This document shows positions 1 to 40,233 of a stretch of DNA of 40,233 bases, one piece after another. Position numbers and translations under genes: made by a program. The stretch is from Actinomycetota bacterium (GTDB lineage: Bacteria; Actinomycetota; Aquicultoria; Aquicultorales; Aquicultoraceae), in the NCBI GenBank assembly GCA_030018005.1, contig JASEGT010000002.1:1-40233 (forward strand). The letters run 5' to 3'. The notes under the pieces are model-generated. The model was not told the origin of the DNA. It searched no databases and saw only the letters and a program-made list of their open reading frames with translations. The stretch's first letter is position 1. Every line of letters begins with the position of its first letter.

Positions 1-38
1 GTTAAATAGACTGCGAATGAGCAGCTAAACATCACTGT

Positions 39-70
39 AGAAGGGCGGCATTGCCGCCCTTCTATTTTAC
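39..70 (+). terminator. Rho-independent terminator of the gene upstream of the window
   Basis: A 12-bp perfect inverted repeat (AGAAGGGCGGCA at 39-50, its complement at 52-63) is followed by ATTTTAC. It ends a transcript entering from the left. Bases 1-28 contain in-frame stops in two frames (stop at 7-9 or at 26-28), so they may hold the last codons of that gene, but too little is visible to name it. Confidence 0.75.
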
Positions 71-98
71 TAAGGTCAGCCAGTATTCTTGCCGATAA
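71..98 (+). promoter_or_regulatory. Sigma28 (FliA/SigD)-like promoter for the flagellar operon
   Basis: GCCGATAA at 91-98 is an exact match to the remembered -10 consensus of flagellar sigma28 promoters. TAAG at 71-74 lies 16 nt upstream, a weak match to the TAAA -35 half. It sits between the upstream terminator and flbD, so position, motif and downstream genes agree. The longer spacer and partial -35 lower the confidence. Confidence 0.55.
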
Positions 99-178
99 GA
101 ATAATCGTAGATTGAAAAGCAGCAGTTTAGATAAGGTCGTTATCGTTTCAATAATAGCTAGACTTATGAGGTAGACCA

Positions 179-430
179 GTGATTAAGTTGACACGGATAG
201 ATGGAAGCGAATTAACAGTAAACGCAAATCTAATCGAAGTAGTAGAAGCAACCCCCGACACAGTAGTAACCCTAATAACGAACAAAAAGTTTCTCGTAAA
301 AGAGTCACCGCTAGAAATCACCGCAATGGCGGAAGACCACTACAAAAAGGCCGGAGGGCCTAGGTTGATAGTGAATCTTGCGCACACCTCCCATTCCGAA
401 GATCACCTGGACTCGAGACTCGCAAAATAG
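179..430 (+). CDS. flbD: FlbD/SwrD-family flagellar protein
   Basis: An 83-residue cytoplasmic protein of the small FlbD (SwrD) family, which lies between the hook gene and motA in many Gram-positive flagellar operons; SwrD supports stator power in Bacillus. The N-terminal pattern MIKLTRIDG, then a hydrophobic/Asn-rich strand, an internal NKKFLVKES and a predicted short helix (EITAMAEDHY) are typical. GTG at 179 is preceded by GAGGT at 168-172 with 6 nt spacing. The roughly 25-residue tail after the conserved core is polar and probably variable. It is the first gene of a tight operon, 30 nt before motA. Confidence 0.85.
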   Translation: MIKLTRIDGSELTVNANLIEVVEATPDTVVTLITNKKFLVKESPLEITAMAEDHYKKAGGPRLIVNLAHTSHSEDHLDSRLAK

Positions 431-460
431 TGCGATTATTCGCATAAAGAAGGTGCGTTT

Positions 461-1282
461 GTGGATGTCACAACGATAATTGGTATTATTATCGGACTTG
501 TTCTCGTAACAGCAGCCATCATGGTCGGCGGTGACACGTCGGTGTTCTTTAACGCGCCGTCGTTAATGATCACTTTCGGCGGGACGATTGCCGCGACGCT
601 GATTCATTTTAAGATCAGTCATATTATGGGCGTCTCAAAAGTCGTCAAGAACGCGTTCTCCGACCCAAAATTAAATTCCGCTGAATTGATAGCGACGATG
701 GTGCGCATTGCCGAGCGTGCTAGGAAAGAGGGTTTGCTCGCACTTGAAGAGGACGTTAATGAGATAGGTGATAGTTTTCTGGAGCGAGGCATGCAGCTCG
801 TTATCGACGGAGCGGACCCTGAATTGGTTCAAGAGGTCATGGAGACCGAGATCATATATGTGGCGGAACGGCACGCGCTAGGCAAGAGTATTATAGAGGC
901 GATGGCCTCATACGCACCGTCTTTCGGAATGCTGGGAACGCTTATCGGTCTAGTTAAGATGTTGCACCAGCTCAATGATCCCTCAAAAATTGGTCCGGGC
1001 ATGGCCATAGCACTTCTGACAACCCTTTACGGCGCACTCTTCGCATATCTATTCTTAACCCCTATGGCGGGCAAGCTCGGGGTAAGGAGCGCCGAAGAAG
1101 TCCTACGCAAGGAACTCATTGTTGAGGGAATTCTTGCGGTACAAGCGGGCCATAACCCTCGAATGATTGAAGAAAAACTCAAGTCGTTTCTCTCCCCTGA
1201 AGGGCGAGAGAGCGTGGATATGATTAGAGATCGGAGGGTGTATGCCGAACAACAGACTCCGGTCGAAACGGCGCCTGGATAG
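461..1282 (+). CDS. motA: Flagellar motor stator protein MotA
   Basis: A 273-residue membrane protein, the proton- or sodium-channel subunit of the flagellar stator (MotA5MotB2). Hydrophobic segments lie near residues 3-22, 33-50, 147-169 and 179-203. The large cytoplasmic loop carries the charged stretch (R87, R89, E90, E96) that contacts FliG in the family. Conserved helix prolines are visible at P152 (YAPSFG) and P201 (LTPMAG). The GTG start at 461 has GAAGGTG upstream. Its 3' end overlaps motB by 41 nt, the usual arrangement for subunits made together. Length is normal for the Gram-positive type. Confidence 0.95.
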   Translation: MDVTTIIGIIIGLVLVTAAIMVGGDTSVFFNAPSLMITFGGTIAATLIHFKISHIMGVSKVVKNAFSDPKLNSAELIATMVRIAERARKEGLLALEEDVNEIGDSFLERGMQLVIDGADPELVQEVMETEIIYVAERHALGKSIIEAMASYAPSFGMLGTLIGLVKMLHQLNDPSKIGPGMAIALLTTLYGALFAYLFLTPMAGKLGVRSAEEVLRKELIVEGILAVQAGHNPRMIEEKLKSFLSPEGRESVDMIRDRRVYAEQQTPVETAPG

Positions 1283-2066
1283 CAAGCCGGGGGCGCCGGC
1301 CTGGATGGTAACCTACGGCGACATGGTAACACTTCTTCTAGTCTTCTTTGTAATGCTCTTCTCATTTTCCGTAGTAAGCCCCAAGAAATTTAGCACAGCG
1401 ATAGGTTCAATTCAAGAAGCCATGAGCGGCAGCAACGGTAGGCAGTTCAAAGTAATGGATATGCCTGAAAAATTCGAGGTCGTCTCGCCCGGAAGCGGCG
1501 AACCTGTGGAGCAGTCCAAGGGTTTTGGGCAGCGCTCTCCTATTCAAGACTTGAAGCAACAATCGAAAATCGGCATCCCTCAAAGCGAGGTTCGGGCTAT
1601 GGATCAACTGAAGCATCAGCTCAAGAAGCAGTTCGAGGGTACGCCGTTAAGCGCTAGCATCAAGATGGAAGTGACCGAGCGAGGATTGGTGATTCGGCTA
1701 AACGAGAGCATTCTCTTTGAAAAGGGAAAAGCGGAACTGCAGCCGCCGGTGTATCCGGCGCTCAAGATAATCGGCGGGACTTTGGCGTCTACAAACTATT
1801 CGATAAAGGTCGAGGGTTATACGTGTGACCTGCCGATAAGCACGCCGCAGTTTCCCTCTAATTGGGAGTTGTCTACGGCGCGTGCCATTTCGGTGCTGCG
1901 CTTCTTTGTAGAAAACCAAAACATCAGGTCGTCGCGTTTATCTGTATCTGGTTATGGCGAGTACAAGCCCGTCGCTCCGAACTCTAGCGATGTGAACAGG
2001 GCTCAAAATCGCCGGGTTGAGATAATAGTTCTCTTCCCAACGTTGAATATTCAAGAACCAAGCTAA
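1242..2066 (+). CDS. motB: Flagellar motor stator protein MotB
   Basis: A 274-residue stator subunit that anchors MotA to peptidoglycan. A short basic cytoplasmic N-terminus is followed by the single TM helix (about 22-45) with WMVTYGDMVTLLL, where D27 is the ion-binding aspartate. A plug/linker of about 80 residues follows. The OmpA-type peptidoglycan-binding domain (about 150-265) shows SVSGYGEYKP and NRAQNRRVEI. The ATG at 1242 lies inside motA with GGAGG at 1233-1237, giving translational coupling. Nothing in the TM segment decides between H+ and Na+ use with certainty. Confidence 0.95.
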   Translation: MPNNRLRSKRRLDSKPGAPAWMVTYGDMVTLLLVFFVMLFSFSVVSPKKFSTAIGSIQEAMSGSNGRQFKVMDMPEKFEVVSPGSGEPVEQSKGFGQRSPIQDLKQQSKIGIPQSEVRAMDQLKHQLKKQFEGTPLSASIKMEVTERGLVIRLNESILFEKGKAELQPPVYPALKIIGGTLASTNYSIKVEGYTCDLPISTPQFPSNWELSTARAISVLRFFVENQNIRSSRLSVSGYGEYKPVAPNSSDVNRAQNRRVEIIVLFPTLNIQEPS

Positions 2067-2096
2067 AGACTTAAGGATTGAAAAGGTGATGTTTGA

Positions 2097-2630
2097 ATGG
2101 CTGTAGAACAAGCTGTCAGTGAAGTAAGAGAGGTTTCCCAGGTGGAAGCAGTTCCGGAGCCGCAGAAGGCCGGGCTTATGTCAAAACTTGGAGGCCTCAA
2201 AATACCGATCATTATTTTAGTGGTGGTATTGCTTGCCGTTGGGACCGCCCTTGTCGTAACTAAAGCGGTAGGCGGTGGAAGCAAAGAAAAGGAAGCGAGT
2301 GAAAAGAAAGCGAAAAAAGAGGTCGTAATCGGTAAATTTATAACTCTCGATGCTTTTACCGTAAATCTTGCCGGAGGGCAGAACTACCTGCAAACAGTGA
2401 TTGCGTTAGAGCTTGATAGCAAGAATGTTGAACTGGAAACTGAAGTGAAAGAGCGCAAGCCCCAGATCAATGATGCTGTCTTAACGATCTTAAGCGCCAA
2501 GTCGATCGACGCGATAGCGGACAACGAGGGACGGGAAAAGCTTAAGGAAGAGATTAAAAAGTCGGTAGACTCTTTGCTCGGCTATGGTAAAATTGAACGT
2601 GTCTACTTTACTACGTTCATTATGCAGTAA
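2097..2630 (+). CDS. fliL: Flagellar basal body-associated protein FliL
   Basis: A 177-residue single-pass membrane protein. The cytoplasmic N-terminus (1-34) is followed by a TM helix at about 37-56, a Lys-rich stretch (60-78) and an extracytoplasmic FliL domain (80-177) with FTVNLAGG and ending FTTFIMQ. FliL rings surround MotAB stators and raise motor torque, which fits its place between motB and fliM. The ATG at 2097 has AAGGTG at 2083-2088; the earlier ATG at 2089 is in a frame that stops at once. Confidence 0.92.
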   Translation: MAVEQAVSEVREVSQVEAVPEPQKAGLMSKLGGLKIPIIILVVVLLAVGTALVVTKAVGGGSKEKEASEKKAKKEVVIGKFITLDAFTVNLAGGQNYLQTVIALELDSKNVELETEVKERKPQINDAVLTILSAKSIDAIADNEGREKLKEEIKKSVDSLLGYGKIERVYFTTFIMQ

Positions 2631-2662
2631 TATTTTTATCATAGATGCAGTAGGGGTTTGCC

Positions 2663-3652
2663 ATGGCAGGAACGCTTTCACAAGATGAGATCAATGCTTT
2701 ACTGACAGCCTCGTCCTCGGGCGTGTCACTCGATCTTGAGGAAGAGGCGGCACCGGCGCCAGCGGGCTCTAGGCACGTTCGCATATATAATTTCAGACAT
2801 CCGGATAAATTTTCAAAAAGTCATTTAAGCACCATGGAGCTGATTTACGAGGGCTTTTCGCGCCATCTGAAAGCAGCTCTTTTTGTTTATGTTCGACAAA
2901 GTATCAACTTCAGTCTGGCCTCCGTCGAGCAGCAGTCTTTCGAGGAGTATCTAGAAGCACTTCCCACACCTAGCTCCCTGATTACTTTTACCATGAAGAG
3001 CCTTCCGGGGAGCGCAGTTCTGGAGATAAGTCCCGAGTTGACCTTTCTCATACTCGACAGGTTGCTTGGTGGTCTTGGCGACCAGCCGGTCAAAATACGC
3101 GATTTGACCGAAATCGAGCATGGAATAATTCGCAAGGTTGCCGACAGGACTTTGATGGCGTTTAGGATGGCGTGGTCTGAGATATATGACGTCGAGCCCA
3201 ACATCGAATCTCTGGAAACCAACCCGCAACTGCTTCAAGTTGTTCCGCCGAACGAAATAGTCGCTGTGGCGACGCTTGAAGTTAGAATCGGCGAGGCGAC
3301 TGGGGCAATGAGCATCTGCTTGCCGTATCTAACGCTCGAGCCCATCATGACGAAACTCACACGCCAGACGTGGTTTTCAGCAAGATTCGAGCAAAAAGAC
3401 AGCGAGAACATCGAAAGCGCGAATGTCCAGGAGAGTCTCAACAAGGTGTTTCTGCCCGTATCAATAGAGCTTGGCCGGGCGAGATTGACCGTCAAAGACC
3501 TGCTGGCATTGAAACCGGGTGACGCGATAGAGCTAGACACATCCGCCGGCAATGATATAAGAGTCTTAGTCAACGGAAGACTCAAGTTTCTCGCGCGACC
3601 GGGCCTCATTGGGAAACGTTTGGCCGTAAAGACGACTACGACTGTTGAGTGA
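2663..3652 (+). CDS. fliM: Flagellar motor switch protein FliM
   Basis: A 329-residue C-ring protein. The N-terminal LSQDEINALL (5-14) is the CheY-P-binding peptide. The middle CheC-like domain contains LLGGLGD, the GGxG signature involved in FliG contact. The C-terminal SpoA domain (about 250-325) pairs with FliN/FliY. An intact CheY-binding peptide suggests a chemotaxis system elsewhere in the genome. ATG at 2663 follows a GGGG-type site. The next gene starts 13 nt after its stop. Confidence 0.95.
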   Translation: MAGTLSQDEINALLTASSSGVSLDLEEEAAPAPAGSRHVRIYNFRHPDKFSKSHLSTMELIYEGFSRHLKAALFVYVRQSINFSLASVEQQSFEEYLEALPTPSSLITFTMKSLPGSAVLEISPELTFLILDRLLGGLGDQPVKIRDLTEIEHGIIRKVADRTLMAFRMAWSEIYDVEPNIESLETNPQLLQVVPPNEIVAVATLEVRIGEATGAMSICLPYLTLEPIMTKLTRQTWFSARFEQKDSENIESANVQESLNKVFLPVSIELGRARLTVKDLLALKPGDAIELDTSAGNDIRVLVNGRLKFLARPGLIGKRLAVKTTTTVE

Positions 3653-3665
3653 GGAGAGGCGCAGT

Positions 3666-4781
3666 ATGAGTAAAAAAAAGCAAGCAATAGAGCTTTCAGA
3701 GATCGAAAAAAGTGCTGTTGGTGAAATCTGCGACTTGATGACCGCGTCTCTTGCTAAGCTGTTTAGCGAGCAATTGGGGGACGATGTTGGTATGAGCCCG
3801 TCCGTTGTGGATGCGGCGAAGTTCGAGAGCTTGGCGATGGCGTTACCCGTCCCGGTATTGTTGATACAGCTTAGTTGTTCATCTGGTCTTGATGGACAAC
3901 TCTTTCTGTTTATTAACGGAGAAGGACTTCCAGCCGTGTTCGACCTGGCGATTCCTGCCAGCGCAAAGGACATCGGCGCAGATGACGATGCGATTCTTGA
4001 GAATCTCAAAGAGCTTATAGGCAGCGCGATTTCAGAAGCGATGAGCAATTTCGCTGAGAGCATGGGCCGCACTATCGATAGTAGTGTCATCGACACCTTG
4101 ATTCTCCAAGATGAATCCGGCCTTGAGAGCATAAGTTTCATGTATCCTGACGGGAATCTCTTGCTGGCTTCAGCTGAATTGACTCTTCCGGCCGCAGGGG
4201 CCAATGCCGGTTATCTCATCCCAACTGAACTCGGCAAGCAAATCATCGATATGCTATTGGGTGATGTGCAAGTGGCCGAGACAGCAACGCCTGCTCAAGA
4301 TACTTCTAAGGATTTGGCGGATGACGATATCGAGGTTGTATCCGATGATGAAGCGGTGACGGAGAGCAAAGCTACAATCGAAGGTGTCGTGCATCTGGAC
4401 GAAGCCGATATACCTCAGATATTCGACGACGACGATGTGTTTATTCAAGAAATGGTTCCTCACGTCAGAGATTTGCAGCCGGCGGCTTTCGATGTGTTGG
4501 GTGTGGATTCAGGTGGCGGAGGGTCGAACAACATATCGCTCCTCCTCGACGTTGTGCTCGATGCCTCGATAGAGTTAGGAAAGACAAAGATGACAATATC
4601 CGACATACTGCGGTTGGGTAGGGGTTCGGTAATTGAGCTCGATAAATTGGCCTCTGAGCCTGTCGAATTTCTCGTGAACAGCAAGGTAATCGCGAGGGGT
4701 GAGGTTGTCGTTATCGATGATAACTTCGGCATTCGTATAACTGAAATAATGAGTCCGAAAGATATGTTGGAGCAGCTCTAA
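3666..4781 (+). CDS. fliY: FliY-type switch protein (CheC-like domain plus FliN/SpoA)
   Basis: A 371-residue protein combining an N-terminal CheC/CheX/FliY-like domain (about 8-205), an acidic linker (about 210-265, rich in D and E) and a C-terminal SpoA (FliN) domain (about 285-371, ending ITEIMSPKDMLEQL). It completes the C-ring with FliM. The start is set at ATG 3666 because GAGGAGAGG lies at 3651-3659; an upstream in-frame TTG at 3645 would overlap fliM and has no such site. The two CheY-P phosphatase sites, which in Bacillus FliY read E-x-x-N, here read EICD (E20/D23) and ENLK (E112/K115), so phosphatase activity is doubtful. The N-terminal CheY-binding peptide of Bacillus FliY is also absent. 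Confidence 0.88.
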   Translation: MSKKKQAIELSEIEKSAVGEICDLMTASLAKLFSEQLGDDVGMSPSVVDAAKFESLAMALPVPVLLIQLSCSSGLDGQLFLFINGEGLPAVFDLAIPASAKDIGADDDAILENLKELIGSAISEAMSNFAESMGRTIDSSVIDTLILQDESGLESISFMYPDGNLLLASAELTLPAAGANAGYLIPTELGKQIIDMLLGDVQVAETATPAQDTSKDLADDDIEVVSDDEAVTESKATIEGVVHLDEADIPQIFDDDDVFIQEMVPHVRDLQPAAFDVLGVDSGGGGSNNISLLLDVVLDASIELGKTKMTISDILRLGRGSVIELDKLASEPVEFLVNSKVIARGEVVVIDDNFGIRITEIMSPKDMLEQL

Positions 4782-4796
4782 GCTGCGGCTTAGAGC
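4775..4796 (+). other. Perfect hairpin at the end of fliY
   Basis: GCTCTAAGC (4775-4783) and GCTTAGAGC (4788-4796) form a 9-bp stem with a TGCG tetraloop across the fliY stop codon. No T-run follows, so it may be a weak terminator or a 3'-end stabiliser. It marks the probable end of the flagellar transcript. Confidence 0.4.
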
Positions 4797-5078
4797 CCTG
4801 CCTATAATAAAAACGTGTAGGTTGTCCGGTGACATGCCGATAACTTTACTGAGGAAGGGCTCAAGCTCTCATTTCAAAAGCTCTCCTTCAGGGTTTCCGG
4901 TTTGTCCTGCTGCCGAGCTCTTCCTCCCCCCTTTTTTTATTTGTCGTGCACAGGCAGTAACGGGCCGCTCCATCGCATTACCTGGAATGCTTATGTCGTT
5001 GTTCTTTGCGTACCTAGGCGTTCTCGAGCTTTCGCATATCTGTCATATAATAAAGAAAACAATCGTCAGGGTATGGAT
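4797..5078. other. Non-coding gap between fliY and the TPR-like gene
   Basis: About 280 nt without a supported gene. It holds a GCCGATAA octamer at 4836-4843 (sigma28 -10-like, but without a good -35) and a T7 run near 4934 with no stem before it. An open frame from 4822 to 5097 is judged spurious. Confidence 0.4.
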
Positions 5079-5858
5079 ATGGATTCTACGCGACTAAACG
5101 CCAGGAATATTGTGATCGCCGCTGTCGCGCTCCTGTTCGCTACGTCGGGTTATTATGTCTATCAAGCATTCGCAGTTGCATTGAGGTCTGAAGCGCTTTA
5201 TGTCGAGGCGCAAAAAGCTTTCGAAAGCGGTGATGATGATGCCGCTGAGAGCGTTCTTGTCGAGGTCGTACGAATCAATCCTGCACATGAGGATGCGAAG
5301 GATTTGCTTCTGCAGATAAAACAGGGTATAGACGTTGCCGCTGAGCCGCGTACGAGCGATGCCAAGAGTCTTGGTGGTGGAATGCGAGACGCCAATCCAG
5401 GCGAAGGTCTCGATGCTGCAAGTAGGAAGATAGTGACGGAGAATAGATTCGATGACCGGAACGGTTTGACGGACGATATGAAGGCAAGCGGAGCGCAGGG
5501 TCAGTTGCCGGGCTACAAGCTGGTTTCGCAAGAGTCCGGATTGGATCAGAGCAAAAGCATTTTCGAAGCGCTGGACCAGGACGCGCCGGTAGAGTTCATC
5601 GAGTTGAGAATAGAGAAGCACACGGACGCCAGCGGTGCCGCGGAAGCGCTCCACCAGCGCCGCTTTGCTTACCCTAAAGTGCAGCAGAAGATCATGTTCA
5701 ATAATCGTATGGCTTACCATGGGACCGACGGTAAGAAAACAGCGATTCTTGCATGGGCGCGGGCCGAAGAGCTAGTAGAGCTTAAAGCCATCTCCTCTGG
5801 TGACACGACTGCAGGATCGCTCAACTCCCTTCTCGAAGCGGCTAAAGAGTTATTCTAG
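5079..5858 (+). CDS. Membrane-anchored TPR-like protein of unknown function
   Basis: 259 residues from ATG 5079 (AGGG at 5068-5071, 7 nt spacing; ATG 5073 is a close alternative). One TM helix lies near residues 10-31. A single helix pair of TPR type follows (about 38-82: ALYVEAQKAFESGD, then VVRINPAHEDAKDLL). A low-complexity Gly/Asp linker spans about 90-140. A C-terminal alpha/beta domain (about 145-240) has alternating strands. I do not recognise the family. The distal domain would be extracytoplasmic if the N-terminus is inside. It follows the flagellar genes but after a gap of about 300 nt, so a motility role is not shown. Confidence 0.7.
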   Translation: MDSTRLNARNIVIAAVALLFATSGYYVYQAFAVALRSEALYVEAQKAFESGDDDAAESVLVEVVRINPAHEDAKDLLLQIKQGIDVAAEPRTSDAKSLGGGMRDANPGEGLDAASRKIVTENRFDDRNGLTDDMKASGAQGQLPGYKLVSQESGLDQSKSIFEALDQDAPVEFIELRIEKHTDASGAAEALHQRRFAYPKVQQKIMFNNRMAYHGTDGKKTAILAWARAEELVELKAISSGDTTAGSLNSLLEAAKELF

Positions 5859-6067
5859 GGATGATGCCTTGGGTAAAGCGTGTTGCCGATAACTACCAGG
5901 TATTTCAAGGCATACAGGGGAGGGCTTTAAAAAATAATCATACGAGTATGCTCGGATTTATTGACAGGGAATGATTATTTGTTTAATCTTTTAGTAACAA
6001 AAGTATCATAGTTTCAGGAAGTATATCGACTGTGCTCTTGATATAGCATATCGTTATTGGGAGTTTT
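5859..6067. other. Gene-free region with two inverted repeats
   Basis: ATGCCTTG (5864-5871) pairs with CAAGGCAT (5906-5913). AAATAATCAT (5932-5941) pairs with ATGATTATTT (5971-5980), enclosing a small hairpin CGAG-TATG-CTCG (5943-5954). GCCGATAA occurs at 5885-5892. No T-run terminator is seen. The second repeat overlaps the putative promoter described next. Confidence 0.4.
5961..5987 (+). promoter_or_regulatory. Possible sigmaA promoter for a small membrane ORF
   Basis: TTGACA (5961-5966) is followed by TTTAAT (5982-5987) with a 15-nt spacer, or by TAATCT (5984-5989) with 17 nt. The -35 is perfect but neither -10 combination is ideal. The right arm of the 10-bp inverted repeat (5971-5980) lies in the spacer, where a repressor could act. 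Confidence 0.35.
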
Positions 6068-6184
6068 ATGCGGCATACAATGAGAACCGCAGCGGTAATA
6101 ACCCTTATAGTGGCCTTGATTTTGTTTATCTCGGTTGCGGTGGTCATCTTTGAGCAAGGGATCGCCGTTCAACTTGGTCGATAG
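6068..6184 (+). CDS. Small single-TM protein (38 aa), hypothetical
   Basis: An ATG at 6068 with GGGAG at 6059-6063 opens a 38-codon frame. Residues 7-28 are a continuous hydrophobic helix (AAVITLIVALILFISVAVVIF), flanked by a basic N-terminus (RHTMR) and ending QLGR. The composition is that of a real membrane miniprotein with positive-inside topology. A promoter-like TTGACA lies about 100 nt upstream. No family is recognised. The short ribosome-site spacing (4 nt) and lack of homology evidence keep confidence moderate. Confidence 0.4.
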   Translation: MRHTMRTAAVITLIVALILFISVAVVIFEQGIAVQLGR

Positions 6185-6430
6185 CTGTTGCGGAAAAGTA
6201 GTGATCATGAGATATATATCCTTATTGCTTACACCTGGTCCCGGTGCGCTCTTCGACTTATCAGTGGTAAACAGATCTTCATGTTAGACGTTCGGCCTGC
6301 GAATCTCATTATCAGTCTCTAATCACCTCTTCTATCGTTTCTTATAGCGTTTTCAGCATCAGTTTGCGATGTCGATTCTGCGCGAGGCGAGTGCTTTAAT
6401 TGAACCGAAATCCCGAAGGGGAGGGTGGTT
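6185..6430. other. Gene-free stretch
   Basis: About 245 nt in which I see no supported gene, terminator or repeat. Only scattered short hairpins are present. It ends in the purine-rich AAGGGGAGGG (6415-6424) that would serve the small ORF at 6431. Confidence 0.3.
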
Positions 6431-6523
6431 GTGATTATTCTGGAGCTTGGTCGTATAGCAATCGAAAAATATGCCGGTAAGTGCTTACATATTATGCCAA
6501 TATATGGTATATTGTTAGCATAA
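6431..6523 (+). CDS. Possible 30-codon leader ORF upstream of the Cys-rich protein
   Basis: GTG at 6431 follows AAGGGGAGGG and opens a 30-residue frame ending HIMPIYGILLA, stopping at 6521-6523. Its last third lies inside a large imperfect hairpin (6492-6523), with the stop codon in the right arm. This is the geometry of a translated leader, but a chance frame in an AT-rich promoter region is equally possible. No run of a single regulatory codon is seen. Confidence 0.2.
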   Translation: MIILELGRIAIEKYAGKCLHIMPIYGILLA

Positions 6524-6533
6524 AGCGCATGCT
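6492..6533 (+). promoter_or_regulatory. Alternative hairpins in the leader of the Cys-rich gene
   Basis: TTATGC-CAATAT (6492-6503) pairs with ATATTG-TTA-GCATAA (6509-6523, TTA bulged) across a 5-nt loop. The overlapping AGCAT (6517-6521) can instead pair with ATGCT (6529-6533). The two structures exclude each other. As DNA, the same repeat could be an operator. Confidence 0.4.
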
Positions 6534-6538
6534 ATGAT
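6533..6538 (+). promoter_or_regulatory. Putative -10 element for the Cys-rich gene
   Basis: TATGAT (5 of 6 to TATAAT) lies 28 nt before the TTG start. TTGTTA at 6512-6517 would be the -35 with a short 15-nt spacer, placing the start of transcription downstream of the hairpin. The match is only fair. Confidence 0.3.
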
Positions 6539-6565
6539 TTCGCGCCCGGTGCGTGGAGGTGTTTT

Positions 6566-6796
6566 TTGAACGTATATGAGCTCAGTTCAAAGCGAAAGTG
6601 TATCTGCACAGACCTGAGGAGATGTCCGGCGAGCCATTACCACAACTGCGCAGCATACAAGAACGGCACAAACTGCTGGGACTCCGAAGACATCCCATGT
6701 TGCAGGCGAAACGACAAGAGCCGTTGCAGTTCCTGCAGCATATACCGGGCAAAACTGCTCGGCACAACATCTCAAACCTATCCGCGAACGGTCTAA
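6566..6796 (+). CDS. Small cysteine-rich protein, probable metal or Fe-S binding
   Basis: 76 residues from TTG 6566, with GGAGGT at 6555-6560 and 5 nt spacing. Nine cysteines occur: C12, C14, C20, C28, C37, C45, C46, C54, C57. The core pattern C-x4-NCAAYKNGTNCW-x6-CC-x7-C-x2-C recalls small Cys modules with NCW and CC..C..C motifs that I associate with sensory and regulatory proteins of anaerobes. The polar 60-76 tail lacks cysteines. There is no signal peptide, so it should be cytoplasmic. It lies 250 nt upstream of a histidine kinase/response regulator pair and may be linked to its signal. Function is not known; metal or redox sensing is inference from composition. Confidence 0.7.
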   Translation: MNVYELSSKRKCICTDLRRCPASHYHNCAAYKNGTNCWDSEDIPCCRRNDKSRCSSCSIYRAKLLGTTSQTYPRTV

Positions 6797-6869
6797 TACC
6801 AGCCTCGACCAGAGAGCTTGTTTTAAGCAAAACAGCTCGTCAAGTAGGCCAATCTTAACTAACAGAGAA

Positions 6870-6998
6870 ATGCGTTATTTTTTGCTGGATCAGGTTCCCC
6901 GATGGGTAATTCTCCAGGCTGGCCAGCTGTCGCTGCCGGAAGGCTTTTCAAAGCAGCCATCCAATCTCGTCCAACCTGCTCAAGATACTATTGTCTAA
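6870..6998 (+). CDS. Possible 42-aa small protein
   Basis: ATG 6870 to TAA 6996-6998 encodes a mixed hydrophobic/polar peptide starting MRYFLLDQVPRWVILQAG. The upstream AGAGAA is a poor ribosome site. It sits between the Cys-rich gene and the histidine kinase and could be an unrecognised conserved miniprotein or chance. No family is recognised. Confidence 0.25.
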   Translation: MRYFLLDQVPRWVILQAGQLSLPEGFSKQPSNLVQPAQDTIV

Positions 6999-7046
6999 GG
7001 TCGATTTAGTAGTATAAGTGCTGTTGCGACTAATAAGGGATGGGTC

Positions 7047-8738
7047 TTGGAATACCTGCAGCGATTGGATATCCCACAAAAGAAAAGGACCTATGACGAG
7101 CTTCGTGTGCTCATCGTGGTGTTCAGATGGATTACGCTGGTGTTAGCACTGGCTCATGTGCTTGTGGCTCGCTCGGCGCCAGGTTTTGATGGGTTGCTGA
7201 TTGCAGCCGTGGCTCTATCCCACACCGCATTAGTAACATTTCTAGTGTTGAGAAGAGTTAGCCGGCGAGCATTGTTCGTGGTCCTTGATGCAACTACTTG
7301 TGGATTATTGCTGCTTTTCAGTGGTGCCTTATTAAGTGGTTATGGAGCCTATGCGGCGGGCTCGGTTTTGCTTTCCGCTTTGCTCTTTGGGAGCATGGCC
7401 GGCTTATCGAGCGCTACCATAGTCGCGATATTTTTCGTTACGACGCGGTATTTAGCCCAAGCGCCCGGCCTTGTAGTCGCGACGACCGGTTATGGAGTTC
7501 TTACTGATATTACTTATATCGCAGCTTTGTATATCGCAGCGGTTTTTTTTGCGCAGGTATCCCTTATTATTAAGCGGCATAAAGATACTGCTTTGCGTCT
7601 TGAAGAGAATATCAATACGCTCTCATCCATATATGACGTAGCCTCGATGATATCCTCAAAATTCTTTCTCGATGATATCCTCGAGTCGGTGGTCGACCAA
7701 GCTAAGCGAATCATCAAGACAGATAAGACGGTTTTGCATCTCATCGATATCGACGCGAGAAAGCGCGCGTTAAGCAGGCATATGGTAGCGGTGAGAGGAA
7801 GACGCAGCGAGCATCCGGAATCATGGTGGCGGACGCAGATCGAAGATATCGCGGAAGAGGTCATAGCCAGCGGGCATGAGCGGCTTATCTCGCGTGCTCC
7901 CGAGGGGGTCGAGGGTGCCGGTTCTTGGCTCTTGTGCGTTCCGGTAAAGGTCAAAGACCGGTCGGTAGGACTTCTTTCCGCGATGAACTCATATGGCAGA
8001 GGATTTACTGAAAATGACATCGCGGCGCTCAAAATTCTAGCCAGTTTCGCGGCGGTCGCAATTGAAAACGCGCGTCTTATTAACCGGGCGCAACTGCTTC
8101 TCGTTGCCGATGAGCGCAATCGTATTGCCAAGGAGATGCATGATGGGCTGGCGCAATCGCTCTTCAGCCTGGTGCTGAATTTACAAGTGTGCCGGAAGAA
8201 GATAGATGATGACCCCCTGTCGGTCAAGGAGAAGATGGGCGAGATGCAGACCGTTGCATCACAGGGCATGGCGGAATTGCGTCGCTATATATATGACTTG
8301 CGCCCGAAGAACCTTGAGGATATGGGCCTAATCGGCGCGATCGGCTTTCATTTGGAGGAGATTAACAAACTTAACGGGTCCAGCGGGCGTCTGCGGACTT
8401 ACGGCAAACGGCGCAGCCTGCCGCCGCGTGCTGAATCGGCTATTTACAGGGTTGTGCAGGAAGCCACTAATAATATTGTCAAATACGCTAATGTCGACAA
8501 CTTCACGGTTTCTCTAAAGTACCTGGAAGACAGGGTCGAACTATTAATAGTAGATAAGGGGCGGGGTTTTGATGTCGCGAGTGCGCTTATGGCAGCGGAA
8601 AAACGCGAAACCTTCGGCCTTATGAGCATGCGCGAACGGATTGTAGAGCAGGGGGGCGAACTTAGGATCGAGAGTGATCCCGATGGCGGTACCGTGATTC
8701 GGGTCAGCCTTCCAGTCGAGGAGCTATGCGTTGGATAG
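7047..8738 (+). CDS. NarL-family sensor histidine kinase with GAF domain
   Basis: 563 residues from TTG 7047 (AAGGGA at 7035-7040). A hydrophobic N-terminal region with about five or six helices (21-172) is followed by a GAF domain (about 195-345). A HisKA_3 dimerisation domain follows, with phosphoacceptor H365 in ERNRIAKEMHDGLAQ. The HATPase has an N-box QEATNNIVKYA (471-481), G1 DKGRGF (503-508) and G2 GLMSMRER (524-531). The membrane region has only short loops, so the signal is probably membrane-borne, or cytoplasmic through GAF. It overlaps the response regulator by 8 nt, so the two are a pair. Confidence 0.9.
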   Translation: MEYLQRLDIPQKKRTYDELRVLIVVFRWITLVLALAHVLVARSAPGFDGLLIAAVALSHTALVTFLVLRRVSRRALFVVLDATTCGLLLLFSGALLSGYGAYAAGSVLLSALLFGSMAGLSSATIVAIFFVTTRYLAQAPGLVVATTGYGVLTDITYIAALYIAAVFFAQVSLIIKRHKDTALRLEENINTLSSIYDVASMISSKFFLDDILESVVDQAKRIIKTDKTVLHLIDIDARKRALSRHMVAVRGRRSEHPESWWRTQIEDIAEEVIASGHERLISRAPEGVEGAGSWLLCVPVKVKDRSVGLLSAMNSYGRGFTENDIAALKILASFAAVAIENARLINRAQLLLVADERNRIAKEMHDGLAQSLFSLVLNLQVCRKKIDDDPLSVKEKMGEMQTVASQGMAELRRYIYDLRPKNLEDMGLIGAIGFHLEEINKLNGSSGRLRTYGKRRSLPPRAESAIYRVVQEATNNIVKYANVDNFTVSLKYLEDRVELLIVDKGRGFDVASALMAAEKRETFGLMSMRERIVEQGGELRIESDPDGGTVIRVSLPVEELCVG

Positions 8739-9387
8739 AGTCAAAATTCTCATCGCCGACGACCACGAACTGGTGCGCCAGGGTCTGAAAGCGGTTCTGG
8801 AAATCGAAGACGGCATCGAGATAGTCGGTGAGGCGTCTAGCGGGCGTATGGCTATTAATAAAGCGCAGGAGCTTGACCTCGACGTTGTATTGCTCGACCT
8901 GCGCTTGCCCGATATCGATGGCGTAGAGGTCTGCGCTCAGATAAAAGAATTAAAACCCGCAGTAAAAGTCGTGATTTTGACGACCTTCGATGAAGCAGAG
9001 GACATCCAAGGTGCCATGAAGGCGGGAGCTTCAAGCTATATATTAAAGGATATCGCCCCGTGTGACCTGGTACAGGCATTGGATGCCATCAATAAGGGAA
9101 AGACCATCCTCGACCCCGGAGTCGCTGACAAGCTGCTAACACCGGTCACCAGCCGCAAAGCCGAATTCTCTGCTGATATTCTCTCCGACCGCGAGTTGGA
9201 AGTCCTCGAGTTGATGGCCGAGGGCTTGAAAAATAAAGATATAGCCGAGAGATTGTGGATAAGCCAGACGACCGTGAAGACACACGTCAGTCACATTCTG
9301 CAAAAGTTGGGCCAGGGCGACCGGACACAGGCCATACTCAGTGCGATAAAATTAGGACTCGTAGAAGTCCCCGCGAGAGTAAGATAG
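8731..9387 (+). CDS. NarL/LuxR-type response regulator
   Basis: 218 residues from TTG 8731 (AGGAG at 8718-8722) inside the kinase gene. The receiver domain (3-120) has the acidic pair D10/D11, phosphoacceptor D56 in VVLLDLRLPD, T84/T85 and K106. The LuxR-type HTH (about 150-212) begins LSDRELEVLELMAEG and carries the recognition helix SQTTVKTHVSHIL. It is the partner of the upstream HisKA_3 kinase. Target genes are not evident; the two nearest candidates are the Cys-rich gene upstream and the substrate-binding protein downstream. Confidence 0.93.
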   Translation: MDRVKILIADDHELVRQGLKAVLEIEDGIEIVGEASSGRMAINKAQELDLDVVLLDLRLPDIDGVEVCAQIKELKPAVKVVILTTFDEAEDIQGAMKAGASSYILKDIAPCDLVQALDAINKGKTILDPGVADKLLTPVTSRKAEFSADILSDRELEVLELMAEGLKNKDIAERLWISQTTVKTHVSHILQKLGQGDRTQAILSAIKLGLVEVPARVR

Positions 9388-9729
9388 CCAACCTCCCTGC
9401 AACGTTTTGACCTACACACTAGAACCATAGCGAACCGACCCCATTGTTGATACCCGCGATTCATTCTGCTAAGTTCAAAAAAGAATCAGGCATGATGTGG
9501 AGGCTGCTCTGGAGCTAATACCGATATTCTCAACAGCTTTGCTAGTGGCGTTTTCGGGCGCCATGGTACCCGCAACGTTCATCTTCGATGTCGCTCTTTT
9601 TTGATGTATGCTTACTTTCACAGATTCCCGATAGGAACCGGAGCGGAGTTCTCGCGGCCGCCGCATAGGTTTTGCAGCTCACCGGGGATGTGCGCGACAA
9701 CTAGCAGGCGGCGTCTTGTACAGCATATT
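9388..9729. other. Gene-free stretch after the response regulator
   Basis: About 340 nt with no supported gene. A 35-codon frame from GTG 9497 to 9604 would encode a hydrophobic peptide (IPIFSTALLVAF within it) but lacks a ribosome site. No T-run terminator is seen behind the response regulator. Confidence 0.3.
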
Positions 9730-9758
9730 TTGACTTATAGGTAAACTGAGCGTATTAT
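9730..9758 (+). promoter_or_regulatory. SigmaA promoter for the substrate-binding protein
   Basis: TTGACT (9730-9735), a 17-nt spacer, then TATTAT (9753-9758). Both hexamers match 5 of 6. The leader to the GTG start at 9850 is about 85 nt and contains a CATGCG/CGCATG inverted pair (9793-9798 and 9817-9822). Confidence 0.65.
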
Positions 9759-9849
9759 ATGGTCGAGCTGTTGTAATTTGGTTTCTTGTGCGCATGCGAT
9801 GTGAAAAGCGTATCCGCGCATGTAAATCCTTAAACATCCAGGAGGCCAC

Positions 9850-11010
9850 GTGTTCAAACGTCTATTTCTTACCTCGCTCGTTTTGGTTTCGATCCTCAGT
9901 GCTATGGTCTTATCTGGTTGCTCTGAACCGGTCCCGACAAAGTCAGAGAGCGAAGAGACCATCAAGATAGGCTTGATCTTGCCGATGAAGGGCGAGCTAG
10001 AGGTGTACGGTGTACTCAGCAAGCGGGCGATCGACCTGGCCGTAGATGAAATCAATGCTCAAGGCGGTCTGCTTGGTATGCAAGTCGAGACCATCGATGG
10101 CGACGACGCCTCTAACCCGAGTGTCTCATCGTATATTGCCAACGAATATACGCAGATCAGACGCGTATCCGCAATAGTCGGACCTTTCGCGACTCAGTCG
10201 GCTTTGACGGCGGCTCCGGTCGCAAACCGGGACGGTGTACCGCTTATTACAATTCGCTCGTCTGAGGCGAATATAACGGCAATAGGCAAGTATATATTCA
10301 GGGCCAGCTATGTCGATTCATATCAGGGAACGATGCTGGGCGAATTCGCCGGGCGTGAACTCAAGGCAAAGAAAGCCGCTGTCATATTTAATAGTGAGGA
10401 CCAGGATGCGCAGGCGTTGGTGGATGCTTTCAAAAAAGCGCTAACCGAACACGGGGGCAAGGTCGAGACAGTGCAGTCGTATGCATCTGATGTCACCGAT
10501 TTTTCGGAGCAGCTCGAAGAGGTTGCCAAAGTGCAGCCGGATGTTATATTACTCAACGACTACGATGATAAGTCGGGCTTGATCATGAAGCAGGCTGCCG
10601 AGATGAATATCACGGCAAAATATCTCGGAACCGATTTCTGGAATGCGTTTAGCTTGGTTAAAGAGGCCGGAGCGGCCGCCGAAGGAAGCTATTATACGGC
10701 GCATTTTTCCGCGGACGATCCTAATCCAAAAGTAAAAGATTTTGTCGAGCTGTATGAAGGCGACTATGTTGCTAAACCGGAGTTTTCCTCAGCGCTCAGT
10801 TATGATGCGATGCACCTTCTATTTGAGGCCATCAAGCGTGCTGATTCGACCAGGCCCGAGAAGATTGCGACTGCTCTTGCGGGGATAAAGAACTTTGAGG
10901 GCGTCACCGGGAAGTTTACCTTCGATGAAAACCGCAACCCCGTCAAGGGGAGCGTTATTATGACCATCAAAGACGGCAAGCCGGTCTTCGCCAAAAGGAT
11001 GGAGCCCTAA
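9850..11010 (+). CDS. Branched-chain amino acid-type ABC substrate-binding lipoprotein
   Basis: 386 residues from GTG 9850 with AGGAGG at 9840-9845. The lipoprotein signal is 1-24 with lipobox LSGC and lipidated C24. The mature part is a type I periplasmic-binding fold (Peripla_BP_6, LivJ-like): IKIGLILPMKGELEVYG near 39-55, DEINAQGGLLG at 75-85, then GPFATQSALTAAPVA in the ligand-contact region. The family binds branched-chain amino acids, amides or related small molecules. No permease or ATPase genes are adjacent, so it either feeds a transporter encoded elsewhere or acts as a receptor. It has its own promoter. Confidence 0.88.
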   Translation: MFKRLFLTSLVLVSILSAMVLSGCSEPVPTKSESEETIKIGLILPMKGELEVYGVLSKRAIDLAVDEINAQGGLLGMQVETIDGDDASNPSVSSYIANEYTQIRRVSAIVGPFATQSALTAAPVANRDGVPLITIRSSEANITAIGKYIFRASYVDSYQGTMLGEFAGRELKAKKAAVIFNSEDQDAQALVDAFKKALTEHGGKVETVQSYASDVTDFSEQLEEVAKVQPDVILLNDYDDKSGLIMKQAAEMNITAKYLGTDFWNAFSLVKEAGAAAEGSYYTAHFSADDPNPKVKDFVELYEGDYVAKPEFSSALSYDAMHLLFEAIKRADSTRPEKIATALAGIKNFEGVTGKFTFDENRNPVKGSVIMTIKDGKPVFAKRMEP

Positions 11011-11064
11011 GGCGTGGTCGACATAGGTATCCGGAGGCATGTCTTTGTTGCAGCGATTAGAGCG

Positions 11065-11108
11065 CGGCGCTTACTACCCAGTAGGCGCCGTGTGGCATTC
11101 TGGCCACA
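11065..11108 (+). other. Two tandem strong hairpins after the substrate-binding gene
   Basis: Hairpin 1: an 11-bp stem, CGGCGCTTACT (11065-11075) with AGTAGGCGCCG (11080-11090), tetraloop ACCC, one G-T pair. Hairpin 2: TGTGGC (11091-11096) with GCCACA (11103-11108). They abut directly. No T-run follows, so this is not a plain intrinsic terminator. Confidence 0.6.
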
Positions 11109-11157
11109 GCGCGTCCGCGATGAGTAGTTGTAAGGGCAGGTTGCGGCGGCGCCGGAC

Positions 11158-11186
11158 TTGGCAAGAGCCGCTAAAGTCATTATACT
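11158..11186 (+). promoter_or_regulatory. SigmaA promoter upstream of tilS
   Basis: TTGGCA (11158-11163), a 17-nt spacer, TATACT (11181-11186); each hexamer matches 5 of 6. The start of transcription would be near 11193, before the small hairpin at 11214-11225. Confidence 0.6.
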
Positions 11187-11213
11187 TGTAAAGGTAACGG
11201 AAGATATTAGGGA

Positions 11214-11232
11214 GCCCGCGAGGGCGTTTTTT
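11214..11232 (+). terminator. Mini-terminator in the tilS leader
   Basis: GCCC-GCGA-GGGC (11214-11225) followed by GTTTTTT. The stem is short but all G-C with a stable GNRA tetraloop. It either ends the upstream transcript or attenuates tilS, since it lies downstream of the tilS promoter. Confidence 0.5.
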
Positions 11233-11243
11233 ATTCTGGCTGG

Positions 11244-12647
11244 GTGATAACGTTGGTCGGCTCAAGTTTTTTCGACCGCGTTCTGAAGACGATTAACAAC
11301 CATGGTATGCTTCGCGGAGGCGAAAGTGTGCTCGTCGCGGTTTCCGGGGGACCGGATTCTGTCGTGCTTCTCCATGTTCTGAAACGACTCCAACCCGTAC
11401 TGGACCTAGACCTCATCGTCTTTCATCTCAACCATAAACTGCGTGGGCTTGAGGCCGATGAGGATGCCCGGTTTGTGGGTGAATTTGCAGCCGGCATGGG
11501 TTTAAAGGCCATGCTTGTCGAGGCTGATGTGCGCTTGCTCATGAAGCAGGAGCGGTTTTCATTGGAAGAAGCGGCTCGCGAAGCCCGTTACCGTGAGATG
11601 GAGCGTTTGGCGGTAGAGCTAGGCATCGATAAGATAGCGCTGGGACACCATGCCGACGACCGGGTCGAGACCTTCTTGATGCGCTTGCTTCGAGGTACGG
11701 GCCTCGAAGGGCTGGGCTCGATAAAGCCGGTCAGAGACGGATACATCAGGCCGCTGATCGATGAGACTAAAAGCGAGATATTTCAGTATATCGAGGACAA
11801 TTCTCTTGAATACAGGGTAGATTCTTCAAACCAAGACGAGTCTATTTTAAGGAACCGCATCCGTCACAACCTCATGCCGCTTCTTGGCGAATATAATCCG
11901 AGATTGCAAGAGACGCTTTTAAATACGATCGATATTATTAGCGAAGACCAAGCGTTTATCGAGGAAATAGTCGCCGGCATCTTTAGCAAGCATGCTCAAA
12001 GAGAGCCTGGATTGATAAAGCTGCCGATCGTCGAAATCATAAACCAGCCGCTTGCGATAGAGCGCAGGCTTATTCGTTTGGCAATTAGGTCGGTCAAAGG
12101 TGATTTGAGGGGTGTTGAGTTTAAGCATGTCGACGCGATTGTCAGCGGCTTGCGAAAGGGGTCCGGAAACATGGAAATAGACCTGCCCGGCCAAATAATC
12201 GCGAGAGCCGAGTACGAGCAGCTAGTCATCGGTGAAAGGGAGCTCTTTGAGCCGCTGGGAATCGAATCAATCAAGCTGACAGTACCCGGTGTGACGCGAA
12301 TCGATGCGTTAGGCGTCGAGATAAAAGCGGAACTGGTCGAACCGGCGGGACTTGTTTTTGAGCGGAATGGTGACATTGCGCATCTGGATGCCGCTGTCGC
12401 CGGTTTGGGTCTGAAGCTGCGCGTAAGGCGGCCGGGAGATTCTTTTAGACCGTTCGGCATGTCCGGTGAGAAGAAATTGCAGGATTTATTTGTCGATAAA
12501 AAAATATCGAAACGAGAGCGGAATAGGGTGCCCATTATTGAATCGGATGGTAAAATTGCATGGGTGGCCGGCTTTCGAATCGATGATTCGTTTAGGGTTA
12601 CCGAGCAGACGAAAGAGGTGTTAATCCTAAGTCTGCTGCAAATCTAA
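11244..12647 (+). CDS. tilS: tRNA(Ile)-lysidine synthetase
   Basis: 467 residues. It ligates lysine to C34 of tRNA-Ile(CAU), changing codon reading from AUG to AUA; it is essential. The PP-loop SGGPDS is at 34-39, followed by HLNHKLRG (61-68) and GHHADDRVET, then RNRIRHNLMP in the N-terminal ATPase. A linker and the C-terminal TilS domain (about 385-467) contain RRPGDSFRPFG. The GTG at 11244 has a weak site; TTG 11253 with GGGTG 6 nt upstream is a good alternative start. It heads the tilS-hpt-ftsH group common in Gram-positives. Confidence 0.93.
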   Translation: MITLVGSSFFDRVLKTINNHGMLRGGESVLVAVSGGPDSVVLLHVLKRLQPVLDLDLIVFHLNHKLRGLEADEDARFVGEFAAGMGLKAMLVEADVRLLMKQERFSLEEAAREARYREMERLAVELGIDKIALGHHADDRVETFLMRLLRGTGLEGLGSIKPVRDGYIRPLIDETKSEIFQYIEDNSLEYRVDSSNQDESILRNRIRHNLMPLLGEYNPRLQETLLNTIDIISEDQAFIEEIVAGIFSKHAQREPGLIKLPIVEIINQPLAIERRLIRLAIRSVKGDLRGVEFKHVDAIVSGLRKGSGNMEIDLPGQIIARAEYEQLVIGERELFEPLGIESIKLTVPGVTRIDALGVEIKAELVEPAGLVFERNGDIAHLDAAVAGLGLKLRVRRPGDSFRPFGMSGEKKLQDLFVDKKISKRERNRVPIIESDGKIAWVAGFRIDDSFRVTEQTKEVLILSLLQI

Positions 12648-12837
12648 GCTCAGGCCGTTTGTCCTGTTCTATTTGGTGATATAGAATGGTTAAGTGCGAC
12701 AGGCAAAGCGGCTTTAATAATAAACGATGCGGTTGAGGCGCGGAGTTATTCGGGGGGGGTTCTGGCATGAAGGAACTGCTCTTGGATGGCGTTTCGACAG
12801 AGAGTATTATTCTTATTTTAGAATGATTGGAGAGACG

Positions 12838-13416
12838 ATGAAGGCGGAAATTATGGAGCAAATCCTCGCGAACGACATCGACGAGGTCCTTGTTACCAGA
12901 GACGATATCCGAGCAAAGGTCGAGGAACTCGGCGCTTTGATAAGCAAGGATTACAGCGACAAGAATCTCTTGATGGTAGGAATTTTGCGCGGCGCCTTTG
13001 TTTTTCTGGCAGACCTTATCCGCGAGGTTCATATAGCCATGGAGACGGACTTTATCGCGATATCGAGCTACGGGTCGTCGACCAATACCTCGGGGGTCGT
13101 TAGAATCTTAAAGGACTTGGACGATGATATCGAGGGCCGGCATGTCCTGATTGTCGAAGACATACTCGATACCGGGCTCACGCTTAACTATTTGGTCAAG
13201 AACCTGAGTTCACGCCGTCCGGCAAGTCTTGAGGTCTGTTCCTTCATCATCAAGGAGGGCAAGCAACGGGTCCCGATAACGCCGAAGTACTCAGGATTTA
13301 CCGTCCCCAACACCTTCGTCGTCGGATATGGATTGGACTATGCTCAGAAGTATCGAAACATACCGATCATCGGGACGCTTAAGCGTTCTGCTTATGAAGA
13401 CGATGGGCTTGTGTAA
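12838..13416 (+). CDS. hpt: Hypoxanthine phosphoribosyltransferase
   Basis: 192 residues from ATG 12838 with GGAGAG upstream. An in-frame start at 12727 would add 37 residues that do not resemble the family, so it is not used. It salvages hypoxanthine/guanine with PRPP to IMP/GMP. The PRPP-binding loop VEDILDTGLTL and the GILRGAFVFLADL region are typical, with YGLDYAQKYRNIPIIG near the C-terminus. Length is close to the usual 180. It sits between tilS and ftsH, as in Bacillus and many actinobacteria. Confidence 0.93.
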   Translation: MKAEIMEQILANDIDEVLVTRDDIRAKVEELGALISKDYSDKNLLMVGILRGAFVFLADLIREVHIAMETDFIAISSYGSSTNTSGVVRILKDLDDDIEGRHVLIVEDILDTGLTLNYLVKNLSSRRPASLEVCSFIIKEGKQRVPITPKYSGFTVPNTFVVGYGLDYAQKYRNIPIIGTLKRSAYEDDGLV

Positions 13417-13478
13417 ATTGTCCGGCGGGTGTAGTTGTGATAGCATTTTAAGTAAAGAAAAAATGAGGAGGAGCTTTT

Positions 13479-15413
13479 TTGAAGAAATTGTTTAGAAGTG
13501 CCGGCTTTTGGTTCATCATGGTGCTGCTGGTGGTTCTATTTGTCATACAGGGTCTTAAGCCCAGCGCGAAACCGGAGGAGCTGGTCTATACCGAGTTTCT
13601 CAACCAAGTCGACAAGGGTCGAGTGGCTAAGGTAGAGGTGTTCGATAAGGATAACCGGATTGACGGGAATTACAAGTCTGATTATAAAAAAGGCGGCGAC
13701 TTTACCGTCTTCTATAGTGAAAATGATGATCAGCTAGTCAAAGATTTAAGGAGCAACAATGTTGTTGTCAAGGTCGACCCCCAGACAGAGACCGTTTGGT
13801 GGTCGATTGCGCTGAGCTTCTTGCCGTTCGTGCTCATACTGGGCATCTGGTTGTTCATGCTCCAGCAGATGCAGGGCGGCGGCAACAAGGTCATGTCGTT
13901 CGGCAAGAGCCGGGCGAAGCGGCTTACAAAGGACCAGCCAAGGGTGACGTTTAAGGACGTCGCCGGCGCTGATGAGGCCGTTGAAGAACTCGAGGAGATA
14001 AAGGAGTTCCTTGCAAATCCTTCGAAATTCCAAGCGCTGGGTGCAAAAATACCCAAGGGAGTCTTGCTCTACGGGCCTCCGGGCTCAGGAAAGACGCTGC
14101 TTGCGCGCGCGGTCGCCGGTGAGGCGGGCGTGCCGTTCTTCTCGATTAGCGGTTCTGACTTTGTAGAGATGTTCGTCGGTGTCGGTGCCTCGAGAGTTCG
14201 TGATTTGTTCGAGCAGGCTAAGACCAGCGCCCCGTGTATCATATTCATGGACGAGATAGACGCTGTCGGGAGGCATAGGGGCGCCGGTCTCGGCGGTGGA
14301 CACGATGAGCGCGAGCAGACCCTCAACCAGCTCTTGGTTGAGATGGACGGGTTTGACGTCAAGGATAACGTAATACTGATAGCGGCGACGAATAGGCCGG
14401 ATATCTTGGACCCGGCGCTGCTTCGCCCGGGTCGGTTCGACCGTCAGATAATCGTCGACCGGCCGGATTTGAACGGCAGGAGGGGCATCCTCGATGTCCA
14501 TGCCAAGGGCAAGCCCTTCGCCAAAGATATCGACCTCGATGTGCTGGCGCGAAGGACGCCCGGTTTTACCGGAGCCGACCTGGCAAACTTGGTAAACGAA
14601 GCCGCGCTGCTCGCTGCTCGCCACGGAAAAAAAGAGATAGACATGCGTGAGCTTGAAGAGTCGATTGATAGGGTCATGGCCGGGCCGGAGCGCAAGACGC
14701 GTCTTATCAGCGACCATGAAAAGGAGATCATCGCTTATCATGAAGCAGGTCACGCGCTGGTGGCGCATGAGCTGCCCAACACCGACCCGGTTCACAAGAT
14801 ATCGATTATCCCGAGAGGAAGGGCGCTCGGGTATACCTTGACTCTTCCGACCGAGGACCGGTTCTTGGTCTCGAAAGCAGAGCTTACAGCGAATCTCGCG
14901 GTATTTCTCGGCGGCAGGGTGGCCGAGGAGATGAAGTTCGATGACGTTACAACGGGAGCCCACGACGACCTGGAGCGGGCGACCAAGGTTGCGCGACAGA
15001 TGGTCTGCGAGTTCGGCATGAGCGAGAAACTCGGACCGCTTACGCTCGGACAAAAACAGGAGCAGGTGTTTTTAGGACGCGATTTTGCGTCGCACCCCGA
15101 TTACAGCCAAGAGATAGCATTCGAGATAGATAAAGAGATTCGTAGAATTGTGGATGATGCGTTTAAGAAAGCAAAGACTATCTTGACCGAGCGGCAGGAA
15201 CTTCTCGATAGCATCGCCAAGCATCTTATGGAAAGAGAGAGTCTCGAGCGGGAAGAGCTGGAACTCATTTTCGAAGGCAAAGAGCTTGTCCCCAGAGAAA
15301 AGGAGAGCACCAGCAGTGCTACGCCGGCCGAGGAGAAAGCTCCCGCCAAGGGCAAAGAGCAAGAAAAAGAACGGATTGATATGCCCGGCAAGCTAAGGCC
15401 GGCCGAAGGCTAA
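13479..15413 (+). CDS. ftsH: ATP-dependent zinc metalloprotease FtsH
   Basis: 644 residues from TTG 13479 behind GAGGAGGAG. TM1 is at about 10-26, a short extracytoplasmic domain at 30-104, TM2 at 106-128. The AAA+ module has Walker A GPPGSGKT (199-206), Walker B IIFMDEID (254-261) and the second-region-of-homology RPGRFDR (316-322). The zinc protease motif HEAGH is at 421-425. The Lys/Glu-rich tail (600-644) is variable. It degrades membrane and regulatory proteins. A possible promoter TTGTCC-N17-TAGCAT (13418-13446) precedes it. The Walker A Ser instead of the common Thr is a mild variant. Confidence 0.97.
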
Positions 15414-15460
15414 TATTGAGACACCAAGGCTTCAATAAAGCTAGATGATTAGAATAGGAC

Positions 15461-15488
15461 AAAAGGCCACTACCACGGTGGCCTTTTT
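15461..15488 (+). terminator. Rho-independent terminator after ftsH
   Basis: AAAAGGCCAC (15461-15470) pairs perfectly with GTGGCCTTTT (15478-15487), loop TACCACG, followed directly by T-rich sequence. A canonical terminator that separates ftsH from the folate operon. Confidence 0.88.
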
Positions 15489-15499
15489 GCTTACCCGTA

Positions 15500-15528
15500 T
15501 TCGCAAATCGTCGGAATTGTGACATAAT
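15500..15528 (+). promoter_or_regulatory. Putative sigmaA promoter for the folate operon
   Basis: TTCGCA (15500-15505), a 17-nt spacer, CATAAT (15523-15528; 5 of 6). It lies just behind the ftsH terminator and 40 nt before folE. Confidence 0.5.
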
Positions 15529-15567
15529 GTGGTATGCTAGGCAATTCCTCTGAAAGGGGTTTCTTGA

Positions 15568-16131
15568 TTGAATAGGGAGAAGATCGAACAGGGAGTACGG
15601 CTTATCCTGGAAGGTGTCGGGGAAGACCTTAGCCGTGAAGGCCTACTCAACACGCCTCGCCGCGTGGCGGCTATGTATGAAGAGATTCTTCAAGGTGTGG
15701 AGCAAGACCCGGTCGCGGTCCTTAGCGTTACCTTCGGCGAGGACCATGATGAGATGATAATGGTCAAAGACATACCGATTTATTCGATGTGCGAACACCA
15801 CTTGATGCCTTTTATCGGTAAGGCGCATGTAGCATATATCCCCAGTGAAAACGGGAGAGTAACGGGGATAAGCAAGTTGGCGCGCGTGGTCGACGTGCTC
15901 ACTAAAAGGCTCCAAGTTCAGGAGCGACTTACGACGCAAATCGCTGACGCGATGGTAGAGGCGCTCAACCCGCAGGGGGTCATGGTCGTCATCGAGGCCG
16001 AGCATCTTTGCATGAGCATGCGCGGCGTCAAGAAACCGGGCTCGACCACGGTCACTTCGGCTGTGCGAGGCCAGTTTAGAAAGAAAGCGGCTCGCTCGGA
16101 AGCACTGTCGCTCATCGCGAACAGTATTTAG
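15568..16131 (+). CDS. folE: GTP cyclohydrolase I
   Basis: 187 residues from TTG 15568 with AAGGGG at 15554-15559. It converts GTP to dihydroneopterin triphosphate, the first step of tetrahydrofolate synthesis. Zinc ligands are recognisable as C75 and H78 in [10 protein letters not shown] and C148 in EHLCMSMRG. Length is standard for the bacterial enzyme. It is followed 33 nt later by folP and then folK, so the three form an operon. Confidence 0.96.
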
Positions 16132-16164
16132 ATAGTGACCTTGAAATAAGGAGGCTGGTGGTCG

Positions 16165-17367
16165 ATGCGGCCAAGGGTTTTAAATATCGATTCGGTCGAA
16201 TCTGTACGCGAGGCGCTGAAGATGATGCGGGTGTCGCCGGAGGGCATCGATATCATGTCTCCGAAGGGGATACACCGGCTGGTCAAGATTACCGGTATCG
16301 ACTGCAGGGCGGCAAACATAATCAAGCAGGAGATGCTGGCCCGAGGCGGCGAAGCCGCGGCACCGTATGAGCTCTACATGCTCGATGCCAGAAAAATCGA
16401 CATGATTCTGATGGGTACGGCCAAGCAGTTCGAGGTGCTGCTCGACAAGCTTTCAAGACAACCATTCGGTCTGGCGGCGCTCGCCGAAGACATCAAGAAA
16501 ACGCTCGAAAGCTATACAAAAAAATCCCCCATGTTGCACGCCGGCCGGTTTGCGCTGGAGTTGGCGTCGCGGACGCATATCATGGGCATCCTCAACATAA
16601 CACCCGACTCTTTCTCCGACGGAGGACGTTATTTCAGCTTGGAAGACGCGCTTGCGCAAGCGAAGCGAATGGTGAGCGAAGGGGCTGACATCATCGACGT
16701 CGGTGGTGAGTCGACGCGTCCGGGAGCGGCGGAGGTGGGGCTCGATGAAGAGCTGAAGCGAGTCGTTCCGCTGATAGAGCGGTTATCCGCCGAACTCGAT
16801 GTCCCGATATCGATCGATACATATAAACCCGAAGTCGCGAGGAGCGCGCTCGATGCGGGAGCATCGCTCATCAACGATATAAGCGGGCTTCGCGACGCGG
16901 TGATGATAGAGTTGGCGGCTGAGCGAAACGTCCCGGTTGTCATAATGCACATGATGGGCATGCCCAAAGATATGCAGCAAGACCCGGTCTACGGAGATGT
17001 CGTCGCCGAGGTCATCGATTGGCTCGACGGTCAGGCGCGCCAAGCGATGGCGGCCGGCGTGGCCGAGCATAATATCGTGGTCGATCCGGGTATCGGTTTC
17101 GGCAAGACCCTTGAGCACAACCTGGAGCTATTGCGGCGTTTATCTGAATTCAAGAGCTTGGGTTTTCCGATTCTTATCGGCACGTCGCGAAAGGCGTTTA
17201 TCGGCAAGATACTCAATGCGCCGGCGGAAGAGCGCCTCGAGGGGACGCTCGCAACCATCGCCTACGCAATATCCAAAGGCGCGGGCATAGTCCGGGTCCA
17301 TGATGTTAAAGAGGTACGCCGGGTGGTGGCTGTCGTAGACGCTATAGCCGGCGGAGCGGGTTCGTGA
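16165..17367 (+). CDS. folP: Dihydropteroate synthase with extra N-terminal domain
   Basis: 400 residues from ATG 16165 (AAGGAGG at 16148-16154). The C-terminal part (about 125-400) is a complete DHPS TIM barrel: MGILNITPDSFSDGG, then DVGGESTRPGA and DPGIGFGKT. It condenses pABA with 6-hydroxymethyl-dihydropterin diphosphate. Residues 1-122 form an additional domain (RVLNIDSVESVREALKMM near the start, RAANIIKQEMLARGGEAA in the middle) that I recall from some clostridial and deltaproteobacterial FolP proteins, with no known function. The usual DHPS is about 280 residues. Confidence 0.93.
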   Translation: MRPRVLNIDSVESVREALKMMRVSPEGIDIMSPKGIHRLVKITGIDCRAANIIKQEMLARGGEAAAPYELYMLDARKIDMILMGTAKQFEVLLDKLSRQPFGLAALAEDIKKTLESYTKKSPMLHAGRFALELASRTHIMGILNITPDSFSDGGRYFSLEDALAQAKRMVSEGADIIDVGGESTRPGAAEVGLDEELKRVVPLIERLSAELDVPISIDTYKPEVARSALDAGASLINDISGLRDAVMIELAAERNVPVVIMHMMGMPKDMQQDPVYGDVVAEVIDWLDGQARQAMAAGVAEHNIVVDPGIGFGKTLEHNLELLRRLSEFKSLGFPILIGTSRKAFIGKILNAPAEERLEGTLATIAYAISKGAGIVRVHDVKEVRRVVAVVDAIAGGAGS

Positions 17368-17861
17368 CCGAGACAATCGAAGCCTATCTTAGTCTAGGCT
17401 CTAACCTGGGAGACCGTCGTCGCAACCTCAAAGAGGCACTCAGAATGATTGGGGAGACCGACTGTGTTTCCGTCGAGAAAGTATCTCCGCTCTACGAGAC
17501 GGGCGCGGTAGGCGGCGTCGAGCAGGGCGATTTTTATAACATGGTCGCTCGTCTTGCGACGAGCTTGTCCCCGCGAGAGCTGCTTCATATGGCACATCGA
17601 GTCGAGGAACGGCTCCACAGAGTTCGGGGCGAGCGCTGGGGTCCGAGAACCATCGATGTCGATATTCTCCTCTATGGGGAGGTCTCGATTGCCGAGAGTG
17701 ATTTGGTCATTCCTCATCCGGAGATGGAGAACCGGGCGTTCGTGCTGGCGCCGCTTTGCGATATCGCACCGCTGCTGGTCTTGCCGAGCGGGCGCACGGT
17801 AAGTGAGCGACTCGCTGGAATCGAAGGTCAAGTGGTCAAAATAATTGGCAGTTTGGATTGA
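17364..17861 (+). CDS. folK: 2-amino-4-hydroxy-6-hydroxymethyldihydropteridine pyrophosphokinase
   Basis: 165 residues from GTG 17364, overlapping the folP stop by 4 nt (GTGA), so translation is coupled. It activates the pterin for FolP. The HPPK signature is clear: LSLGSNLGDRRRNL near the N-terminus, RVRGERWGPRTIDVDILLYG in the ATP/Mg site, and IPHPEMENRAFVLAPLCDI. A separate folB aldolase gene is missing from the operon; no extra domain is fused here to supply it. Confidence 0.95.
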   Translation: MTETIEAYLSLGSNLGDRRRNLKEALRMIGETDCVSVEKVSPLYETGAVGGVEQGDFYNMVARLATSLSPRELLHMAHRVEERLHRVRGERWGPRTIDVDILLYGEVSIAESDLVIPHPEMENRAFVLAPLCDIAPLLVLPSGRTVSERLAGIEGQVVKIIGSLD

Positions 17862-17878
17862 TGGCGCTATAATTGGCA
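17841..17878 (+). promoter_or_regulatory. nadABC promoter with flanking direct repeats
   Basis: TTGGCA (17845-17850), a 17-nt spacer and a perfect TATAAT (17868-17873) overlap the end of folK. The 10-mer ATAATTGGCA occurs exactly at 17841-17850 and again at 17869-17878, covering the -35 and -10, with a 28-bp period. The promoter call is strong; an operator role for the repeats is inference. Confidence 0.7.
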
Positions 17879-17921
17879 AAGCAAGGGCGTGAATAAATAA
17901 AAGCAAGAGGTGTTATCTGTC

Positions 17922-18833
17922 TTGGATTGCAGTGACAATTTGGTAAACGAGATTCTCAGGCTGAAAAAAGAGAGGAACGCGATAATTCTGGCCCACAACT
18001 ACCAGATAGGTGAGGTTCAGGACATAGCCGATTTTGTCGGTGATTCCCTCGGGTTAAGTCAGCAGGCGTCCGCTACCGACGCCGATGTAATCGTCTTCTG
18101 CGGCGTTCATTTTATGGCCGAGACTGCGGCGATTCTTTCGCCTCAAAAGACGGTGCTATTGCCGGATATCGATGCCGGGTGCCCGATGGCCGATATGGTG
18201 ACGGTGGACAAGTTGAGAGAGCTCAAGGCCGAGCATCCGGGGGTGCCGGTCGTCACTTATGTCAATTCCAGCGCCGAGGTCAAGGCCGAAAGCGATTACT
18301 GTTGCACCTCGGCTAATGCCATAAAAGTCGTCAACGCAGTCGATTCCGATGAGATTATCTTTACGCCCGACCAACATCTCGGGCATTATGTTTCGACGCA
18401 GACGACGAAGAAGATAATCCTATGGAACGGTTTTTGTCCTACCCATCGCCGGATTACCGCCCAGTCCATCACCGCGCGCAAAGAGACGCACCCGAACGCT
18501 AAGATAGTCGTTCATCCCGAGTGCATGGAGGAGGTCATCGCGCTTGCCGATGCGGTGGGGAGCACTGAGGGCATACTCCGTTATGTCAAGGCGTCGAGTG
18601 ACAAGGAATTCATCATCGGCACCGAGATGGGGATAATCCATCGCCTGGAGAAGGAAAATCCGGGCAAGATATTTTATACAGGCTCCGAACGTTCGGTTTG
18701 CCCGAATATGAAGCGGATAACTCTGGAAAAAGTTTTATGGTCGCTCCAGGACATGGAATATGTCATAACAGTTCCGGAGGATATCGCGGCAAAGGCAAAA
18801 CGAGCTATCGACCGGATGCTTGAGATAGTCTAG
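17922..18833 (+). CDS. nadA: Quinolinate synthase
   Basis: 303 residues from TTG 17922, chosen because AGAGGTG (17906-17912) lies about 9 nt upstream; GTG 17910 is possible but has no site. A [4Fe-4S] enzyme that condenses iminoaspartate with dihydroxyacetone phosphate to quinolinate. The three cluster cysteines fit C87 (DAGCPMAD), C172 (NGFCPTHRR) and C260 (SVCPNMKRI). HNYQ near 25 and CGVHFMAETA (60-69) are also typical. An oxygen-sensitive cluster fits an anaerobe but does not prove one. Confidence 0.96.
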   Translation: MDCSDNLVNEILRLKKERNAIILAHNYQIGEVQDIADFVGDSLGLSQQASATDADVIVFCGVHFMAETAAILSPQKTVLLPDIDAGCPMADMVTVDKLRELKAEHPGVPVVTYVNSSAEVKAESDYCCTSANAIKVVNAVDSDEIIFTPDQHLGHYVSTQTTKKIILWNGFCPTHRRITAQSITARKETHPNAKIVVHPECMEEVIALADAVGSTEGILRYVKASSDKEFIIGTEMGIIHRLEKENPGKIFYTGSERSVCPNMKRITLEKVLWSLQDMEYVITVPEDIAAKAKRAIDRMLEIV

Positions 18834-18898
18834 CTGTTCTGGTTTTAGCCGGCGACCCGCGCTGCTCGCGCATAATCATCGTTGAGAAGTTTGCGAAC

Positions 18899-20506
18899 AT
18901 GATTCCCAGATATTTAGTAAATTACGATACGGATAATATTGAAAAGGTCTTCACCGATGCGGTGGTTGTCGGAAGCGGCATCGCGGGCTTGACGGCTGCG
19001 CTTGAAATCTCGAAACAGTTCGACGTAGCGGTTGTCACCAAGAGCGAACTCAAAGAGACGGCCACCTGGTATGCCCAAGGTGGTGTCGCTACTGCGGTGA
19101 GCCAGGAAGACTCTCCTAGGCTCCACTTTAGGGATACGCTGGAGGCCGGAGCCGGTCTCTGTGATCGGGAGGCCGTAAGCGTTCTGGTGAGCGAAGGTCC
19201 CGATCGCATCGGAGACTTGATTCGCATGGGTGCGAAGTTTGATTGGCAGGGCGACCGCATCGGCTTGTCCAGAGAGGGGGGACACTCGCTGGCGCGGGTG
19301 CTCCATTCGGGCGATTCGACCGGAAGCGAGATAGAGGCCACTCTGATTCGGACCGCCAACGCCTGGCAGAGCGTTCAGGTCTTCGAGCACCGGTTCTCCG
19401 TAGACTTGCTGGTAGATAAAGGGCGCTGTGTCGGGGTGCTTACCCTTGATGAGCTCACAGGACGAATGGTCGCCCATTTCGCCAAAGCTGTGATCCTGGC
19501 GACCGGCGGCGCGGGGCAGTTGTATTCAGTGACGACCAACCCGACGATATCGACGGGTGACGGAATAGCGATGGCATACCGCGCGGGAGCGGTCCTGGCC
19601 GATATGGAGTTTATTCAGTTCCACCCAACCGCGCTCGACCGTGATGCGATGCCGAGGTTTCTAATAACCGAGGCCTTACGCGGCGAAGGGGCTTATCTTA
19701 GAGACTGCAACGGCGAGCGCTTTATGGTCGGCAGGCACCCGCTTGCCGAGCTGGCACCGCGAGATGTCGTGACCAGAGAGATGGTCCAGGTCATGGAGCG
19801 TTGTCACGACAAACCGGTCTATCTTGACGCTACACATATACCGGAATCGATACTGCGGGAGCGCTACCCCAATATCTGGAGCCATTGCCGGGAGTTAGGC
19901 ATAGATATTTCGAAGGATTTAATACCGGTGCGGCCGGCGGCGCATTATACGGTTGGCGGGGTTCGAACCGACCTCAATGGCGAGACCAACATCGCGGGTC
20001 TCTACGCTACCGGCGAGACCTCCTGCACGGGCGTGCACGGCGCAAACCGGCTGGCGAGCAACTCGCTCCTGGAGGGGTTGGTCTTTAGTAAACGCATCTC
20101 GATGTCGGTCATGCGAAAGCTTGCGGCCGAAGAGGACCAGCTGGTCGAAGACAAAAGGTTCGAATATAGCGCGGACAAACCTGAGAGCGATATCGATATC
20201 GCCGCGGAGCGGAGTTGGCTCCAAAAGCTGATGACCGATTACGCCGGGGTAGTCCGCAACGAAGAGGGCCTCTTGTTCGCACTCTCCGAGGTCAACAGAA
20301 AAGACGACATTCTTAAAGCCGGTTTTATGGACCCGGCTGGGTTCGAGCTTCAAAATATGTTGTGTATTGCGGGTTTGCTGATAAAATCGGCGCTCGCGCG
20401 CAAGGAGTCGCGCGGGGTTCATTACCGGGACGATTACCCCGAGCCGAGTGACCGCTGGTTGATACATCTTGAAAATCGCTATACGGAGGATATGGTTGCC
20501 GGATAA
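18899..20506 (+). CDS. nadB: L-aspartate oxidase
   Basis: 535 residues from ATG 18899. A flavoenzyme making iminoaspartate for NadA, with O2 or fumarate as acceptor. The FAD dinucleotide fold is VVVGSGIAGLTAALE near residue 22. ATGGAGQLY and FHPTAL follow, and the active-site region near RPAAHYTVGGV is intact, then GANRLASNSLLEGLVF. The C-terminal helical domain is complete. The ribosome site is weak (GAGAAG), perhaps relying on readthrough from nadA 65 nt upstream. It overlaps nadC by 11 nt. Confidence 0.96.
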   Translation: MIPRYLVNYDTDNIEKVFTDAVVVGSGIAGLTAALEISKQFDVAVVTKSELKETATWYAQGGVATAVSQEDSPRLHFRDTLEAGAGLCDREAVSVLVSEGPDRIGDLIRMGAKFDWQGDRIGLSREGGHSLARVLHSGDSTGSEIEATLIRTANAWQSVQVFEHRFSVDLLVDKGRCVGVLTLDELTGRMVAHFAKAVILATGGAGQLYSVTTNPTISTGDGIAMAYRAGAVLADMEFIQFHPTALDRDAMPRFLITEALRGEGAYLRDCNGERFMVGRHPLAELAPRDVVTREMVQVMERCHDKPVYLDATHIPESILRERYPNIWSHCRELGIDISKDLIPVRPAAHYTVGGVRTDLNGETNIAGLYATGETSCTGVHGANRLASNSLLEGLVFSKRISMSVMRKLAAEEDQLVEDKRFEYSADKPESDIDIAAERSWLQKLMTDYAGVVRNEEGLLFALSEVNRKDDILKAGFMDPAGFELQNMLCIAGLLIKSALARKESRGVHYRDDYPEPSDRWLIHLENRYTEDMVAG

Positions 20507-21344
20507 TCATCTGATGGAGCGGGAAATCGAAATAGCTGTGGTGCGCGCGCTCGAGGAGGACCTTGGTGAGGCCGGGGACGTCACGTCGAAAGCGACCATC
20601 GGAGCCGGACTTATAGTGCGCGCGGAGATTATGGTCAAAAGCCCGGGAGTGATTGCCGGACTGGCCGTGGCGAAACGGACGTTCACCTATCTCGATGACA
20701 CGCTCGTGTTTAACTCTTTCTTCGATGACGGGGCGGTGGTCGAGGCGGGCACCAGGATTGCCGAGGTGTCGGGGGATGCATTGGCGGTGCTGGCCGGTGA
20801 GCGGACCGCGCTCAACTTTCTGCAGCACCTCTCCGGTATCGCGACCGAGACCGCCAAGTACGTGAAGGCTCTTGAGGGAACCGGCGTCGACCTCTTGGAC
20901 ACGCGAAAGACTACCCCGGGGCTGCGCTATCTCGATAAGTATGCCGCGCGAACCGGCGGCGCGCGTAATCACCGGTTCGGCCTCTTCGACCAGATACTCA
21001 TCAAAGACAATCATATCGGGGTCACTCGGGATATCAAAGAGGCTGTGCGTAAGGCCCGCGACGCATACCCGAACCTTATCGTCGAGGTCGAAGCAGAGAC
21101 CTTGGACGAGGTGCGGGCAGCGGTTGAGGCGCGAGCCGACATCATCCTCCTTGATAATATGGACACGGCGCTCTTAAGGGAGGCGGTGGCGCTCATCGGA
21201 GACCGGGCACTAAAGGAGGCTTCCGGCGGTATTACGCTGGCAAATATCGCCGTTGTCGCCGCGACCGGTGTCGACCGCATCTCGGTCGGGGCGATAACAC
21301 AAGCGGCGAGGCCACTCGATATATCGCTTGAGGTCGTCGGGTAG
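20496..21344 (+). CDS. nadC: Nicotinate-nucleotide pyrophosphorylase (carboxylating)
   Basis: 282 residues. TTG 20496 is chosen because GGAGGA (20485-20490) lies 5 nt upstream; the in-frame TTG at 20469 lacks a site. It converts quinolinate plus PRPP to nicotinate mononucleotide. Family motifs: EDLGEAGDVTS (N-terminal), ERTALNFLQHLSGIAT, DTRKTTPGLR with KYAARTGGARNHRFGL, and IKDNHIG. Length is as expected. Coupled to nadB, it completes the de novo NAD pathway in this operon. Confidence 0.96.
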   Translation: MPDNHLMEREIEIAVVRALEEDLGEAGDVTSKATIGAGLIVRAEIMVKSPGVIAGLAVAKRTFTYLDDTLVFNSFFDDGAVVEAGTRIAEVSGDALAVLAGERTALNFLQHLSGIATETAKYVKALEGTGVDLLDTRKTTPGLRYLDKYAARTGGARNHRFGLFDQILIKDNHIGVTRDIKEAVRKARDAYPNLIVEVEAETLDEVRAAVEARADIILLDNMDTALLREAVALIGDRALKEASGGITLANIAVVAATGVDRISVGAITQAARPLDISLEVVG

Positions 21345-21486
21345 TCGCCGCGTCGGTTGAAGCCGCATTTGCCCGATAGCACCCTTGTGTTTCCAGAGCG
21401 GCTCCACTTTAATATGTACAGAGCCCCATTTCGGCCGGTCTGGTTTGGCGGTCGTAGGTAAAGATATTGATTAAGAGGCTGTGGAG

Positions 21487-22137
21487 TTGAACGAAGCCCA
21501 GATACTGGATTTTCTAATCCGCTATTTCGATATATACGGGTATTATATTGTCTTTTTACTGCTACTGCTGGAGAACTTTTTCGTAATAGGTCTGGTGGTA
21601 CCGGGGGAGACGGTCCTGTTACTGGCAGCGTTTGTCGCCGCCCAAGGAAACCTCAGCATCACCTACGTCATCATCACAGCTGCGGTAGCCGCGATTCTCG
21701 GGAATATCACGGGATATGTAATCGGCCGAAAAGGAGGCCGCCCGTTCATCAAGCGGTATGGCGGCCGCCTGGTATCGCCGGAAAGAATCGACGCGGCTGA
21801 GGAGTATTTCGCGATCCACGGCCCCAAAACGGTCTTTATCGGAAGGTTCGCGGCTGGGGTTAGGGTCTTTGTGCCGCTCATAGCCGGTGCCTCCAAGATG
21901 AATTTCGGGAAGTTTCTCGTCTACACCATAGCCGCTGTCGTCTCATGGACGGTTGGAATCGGTTTGCTGGGGTTTTTTTTCGGACAGAATTGGCGGCTGC
22001 TCAGCAAGCTCGTCGGCAACTTCAGCCTCATCGTTCTAGCGGCGGTAATCGTATTGATCTCGCTATATATCTTAAGGAGGAGACGTGGTCGAGCAGACCA
22101 AAGAACAAGCGGTGATAGCGACGCTCAAGGAGCATAA
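21487..22137 (+). CDS. DedA-family membrane protein
   Basis: 216 residues from TTG 21487 (AAGAGG at 21473-21478, 8 nt spacing; GTG 21481 would be too close). DedA/SNARE-associated (VTT) proteins move or scramble undecaprenyl phosphate or phospholipids. Visible family features: VVPGETVLLLAAFVA, a re-entrant-type GNITGYVIGRKGG, and GRFAAGVRVFVPLIAG with the conserved R of the second half. Several TM segments lie at about 15-35, 40-60, 130-150 and 170-195. The stop lies 53 nt inside birA. The substrate cannot be read from sequence. Confidence 0.9.
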   Translation: MNEAQILDFLIRYFDIYGYYIVFLLLLLENFFVIGLVVPGETVLLLAAFVAAQGNLSITYVIITAAVAAILGNITGYVIGRKGGRPFIKRYGGRLVSPERIDAAEEYFAIHGPKTVFIGRFAAGVRVFVPLIAGASKMNFGKFLVYTIAAVVSWTVGIGLLGFFFGQNWRLLSKLVGNFSLIVLAAVIVLISLYILRRRRGRADQRTSGDSDAQGA

Positions 22138-23065
22138 AGACCGATACGTCTCCGGGCAGGAGCTCGCCGCCCGCGCGGCGGTTTCACGCGCGGCGATTTG
22201 GAAGCAGGTTGAGGGTCTGCGGGCTAAAGGCTATGTGATTGAGGCGGCCCCAAGGCGCGGCTACCGGCTTGTCTTCTCTCCTGACCTTCTCATACCGGAG
22301 GAGCTTGTGGCACTCATCAGAACCGAGACCATAGGCCATAGAATAGTCCACCGCGAGGAGGTCGACTCCACGAACGACCTCGCCAAGGAATTGGCCCAAG
22401 AGGGGGCTCCGGAGGGGACCGTCGTCATTGCCGAAGAGCAGAAGGCCGGCCGGGGGCGGCTCGAGCGGAGCTGGGCCTCGCCGCGCGGCGGCATCTGGCT
22501 CTCGGTCATCTTGCGCCCGGCATTAGCGCCGCTCGAAGCGACCCGCTTTACATTGTTGGCCGCTGTGGCCGTCGCGAAGGCTATCGAAACGCTCGGTATA
22601 ACCCCGGAAATCAAGTGGCCGAACGACGTTTTAATAGGAGGCCGTAAGGTCTGCGGTATACTGCTGGAGCTTAGCGCCCAAGCGGACCGTATCGAGCACC
22701 TGGTCATCGGATTCGGCATCAACGCCAACATCACGCAGCGTGATATCCCGGTTGAAGCGCGAGAGCGCGCGACCAGCCTTGCCGATGTGCTCGGCCGTGA
22801 TATAGCGCGGGCAGCCTTTGTAGCGACGCTCTTCTCGGTTCTCGAACAAGAGTATCGTCGTCTCCTCGACGGCGATTGGGAAGGTATCCTCTCCGACTGG
22901 ATACACCGCTGCAACATGGTCAACAAGCATATCGTGCTCGATACGCTCCACGGTGTCGAGGAGGGCGTCTTCGCGGGCGTCGATGATTTCGGGGCCATTC
23001 GTTTACGCCAGGCGGACGGCGAGGTCCAGACCTTTGCCGCCGGTGATGTCACGGTTAAAGTATAA
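22085..23065 (+). CDS. birA: Bifunctional biotin-protein ligase / biotin repressor
   Basis: 326 residues from GTG 22085 with AAGGAGGAG at 22074-22082, starting inside the DedA gene. The N-terminal winged HTH (1-65; RAAVSRAAIWKQVEGLRAKGY) is followed by the ligase domain: EVDSTNDLAKEL, the biotinyl-AMP loop AGRGRLERSW, KWPNDVLIGGRKVCGILLE, GFGINAN. A C-terminal SH3-like domain (about 280-326) is present. It attaches biotin to carrier proteins. The HTH plus a perfect operator in front of bioY show that it is also the repressor. Confidence 0.96.
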   Translation: MVEQTKEQAVIATLKEHKDRYVSGQELAARAAVSRAAIWKQVEGLRAKGYVIEAAPRRGYRLVFSPDLLIPEELVALIRTETIGHRIVHREEVDSTNDLAKELAQEGAPEGTVVIAEEQKAGRGRLERSWASPRGGIWLSVILRPALAPLEATRFTLLAAVAVAKAIETLGITPEIKWPNDVLIGGRKVCGILLELSAQADRIEHLVIGFGINANITQRDIPVEARERATSLADVLGRDIARAAFVATLFSVLEQEYRRLLDGDWEGILSDWIHRCNMVNKHIVLDTLHGVEEGVFAGVDDFGAIRLRQADGEVQTFAAGDVTVKV

Positions 23066-23070
23066 GATGC

Positions 23071-23099
23071 TTGACTTGGCGGGCGCTCCTTCATATAAT
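23071..23099 (+). promoter_or_regulatory. SigmaA promoter of bioY
   Basis: TTGACT (23071-23076), a 17-nt spacer, perfect TATAAT (23094-23099). It begins 5 nt after the birA stop, and the BirA operator begins at the end of the -10. Confidence 0.8.
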
Positions 23100-23131
23100 T
23101 GTAAACCAATGTGATATAGTAGGTTTACAAT
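23098..23131 (+). promoter_or_regulatory. BirA operator (biotin repressor site)
   Basis: Perfect 10-bp arms ATTGTAAACC (23098-23107) and GGTTTACAAT (23122-23131) with a 14-nt spacer match the known BirA box TTGTAAACC-N(14-16)-GGTTTACAA. It overlaps the end of the -10 and the transcription start of bioY, so holo-BirA bound to biotinyl-AMP would block initiation. Confidence 0.93.
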
Positions 23132-23147
23132 AAGGAGTTGATTTATT

Positions 23148-23678
23148 TTGAACGTCTCTCTAATGGCGAAAGCCGCGCTTATCGCGGCGCTTACCGCCGC
23201 GACGGCCATCGTCGCAATTCCTATCGGGTCGGTCCCCGTCACCCTGCAAGTCTTTTTTGTATTGCTCGCGGGCTTAGTACTCGGACCGGTATACGGAGCG
23301 CTCAGCATGATAGTCTATATGCTCTTGGGCATCGTCGGCCTGCCTGTTTTCGCCGGCGGGGCGGCGGGAATCGGTGTGGTTGTCGGACCGAGCGGGGGAT
23401 ATCTGTTCGGCTTCATCCTGGCGGCTGTCGTAATCGGCATCATAGGCTTGCGAGGGAAAAACTCCATATCGCAGCTGGCTATTGCGATGGGAGCGGGCAT
23501 CGCTGTCATTTACGTTCTCGGTGTCGCACAGCTGTCTCTCGTGACCGGCATGTCGCTCGTGCAGGCGGTTCTCGCTGGCGCCGCGCCTTTTATAGTCTTT
23601 GACGTTATAAAAGCGGTCGCCGCGGTGGCAGTCGCGAGGAGGATCGGTCTTGCGAACGGTAGGTCGACCAGCCGATAA
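23148..23678 (+). CDS. bioY: Biotin transporter BioY (ECF S component)
   Basis: 176 residues from TTG 23148 with AAGGAG at 23132-23137. Six hydrophobic segments. BioY signatures: IPIGSVPVTLQVFFVLLAGLVLGPVYGALSMI split over helices 1-3, then GLPVFAGG and GPSGGYLFGF. It takes up biotin, alone or with an ECF module encoded elsewhere. No bioA/B/D/F genes are nearby. Control by BirA is shown by the operator directly upstream. Its last codons contain the ribosome site of the next gene. Confidence 0.95.
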   Translation: MNVSLMAKAALIAALTAATAIVAIPIGSVPVTLQVFFVLLAGLVLGPVYGALSMIVYMLLGIVGLPVFAGGAAGIGVVVGPSGGYLFGFILAAVVIGIIGLRGKNSISQLAIAMGAGIAVIYVLGVAQLSLVTGMSLVQAVLAGAAPFIVFDVIKAVAAVAVARRIGLANGRSTSR

Positions 23679-24069
23679 CAATACCATCAAGCTCCGGGCT
23701 CACCATCTCTTCTGTGTATATATGTTCTTGGGCGATGGCTACGATAGAGCTTTTACCGATAACATGGAGCGCATCGCCGGAATTTGCTCTTCTCCTGCGC
23801 GCACGGTCTTTTTTGTTGAGGGTGTGGATGATGTCTGTTCAGCGTGTCCTTTTAGCGACGGTGTTACCTGCCAAAAAGCCGGAAGAGATGTAGCCGCGAT
23901 GGATGCCGCGGCCGAGGAGGCTCTCGGCATCGAGCCGGGCCAGCTTTATATCGCCCATATCATGCGTGCTCGCGTTGCGGAAGCGATTCGCTCGGGTAAG
24001 TATATCGGCGTATGCAATGGTTGCTCATGGTTTGAGGGTCACTGCAGGCCGCTCATCGATAGCCTTTAG
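23650..24069 (+). CDS. DUF1284 cysteine-rich protein coupled to bioY
   Basis: 139 residues from TTG 23650 with GAGGAGGA at 23636-23643, overlapping bioY by 29 nt. The signature IKLRAHHLFCVYMFLGDGY at about 13-31 identifies the DUF1284 family. Cysteine groups are HHLFC, VCSACPFSDGVTC (around 62-74) and GVCNGCSWFEGHC near the end, which suggests a metal or Fe-S centre. There is no signal peptide. Function is unknown. Coupling to bioY puts it under the BirA operator, hinting at a link with biotin or its carrier enzymes; this is inference from context only. Confidence 0.8.
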   Translation: MRTVGRPADNNTIKLRAHHLFCVYMFLGDGYDRAFTDNMERIAGICSSPARTVFFVEGVDDVCSACPFSDGVTCQKAGRDVAAMDAAAEEALGIEPGQLYIAHIMRARVAEAIRSGKYIGVCNGCSWFEGHCRPLIDSL

Positions 24070-24130
24070 GTGCCGCGCTTAAAAGCCCTAGAGTTTCGCG
24101 GTCACTTAGAAATATAGATTTGTTAAAATA

Positions 24131-24200
24131 ATGACATTTTCGAAGCGATATATTATATTCGAATTAATGCTAAGTATATTTCGAGATTATTCGAGATTAT
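24131..24200 (+). promoter_or_regulatory. Nitroreductase promoter with TTCGAR repeats
   Basis: ATGACA (24131-24136), a 17-nt spacer and TATATT (24154-24159) form a good sigmaA promoter. TTCGAA occurs at 24139-24144 and 24158-24163. TCGAGATTAT is repeated in tandem at 24181-24190 and 24191-24200, giving four TTCGAR copies around and after the promoter. These may be operator half-sites. Confidence 0.5.
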
Positions 24201-24221
24201 AGATTATCTTAAGGGCGACCT

Positions 24222-24833
24222 ATGAGAACGGATAAAGTAATAAGAGACGACTCGCTCAGCCTCGAAGAAGCTATATTTACTAGAAGAACCGTCCGCGAGT
24301 TCCAGCCGAAATCCGTGCCCAGAGACATTCTGGAGAAGGTTATCGAGGCAGGTACTGCGGCTCCCTCGCCTCTCAATAGTCAGCCATGGCGCTTCATGGT
24401 CGTTGCCGGCGAAAAACGAGATGAACTGGTTAAGATCTTAAGGAAGTTCCCGGCCTATCTGGCGGACATACTCGCCCTCTACCCGAAAGAGGCGGAATAT
24501 ATTAGCGAGGAATCGATAACCGATTTTGCGAAAGACCTAGGCAGAGCCCCGGTCGTAGTCATTGTCTATATGGGCAAGAGGAGAAGCGATTATGCGCACA
24601 AGATCGACTTGTTGGCATGTGGCGCTGCTATCCAGAACATGCAGCTTACGGCCTGGTCGCTAGGGCTTGGTTCAGTTTGCCTGACGTCGACGCTTTGGAT
24701 AGAGTCCGAAATCATGGTCCACTTAGGCCTAAAAGATTTCGAGCTTGTGACGGTTTTGCCGATGGGATATCCGGTCGCGGAACCCGCCGCTACACCTCGC
24801 AACCCGGACGTTACAACCTGGATAGGCTTGTAG
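24222..24833 (+). CDS. Nitroreductase-family flavoprotein
   Basis: 203 residues from ATG 24222 with AAGGGCG upstream. An FMN-dependent NAD(P)H oxidoreductase of the nitroreductase fold. The FMN phosphate contact RRTVREFQPKSV is at about 21-32, then AGTAAPSPLNSQPWRFMVV, with the C-terminal GLGSVCLTS and LPMGYPVAEP typical of the family. The physiological substrate cannot be read from sequence; quinones, nitroaromatics or flavin recycling are possible. It is a single-gene unit with its own promoter and repeat array. Confidence 0.88.
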   Translation: MRTDKVIRDDSLSLEEAIFTRRTVREFQPKSVPRDILEKVIEAGTAAPSPLNSQPWRFMVVAGEKRDELVKILRKFPAYLADILALYPKEAEYISEESITDFAKDLGRAPVVVIVYMGKRRSDYAHKIDLLACGAAIQNMQLTAWSLGLGSVCLTSTLWIESEIMVHLGLKDFELVTVLPMGYPVAEPAATPRNPDVTTWIGL

Positions 24834-24887
24834 GGCGATCGATTTAGTAACAAATGTATTTTATATATAAACCTCGCGCCGTCTTCC

Positions 24888-24896
24888 TGCTATAAT
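24888..24896 (+). promoter_or_regulatory. Extended -10 promoter for coaX
   Basis: TGCTATAAT is a perfect extended -10 (TGnTATAAT), 47 nt before the coaX start. No good -35 is seen at 16-18 nt upstream, which extended -10 promoters do not need. Confidence 0.55.
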
Positions 24897-24942
24897 GTTT
24901 GTGGTTTATATTTTTGCCTTAAATAAAGGGGGTTCTCGGTAA

Positions 24943-25731
24943 TTGCCTCAACGCTTGTTACTAACGATTGATGTCGGAAATACGCAAACGGTTCTAGGTC
25001 TCTTCAAGAAGAGAGAATTGGTGGGTGGTTGGCGAATCTCCACGAGGCGCGATACGACCTCGGATGAGTTTGCGGTCTCGATTTCTGATCTTTTTAAATT
25101 AGCCGGTTTTACGTTTAAAGATATCGTGGGAGTAGCTGTCTCATCGGTCGTTCCCTCGGTGACCGGTGCGCTGCGCGAGATGTCGACCGGCATTCTCAAT
25201 ATAGAGCCGCTCTTTGTCAGCTCGGAGACGAAAACAGGCATCCCTATACTCTATGACGATCCCTTTGAGATGGGAGCCGACCGTATCGCTAACGCTGTAG
25301 CCGGGGTAGAGATCTATGGCAGCCCGCTCATTATCGTCGATTTCGGGACCGCCACGACCTTCGATGCGATAAGTAAGAGCGGCGAGTATTTGGGTGGGGC
25401 TATTGCGCCCGGGGTAGAAGTCTCGGCCGAGGCCCTCTTTGGCAGGGCGGCGAGACTATCCAAGGTCGACCTGATTCATCCGACCTGTGCAATTGGCACG
25501 AACACAAGAAAGAGTATCCAGGCCGGGGTCATGATTGGAACCGGCGGGCTCGTCGACCGTGTCGTAGAGCGCTTCGAAGACGAAATGGGCAAGGTCGATC
25601 GTGTTGTAGCGACCGGTGGTTTGGCTGCGCTGATGGCGCCCGAGTGTAAGCGCATCACGGCCATCGATACCCTGCTCACGCTCACCGGCCTTCAGCGCAT
25701 CTACGAACGCAACAAGGAAATCCCAGGCTAG
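24943..25731 (+). CDS. coaX: Type III pantothenate kinase
   Basis: 262 residues from TTG 24943 behind AAAGGGGG. It phosphorylates pantothenate, the first step of CoA synthesis. The ASKHA fold motifs are LLTIDVGNTQT with catalytic D10, GADRIANAVAG (111-121), DFGTATTFDAI (133-143) and GGAIAPGVE. Type III enzymes need a monovalent cation and are not inhibited by CoA. It appears to be a single-gene unit between the nitroreductase and the protease. Confidence 0.95.
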   Translation: MPQRLLLTIDVGNTQTVLGLFKKRELVGGWRISTRRDTTSDEFAVSISDLFKLAGFTFKDIVGVAVSSVVPSVTGALREMSTGILNIEPLFVSSETKTGIPILYDDPFEMGADRIANAVAGVEIYGSPLIIVDFGTATTFDAISKSGEYLGGAIAPGVEVSAEALFGRAARLSKVDLIHPTCAIGTNTRKSIQAGVMIGTGGLVDRVVERFEDEMGKVDRVVATGGLAALMAPECKRITAIDTLLTLTGLQRIYERNKEIPG

Positions 25732-25896
25732 GACAGAGCGTGGCCTCCACACAAAGGATTCATCGATCCGCAGCTATCTTGCAAGTTATGACAGACCGAA
25801 ATCGAAGCGTTTATCGATAGCGAACAAACACATCCTACAAATCATCATTTCTCAGCACTCGTTTAAGTCTTTATTTGTCAGGGAAGGAAGATACGT

Positions 25897-27075
25897 ATGT
25901 GGAAAACAGCTATTACAAGCTTTATAGCGGCCATCATCGGCGGCGCGCTGGTCTTTGGGGCTATTACTTACATCATCCCACAGGAGGTTCTTACAACCCC
26001 GGGAGCGACGACCACTACGACAATGCCCGACAGCGGGGCGAAGACTCCTCAACCGACCTTATCGCCGGCTGAGGTTTACGAACGATACAACAGCGGCGTT
26101 GTGCATATAAGGTCTGTCTTTACCGGAGAGCGTACCGACTTCTTCGGCTTTCCGATAGTCGAGACTCAGGTAGCCGAAGGCTCCGGCTTTATTATCGACA
26201 ATGCCGGCCTCATCGTCACCAACGCCCATGTCGTAGAGGGCTCAGACGTGAAGGCGAGCCAAATCACGGTGGTCTTGAGTGATAAGACCGAAGTCGAGGC
26301 TAAGCTCCTAGGTACCGACATCAACACAGACCTCGCGCTTCTCAAGATCGACCCGGGCAAACGCAAACTGGAAGTCCTCGAGCTTGGCGACAGCTCGAAG
26401 CTGAGAGTCGGCGATTCGGTATATGCCATCGGTTCACCGTTCGGGCTTGAGGGGACGATGACCGAAGGGATTATTAGCGCACTTAACCGGACCATCGACT
26501 CGCCGAACGGGCAGTTCAAAATCCGCAATGTCGTCCAAACCGATGCGGCGGTCAACCCGGGCAACAGTGGTGGACCTCTGATAAGCGTGACCGGAAAAGT
26601 CATCGGTGTGAACTCGCAGATTGCCGCGCGCTCGGGTGATTTTGCCGGTATCGCGTTTGCGGTACCCAGCAACACGGTCAAAGACATCGTCGCGCAGCTC
26701 CAAGATAAAGGGAGAGCGAGCCATCCGTGGGTGGGAATAAGCGGTATCGAGATCAACAAGGAGCTTGCCGACCTTATAACGCTCCCCGTAGACAGGGGAG
26801 TTTTGATAGCACAGGTCTTCCAGGGAAGTCCGGCGGCAGTCGCTGGACTAAAAGGCGGCGACAAGCGGCTTATCACCAATCAGGGTGAGATAATAATCGG
26901 CGGAGACGTCGTTACAAAGATCAACGGCACGATGATCACGACCATGGATGAGTTGATCGGTATCGTCCGGGACAACAAGGTAGGGGAGACTATCGAACTT
27001 GAGATTTACAGAGGGAACAATAGGCAATCGATCTCGCTCAAGCTTGGCGAGCTTCCACAAAGCACGAGCGAGTGA
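25897..27075 (+). CDS. HtrA/DegP-type membrane-anchored serine protease
   Basis: 392 residues from ATG 25897 with GGAAGGAAG upstream. An N-terminal TM anchor (5-27) and a Thr/Pro-rich linker (33-55) precede a trypsin-like domain (about 60-280) with the triad H111 (TNAHVV), D145 (NTDLALL) and S224 (NPGNSGGPL). One PDZ domain lies at about 295-385. It acts outside the membrane in protein quality control. The symbol htrA or degP could be used, but paralogues are common. The 165 nt upstream hold no clear promoter. Confidence 0.92.
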   Translation: MWKTAITSFIAAIIGGALVFGAITYIIPQEVLTTPGATTTTTMPDSGAKTPQPTLSPAEVYERYNSGVVHIRSVFTGERTDFFGFPIVETQVAEGSGFIIDNAGLIVTNAHVVEGSDVKASQITVVLSDKTEVEAKLLGTDINTDLALLKIDPGKRKLEVLELGDSSKLRVGDSVYAIGSPFGLEGTMTEGIISALNRTIDSPNGQFKIRNVVQTDAAVNPGNSGGPLISVTGKVIGVNSQIAARSGDFAGIAFAVPSNTVKDIVAQLQDKGRASHPWVGISGIEINKELADLITLPVDRGVLIAQVFQGSPAAVAGLKGGDKRLITNQGEIIIGGDVVTKINGTMITTMDELIGIVRDNKVGETIELEIYRGNNRQSISLKLGELPQSTSE

Positions 27076-27162
27076 TAGGTTTTGCCTCATGTTTATTGCT
27101 GAGATAAAAGCTTTTTTCGCCTAAACCAGGCGGGGACGGAGAACGATTGCTGAAGAAACGAG

Positions 27163-27205
27163 AGCCTAAGTTTTGTGCCTCATCGGCCCAAGATTTAGGC
27201 TTTTT
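27163..27205 (+). terminator. Rho-independent terminator after the HtrA-type protease
   Basis: AGCCTAAGTTTTG (27163-27175) pairs with CAAGATTTAGGCT (27189-27201) apart from one mismatch and one wobble, followed by TTTTT. It isolates the protease from the next cassette. Confidence 0.72.
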
Positions 27206-27250
27206 CCAGTTGAACTGTTGCGAGCGTTGGTTTAAACTGAAGAAGAAAAA

Positions 27251-27270
27251 TGTACACAATATTGTGCACA
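27251..27270 (+). promoter_or_regulatory. 20-bp palindrome, probable operator of the HTH cassette
   Basis: TGTACACAAT followed at once by ATTGTGCACA is a palindrome with a single mismatched pair. It lies 9 nt before the start of the HTH gene, just before its ribosome site (AAGGAGAA), and near the start point of a weak promoter TTGAAC-N17-TAAACT (27210-27238). Autoregulation by the HTH protein is the simplest reading. Confidence 0.6.
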
Positions 27271-27279
27271 AGGAGAACG

Positions 27280-27873
27280 ATGAGGCTTCTCAGAATCGGC
27301 GATAAAATAGTCGACCGTGACAGGCTTTCAAATATCATAGGCGAGATTCTAACTCGCCGTGCTGTCGGGGCGACCCAGCAGGAAGTCGCGCTGTCGCTCG
27401 GTGTCGAGAGGGCTTTCGTATCGCATCTGGAAGGCTTGGGGGAAGTGCGGCGGGGAAACCGCATCGCCGTCATCGGTTTTCCTATAGCGAACAAAGAAGA
27501 GCTGGAGGCGGTCGCGGGAAAGTTCGCGGTCGACCTCGTCCATTTCTTAAGCGAGAAAGAGCGCAAGGACTATGTGCTGAGGCGGAGCGGAGCGGAGATG
27601 TTCAATGAACTACTCGAGCTCTTGGCAGGTCTCAAAGATTTCGATGTGGTCGTCTTTCTGGCTTCGGATAAGCGCATCGCCATGGTCGAGAAAATTCTCG
27701 ACCGCGAAGTAATCGGCATCCCCCTAGGGAACTCTCCCATCAAAAGGGACAAAAAGGTAAAGCCCGAGGTCTTGCGTGATGTGCTGGAAAGCGTTACCGA
27801 CGGAAGGGGGCTAAGCCTTGAAACGGGTCGTAAGCGCAAGTTTAGGGTCTTCAAAAAGAAACCATCGAGTTGA
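27280..27873 (+). CDS. HTH transcriptional regulator of the acyl-reductase-like cassette
   Basis: 197 residues from ATG 27280 with AAGGAGAA 4 nt upstream; an in-frame ATG at 27250 has no site and lies in the palindrome. The N-terminal helix-turn-helix (about 31-52; TQQEVALSLGVERAFVSHLEG) is followed by a domain of unknown type (60-197) with alternating strands such as FDVVVFLASDKR. It ends in a basic tail (GRKRKFRVFKKK). It is the first gene of a three-gene unit and overlaps the second by 56 nt. The ligand is unknown. I recall similar proteins beside the same partners in Clostridia. Confidence 0.75.
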   Translation: MRLLRIGDKIVDRDRLSNIIGEILTRRAVGATQQEVALSLGVERAFVSHLEGLGEVRRGNRIAVIGFPIANKEELEAVAGKFAVDLVHFLSEKERKDYVLRRSGAEMFNELLELLAGLKDFDVVVFLASDKRIAMVEKILDREVIGIPLGNSPIKRDKKVKPEVLRDVLESVTDGRGLSLETGRKRKFRVFKKKPSS

Positions 27874-28723
27874 AGTAGAGCTTCTTGGTCAACAAATGAC
27901 AATCGAGCGCATCGGAACCGATGGAGACATGAAAAAGACAATGGAGGTCTTGCGCGAACTAGACGGCAAGGCCGATGCGATTGGCCTCGGCGGCATCGAT
28001 TTGTACCTCTTTGCCGATGGCCGGCGCTATGTCATACGCGATGCGCAAAAACTCAAGAATGTCGTCAAAGAGACTCCGGTCGTCGACGGAAGCGGGCTTA
28101 AAGACACCTTGGAGCGCGAGACAGTCCGTTATCTGGTCGAGGACGCCGGATTGTCTTTTTCAGATAAGACGGTCTTGATGGTCAGTGCGGTCGACCGCTT
28201 CGGGATGGCTCAAGCAATCAACTCGCAGGGTTCGAGGATGATATTCGGCGATTTGATATTCGGCCTCAACATACCGTTTCCCATCCGGACGATGGACAAC
28301 TTTACGAGAATCGCTAAGATGGTATTGCCGGTCGTCACCAGGATGCCGTTTAAGTTGCTGTATCCGACGGGAAGCAAGCAAGAACAGGAGTCGAACGAGA
28401 AGTATGCGCGCTTTTATGAAGAGGCGGATATAATAGCCGGCGACTATTTGTTTATAAGGAAATATATGCCCGCGAGTCTTAAGGGTAAATGGATATTGAC
28501 CAACACGACCACCGCGGATGATGTCGCCGATTTGAAGCGGCGTGGAGTCGAGCTGCTAATCACGACGACGCCGGTCTTCAACGGTCGCTCGTTCGGGACG
28601 AATGTGTTGGAGGCGGTCTTCTTGGCGCTTTTGGGTAAAGAGTGGGAAGAAGTCGAAGCGCAGGATTATCTAGAGCTTCTTAAAAGACTCGACTTTAAGC
28701 CGAGAATCGAAAGATTAAACTGA
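27818..28723 (+). CDS. Protein of the family labelled quinate 5-dehydrogenase (function unproven)
   Basis: 301 residues from TTG 27818 (AAGGGGG at 27803-27809), beginning inside the regulator gene. The N-terminal pattern VVSASLGSSKRNHRVEVELLG, then IGTDGDMKK, GLGGIDLYLFADGRRY and VVDGSGLKDTLER are strong, even motifs of one conserved family. Relatives are, from memory, called quinate 5-dehydrogenase in databases, but I know of no biochemical support and see no standard shikimate-dehydrogenase catalytic Lys/Asp motif. The middle segment SRMIFGDLIFGLNIPFPI is hydrophobic. No TM helix is certain. It probably works with the reductase encoded next. Confidence 0.65.
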   Translation: MKRVVSASLGSSKRNHRVEVELLGQQMTIERIGTDGDMKKTMEVLRELDGKADAIGLGGIDLYLFADGRRYVIRDAQKLKNVVKETPVVDGSGLKDTLERETVRYLVEDAGLSFSDKTVLMVSAVDRFGMAQAINSQGSRMIFGDLIFGLNIPFPIRTMDNFTRIAKMVLPVVTRMPFKLLYPTGSKQEQESNEKYARFYEEADIIAGDYLFIRKYMPASLKGKWILTNTTTADDVADLKRRGVELLITTTPVFNGRSFGTNVLEAVFLALLGKEWEEVEAQDYLELLKRLDFKPRIERLN

Positions 28724-28796
28724 TAGCGCGGACAGCTCACCGAACGCACTAACGAAACACGGAAGGAAGTAGTTTAGCTTGGCGCAGGGAGAACAG

Positions 28797-29876
28797 ATGG
28801 AGACGTTTGGTTTTTTAATACATCCGATGGATATAGCAGACGTAGCGAAGAAATACAAGATAGCCAAGAAGATTTCGCCGCGCGTAATCGGGAGCGTGCT
28901 TAAAAGGCGCAAACCGTTTGTCATTTCGGAGATTACCGGAATAAAGTCGCGAACCGGCAAGCTCGCCACAGGCTGGTTTATAGTCGTTCCGTTTTTGCCC
29001 AACCAGTTTTTTGACTTAGAGCAAGAGTATGTCGTCGAAAAGATAGCTAAGGCGTGCGAGGTCGGGAGAAAAGAGGGGGCGAAAATAGTCGGACTCGGCG
29101 CGTTTACCGCAATCCCCGGTGATGGCGGTAAAGAGGTGGCGAAAATCTCGAAGGTCCCGATTACAACGGGCAACACCTACACGATAGCGACGGCTATCGA
29201 AGGCACGCTCGAGGCGGCGCAGAAAATGGAGATAGACTTGGCGTCGTCTCGGTTAGCGATTGTCGGGGCGACAGGCTCGATAGGGAGCGCTTGCGCGGAG
29301 ATACTCGCGGACCAAGTCGGCGGCTTGACGCTTATCGGGCGGGACGAGAAGCGACTCGACAAGCTCGCCGCGCGCCTTGAGGGCAAGGCCGGTTCGCTCG
29401 AGGTGAGCACATCGCTTAAGATGATAAGCTCGGCGGATATTATTATCACCGTGACCGGAGCTGCGGATGCGGTTATAAAGCCCGAGACTATCAAAGCGGG
29501 AGCTGTCGTCTGTGATGTGGCGAGACCGCGCGACGTCGCCGAGCTGGTTGTCAGGACCAGACCCGACGTTTTGGTCATCGACGGAGGCGTGGTTCAGGTG
29601 CCCGGGCACGTCGAGTTCAACTTCGATTTCGGACTACCCAAAAGGTTGGCGCTTGCGTGCATGGCTGAGACTATGATGCTCGCCCTAGAGGGGCGCTATG
29701 AGAACTATACGCTCGGTAAGGATATAAGCGTCGATAAAATCCACGAGATAAACGATTTAGCCCGGAAGCACGGCTTTAAGTTGGCCGGGTTGCGGAGTTT
29801 TGAGCGAAAACTCACCGATGCCCATATCCAAAAGGTCAAGGAAAAAGCACGATTTAGTCTAGCCTTAGCCCAATAA
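28797..29876 (+). CDS. Acyl-ACP reductase-like oxidoreductase (COG5322-type)
   Basis: 359 residues from ATG 28797 (AGGGAG 5 nt upstream; the in-frame TTG 28779 is an alternative). The start METFGFLIHP matches where related proteins begin. It aligns by eye with cyanobacterial long-chain acyl-ACP reductase: LGAFT (100-104), TTGNT (123-127), the Rossmann loop GATGSIGS (157-164), DGGVVQVPGHVEFNFDFGLP, then LACMAETMMLALEGRYENYTLGK. C288 sits at the position of the acyl-thioester cysteine of AAR. Databases often name such proteins shikimate or amino-acid dehydrogenase. An NAD(P)H-dependent thioester-to-aldehyde reduction is therefore plausible but inferred. No aldehyde-deformylating oxygenase is nearby. 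Confidence 0.75.
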   Translation: METFGFLIHPMDIADVAKKYKIAKKISPRVIGSVLKRRKPFVISEITGIKSRTGKLATGWFIVVPFLPNQFFDLEQEYVVEKIAKACEVGRKEGAKIVGLGAFTAIPGDGGKEVAKISKVPITTGNTYTIATAIEGTLEAAQKMEIDLASSRLAIVGATGSIGSACAEILADQVGGLTLIGRDEKRLDKLAARLEGKAGSLEVSTSLKMISSADIIITVTGAADAVIKPETIKAGAVVCDVARPRDVAELVVRTRPDVLVIDGGVVQVPGHVEFNFDFGLPKRLALACMAETMMLALEGRYENYTLGKDISVDKIHEINDLARKHGFKLAGLRSFERKLTDAHIQKVKEKARFSLALAQ

Positions 29877-30039
29877 AAACCTGTGAGCGTAACCGAAAGC
29901 CTCCGGTGTATCCTGAGAGTGCCAAGTCAAGCCCCAGAACCTGCGGCTTAACCACGATGATTCAGGCGATACCCGCTCCCGCTAATACTCTTTTCTGATT
30001 TGCCGATATTTTCTATGACCATGCGCCGGTATAAATATT

Positions 30040-30068
30040 TTGACAATTATATGGCGTTTCCATATAAT
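30040..30068 (+). promoter_or_regulatory. Perfect sigmaA promoter of greA with a palindrome in the spacer
   Basis: TTGACA (30040-30045), a 17-nt spacer and TATAAT (30063-30068) match consensus fully. ATTATATGG (30046-30054) and CCATATAAT (30060-30068) form a perfect 9-bp palindrome with a 5-nt centre that fills the spacer and includes the -10. This makes it a likely repressor or activator site. Confidence 0.85.
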
Positions 30069-30137
30069 ACTTAGCTAGTCTCGCGTGAGGTCGGCACTAT
30101 TGCCAAAGGCCTCTACGATGTAAAGGAGCGAAACGGT

Positions 30138-30632
30138 TTGTCAGAGAAAGAAGTCATTCTCACTAAAGAAGGTTACAGCAAATTAGTCGAAGAGTTGCAC
30201 CATTTGGAGACTAAGCGCCGCAAGGAAGTAGCGCAGCGCATCAAAGAAGCTATCGAGTTCGGGGATTTGAGTGAAAACTCCGAGTATGACGATGCAAAGA
30301 ACGAGCAAGCATTCTTGGAAGGCAGGATCATCCAGATCAACGACATGCTTGCGTTGGCAAAGGTGATAGAAGAGAACGGCCAGAGCAAATCGACAAAGGT
30401 GAGCGTCGGCTCGCGTGTGGTCTTGCTCGATATCGAGTCCGGCGACGAGGAGGAGTATCAGATAGTCGGGTCGTTCGAAGCAGACCCTACGAATCACAGG
30501 ATATCGAACGAATCGCCTGTCGGTCGTGCTATTATAGGTAAAAAAGCAGGGGAGGTCGTCCAGGTTCGTGTGCCGGAGGGCTTTCTCGAGTATAAGGTAG
30601 TTGAAATCAAGAAGAACGCTGCAAAGAAATAG
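30138..30632 (+). CDS. greA: Transcription elongation factor GreA
   Basis: 164 residues from TTG 30138 with AAAGGAG at 30122-30128. It rescues backtracked RNA polymerase by stimulating transcript cleavage. The N-terminal coiled coil carries the acidic tip GDLSENSEYDDAK (about 48-60), whose D and E residues coordinate Mg2+. The C-terminal FKBP-like domain (80-164) has SVGSRVVLLD and SPVGRAIIGKKAGE. Length is standard. It is transcribed with lysS from the promoter at 30040. Confidence 0.96.
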   Translation: MSEKEVILTKEGYSKLVEELHHLETKRRKEVAQRIKEAIEFGDLSENSEYDDAKNEQAFLEGRIIQINDMLALAKVIEENGQSKSTKVSVGSRVVLLDIESGDEEEYQIVGSFEADPTNHRISNESPVGRAIIGKKAGEVVQVRVPEGFLEYKVVEIKKNAAKK

Positions 30633-30639
30633 ATGATAC

Positions 30640-32145
30640 ATGAATAAAGAGCCAATCCAACAGGCCTCAGATATCAATGAGTTGATGCTACAGAGACGCC
30701 AGAAGCTCGATGTGATGCGGGCTTCTGGCGATAATCCGTTCAAGTCTAAATTCGACCGCACGCACACCTTATCCGAAATAATCGAGCGATTCGTGTCAAT
30801 CGAAGCGGGGGACCAGACCGGGGAGACGGTTATCGTGGCAGGTAGGATAATGGCTATCCGGCGTCACGGGAAAGCCGGCTTCATGGTTCTGAAAGACCGC
30901 ACCGCCGGCATACAGCTATTCCTTTCTATCGGTGCCCTCGGCGAAGAGCAGTACAGGGCGTTTCTCGATTATGACATCGGCGACATCGTCGGAGTCACCG
31001 GCATTGTCTTTAAGACCAGGCGGGGCGAACTCTCGATTGACGTCAGGGATTTCAGCCTACTTACGAAATCGCTAAGGCCGCTTCCCGAGAAATGGCACGG
31101 CCTGAAGGACGTCGAGACAAGGCACCGCCAGCGTTATGTTGACCTCATCATCAACGAGCAAGCGAGAAAGACGCTCTTAACTAGGACTAGAATCATCAAA
31201 GCTATGCGTAATTGGCTCGATAGCAGGGATTTTATTGAGGTCGAGACGCCGATGCTACAGGCGATACCGGGTGGGGCGATGGCTAAACCATTTATCACGC
31301 ACCACCAGGCGCTCGATATCGATTTATATATGCGAATCGCACCGGAGTTGTACTTAAAGCGTCTGATTGTCGGAGATATGGAACGAGTCTATGAGCTTAA
31401 CCGCAATTTCCGCAACGAGGGGATATCGGTCCGGCACAACCCGGAATTCACGATGCTCGAGGTCTATCAGGCTTATGCTGATTATGAAGATATGATGGAT
31501 TTATGTGAAGGCCTGATCAAGCATGTCGCGGAAGAAGCCCTTGGTGCGCTGCAATTTGACTACCAGGACAAGCCGGTCGACCTCTCTGGAAAGTGGTCCC
31601 GGCTTACTATGATCGAATCTATTGAGCAGTACGGCGGGGAAACGGTCTCTTTCGATATGGATATAGACGACTTGCGCTCGGTTGCCAAAAAGCACGGCAT
31701 CGAGGTCAAGAGCCGTTACGGCAAGGGAAAGCTTATCAACGAGCTATTTGAGAAGCTGGTCGAGACGAAACTGTGGCAACCTACCTTCATCATCGATTAT
31801 CCGACCGAAATAAGTCCGCTGGCCAAGAAGAAACAGGATAACCCCGATGTGACCGAGCGTTTCGAGTTGATAGTAATCGGCCTCGAGGTCGGCACGGCGT
31901 TTTCTGAGTTGACCGACCCTATAGACCAGCGTGAGCGTTTTGAGGCACAAGTCAAGCTCTTCGAATACGGCGATGAGGAAGCGCCGAAACAGGTCGACGA
32001 GGATTATGTCCGGGCGCTGGAGTATGGCATGCCGCCTACCGGCGGAATGGGCATAGGTATCGACCGGCTCGTCATGCTCTTGACCGATAATTACTCGATT
32101 CGTGAGGTCATAAGCTTTCCGCACATGCGTCCCGAGAAAGATTAG
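30640..32145 (+). CDS. lysS: Lysyl-tRNA synthetase (class II)
   Basis: 501 residues from ATG 30640, only 7 nt after greA and with a poor ribosome site, so translation may depend on coupling. An OB-fold anticodon-binding domain (about 55-170; VAGRIMAIRRHGKAGFMVLKD) precedes the class II core: motif 1 near VETPMLQAIPGGAMAKPF, motif 2 FRNEGISVRHNPEFTMLE, motif 3 GGMGIGIDRLVMLLT. All catalytic motifs are intact. The greA-lysS pair is common in Gram-positives. Confidence 0.97.
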   Translation: MNKEPIQQASDINELMLQRRQKLDVMRASGDNPFKSKFDRTHTLSEIIERFVSIEAGDQTGETVIVAGRIMAIRRHGKAGFMVLKDRTAGIQLFLSIGALGEEQYRAFLDYDIGDIVGVTGIVFKTRRGELSIDVRDFSLLTKSLRPLPEKWHGLKDVETRHRQRYVDLIINEQARKTLLTRTRIIKAMRNWLDSRDFIEVETPMLQAIPGGAMAKPFITHHQALDIDLYMRIAPELYLKRLIVGDMERVYELNRNFRNEGISVRHNPEFTMLEVYQAYADYEDMMDLCEGLIKHVAEEALGALQFDYQDKPVDLSGKWSRLTMIESIEQYGGETVSFDMDIDDLRSVAKKHGIEVKSRYGKGKLINELFEKLVETKLWQPTFIIDYPTEISPLAKKKQDNPDVTERFELIVIGLEVGTAFSELTDPIDQRERFEAQVKLFEYGDEEAPKQVDEDYVRALEYGMPPTGGMGIGIDRLVMLLTDNYSIREVISFPHMRPEKD

Positions 32146-32573
32146 AGAGTAATCGTCCGTTCAGTAAAAGCTCAACCCCCCAGTTTAGCACCCTATTCAT
32201 GATGACTCTGTTTTTACATAGTTTCTGGATTCTCCCTTCCATGTACGGTATCCTAATTGTAGGTTCGCTCGGCGAAGCGGGCGAGTAATCAATCGCGAAA
32301 TGCTTGCCGATAATCTTAATTATCGGCATCGTGCAAGGCATGTACGTCTTGGGATTCTATTGCGTCGAGTGTGGGCAAGCGGTGGTTTAGTAGCGGCTTT
32401 GTTGTCACTCCAATAGATCGCTTGCCTTAGCGGTCGCGCTGGTTTGGTGTTAATATATTAATAACTGTTTGTGCCAAAAAATTTGTGGGCATATTACAAT
32501 TGGGCGGCTGCGCACTTATGGTAAGCGGAAGGTGCATTAAGCTTAGCCGGAGTAAGGGAAGGGAGTATGAGTC
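32146..32573. other. 428-nt structured gap between lysS and clpC
   Basis: It holds a perfect 10-bp hairpin TGCCGATAAT-CTTA-ATTATCGGCA (32305-32328), a GGCAAGCG/CGCTTGCC pair (32374-32381 and 32419-32426), a TTAATATATTAA palindrome (32450-32461) and a TTTGTG direct repeat (32468-32473 and 32482-32487). A weak promoter TTGTGC-N17-TATTAC (32469-32497) could serve clpC. A 28-codon hydrophobic frame (32202-32288) lacks a ribosome site. No lysS terminator with a T-run was found. Confidence 0.5.
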
Positions 32574-35036
32574 GTGTTTGAGCGATTTACAGAGAGAGCG
32601 CGAAGGGTAGTGGTGTTTGCCCAGGAAGAAGCTCGCATGCTCAATCAAAACTATATAGGAACCGAGCACCTTCTCTTGGGCCTGATAAGAGAAGAAGAGG
32701 GTGTCGCCGCGCGGGGTCTTCAGAGCCTGGGTATCAGCCTTTATGACGTTCGCGCGCAGGTCGAAGAGATTATAGGGAGGGGCACATCGGCCCCGGTCGG
32801 GCATATACCGTTTACACCACGGGCAAAGAAAGTTCTCGAGTTGTCGTTGCGTGAAGCCCTGCAACTCGGTCACAACTACATAGGAACCGAGCATATCTTG
32901 CTGGGTCTCATCAGGGAAGGTGAGGGCGTTGCGGCCCGCGTCTTATATAATTTGGGTGCCGATTTGGATCGCGTCAGAAATCAGGTCATTCAGCTTCTGA
33001 GTGGTTACTATGGAAAGACGAGCGAACCGGCGACGTATGGTCGCACCTACAGCGGCTCGCTTCTCGACGAGTTTGGTCGCAACCTCACGCGGCTGGCCCG
33101 CGAGGACACGCTAGACCCGGTTATCGGCCGGGAGAAAGAGATAGAGCGGGTCATGCAGATTCTGAGCCGTCGGACCAAGAACAATCCGGTTCTCATCGGC
33201 GAGCCCGGTGTCGGCAAGACAGCCGTTGTCGAGGGGCTCGCTCAGCGTATAGCCAATAATGACGTGCCCGATATGCTCAAAGATAAAGAGATATATACGC
33301 TCGACCTCGGAGCGCTCGTAGCCGGCTCGAAGTATCGCGGCGAGTTTGAGGAACGCCTTAAAAAGGTGATAAAAGAGATTCGCGAGCGAGGGGATGTCAT
33401 TCTCTTCGTAGATGAGATGCATAACTTGGTCGGCGCGGGCGCCGCAGAAGGCGCAATCGACGCGGCCAGTATTTTAAAGCCGGCGTTGGCACGAGGCGAA
33501 CTGCAGACCATCGGTGCGACGACGCTCGATGAGTACCGCAAGCATGTGGAGAAGGACGCGGCCCTCGAGCGCAGGTTTCAGCCGATAGTCGTCGGCGAGC
33601 CTTCGGTAGAGGAGACCGTCGATATACTAAAAGGTCTTCGCCAACGCTATGAGGACCATCATAGAGTGACCATCACAGACGACGCATTGATTGCGGCGGC
33701 GCAGCTTGCGAGCCGCTACATAGCCGACCGCTTCTTGCCAGATAAAGCGATTGACCTGGTAGATGAGGCTTCGTCTAAGGTTCGCATGAAGAGGATGAAC
33801 GTGCCCGATGAGAGTCTCGAGATTGAAGAGGATTTGCGCAATCTGCGACGCGAGAAAGAAGCTGCGATTGCGGTTCAAGACTTCGAGAAAGCGGCGAGCA
33901 TTCGCGACAAAGAGCGCGGGCTCGAAATCGAGTTGACGATGAAAGACTCGACATGGGAGGCGCTTGCGAGCATGCCGGTCGCGGCCGTCACCGATGAGCA
34001 GATAGCAGAGATAGTCGCGACCTGGACGGGAATCCCGGTATTTCGCCTAACCGAGGAAGAGACCGCGAAGCTCCTTCGGATGGAGGAAGAGCTCCACAAG
34101 AGGATAGTCGGTCAGGATGAGCCGATAAAGGCGGTCTCTAAGGCGATTCGAAGGACGCGCGCGGGACTAAAAGACCCGAAGCGACCCTCGGGTTCGTTCA
34201 TATTTCTTGGCCCGTCGGGCGTCGGCAAGACCGAGCTTGCGAAGGCGCTCGCCGAGTTTCTCTTCGGCGACGAGAAAGCGCTGATTCAGCTCGATATGTC
34301 GGAATATATGGAAAAGCATACCGTATCGAGGATGGTAGGCTCCCCACCGGGATATGTCGGTTACGACGAGGGGGGCCAGCTAACGGAACAGGTGCGAAGG
34401 CGCCCGTACTCGGTCGTGCTCTTAGACGAAATCGAGAAGGCACATCCCGATGTCTTCAATATACTTCTCCAGATATTGGAGGACGGGCGTCTTACCGACG
34501 CACAGGGGCGCTCGGTTGATTTTAAAAATACCATAATAATCATGACGTCGAATCTCGGTGCTCGCTTCATACAGAAAGGAACACCGTTAGGTTTCGGCAA
34601 AGCCCAAGAAGGCATATCATATGAAGAAATGAAATCAAAGGTCATGGGCGAGATAAAGAAGACGTTCAGACCGGAGTTTCTCAACCGGATAGACGATAGT
34701 ATAGTCTTCCATGAGTTGAACAAGGAAAACGTTAAGAACATCGTCGACCTGATGTTTAAAAGGGTCGTTGACCAGCTCAGAGAGCAAGCTATCGAAGTTG
34801 AGCTGCGCGAGGAGGCCAAGGAGATTCTCGTCAAAGAGGGCTATGAGCCCGCGATGGGAGCTAGGCCGCTTCGCCGCGCGATTCAGCGGTTTATCGAGGA
34901 CCCGCTATCCGAAGCGTTACTCAATGGCTACTTCAAGGCCGGCGACAAGATAATCATCGATGCCAAAGACAACAAAATCGATTTTGTCCGCCTCGATGCG
35001 TCACCGGTTGGAACAGCCGGTGAGCGCGGCGTATGA
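32574..35036 (+). CDS. clpC: ATP-dependent Clp protease ATPase subunit ClpC
   Basis: 820 residues from GTG 32574 with AAGGGAG at 32559-32565. Hsp100 unfoldase that feeds ClpP. The N-domain has two Clp-N repeats ([15 protein letters not shown] at 26-40 and [15 protein letters not shown] at 101-115). AAA1 Walker A GEPGVGKT is at 209-216. A middle UVR-type coiled coil lies around 425-455. AAA2 Walker A GPSGVGKT is near 546-553. Sensor-2/D2-small ends with [11 protein letters not shown]. Overlap with radA (ATGA) couples the two. No ctsR, mcsA or mcsB precedes it. Confidence 0.97.
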
Positions 35037-36388
35037 GCAAAATAAAGTATCTCGTGCGATGCCAGGCGTGTGGGTGTACCGCCCCTAAATGGATGGGACG
35101 GTGCCCCGACTGCGGTGAATGGAACACCATGGTCGAGGAGCCCATCGAGTCTGGCATTTCACGTTCTAAAGCGGGTTTGGCATCTGCGGAGGCACCCCGG
35201 CCCGTAACCAGTATCGTGTCGGACGCTGAAGCGAGAGTGCCTACCGGCATGCCGGAGTTCGACCGCGTCCTCGGCGGCGGGGTGGTACCGGGTTCGCTTG
35301 TGTTAATCGGCGGTGAGCCGGGAATCGGCAAGTCGACCCTTCTGCTTCAAGTCGCGCACAGTCTCGGTGAGCGCCTCGGTACGGTGTTAATCGCTTCGGG
35401 CGAGGAGTCGCCGCGGCAGATAAGTCTGCGGGCAAAGCGTTTAGGCGCGCTCTCGGAGAAGCTGCTGTTGCTCCCCGAAACCGACGTCACCGTGCTCGAG
35501 CACCAGATACGCCACACCGAGCCGGCCCTTCTTATCGTCGATTCTATTCAGACGATGTTCCATCCCGATCTTCCGTCCGCTCCGGGCAGTGTGGGGCAGG
35601 TGCGCGAGTGCACCCACTACCTTATGCGCATCGCCAAACAGACCCATCTACCTATTTTTATCGTCGGGCATGTGACGAAAGACGGCTCTATCGCCGGGCC
35701 GAGGGTTCTCGAGCACATGGTCGACACGGTCCTCTACTTCGAGGGCGATAACTACCATTCGTTCAGGATAGTCCGGGCGGTAAAGAACCGTTTCGGTTCG
35801 ACGAATGAGATTGGTATTTTCGAGATGACCGACGCCGGGCTCATGGAGGTCGCGAACCCTTCGGCGCAGTTTCTAAGCCAGCGACCCGATTGTCCTTCGG
35901 GGTCGATTGTTGTGGCGACCGTGGAGGGAACACGGCCTTTGCTTGTCGAGCTCCAAGCGCTTGTTGCATCGTCTTACCTGACGATGCCGCGCCGGATGGC
36001 GACCGGGTATGACCACAATAGACTCTCACTAATCGTGGCGGTGCTCGACCGGCGCGTCGGCTTACATTTGGGGCAAGAAGATATCTATCTCAATGTTGCC
36101 GGGGGGATAAAGATATCCGAGCCGGCCGCGGACTTGGCGGTCGCCATTGCGATAGCCTCATCTCATAAGGACATACCGATAGATAAAGAGCTGGTCGCAA
36201 TAGGCGAAGTCGGCCTTACCGGAGAGGTGCGTTATGTGAGTCAGATCGAGGCGCGGCTCAAGGAGGCGTCGAAGCTGGGGTTTAAGCGCGCCATTGTCCC
36301 CGACCAAGATGTTAGGAATAAATCCGGCCTCGGTATCGAGCTGCTTAAAGCCAAAAGTGTTAGAAGCGCACTAGAGCTTGTTGAATAA
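35033..36388 (+). CDS. radA: DNA repair protein RadA
   Basis: 451 residues from ATG 35033, overlapping clpC by 4 nt. A RecA-like branch-migration helicase. A C4 zinc finger with C10, C13, C24 and C27 (CQAC...CPDC) comes first, then Walker A GEPGIGKS (94-101). The RadA signature KNRFG follows (about 250-254). A Lon-like C-terminal domain (about 270-451) has [17 protein letters not shown] and [10 protein letters not shown]. All key motifs are intact. disA follows after 210 nt; RadA and DisA are known functional partners in Bacillus. Confidence 0.96.
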
Positions 36389-36598
36389 GTTTGGCTTCTC
36401 GAAAAAGTCTATTAAACAGGCTCAAATTTTCGCCGATGGATTAAACAGAAATTATTGGTTATTATTAGGTATGTTGATACCGGTCTAATATTTCTTGGAT
36501 AGTCACGCCTAAGGACCTTTTAGACCAGGAAGTGTATGTATATCAAATGCCGGGTCAGCCAATCTGTTTTTTTGTAGACGACCCCAGTAGGTGCTCAG

Positions 36599-37672
36599 AT
36601 GCAGTTTAGCCGCCGTGAAGAAAAGGAACTGATAAAGACCTTGGCCAGGGTCGCGCCCGGAACCGAGTTTAGGGAAGGGCTCGAGCACATTCTAAGCGCA
36701 CGCACCGGTGCGCTCATCGTAATCGGCGACACCGAAGAGGCGGAGACTCTCTGTAACGGAGGCTTCGAACTGACGGTAGAGTTTTCAGCACAACGTTTGT
36801 TCGAGCTCGCCAAAATGGACGGCGCGATTCTTTTGGATGCCGACCTGAGCCACATAATAAGGGCTAATGTCCACCTGGTACCCGACCCGACCTTGCCTAC
36901 CAGTGAGACCGGTATGCGACACCGGACAGCGGAGCGCGTTGCTCGACAGACGAAAGCGCTCGTCATCTCGATATCGCAAAAAAGGGACCTCATAAGCATC
37001 TACTATGACGGCATCAAGTACGCCTTGCAAGACATCAGGGTTCTCCTGGCCAAAGCGAACCAAGCCTTGCAGACGCTGGAGAAATATAAGCTTCGCCTCG
37101 ACGAGGTTTTAGCCAATCTCAGTGCCCTTGAGTTTGAAGACTTGGTCACCCTCTTAGACGTTGTCACGGTCTTGCAGCGCTCGGAGATGGTCGGGCGTGT
37201 CTCGCGGGAGATAGAGCGCTATATCAGTGAGCTTGGCACGGAAGGACGCCTTATCAGGATGCAGCTAGATGAGCTGGTCGGCAACACCGAAGAACAAGCG
37301 GCGATGATAATCAAAGACTACACGACCAATCTCAGGAAGATCTCTGGGGTTAAAGAGAGCCTTGTAGATTTGACCTCGGAGGAGTTGCTAGACCTCTCCG
37401 AGATCGGAGTGGTCCTAGGCTATAAGGAGACCGTCGACTTTCTTGAGCAACCCTTACACTCGCGCGGGTATCGCTTGCTAAGTAAGATTCCGCGGCTGCC
37501 GTCGAGCGTTATCGACAAAATAGTCGGCAAGTTCCATGACCTCCAGTCTATTATGGGCGCCAGCATCGAAGGTTTGGATGCGGTAGAGGGCGTCGGCGAG
37601 ATACGGGCGAAAGCCATCAAGCATGGTCTGCAGCGCCTCAAAGAGTACAACATCTTGGAGAGGTATATCTAA
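36599..37672 (+). CDS. disA: DNA integrity scanning protein DisA (diadenylate cyclase)
   Basis: 357 residues from ATG 36599 with AGTAGG upstream. It makes c-di-AMP and scans DNA for branched structures. The DAC domain (1-145) has the catalytic DGA (74-76) and RHR (107-109) motifs. The helical linker is at about 150-290, and the C-terminal HhH DNA-binding domain (about 300-357) has AVEGVGEIRAKAIKHGL. Full length and intact active sites predict activity. It ends 21 nt from a convergent gene. The 210 nt upstream contain a GGTAT-GTTG-ATACC hairpin (36468-36481) but no convincing promoter. Confidence 0.97.
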   Translation: MQFSRREEKELIKTLARVAPGTEFREGLEHILSARTGALIVIGDTEEAETLCNGGFELTVEFSAQRLFELAKMDGAILLDADLSHIIRANVHLVPDPTLPTSETGMRHRTAERVARQTKALVISISQKRDLISIYYDGIKYALQDIRVLLAKANQALQTLEKYKLRLDEVLANLSALEFEDLVTLLDVVTVLQRSEMVGRVSREIERYISELGTEGRLIRMQLDELVGNTEEQAAMIIKDYTTNLRKISGVKESLVDLTSEELLDLSEIGVVLGYKETVDFLEQPLHSRGYRLLSKIPRLPSSVIDKIVGKFHDLQSIMGASIEGLDAVEGVGEIRAKAIKHGLQRLKEYNILERYI

Positions 37673-37693
37673 CCCCAGGCTGTTAGGGCAGGG

Positions 37694-38089
37694 CTAAGTC
37701 AAGTTGTAAAACCCCAGCGTTTCTAGGCGATTATTCTCTTTGCAGATAATATTGTCCATTTGCAGGCCGAGAAGATTACAAATTCCCGCCAAGTAAAAGA
37801 GGGTGTTACCCAATTCGTTCTCGACATTTTCAAGGCAGTTCGAGCAGAGCGCCCCTGAGACGTGGGTCTGGATATAGTCGATGATGTCGACGAGTGAGGC
37901 GTCGTCCGGTATCGTTTGCTTGCCCGCATCGATCTTCAGACAGCCGCAGGCCGTGACCGACTTGACGATGGCGCGGTTTACATGGGCAGTGGAGTCTTGG
38001 AGTCTCGACATGACATCGAGGATACTCTTGTGTCGCACAAGATATTCCGACACAGCATTTTGAAATTGCTGACAACCTCTATCGCCCAT
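37694..38089 (-). CDS. MazG-like helical protein (unnamed family near disA)
   Basis: 131 residues on the minus strand from ATG at 38089, preceded by AAGGGG with about 7 nt spacing; a longer frame to 38149 lacks a site. It is mostly helical. C48, C50, C82 and C85 (ACGC, LCSNC) could bind a metal. The segment ENVENELGNTLFYLAGICNL (87-106) resembles the E..ELGD.LFYLA helix of MazG-type nucleotide pyrophosphatases, but the metal-binding Asp is Asn here (N95). I recall close relatives beside disA in Clostridia without a clear name. It has its own perfect-spacing promoter. Enzymatic activity is uncertain. Confidence 0.75.
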   Translation of the reverse strand: MGDRGCQQFQNAVSEYLVRHKSILDVMSRLQDSTAHVNRAIVKSVTACGCLKIDAGKQTIPDDASLVDIIDYIQTHVSGALCSNCLENVENELGNTLFYLAGICNLLGLQMDNIICKENNRLETLGFYNLT

Positions 38090-38120
38090 TTTGCACCCCT
38101 TGTAGGCTCCGGTTGAACTA

Positions 38121-38149
38121 ATTGTAGTAACCCGACGGGCGCTTGTCAA
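38121..38149 (-). promoter_or_regulatory. SigmaA promoter for the minus-strand MazG-like gene
   Basis: Read on the minus strand: TTGACA (38149-38144), a 17-nt spacer, TACAAT (38126-38121). The -35 is perfect and the -10 matches 5 of 6. The leader to the ATG at 38089 is about 25 nt. Confidence 0.78.
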
Positions 38150-38334
38150 CGACGATTGAAAACTCCCTTGTTGCCACTCGAATATTTGTACGCCTTGCTA
38201 ATGGCTAAGCATCGGCCAACTGTGCTATCCTTAAAAATGCTAGGAAAAGGGTAAGTCCTTCTTGGGGGTGAGCGCCTATGATGTAGCTTTCGTGATGCAA
38301 GAATAGACTAAAATTAAAGATAGGGGTGATTGAT

Positions 38335-39405
38335 GTGTTACAGTTAATACGCATTGTTTTCATTGTAACCGGTGCCATAGGGGCCTATCAGCTGGCCATC
38401 ACCACACCCATACCCGAACCGCTCTCCCAATATGAATTTCCTGCACTTATACTTTATATATTACTGGGAGTCGCTTTCGGTTATGTTCTCGGCGGTATAA
38501 TCGGGCGCCGGCTATTGGTATCTCTTAACTGGTTGGAGAATAATGCGCAGAAGCTTCCAACCGGGGATCTTTTTCTCGCGCTCTTCGGACTCTTGTCGGG
38601 GTTGATTCTAGCGTGGTTGATATCTATACCGTTCGGTTATATCCAGATTCCGTTTCTGCAGTTCTCGGTAGCTATATTTGCTTTTGTCATCCTCGGCTAC
38701 CTGGGTGTTCGAATATCTCTCAAGAAGAGAGAAGAACTACAGATATTCATGCGTGCCATACCGTCACCGTTGGCTAAAGGGCAGGCGTCTTCAGGGTCGA
38801 AGCTCGATTTAGGTGTGGCGAAGTTGCTGGATACGAGTGTGATCATCGACGGGCGAATCGCGGATGTCGCGAAGACCGGATTTGTCGAAGGTGTCCTCAA
38901 TATTCCGCGGTTTGTCCTACGGGAACTTCAGATGATAGCCGATTCCGAGGATTCGCTCAAGCGGAACCGGGGAAGACGGGGGCTGGATATTTTAAAGACG
39001 CTTCAGAATATACCCACGCTCCACCTCGAGATTCTCGAGCGCGACTACCCTGATTTAGCGGATGTCGACGCGAAACTGGTGAAGCTCGCCAATGATACGG
39101 GCTCGCCGATCGTAACGAACGATTATAATCTCAATAAAGTGGCGGATTTTGAAGGCGTGCAGGTGTTGAACTTGAACGAGCTTGCTAATGCCCTCAAGCC
39201 GGTGGTGTTGCCGGGCGAGGAGATGTATGTCGGGATTATTCGTGAGGGCAAGGAAGCCGGCCAGGGAGTCGGCTACCTGGATGACGGGACGATGGTCGTG
39301 GTCGATGGTGGAAAGATCCACGTCGGCGACGAGGTCGAGATAATGGTGACCAGTGTGTTGCAGACGCCCGCCGGGCGCATGATTTTCGGCCGCATGAAAG
39401 CTTGA
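38335..39405 (+). CDS. YacL-type PIN/TRAM membrane protein
   Basis: 356 residues from GTG 38335 (AGGGGTGA at 38322-38329; GTG 38326 lacks a site). The N-terminal membrane part has about four helices (1-125). The PIN nuclease domain (about 160-285) has acidic residues in LLDTSVIIDGRIADV and NDYNLNKVAD. A C-terminal TRAM RNA-binding domain (about 295-350) contains VGIIREGKEAGQGVGYLDDGTMVVVDGG. It matches Bacillus YacL in order and gene place (disA-yacL-ispD). Probably a membrane-bound RNase or RNA-binding protein. Confidence 0.9.
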   Translation: MLQLIRIVFIVTGAIGAYQLAITTPIPEPLSQYEFPALILYILLGVAFGYVLGGIIGRRLLVSLNWLENNAQKLPTGDLFLALFGLLSGLILAWLISIPFGYIQIPFLQFSVAIFAFVILGYLGVRISLKKREELQIFMRAIPSPLAKGQASSGSKLDLGVAKLLDTSVIIDGRIADVAKTGFVEGVLNIPRFVLRELQMIADSEDSLKRNRGRRGLDILKTLQNIPTLHLEILERDYPDLADVDAKLVKLANDTGSPIVTNDYNLNKVADFEGVQVLNLNELANALKPVVLPGEEMYVGIIREGKEAGQGVGYLDDGTMVVVDGGKIHVGDEVEIMVTSVLQTPAGRMIFGRMKA

Positions 39406-39424
39406 TTGGTGGCGAAAGATTAGT

Positions 39425-40129
39425 ATGAACCTGGCGCTGATAGTGGCTGCCGGAAAAGGCAGGCGTATGGGGACGGAAGGCGGCAAGCAGTTTTTGGAGC
39501 TGGCCGGAAAACCGGTGATAGCTCATACGCTTGCGGCTTTTGAGCAGGCGAACTCGATTGATGCGATTGTTGTCGTGGCGGCTGAGGAGAATCTTCAGAA
39601 ATGCCTAGAAGTAATCGACCTATACGGAATCGTCAAGGCGGAGCGCGTGGTGGCCGGGGGAGACGAGCGCCAGGATTCCGTCTATTACGGGTTGTTGGCG
39701 GCTGCCGAGTTTGAGGGCGTCGACCTCGTTGCGGTTCATGATGGCGCGCGTCCGCTGGTCATGTCGCGCCTTATCGATGAGGTCATCGGCGCCGCCGGCG
39801 ATTGTGACGGCGCGGTAGTGGGTGTTCCCGCCAAGGATACGATAAAAATCGTTCGCGATGGCTATATCGCGGAGACATTGCCGCGCGATTTGACATGGCA
39901 GATACAGACGCCTCAGGTTTTTCGATACAAACTTCTCTTCGAAGCCCACCAGCGCGCCAGGCGTGAGGATTTCAGCGGGACCGATGATGCGGTATTGGTC
40001 GAGCGGGTTGGAGGACGGATAAGGGTAGTCAAGGGCTCTGATGAGAACATCAAGATAACCACGCCTTCTGATTTAGTCTTTGCGGAAGCCCTTATGGAAG
40101 AGCGGTTCGCTAAGGCCAACCGCGATTAA
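39425..40129 (+). CDS. ispD: 2-C-methyl-D-erythritol 4-phosphate cytidylyltransferase
   Basis: 234 residues from ATG 39425, 19 nt after the PIN/TRAM gene and with a weak ribosome site. It makes CDP-ME in the non-mevalonate isoprenoid pathway. The nucleotide-binding start LIVAAGKGRRMG (5-16) plus KQFLELAGKPV, VHDGARPLV and the C-terminal TDDAVLVERVGG, then GSDENIKITTPSDL, are typical. Length is normal. It is followed by a probable ispF. Confidence 0.96.
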   Translation: MNLALIVAAGKGRRMGTEGGKQFLELAGKPVIAHTLAAFEQANSIDAIVVVAAEENLQKCLEVIDLYGIVKAERVVAGGDERQDSVYYGLLAAAEFEGVDLVAVHDGARPLVMSRLIDEVIGAAGDCDGAVVGVPAKDTIKIVRDGYIAETLPRDLTWQIQTPQVFRYKLLFEAHQRARREDFSGTDDAVLVERVGGRIRVVKGSDENIKITTPSDLVFAEALMEERFAKANRD

Positions 40130-40217
40130 TAAGATAGTGGTTCGCGCATATCGCGGAGTGACGTAAGTTGTAAGATTTAGATGTCATATAGCAATAAAAT
40201 CTACAAGCGAGAGACAG

Positions 40218-40233
40218 ATGAGGGTTGGAACCA
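40218..40233 (+). CDS. ispF: Start of probable ispF (cut by the window end)
   Basis: ATG 40218 encodes MRVGT before the window stops. The start MRVG and the place right after ispD fit 2-C-methyl-D-erythritol 2,4-cyclodiphosphate synthase. GAGAG lies at 40210-40214 as a possible ribosome site. Five codons cannot prove it. The 88-nt gap holds a TTCGCG/CGCGGA hairpin (40141-40157) without a T-run. Confidence 0.5.

Follow-up and report, generated by a model that had tools for sequence, protein, structure and literature searches.

Cyanobacterial acyl-ACP reductase (AAR) converts fatty acyl thioesters to aldehydes. PigE (prodigiosin), TamH (tambjamine) and KecF (koreenceine) contain a homologous reductase with the same cysteine and glycine motif as the gene described here and pass the aldehyde to a class III aminotransferase (PMC8341465, PMC9594044, PMC6498172). 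For example, the fused relative PtTamH, which is NADH-specific, takes C12-ACP through the aldehyde to the C12 amine (PMC9594044). These proteins join two domains in one chain and belong to antibiotic or pigment clusters, and pairs of a thioester reductase (TR) and an aminotransferase were known before from antibiotics and pigments. In the genome of the uncultured Candidatus Aquicultor bacterium studied here, by contrast, the reductase gene has housekeeping neighbours whose arrangement is conserved, the functions are on separate genes, the aminotransferase is unlinked, and the operon comes with its own regulator and an additional gene, gene 2. Our literature search found no paper on the carmabin TAD domain, a fold match described below, and, among open-licence papers, none describing a stand-alone operon of the AAR type from Aquicultor or the Clostridia. 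The best reading of the locus is that TamH-like chemistry, from acyl-ACP to aldehyde to amine, would be split over separate genes.

ORF calling in the window, that is, the whole stretch of 40,233 nucleotides that was analysed, gave three co-directional ORFs at 27280-29876 (Table 1). An earlier, sequence-only reading had described three tightly packed genes, an expression that holds and even understates the arrangement, since 56 nt belong to both gene 1 and gene 2. Both boundaries that it proposed also stand: the 27150-27212 segment around the upstream terminator folds at -25.2 kcal/mol (z -5.25; 0/200 shuffles equally stable) and carries the U run, and the downstream greA promoter is perfect. 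The putative promoter of the operon matches 8/12 consensus positions and therefore falls under the promoter-scan threshold. Gene 3 has an alternative in-frame TTG start at 28779, giving 365 aa. No Rfam match at gathering scores was obtained for RNA elements in 26900-30700. The ORF caller takes the longest ORF first, so that antisense ORFs were called over some real genes, for instance greA in the window.

Table 1. Features of the three-gene operon and its boundaries (positions in the window)
Feature	Position	Strand	Basis or remark
Intrinsic terminator	27160..27206	+	Closes off the HtrA-like protease unit that lies upstream; stem followed by a U run
Putative promoter, TTGAAC-17-TAAACT	27210..27238	+	Read by eye; retained upstream in near relatives
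Palindrome, 20 bp, probable gene 1 operator	27251..27270	.	Upstream of gene 1; overlooked by the sequence-only reading
Gene 1, HTH protein, probable autoregulator, 197 aa	27280..27873	+	ORF; weak HTH match
Gene 2, AAR-like predicted fold, 301 aa, TTG start	27818..28723	+	ORF; structure prediction
Gene 3, predicted thioester reductase (TR), AAR/PigE/TamH superfamily, 359 aa from ATG	28797..29876	+	Profiles; fold
greA promoter, TTGACA-17-TATAAT, downstream limit of the cassette	30040..30068	+	12/12 consensus positions

We propose that the three genes form an autoregulated operon for acyl-thioester reduction, in which the aldehyde would go on to an amine and gene 2 would act alongside; taken as a whole, this account has about even chances. 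Its firmest part is gene 3. The profile and structure comparisons with AAR that had been suggested were both carried out. Gene 3 scored 133.7 bits with the AAR profile TIGR04058, short of the curated cut-off of 449.7, and 207.5 bits with that of PigE, over residues 10-355 of an 837-residue model whose cut-off of 850 bits was set for the whole two-domain protein. A PDB sequence search likewise ranked PigE (4ppm, E 2.9e-34) ahead of AAR (6jzq, E 8.9e-31). The predicted model (pLDDT 93.1) superimposed on AAR 6jzy over nearly the whole chain (Z 37.2, rmsd 2.8, 325/359 residues aligned), followed by the carmabin TAD domain (PDB 9e4s and others; Z about 35), which is 17-18% identical and, unlike gene 3, part of an assembly line; the next match reached 14.3. 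The motifs TTGNT, GATGSIGS and LACMAETM are present, C288 (numbered on the 359-aa form) is aligned to C294 of AAR, a residue named in PMC7089970, and among 91 aligned homologues the catalytic cysteine is found in 90 and each glycine of the GxxGxxG loop in all 91. Sequence and predicted fold together make it very probable that gene 3 belongs to the thioester reductase class. The claim of an AAR-family reductase with an acyl-thioester cysteine is thus upheld as to superfamily and cysteine position, with the correction that the reductase half of PigE scores higher than AAR. The warning that dehydrogenase names mislead also proved sound for gene 3: it clears the cut-off of the broad PF01488 domain alone (48.7 against 24.3 bits), and the shikimate dehydrogenase model NF001319 gives 26.1 bits against a cut-off of 252. 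Gene 3 would load an acyl group from acyl-ACP, or possibly acyl-CoA, onto C288 and reduce it there with NAD(P)H to the aldehyde; R182 and R186 lie at the positions of R189 and R193, which bind NADPH in AAR (PMC7089970).

The alkane synthesis in which AAR takes part was not borne out as the context here. The partner enzyme ADO (PF11266) was found in 0/40 genomes, our own and its relatives, under conditions in which control genomes gave a signal, and an alkane pathway is therefore ruled out. Moreover, of the AAR residues R73, R79, K80 and Y247, which AAR requires for ADO binding (PMC7089970), gene 3 retains K80 only. Gene 3, below the TIGR04058 cut-off and without ADO, is not an alkane-pathway AAR.

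The operon appears to be under a dedicated regulator. Gene 1 itself gave a weak HTH_31 match (E 0.14), its homologue at locus L011 passes the PF01381 HTH_3 cut-off, and gene 1 was found in 29/40 genomes. Of 109 loci with a gene 1 match, we retained those aligned from residue 3 or earlier that had at least 40 nt upstream and collapsed them into 62 distinct regions; a site with at most five mismatches from the palindrome consensus, which was picked after the sites had been seen, lies upstream in 59 of them and in 0/1240 shuffles. With at most one mismatch, the palindrome occurs at a single place in its own genome, and the reversed-pattern control matched in 3/40 genomes (G005, G006, G010). The site is conserved, nearly unchanged, across phyla, and in Clostridia a fused aminotransferase-TR gene sits behind the same regulator and operator. 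Gene 1 is quite probably an autoregulator acting through the palindrome: it would bind just 3' of the -10 box and repress its own operon. The notion of a regulated cassette is supported to this extent, by a conserved palindrome before an HTH gene. A wider regulon was rejected, because the operator was not found at the aminotransferase locus described below.

The place of gene 2 in this scheme is the weakest part of the explanation. Gene 2 and TR travel together more than chance would give: TR was present in 36/40 genomes (not 38, because the matches in G026 and G036 are weak and to other dehydrogenases) and gene 2 in 37/40, and both lie on one contig in 34/40, our own included, a hand count that takes in G003 and G015, where a contig end cuts a gene. 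They are also found together in other phyla. Around Tepidanaerobacter, 299 genomes divided into 184 with both, 3 with TR only, 40 with gene 2 only and 72 with neither (TR matches at E 1e-40; raw counts, common descent uncontrolled; the overlap was compiled by hand, and its totals agree with the separate tallies). The co-occurrence proposed earlier therefore holds, gene 2 being present in 184/187 TR genomes, and the second protein is indeed a conserved companion. Even so, gene 2 might have a separate core function and share nothing with the reductase except promoter and locus, which we regard as the lesser yet a serious prospect. Gene 2 is widespread (224/299 genomes, including the 40 that lack a TR match), such genomes may retain genes 1 and 2 between coaX-dus and greA-lysS, and Desulfotomaculum-like genomes place gene 2 at another site with SCP2 and permease genes, an SCP2 domain protein following gene 2 in 7/20 unlinked loci. 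Against a separate function stand, besides the 184/187 figure with kinship uncontrolled, the presence of gene 2 in 45/50 genomes found through TR and its position directly upstream of TR in 39 of the first 50 matches listed (elsewhere in 9, place unprinted in 2; by hand); moreover, G201 and G244, counted as gene 2 only, hold a diverged TR-like ORF (30-34% identity).

The reading that we prefer, and rate as somewhat favoured, is that gene 2 encodes an AAR-fold protein devoid of the catalytic cysteine, acting in the same process as gene 3, whether as a subunit partner or at a different step. For the fold, two comparisons of the predicted structure point different ways: VIA-align placed AAR 6jzq first (Z 13.4, rmsd 4.5, 249 aligned), tied with the TAD domain (13.3) and ahead of glutamate dehydrogenase (10.2), and Foldseek, against this assignment, ranked sugar-binding proteins first and AAR eighth. 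The Pfam search at E 1 gave no match, PF01488 included; the single NCBIfam match was unrelated (E 0.12). In an alignment of 71 sequences, the AAR catalytic cysteine and glycine loop are absent: no cysteine is conserved (a majority cysteine occurs at position 139), D126, R127 and G129 occupy the putative loop site in 71/71 and N262 the putative cysteine site in 70/71, both sites being placed by the order of strands and helices in the predicted models. Sequence-level kinship of gene 2 with TR failed, the hhalign score of 16.0 (E 0.3) falling inside the range of 12.8-22.8 spanned by 17 families used as controls, among which none had been selected for being Rossmann proteins. Smaller alignments scored 19.6 (E 0.11); the two runs are suggestive by register and length only.

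If gene 3 releases an aldehyde, the likely consumer in the nearest relatives, judging from gene order, is a class III aminotransferase. Such a gene stands between gene 2 and TR in 13/40 genomes (PF00202 in both tested), and an SRPBCC ORF was found in 8/10 fetched loci of this cassette type (PF03364 in both tested). In our genome the closest aminotransferase is unlinked, on contig C111, beside genes for a lipid-binding-type SRPBCC protein and a CDP-alcohol phosphatidyltransferase; the aminotransferase-SRPBCC pair is also unlinked in G005 and G010. At locus L202, where an antisense ORF had been called over it, the SRPBCC gene was confirmed by tblastn; in L130 and L131 it was not confirmed. In the tree, the unlinked enzymes branch as the sister group (support 98/91) of the cassette aminotransferases together with one from Bacillota, and argD-like enzymes fall elsewhere. 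In this lineage, the aldehyde would thus be converted to a primary amine by the class III aminotransferase, with the SRPBCC protein as a putative hydrophobic carrier; in our genome both are encoded at the second locus, and an amine product there is a matter of equal odds.

Alternatively, the aldehyde could be reduced to an alcohol or feed ether lipids or waxes, with the aminotransferase link limited to some lineages. Bacterial ether lipids do use long-chain alcohols, and beyond Aquicultor and its closest kin, 7 of the 37 genomes with TR have only argD-like aminotransferases (5 of these assigned from the hit list only) and 2 have none at E 1e-60; the wider tree for this comparison omits nine rows and used a short search. 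We nevertheless consider this unlikely, given that an aminotransferase adjoins or is fused to TR in relatives from Aquicultor's class, Bacillota (L027/G062), Clostridia and Pseudomonas (fusions in L043, L045-L047, L061, L069 and others; gene 3, at 359 aa, stands alone). Instead of a fatty acyl group, gene 3 might also take a thioester whose acyl part is small or polar, the resulting amine being a small metabolite. The best NCBIfam matches of the C111 aminotransferase (putrescine aminotransferase models, below cut-offs at 493/612 and 427/659 bits) and of the cassette ones (the same models, also below cut-offs) might suggest this. It is improbable in view of the SRPBCC protein, named "polyketide cyclase / dehydrase and lipid transport" in Pfam, that accompanies the aminotransferase in several lineages, the SCP2 protein behind gene 2 and the C12-ACP accepted by the characterised relative PtTamH (PMC9594044).

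Returning to the amine reading, the housekeeping setting, the apparently dedicated regulator and the slowly changing gene 2 family suggest a general lipid or amine product, so far unassigned to these bacteria in the open-licence literature searched. We speculate, as a long shot, that the operon and the split aminotransferase-SRPBCC-phosphatidyltransferase locus together supply long-chain alkylamines to membrane lipids as a core-genome pathway in Armatimonadota, Clostridia and Aquicultor's class, gene 2 being the second AAR-fold component, one that lacks the cysteine. Deinococcus and Thermus reportedly make alkylamine phosphoglycolipids, as described by Anderson and co-workers. In PMC9425974, Deinococcus (33 genomes in its table) and Thermus share a family, csCOG deino9.00587, "annotated as quinate 5-dehydrogenase"; it bears the label that the sequence-only reading gave for gene 2 and, like gene 2, evolves slowly and is uncharacterised. 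If gene 2 does belong to it, the system may help to explain how these lipids are made. A handful of purified proteins and a lipid extraction would be enough to test what the reductase acts on and what the gene 2 family does. Finally, among 72,556 plasmid records, gene 2 had no match and TR had 16 (27-33% identical), of which 13 fall inside genes whose annotation reads class III aminotransferase, 2 are in unannotated records and 1 is without a feature.

The sequence-only reading had placed three genes between a terminator and the greA promoter; all three open reading frames are present, and both limits hold. It had taken gene 3 for a reductase of the cyanobacterial acyl-ACP reductase (AAR) type carrying an acyl-thioester cysteine, and this enzyme class proved right in view of profile scores, fold and retained residues. 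Gene 3 scored 207.5 bits against the reductase half of PigE and 133.7 bits against AAR, below both curated cut-offs, which are set for whole known enzymes, and its best PDB matches were PigE (4ppm) and AAR entries. The AlphaFold2 model, built with 51 aligned sequences (mean pLDDT 93.1), matched AAR 6jzy with Z 37.2 and an rmsd of 2.8 over 325 residues, followed by the carmabin TAD domain (Z about 35) and a gap down to Z 14.3; Foldseek gave the identical ranking. C288 aligned with AAR C294, the acyl-group carrier in the crystal (PMC7089970). Of 91 homologues, 90 have cysteine at this position and all have the three glycines. Gene 3 is therefore a thioester reductase (TR) of the AAR/PigE/TamH superfamily with its catalytic residues; its predicted substrate is acyl-ACP and its product would be an aldehyde. 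The link to alkane synthesis was wrong, since aldehyde-deformylating oxygenase (ADO) was absent from all 40 genomes (the window's own and its relatives) and, of four AAR residues needed for ADO binding, gene 3 keeps K80 alone.

Features of the cassette and of the unlinked aminotransferase locus (contig C111) in the window's genome, G000
Feature	Position	Strand	Remark
Terminator, upstream limit	27160-27206		z -5.25
Palindrome TGTACACAATATTGTGCACA, predicted operator	27251-27270		9 nt before gene 1, 12 nt after probable -10 box
Gene 1, HTH protein	27280-27873		
Gene 2, second protein	27818-28723		
Gene 3, reductase	28797-29876		
greA promoter, other limit			perfect
Closest aminotransferase	G000:C111:5142-6425	minus	
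SRPBCC, next after aminotransferase	G000:C111:4689-5120		
CDP-alcohol phosphatidyltransferase, after SRPBCC	G000:C111:4047-4586		

The operon is conserved and lies in housekeeping surroundings in several phyla. In the Candidatus Aquicultor genome that holds the window (2.19 Mb, 99.4% complete; at gene 3, loci L002 and L003 show 95% identity) it stands between coaX, followed by an HtrA-like protease gene, and greA-lysS-clpC (24943-25731 and 30138-35036); many Clostridia have it likewise flanked by coaX, a dus gene, greA and lysS. Genes 1 and 2 share 56 nt (27818-27873), and relatives such as G024, G005 and L008 have overlaps of about this length, so that the conserved start of gene 2 also encodes gene 1's basic tail. 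The palindrome is conserved too: of 62 distinct regions upstream of gene 1 homologues, 59 hold a match to the consensus with 5 mismatches or fewer (shuffled control, 0 of 1240), the carriers ranging from Aquicultor's class through Tepidanaerobacter and Desulfotomaculum-like bacteria to Clostridia in which aminotransferase and TR are fused. When at most one mismatch is allowed, the window's genome has a single match and 23 of the 40 genomes have one, always ahead of gene 1; G003 and G018 account for two further places. The reversed control pattern was found in 3 of 40. Such a distribution is what would be expected of a dedicated autoregulator, and gene 1 probably binds the palindrome and represses itself.

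Aminotransferases are recurrently associated with the cassette. In 13 of the 40 genomes, gene 2 and TR are separated by a class III aminotransferase gene, and 8 of 10 such loci fetched also have an SRPBCC ORF. The closest aminotransferase of the window's genome lies away from the cassette; its order with SRPBCC and phosphatidyltransferase recurs in G005 and G010, and its top NCBIfam score, below cut-off, was putrescine aminotransferase. In the tree, the unlinked group had as its sister the cassette group joined by one Bacillota sequence (support 98/91), and stood apart from argD-like sequences. A wider, quick tree considering 37 TR genomes placed a cassette-clade aminotransferase in 16 and one of a clade adjoining the fused PigE/TamH-like ones in 12; seven had argD-like ones alone (2 by tree, 5 by listing; one of the seven, G052, also has a 50% identical fragment), and 2 had none at E 1e-60. 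SRPBCC adjoined the aminotransferase in 5 of 30 loci fetched in this survey, in one of which (L027, genome G062) TR adjoins too.

In other lineages aminotransferase and TR form one protein. A Chloroflexi protein of 1538 aa (L046:3491-8104) has an AMP-ligase and a carrier domain besides the class III aminotransferase and TR; judged from these domains, it is a complete acid-to-amine line within a single polypeptide. These are the parts used in tambjamine synthesis, in which a C12 acid passes through acyl-ACP and aldehyde to a C12 amine (PMC9594044). The cassette would represent TamH-like chemistry distributed over individual genes, to which a dedicated regulator and an unexplained partner are added; an amine is the proposed end product in the Aquicultor lineage.

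This partner, gene 2, is the weakest point of our reading; some genomes have it without TR. Its co-occurrence with TR was counted in two sets of genomes. Among 299 from the phylum-level group to which Tepidanaerobacter belongs, gene 2 was found in 224 and TR in 187 (both 184, TR alone 3, gene 2 alone 40, neither 72; Fisher p 6e-36, common descent ignored), which bears out the predicted pairing. Gene 2 was also present in 37 of the 40 genomes and, unlinked cases included, in 45 of 50 found through TR (exceptions G042, G044, G056, G077, G087). It probably acts in the same process as the reductase, and may have a function of its own. Gene 2 matched nothing in Pfam at E 1, and NCBIfam gave one unrelated match (E 0.12); PDB gave no match by sequence, and chance matches only when searched with a profile. 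In VIA-align the model of gene 2 (pLDDT 93.1) fitted AAR best (Z 13.4, rmsd 4.5, 249 aligned); TAD was level with AAR, and glutamate dehydrogenase came lower (10.2). Foldseek by itself ranked sugar-binding proteins first. By strand and helix order, N262 (70 of 71 homologues) would fall at the position of TR C288 and DRFG (D, R and G each 71 of 71) at that of the glycine loop; profile comparison with TR did not support common descent. Alkylamine lipids are known from Deinococcus and Thermus, and on this basis one could imagine a core-genome route to long-chain alkylamines for membrane lipids, with gene 2 as a Cys-less component of AAR fold. As a lead only, gene 2 may belong to the conserved, uncharacterised Deinococcus/Thermus family whose printed label in PMC9425974 is 'quinate 5-dehydrogenase'.

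Natural variants should be useful for separating the roles of the genes: among relatives, G009 lacks gene 2, so that TR comes immediately after gene 1, G006 keeps gene 1-TR and has gene 2 elsewhere, and G018 has gene 1-gene 2 without TR. In genomes without a TR match, genes 1 and 2 can persist between coaX-dus and greA-lysS. In L234 (5404-6270), and likewise at the counterpart in L237, the ORF after gene 2, in the expected TR place, encodes 289 aa without Pfam match and is possibly a very diverged TR. At 7 of 20 loci with an unlinked gene 2 (L178, L179, L181, L182, L185, L186, L187), the genes behind it encode an SCP2 domain protein of some 117 aa and an amino acid permease.
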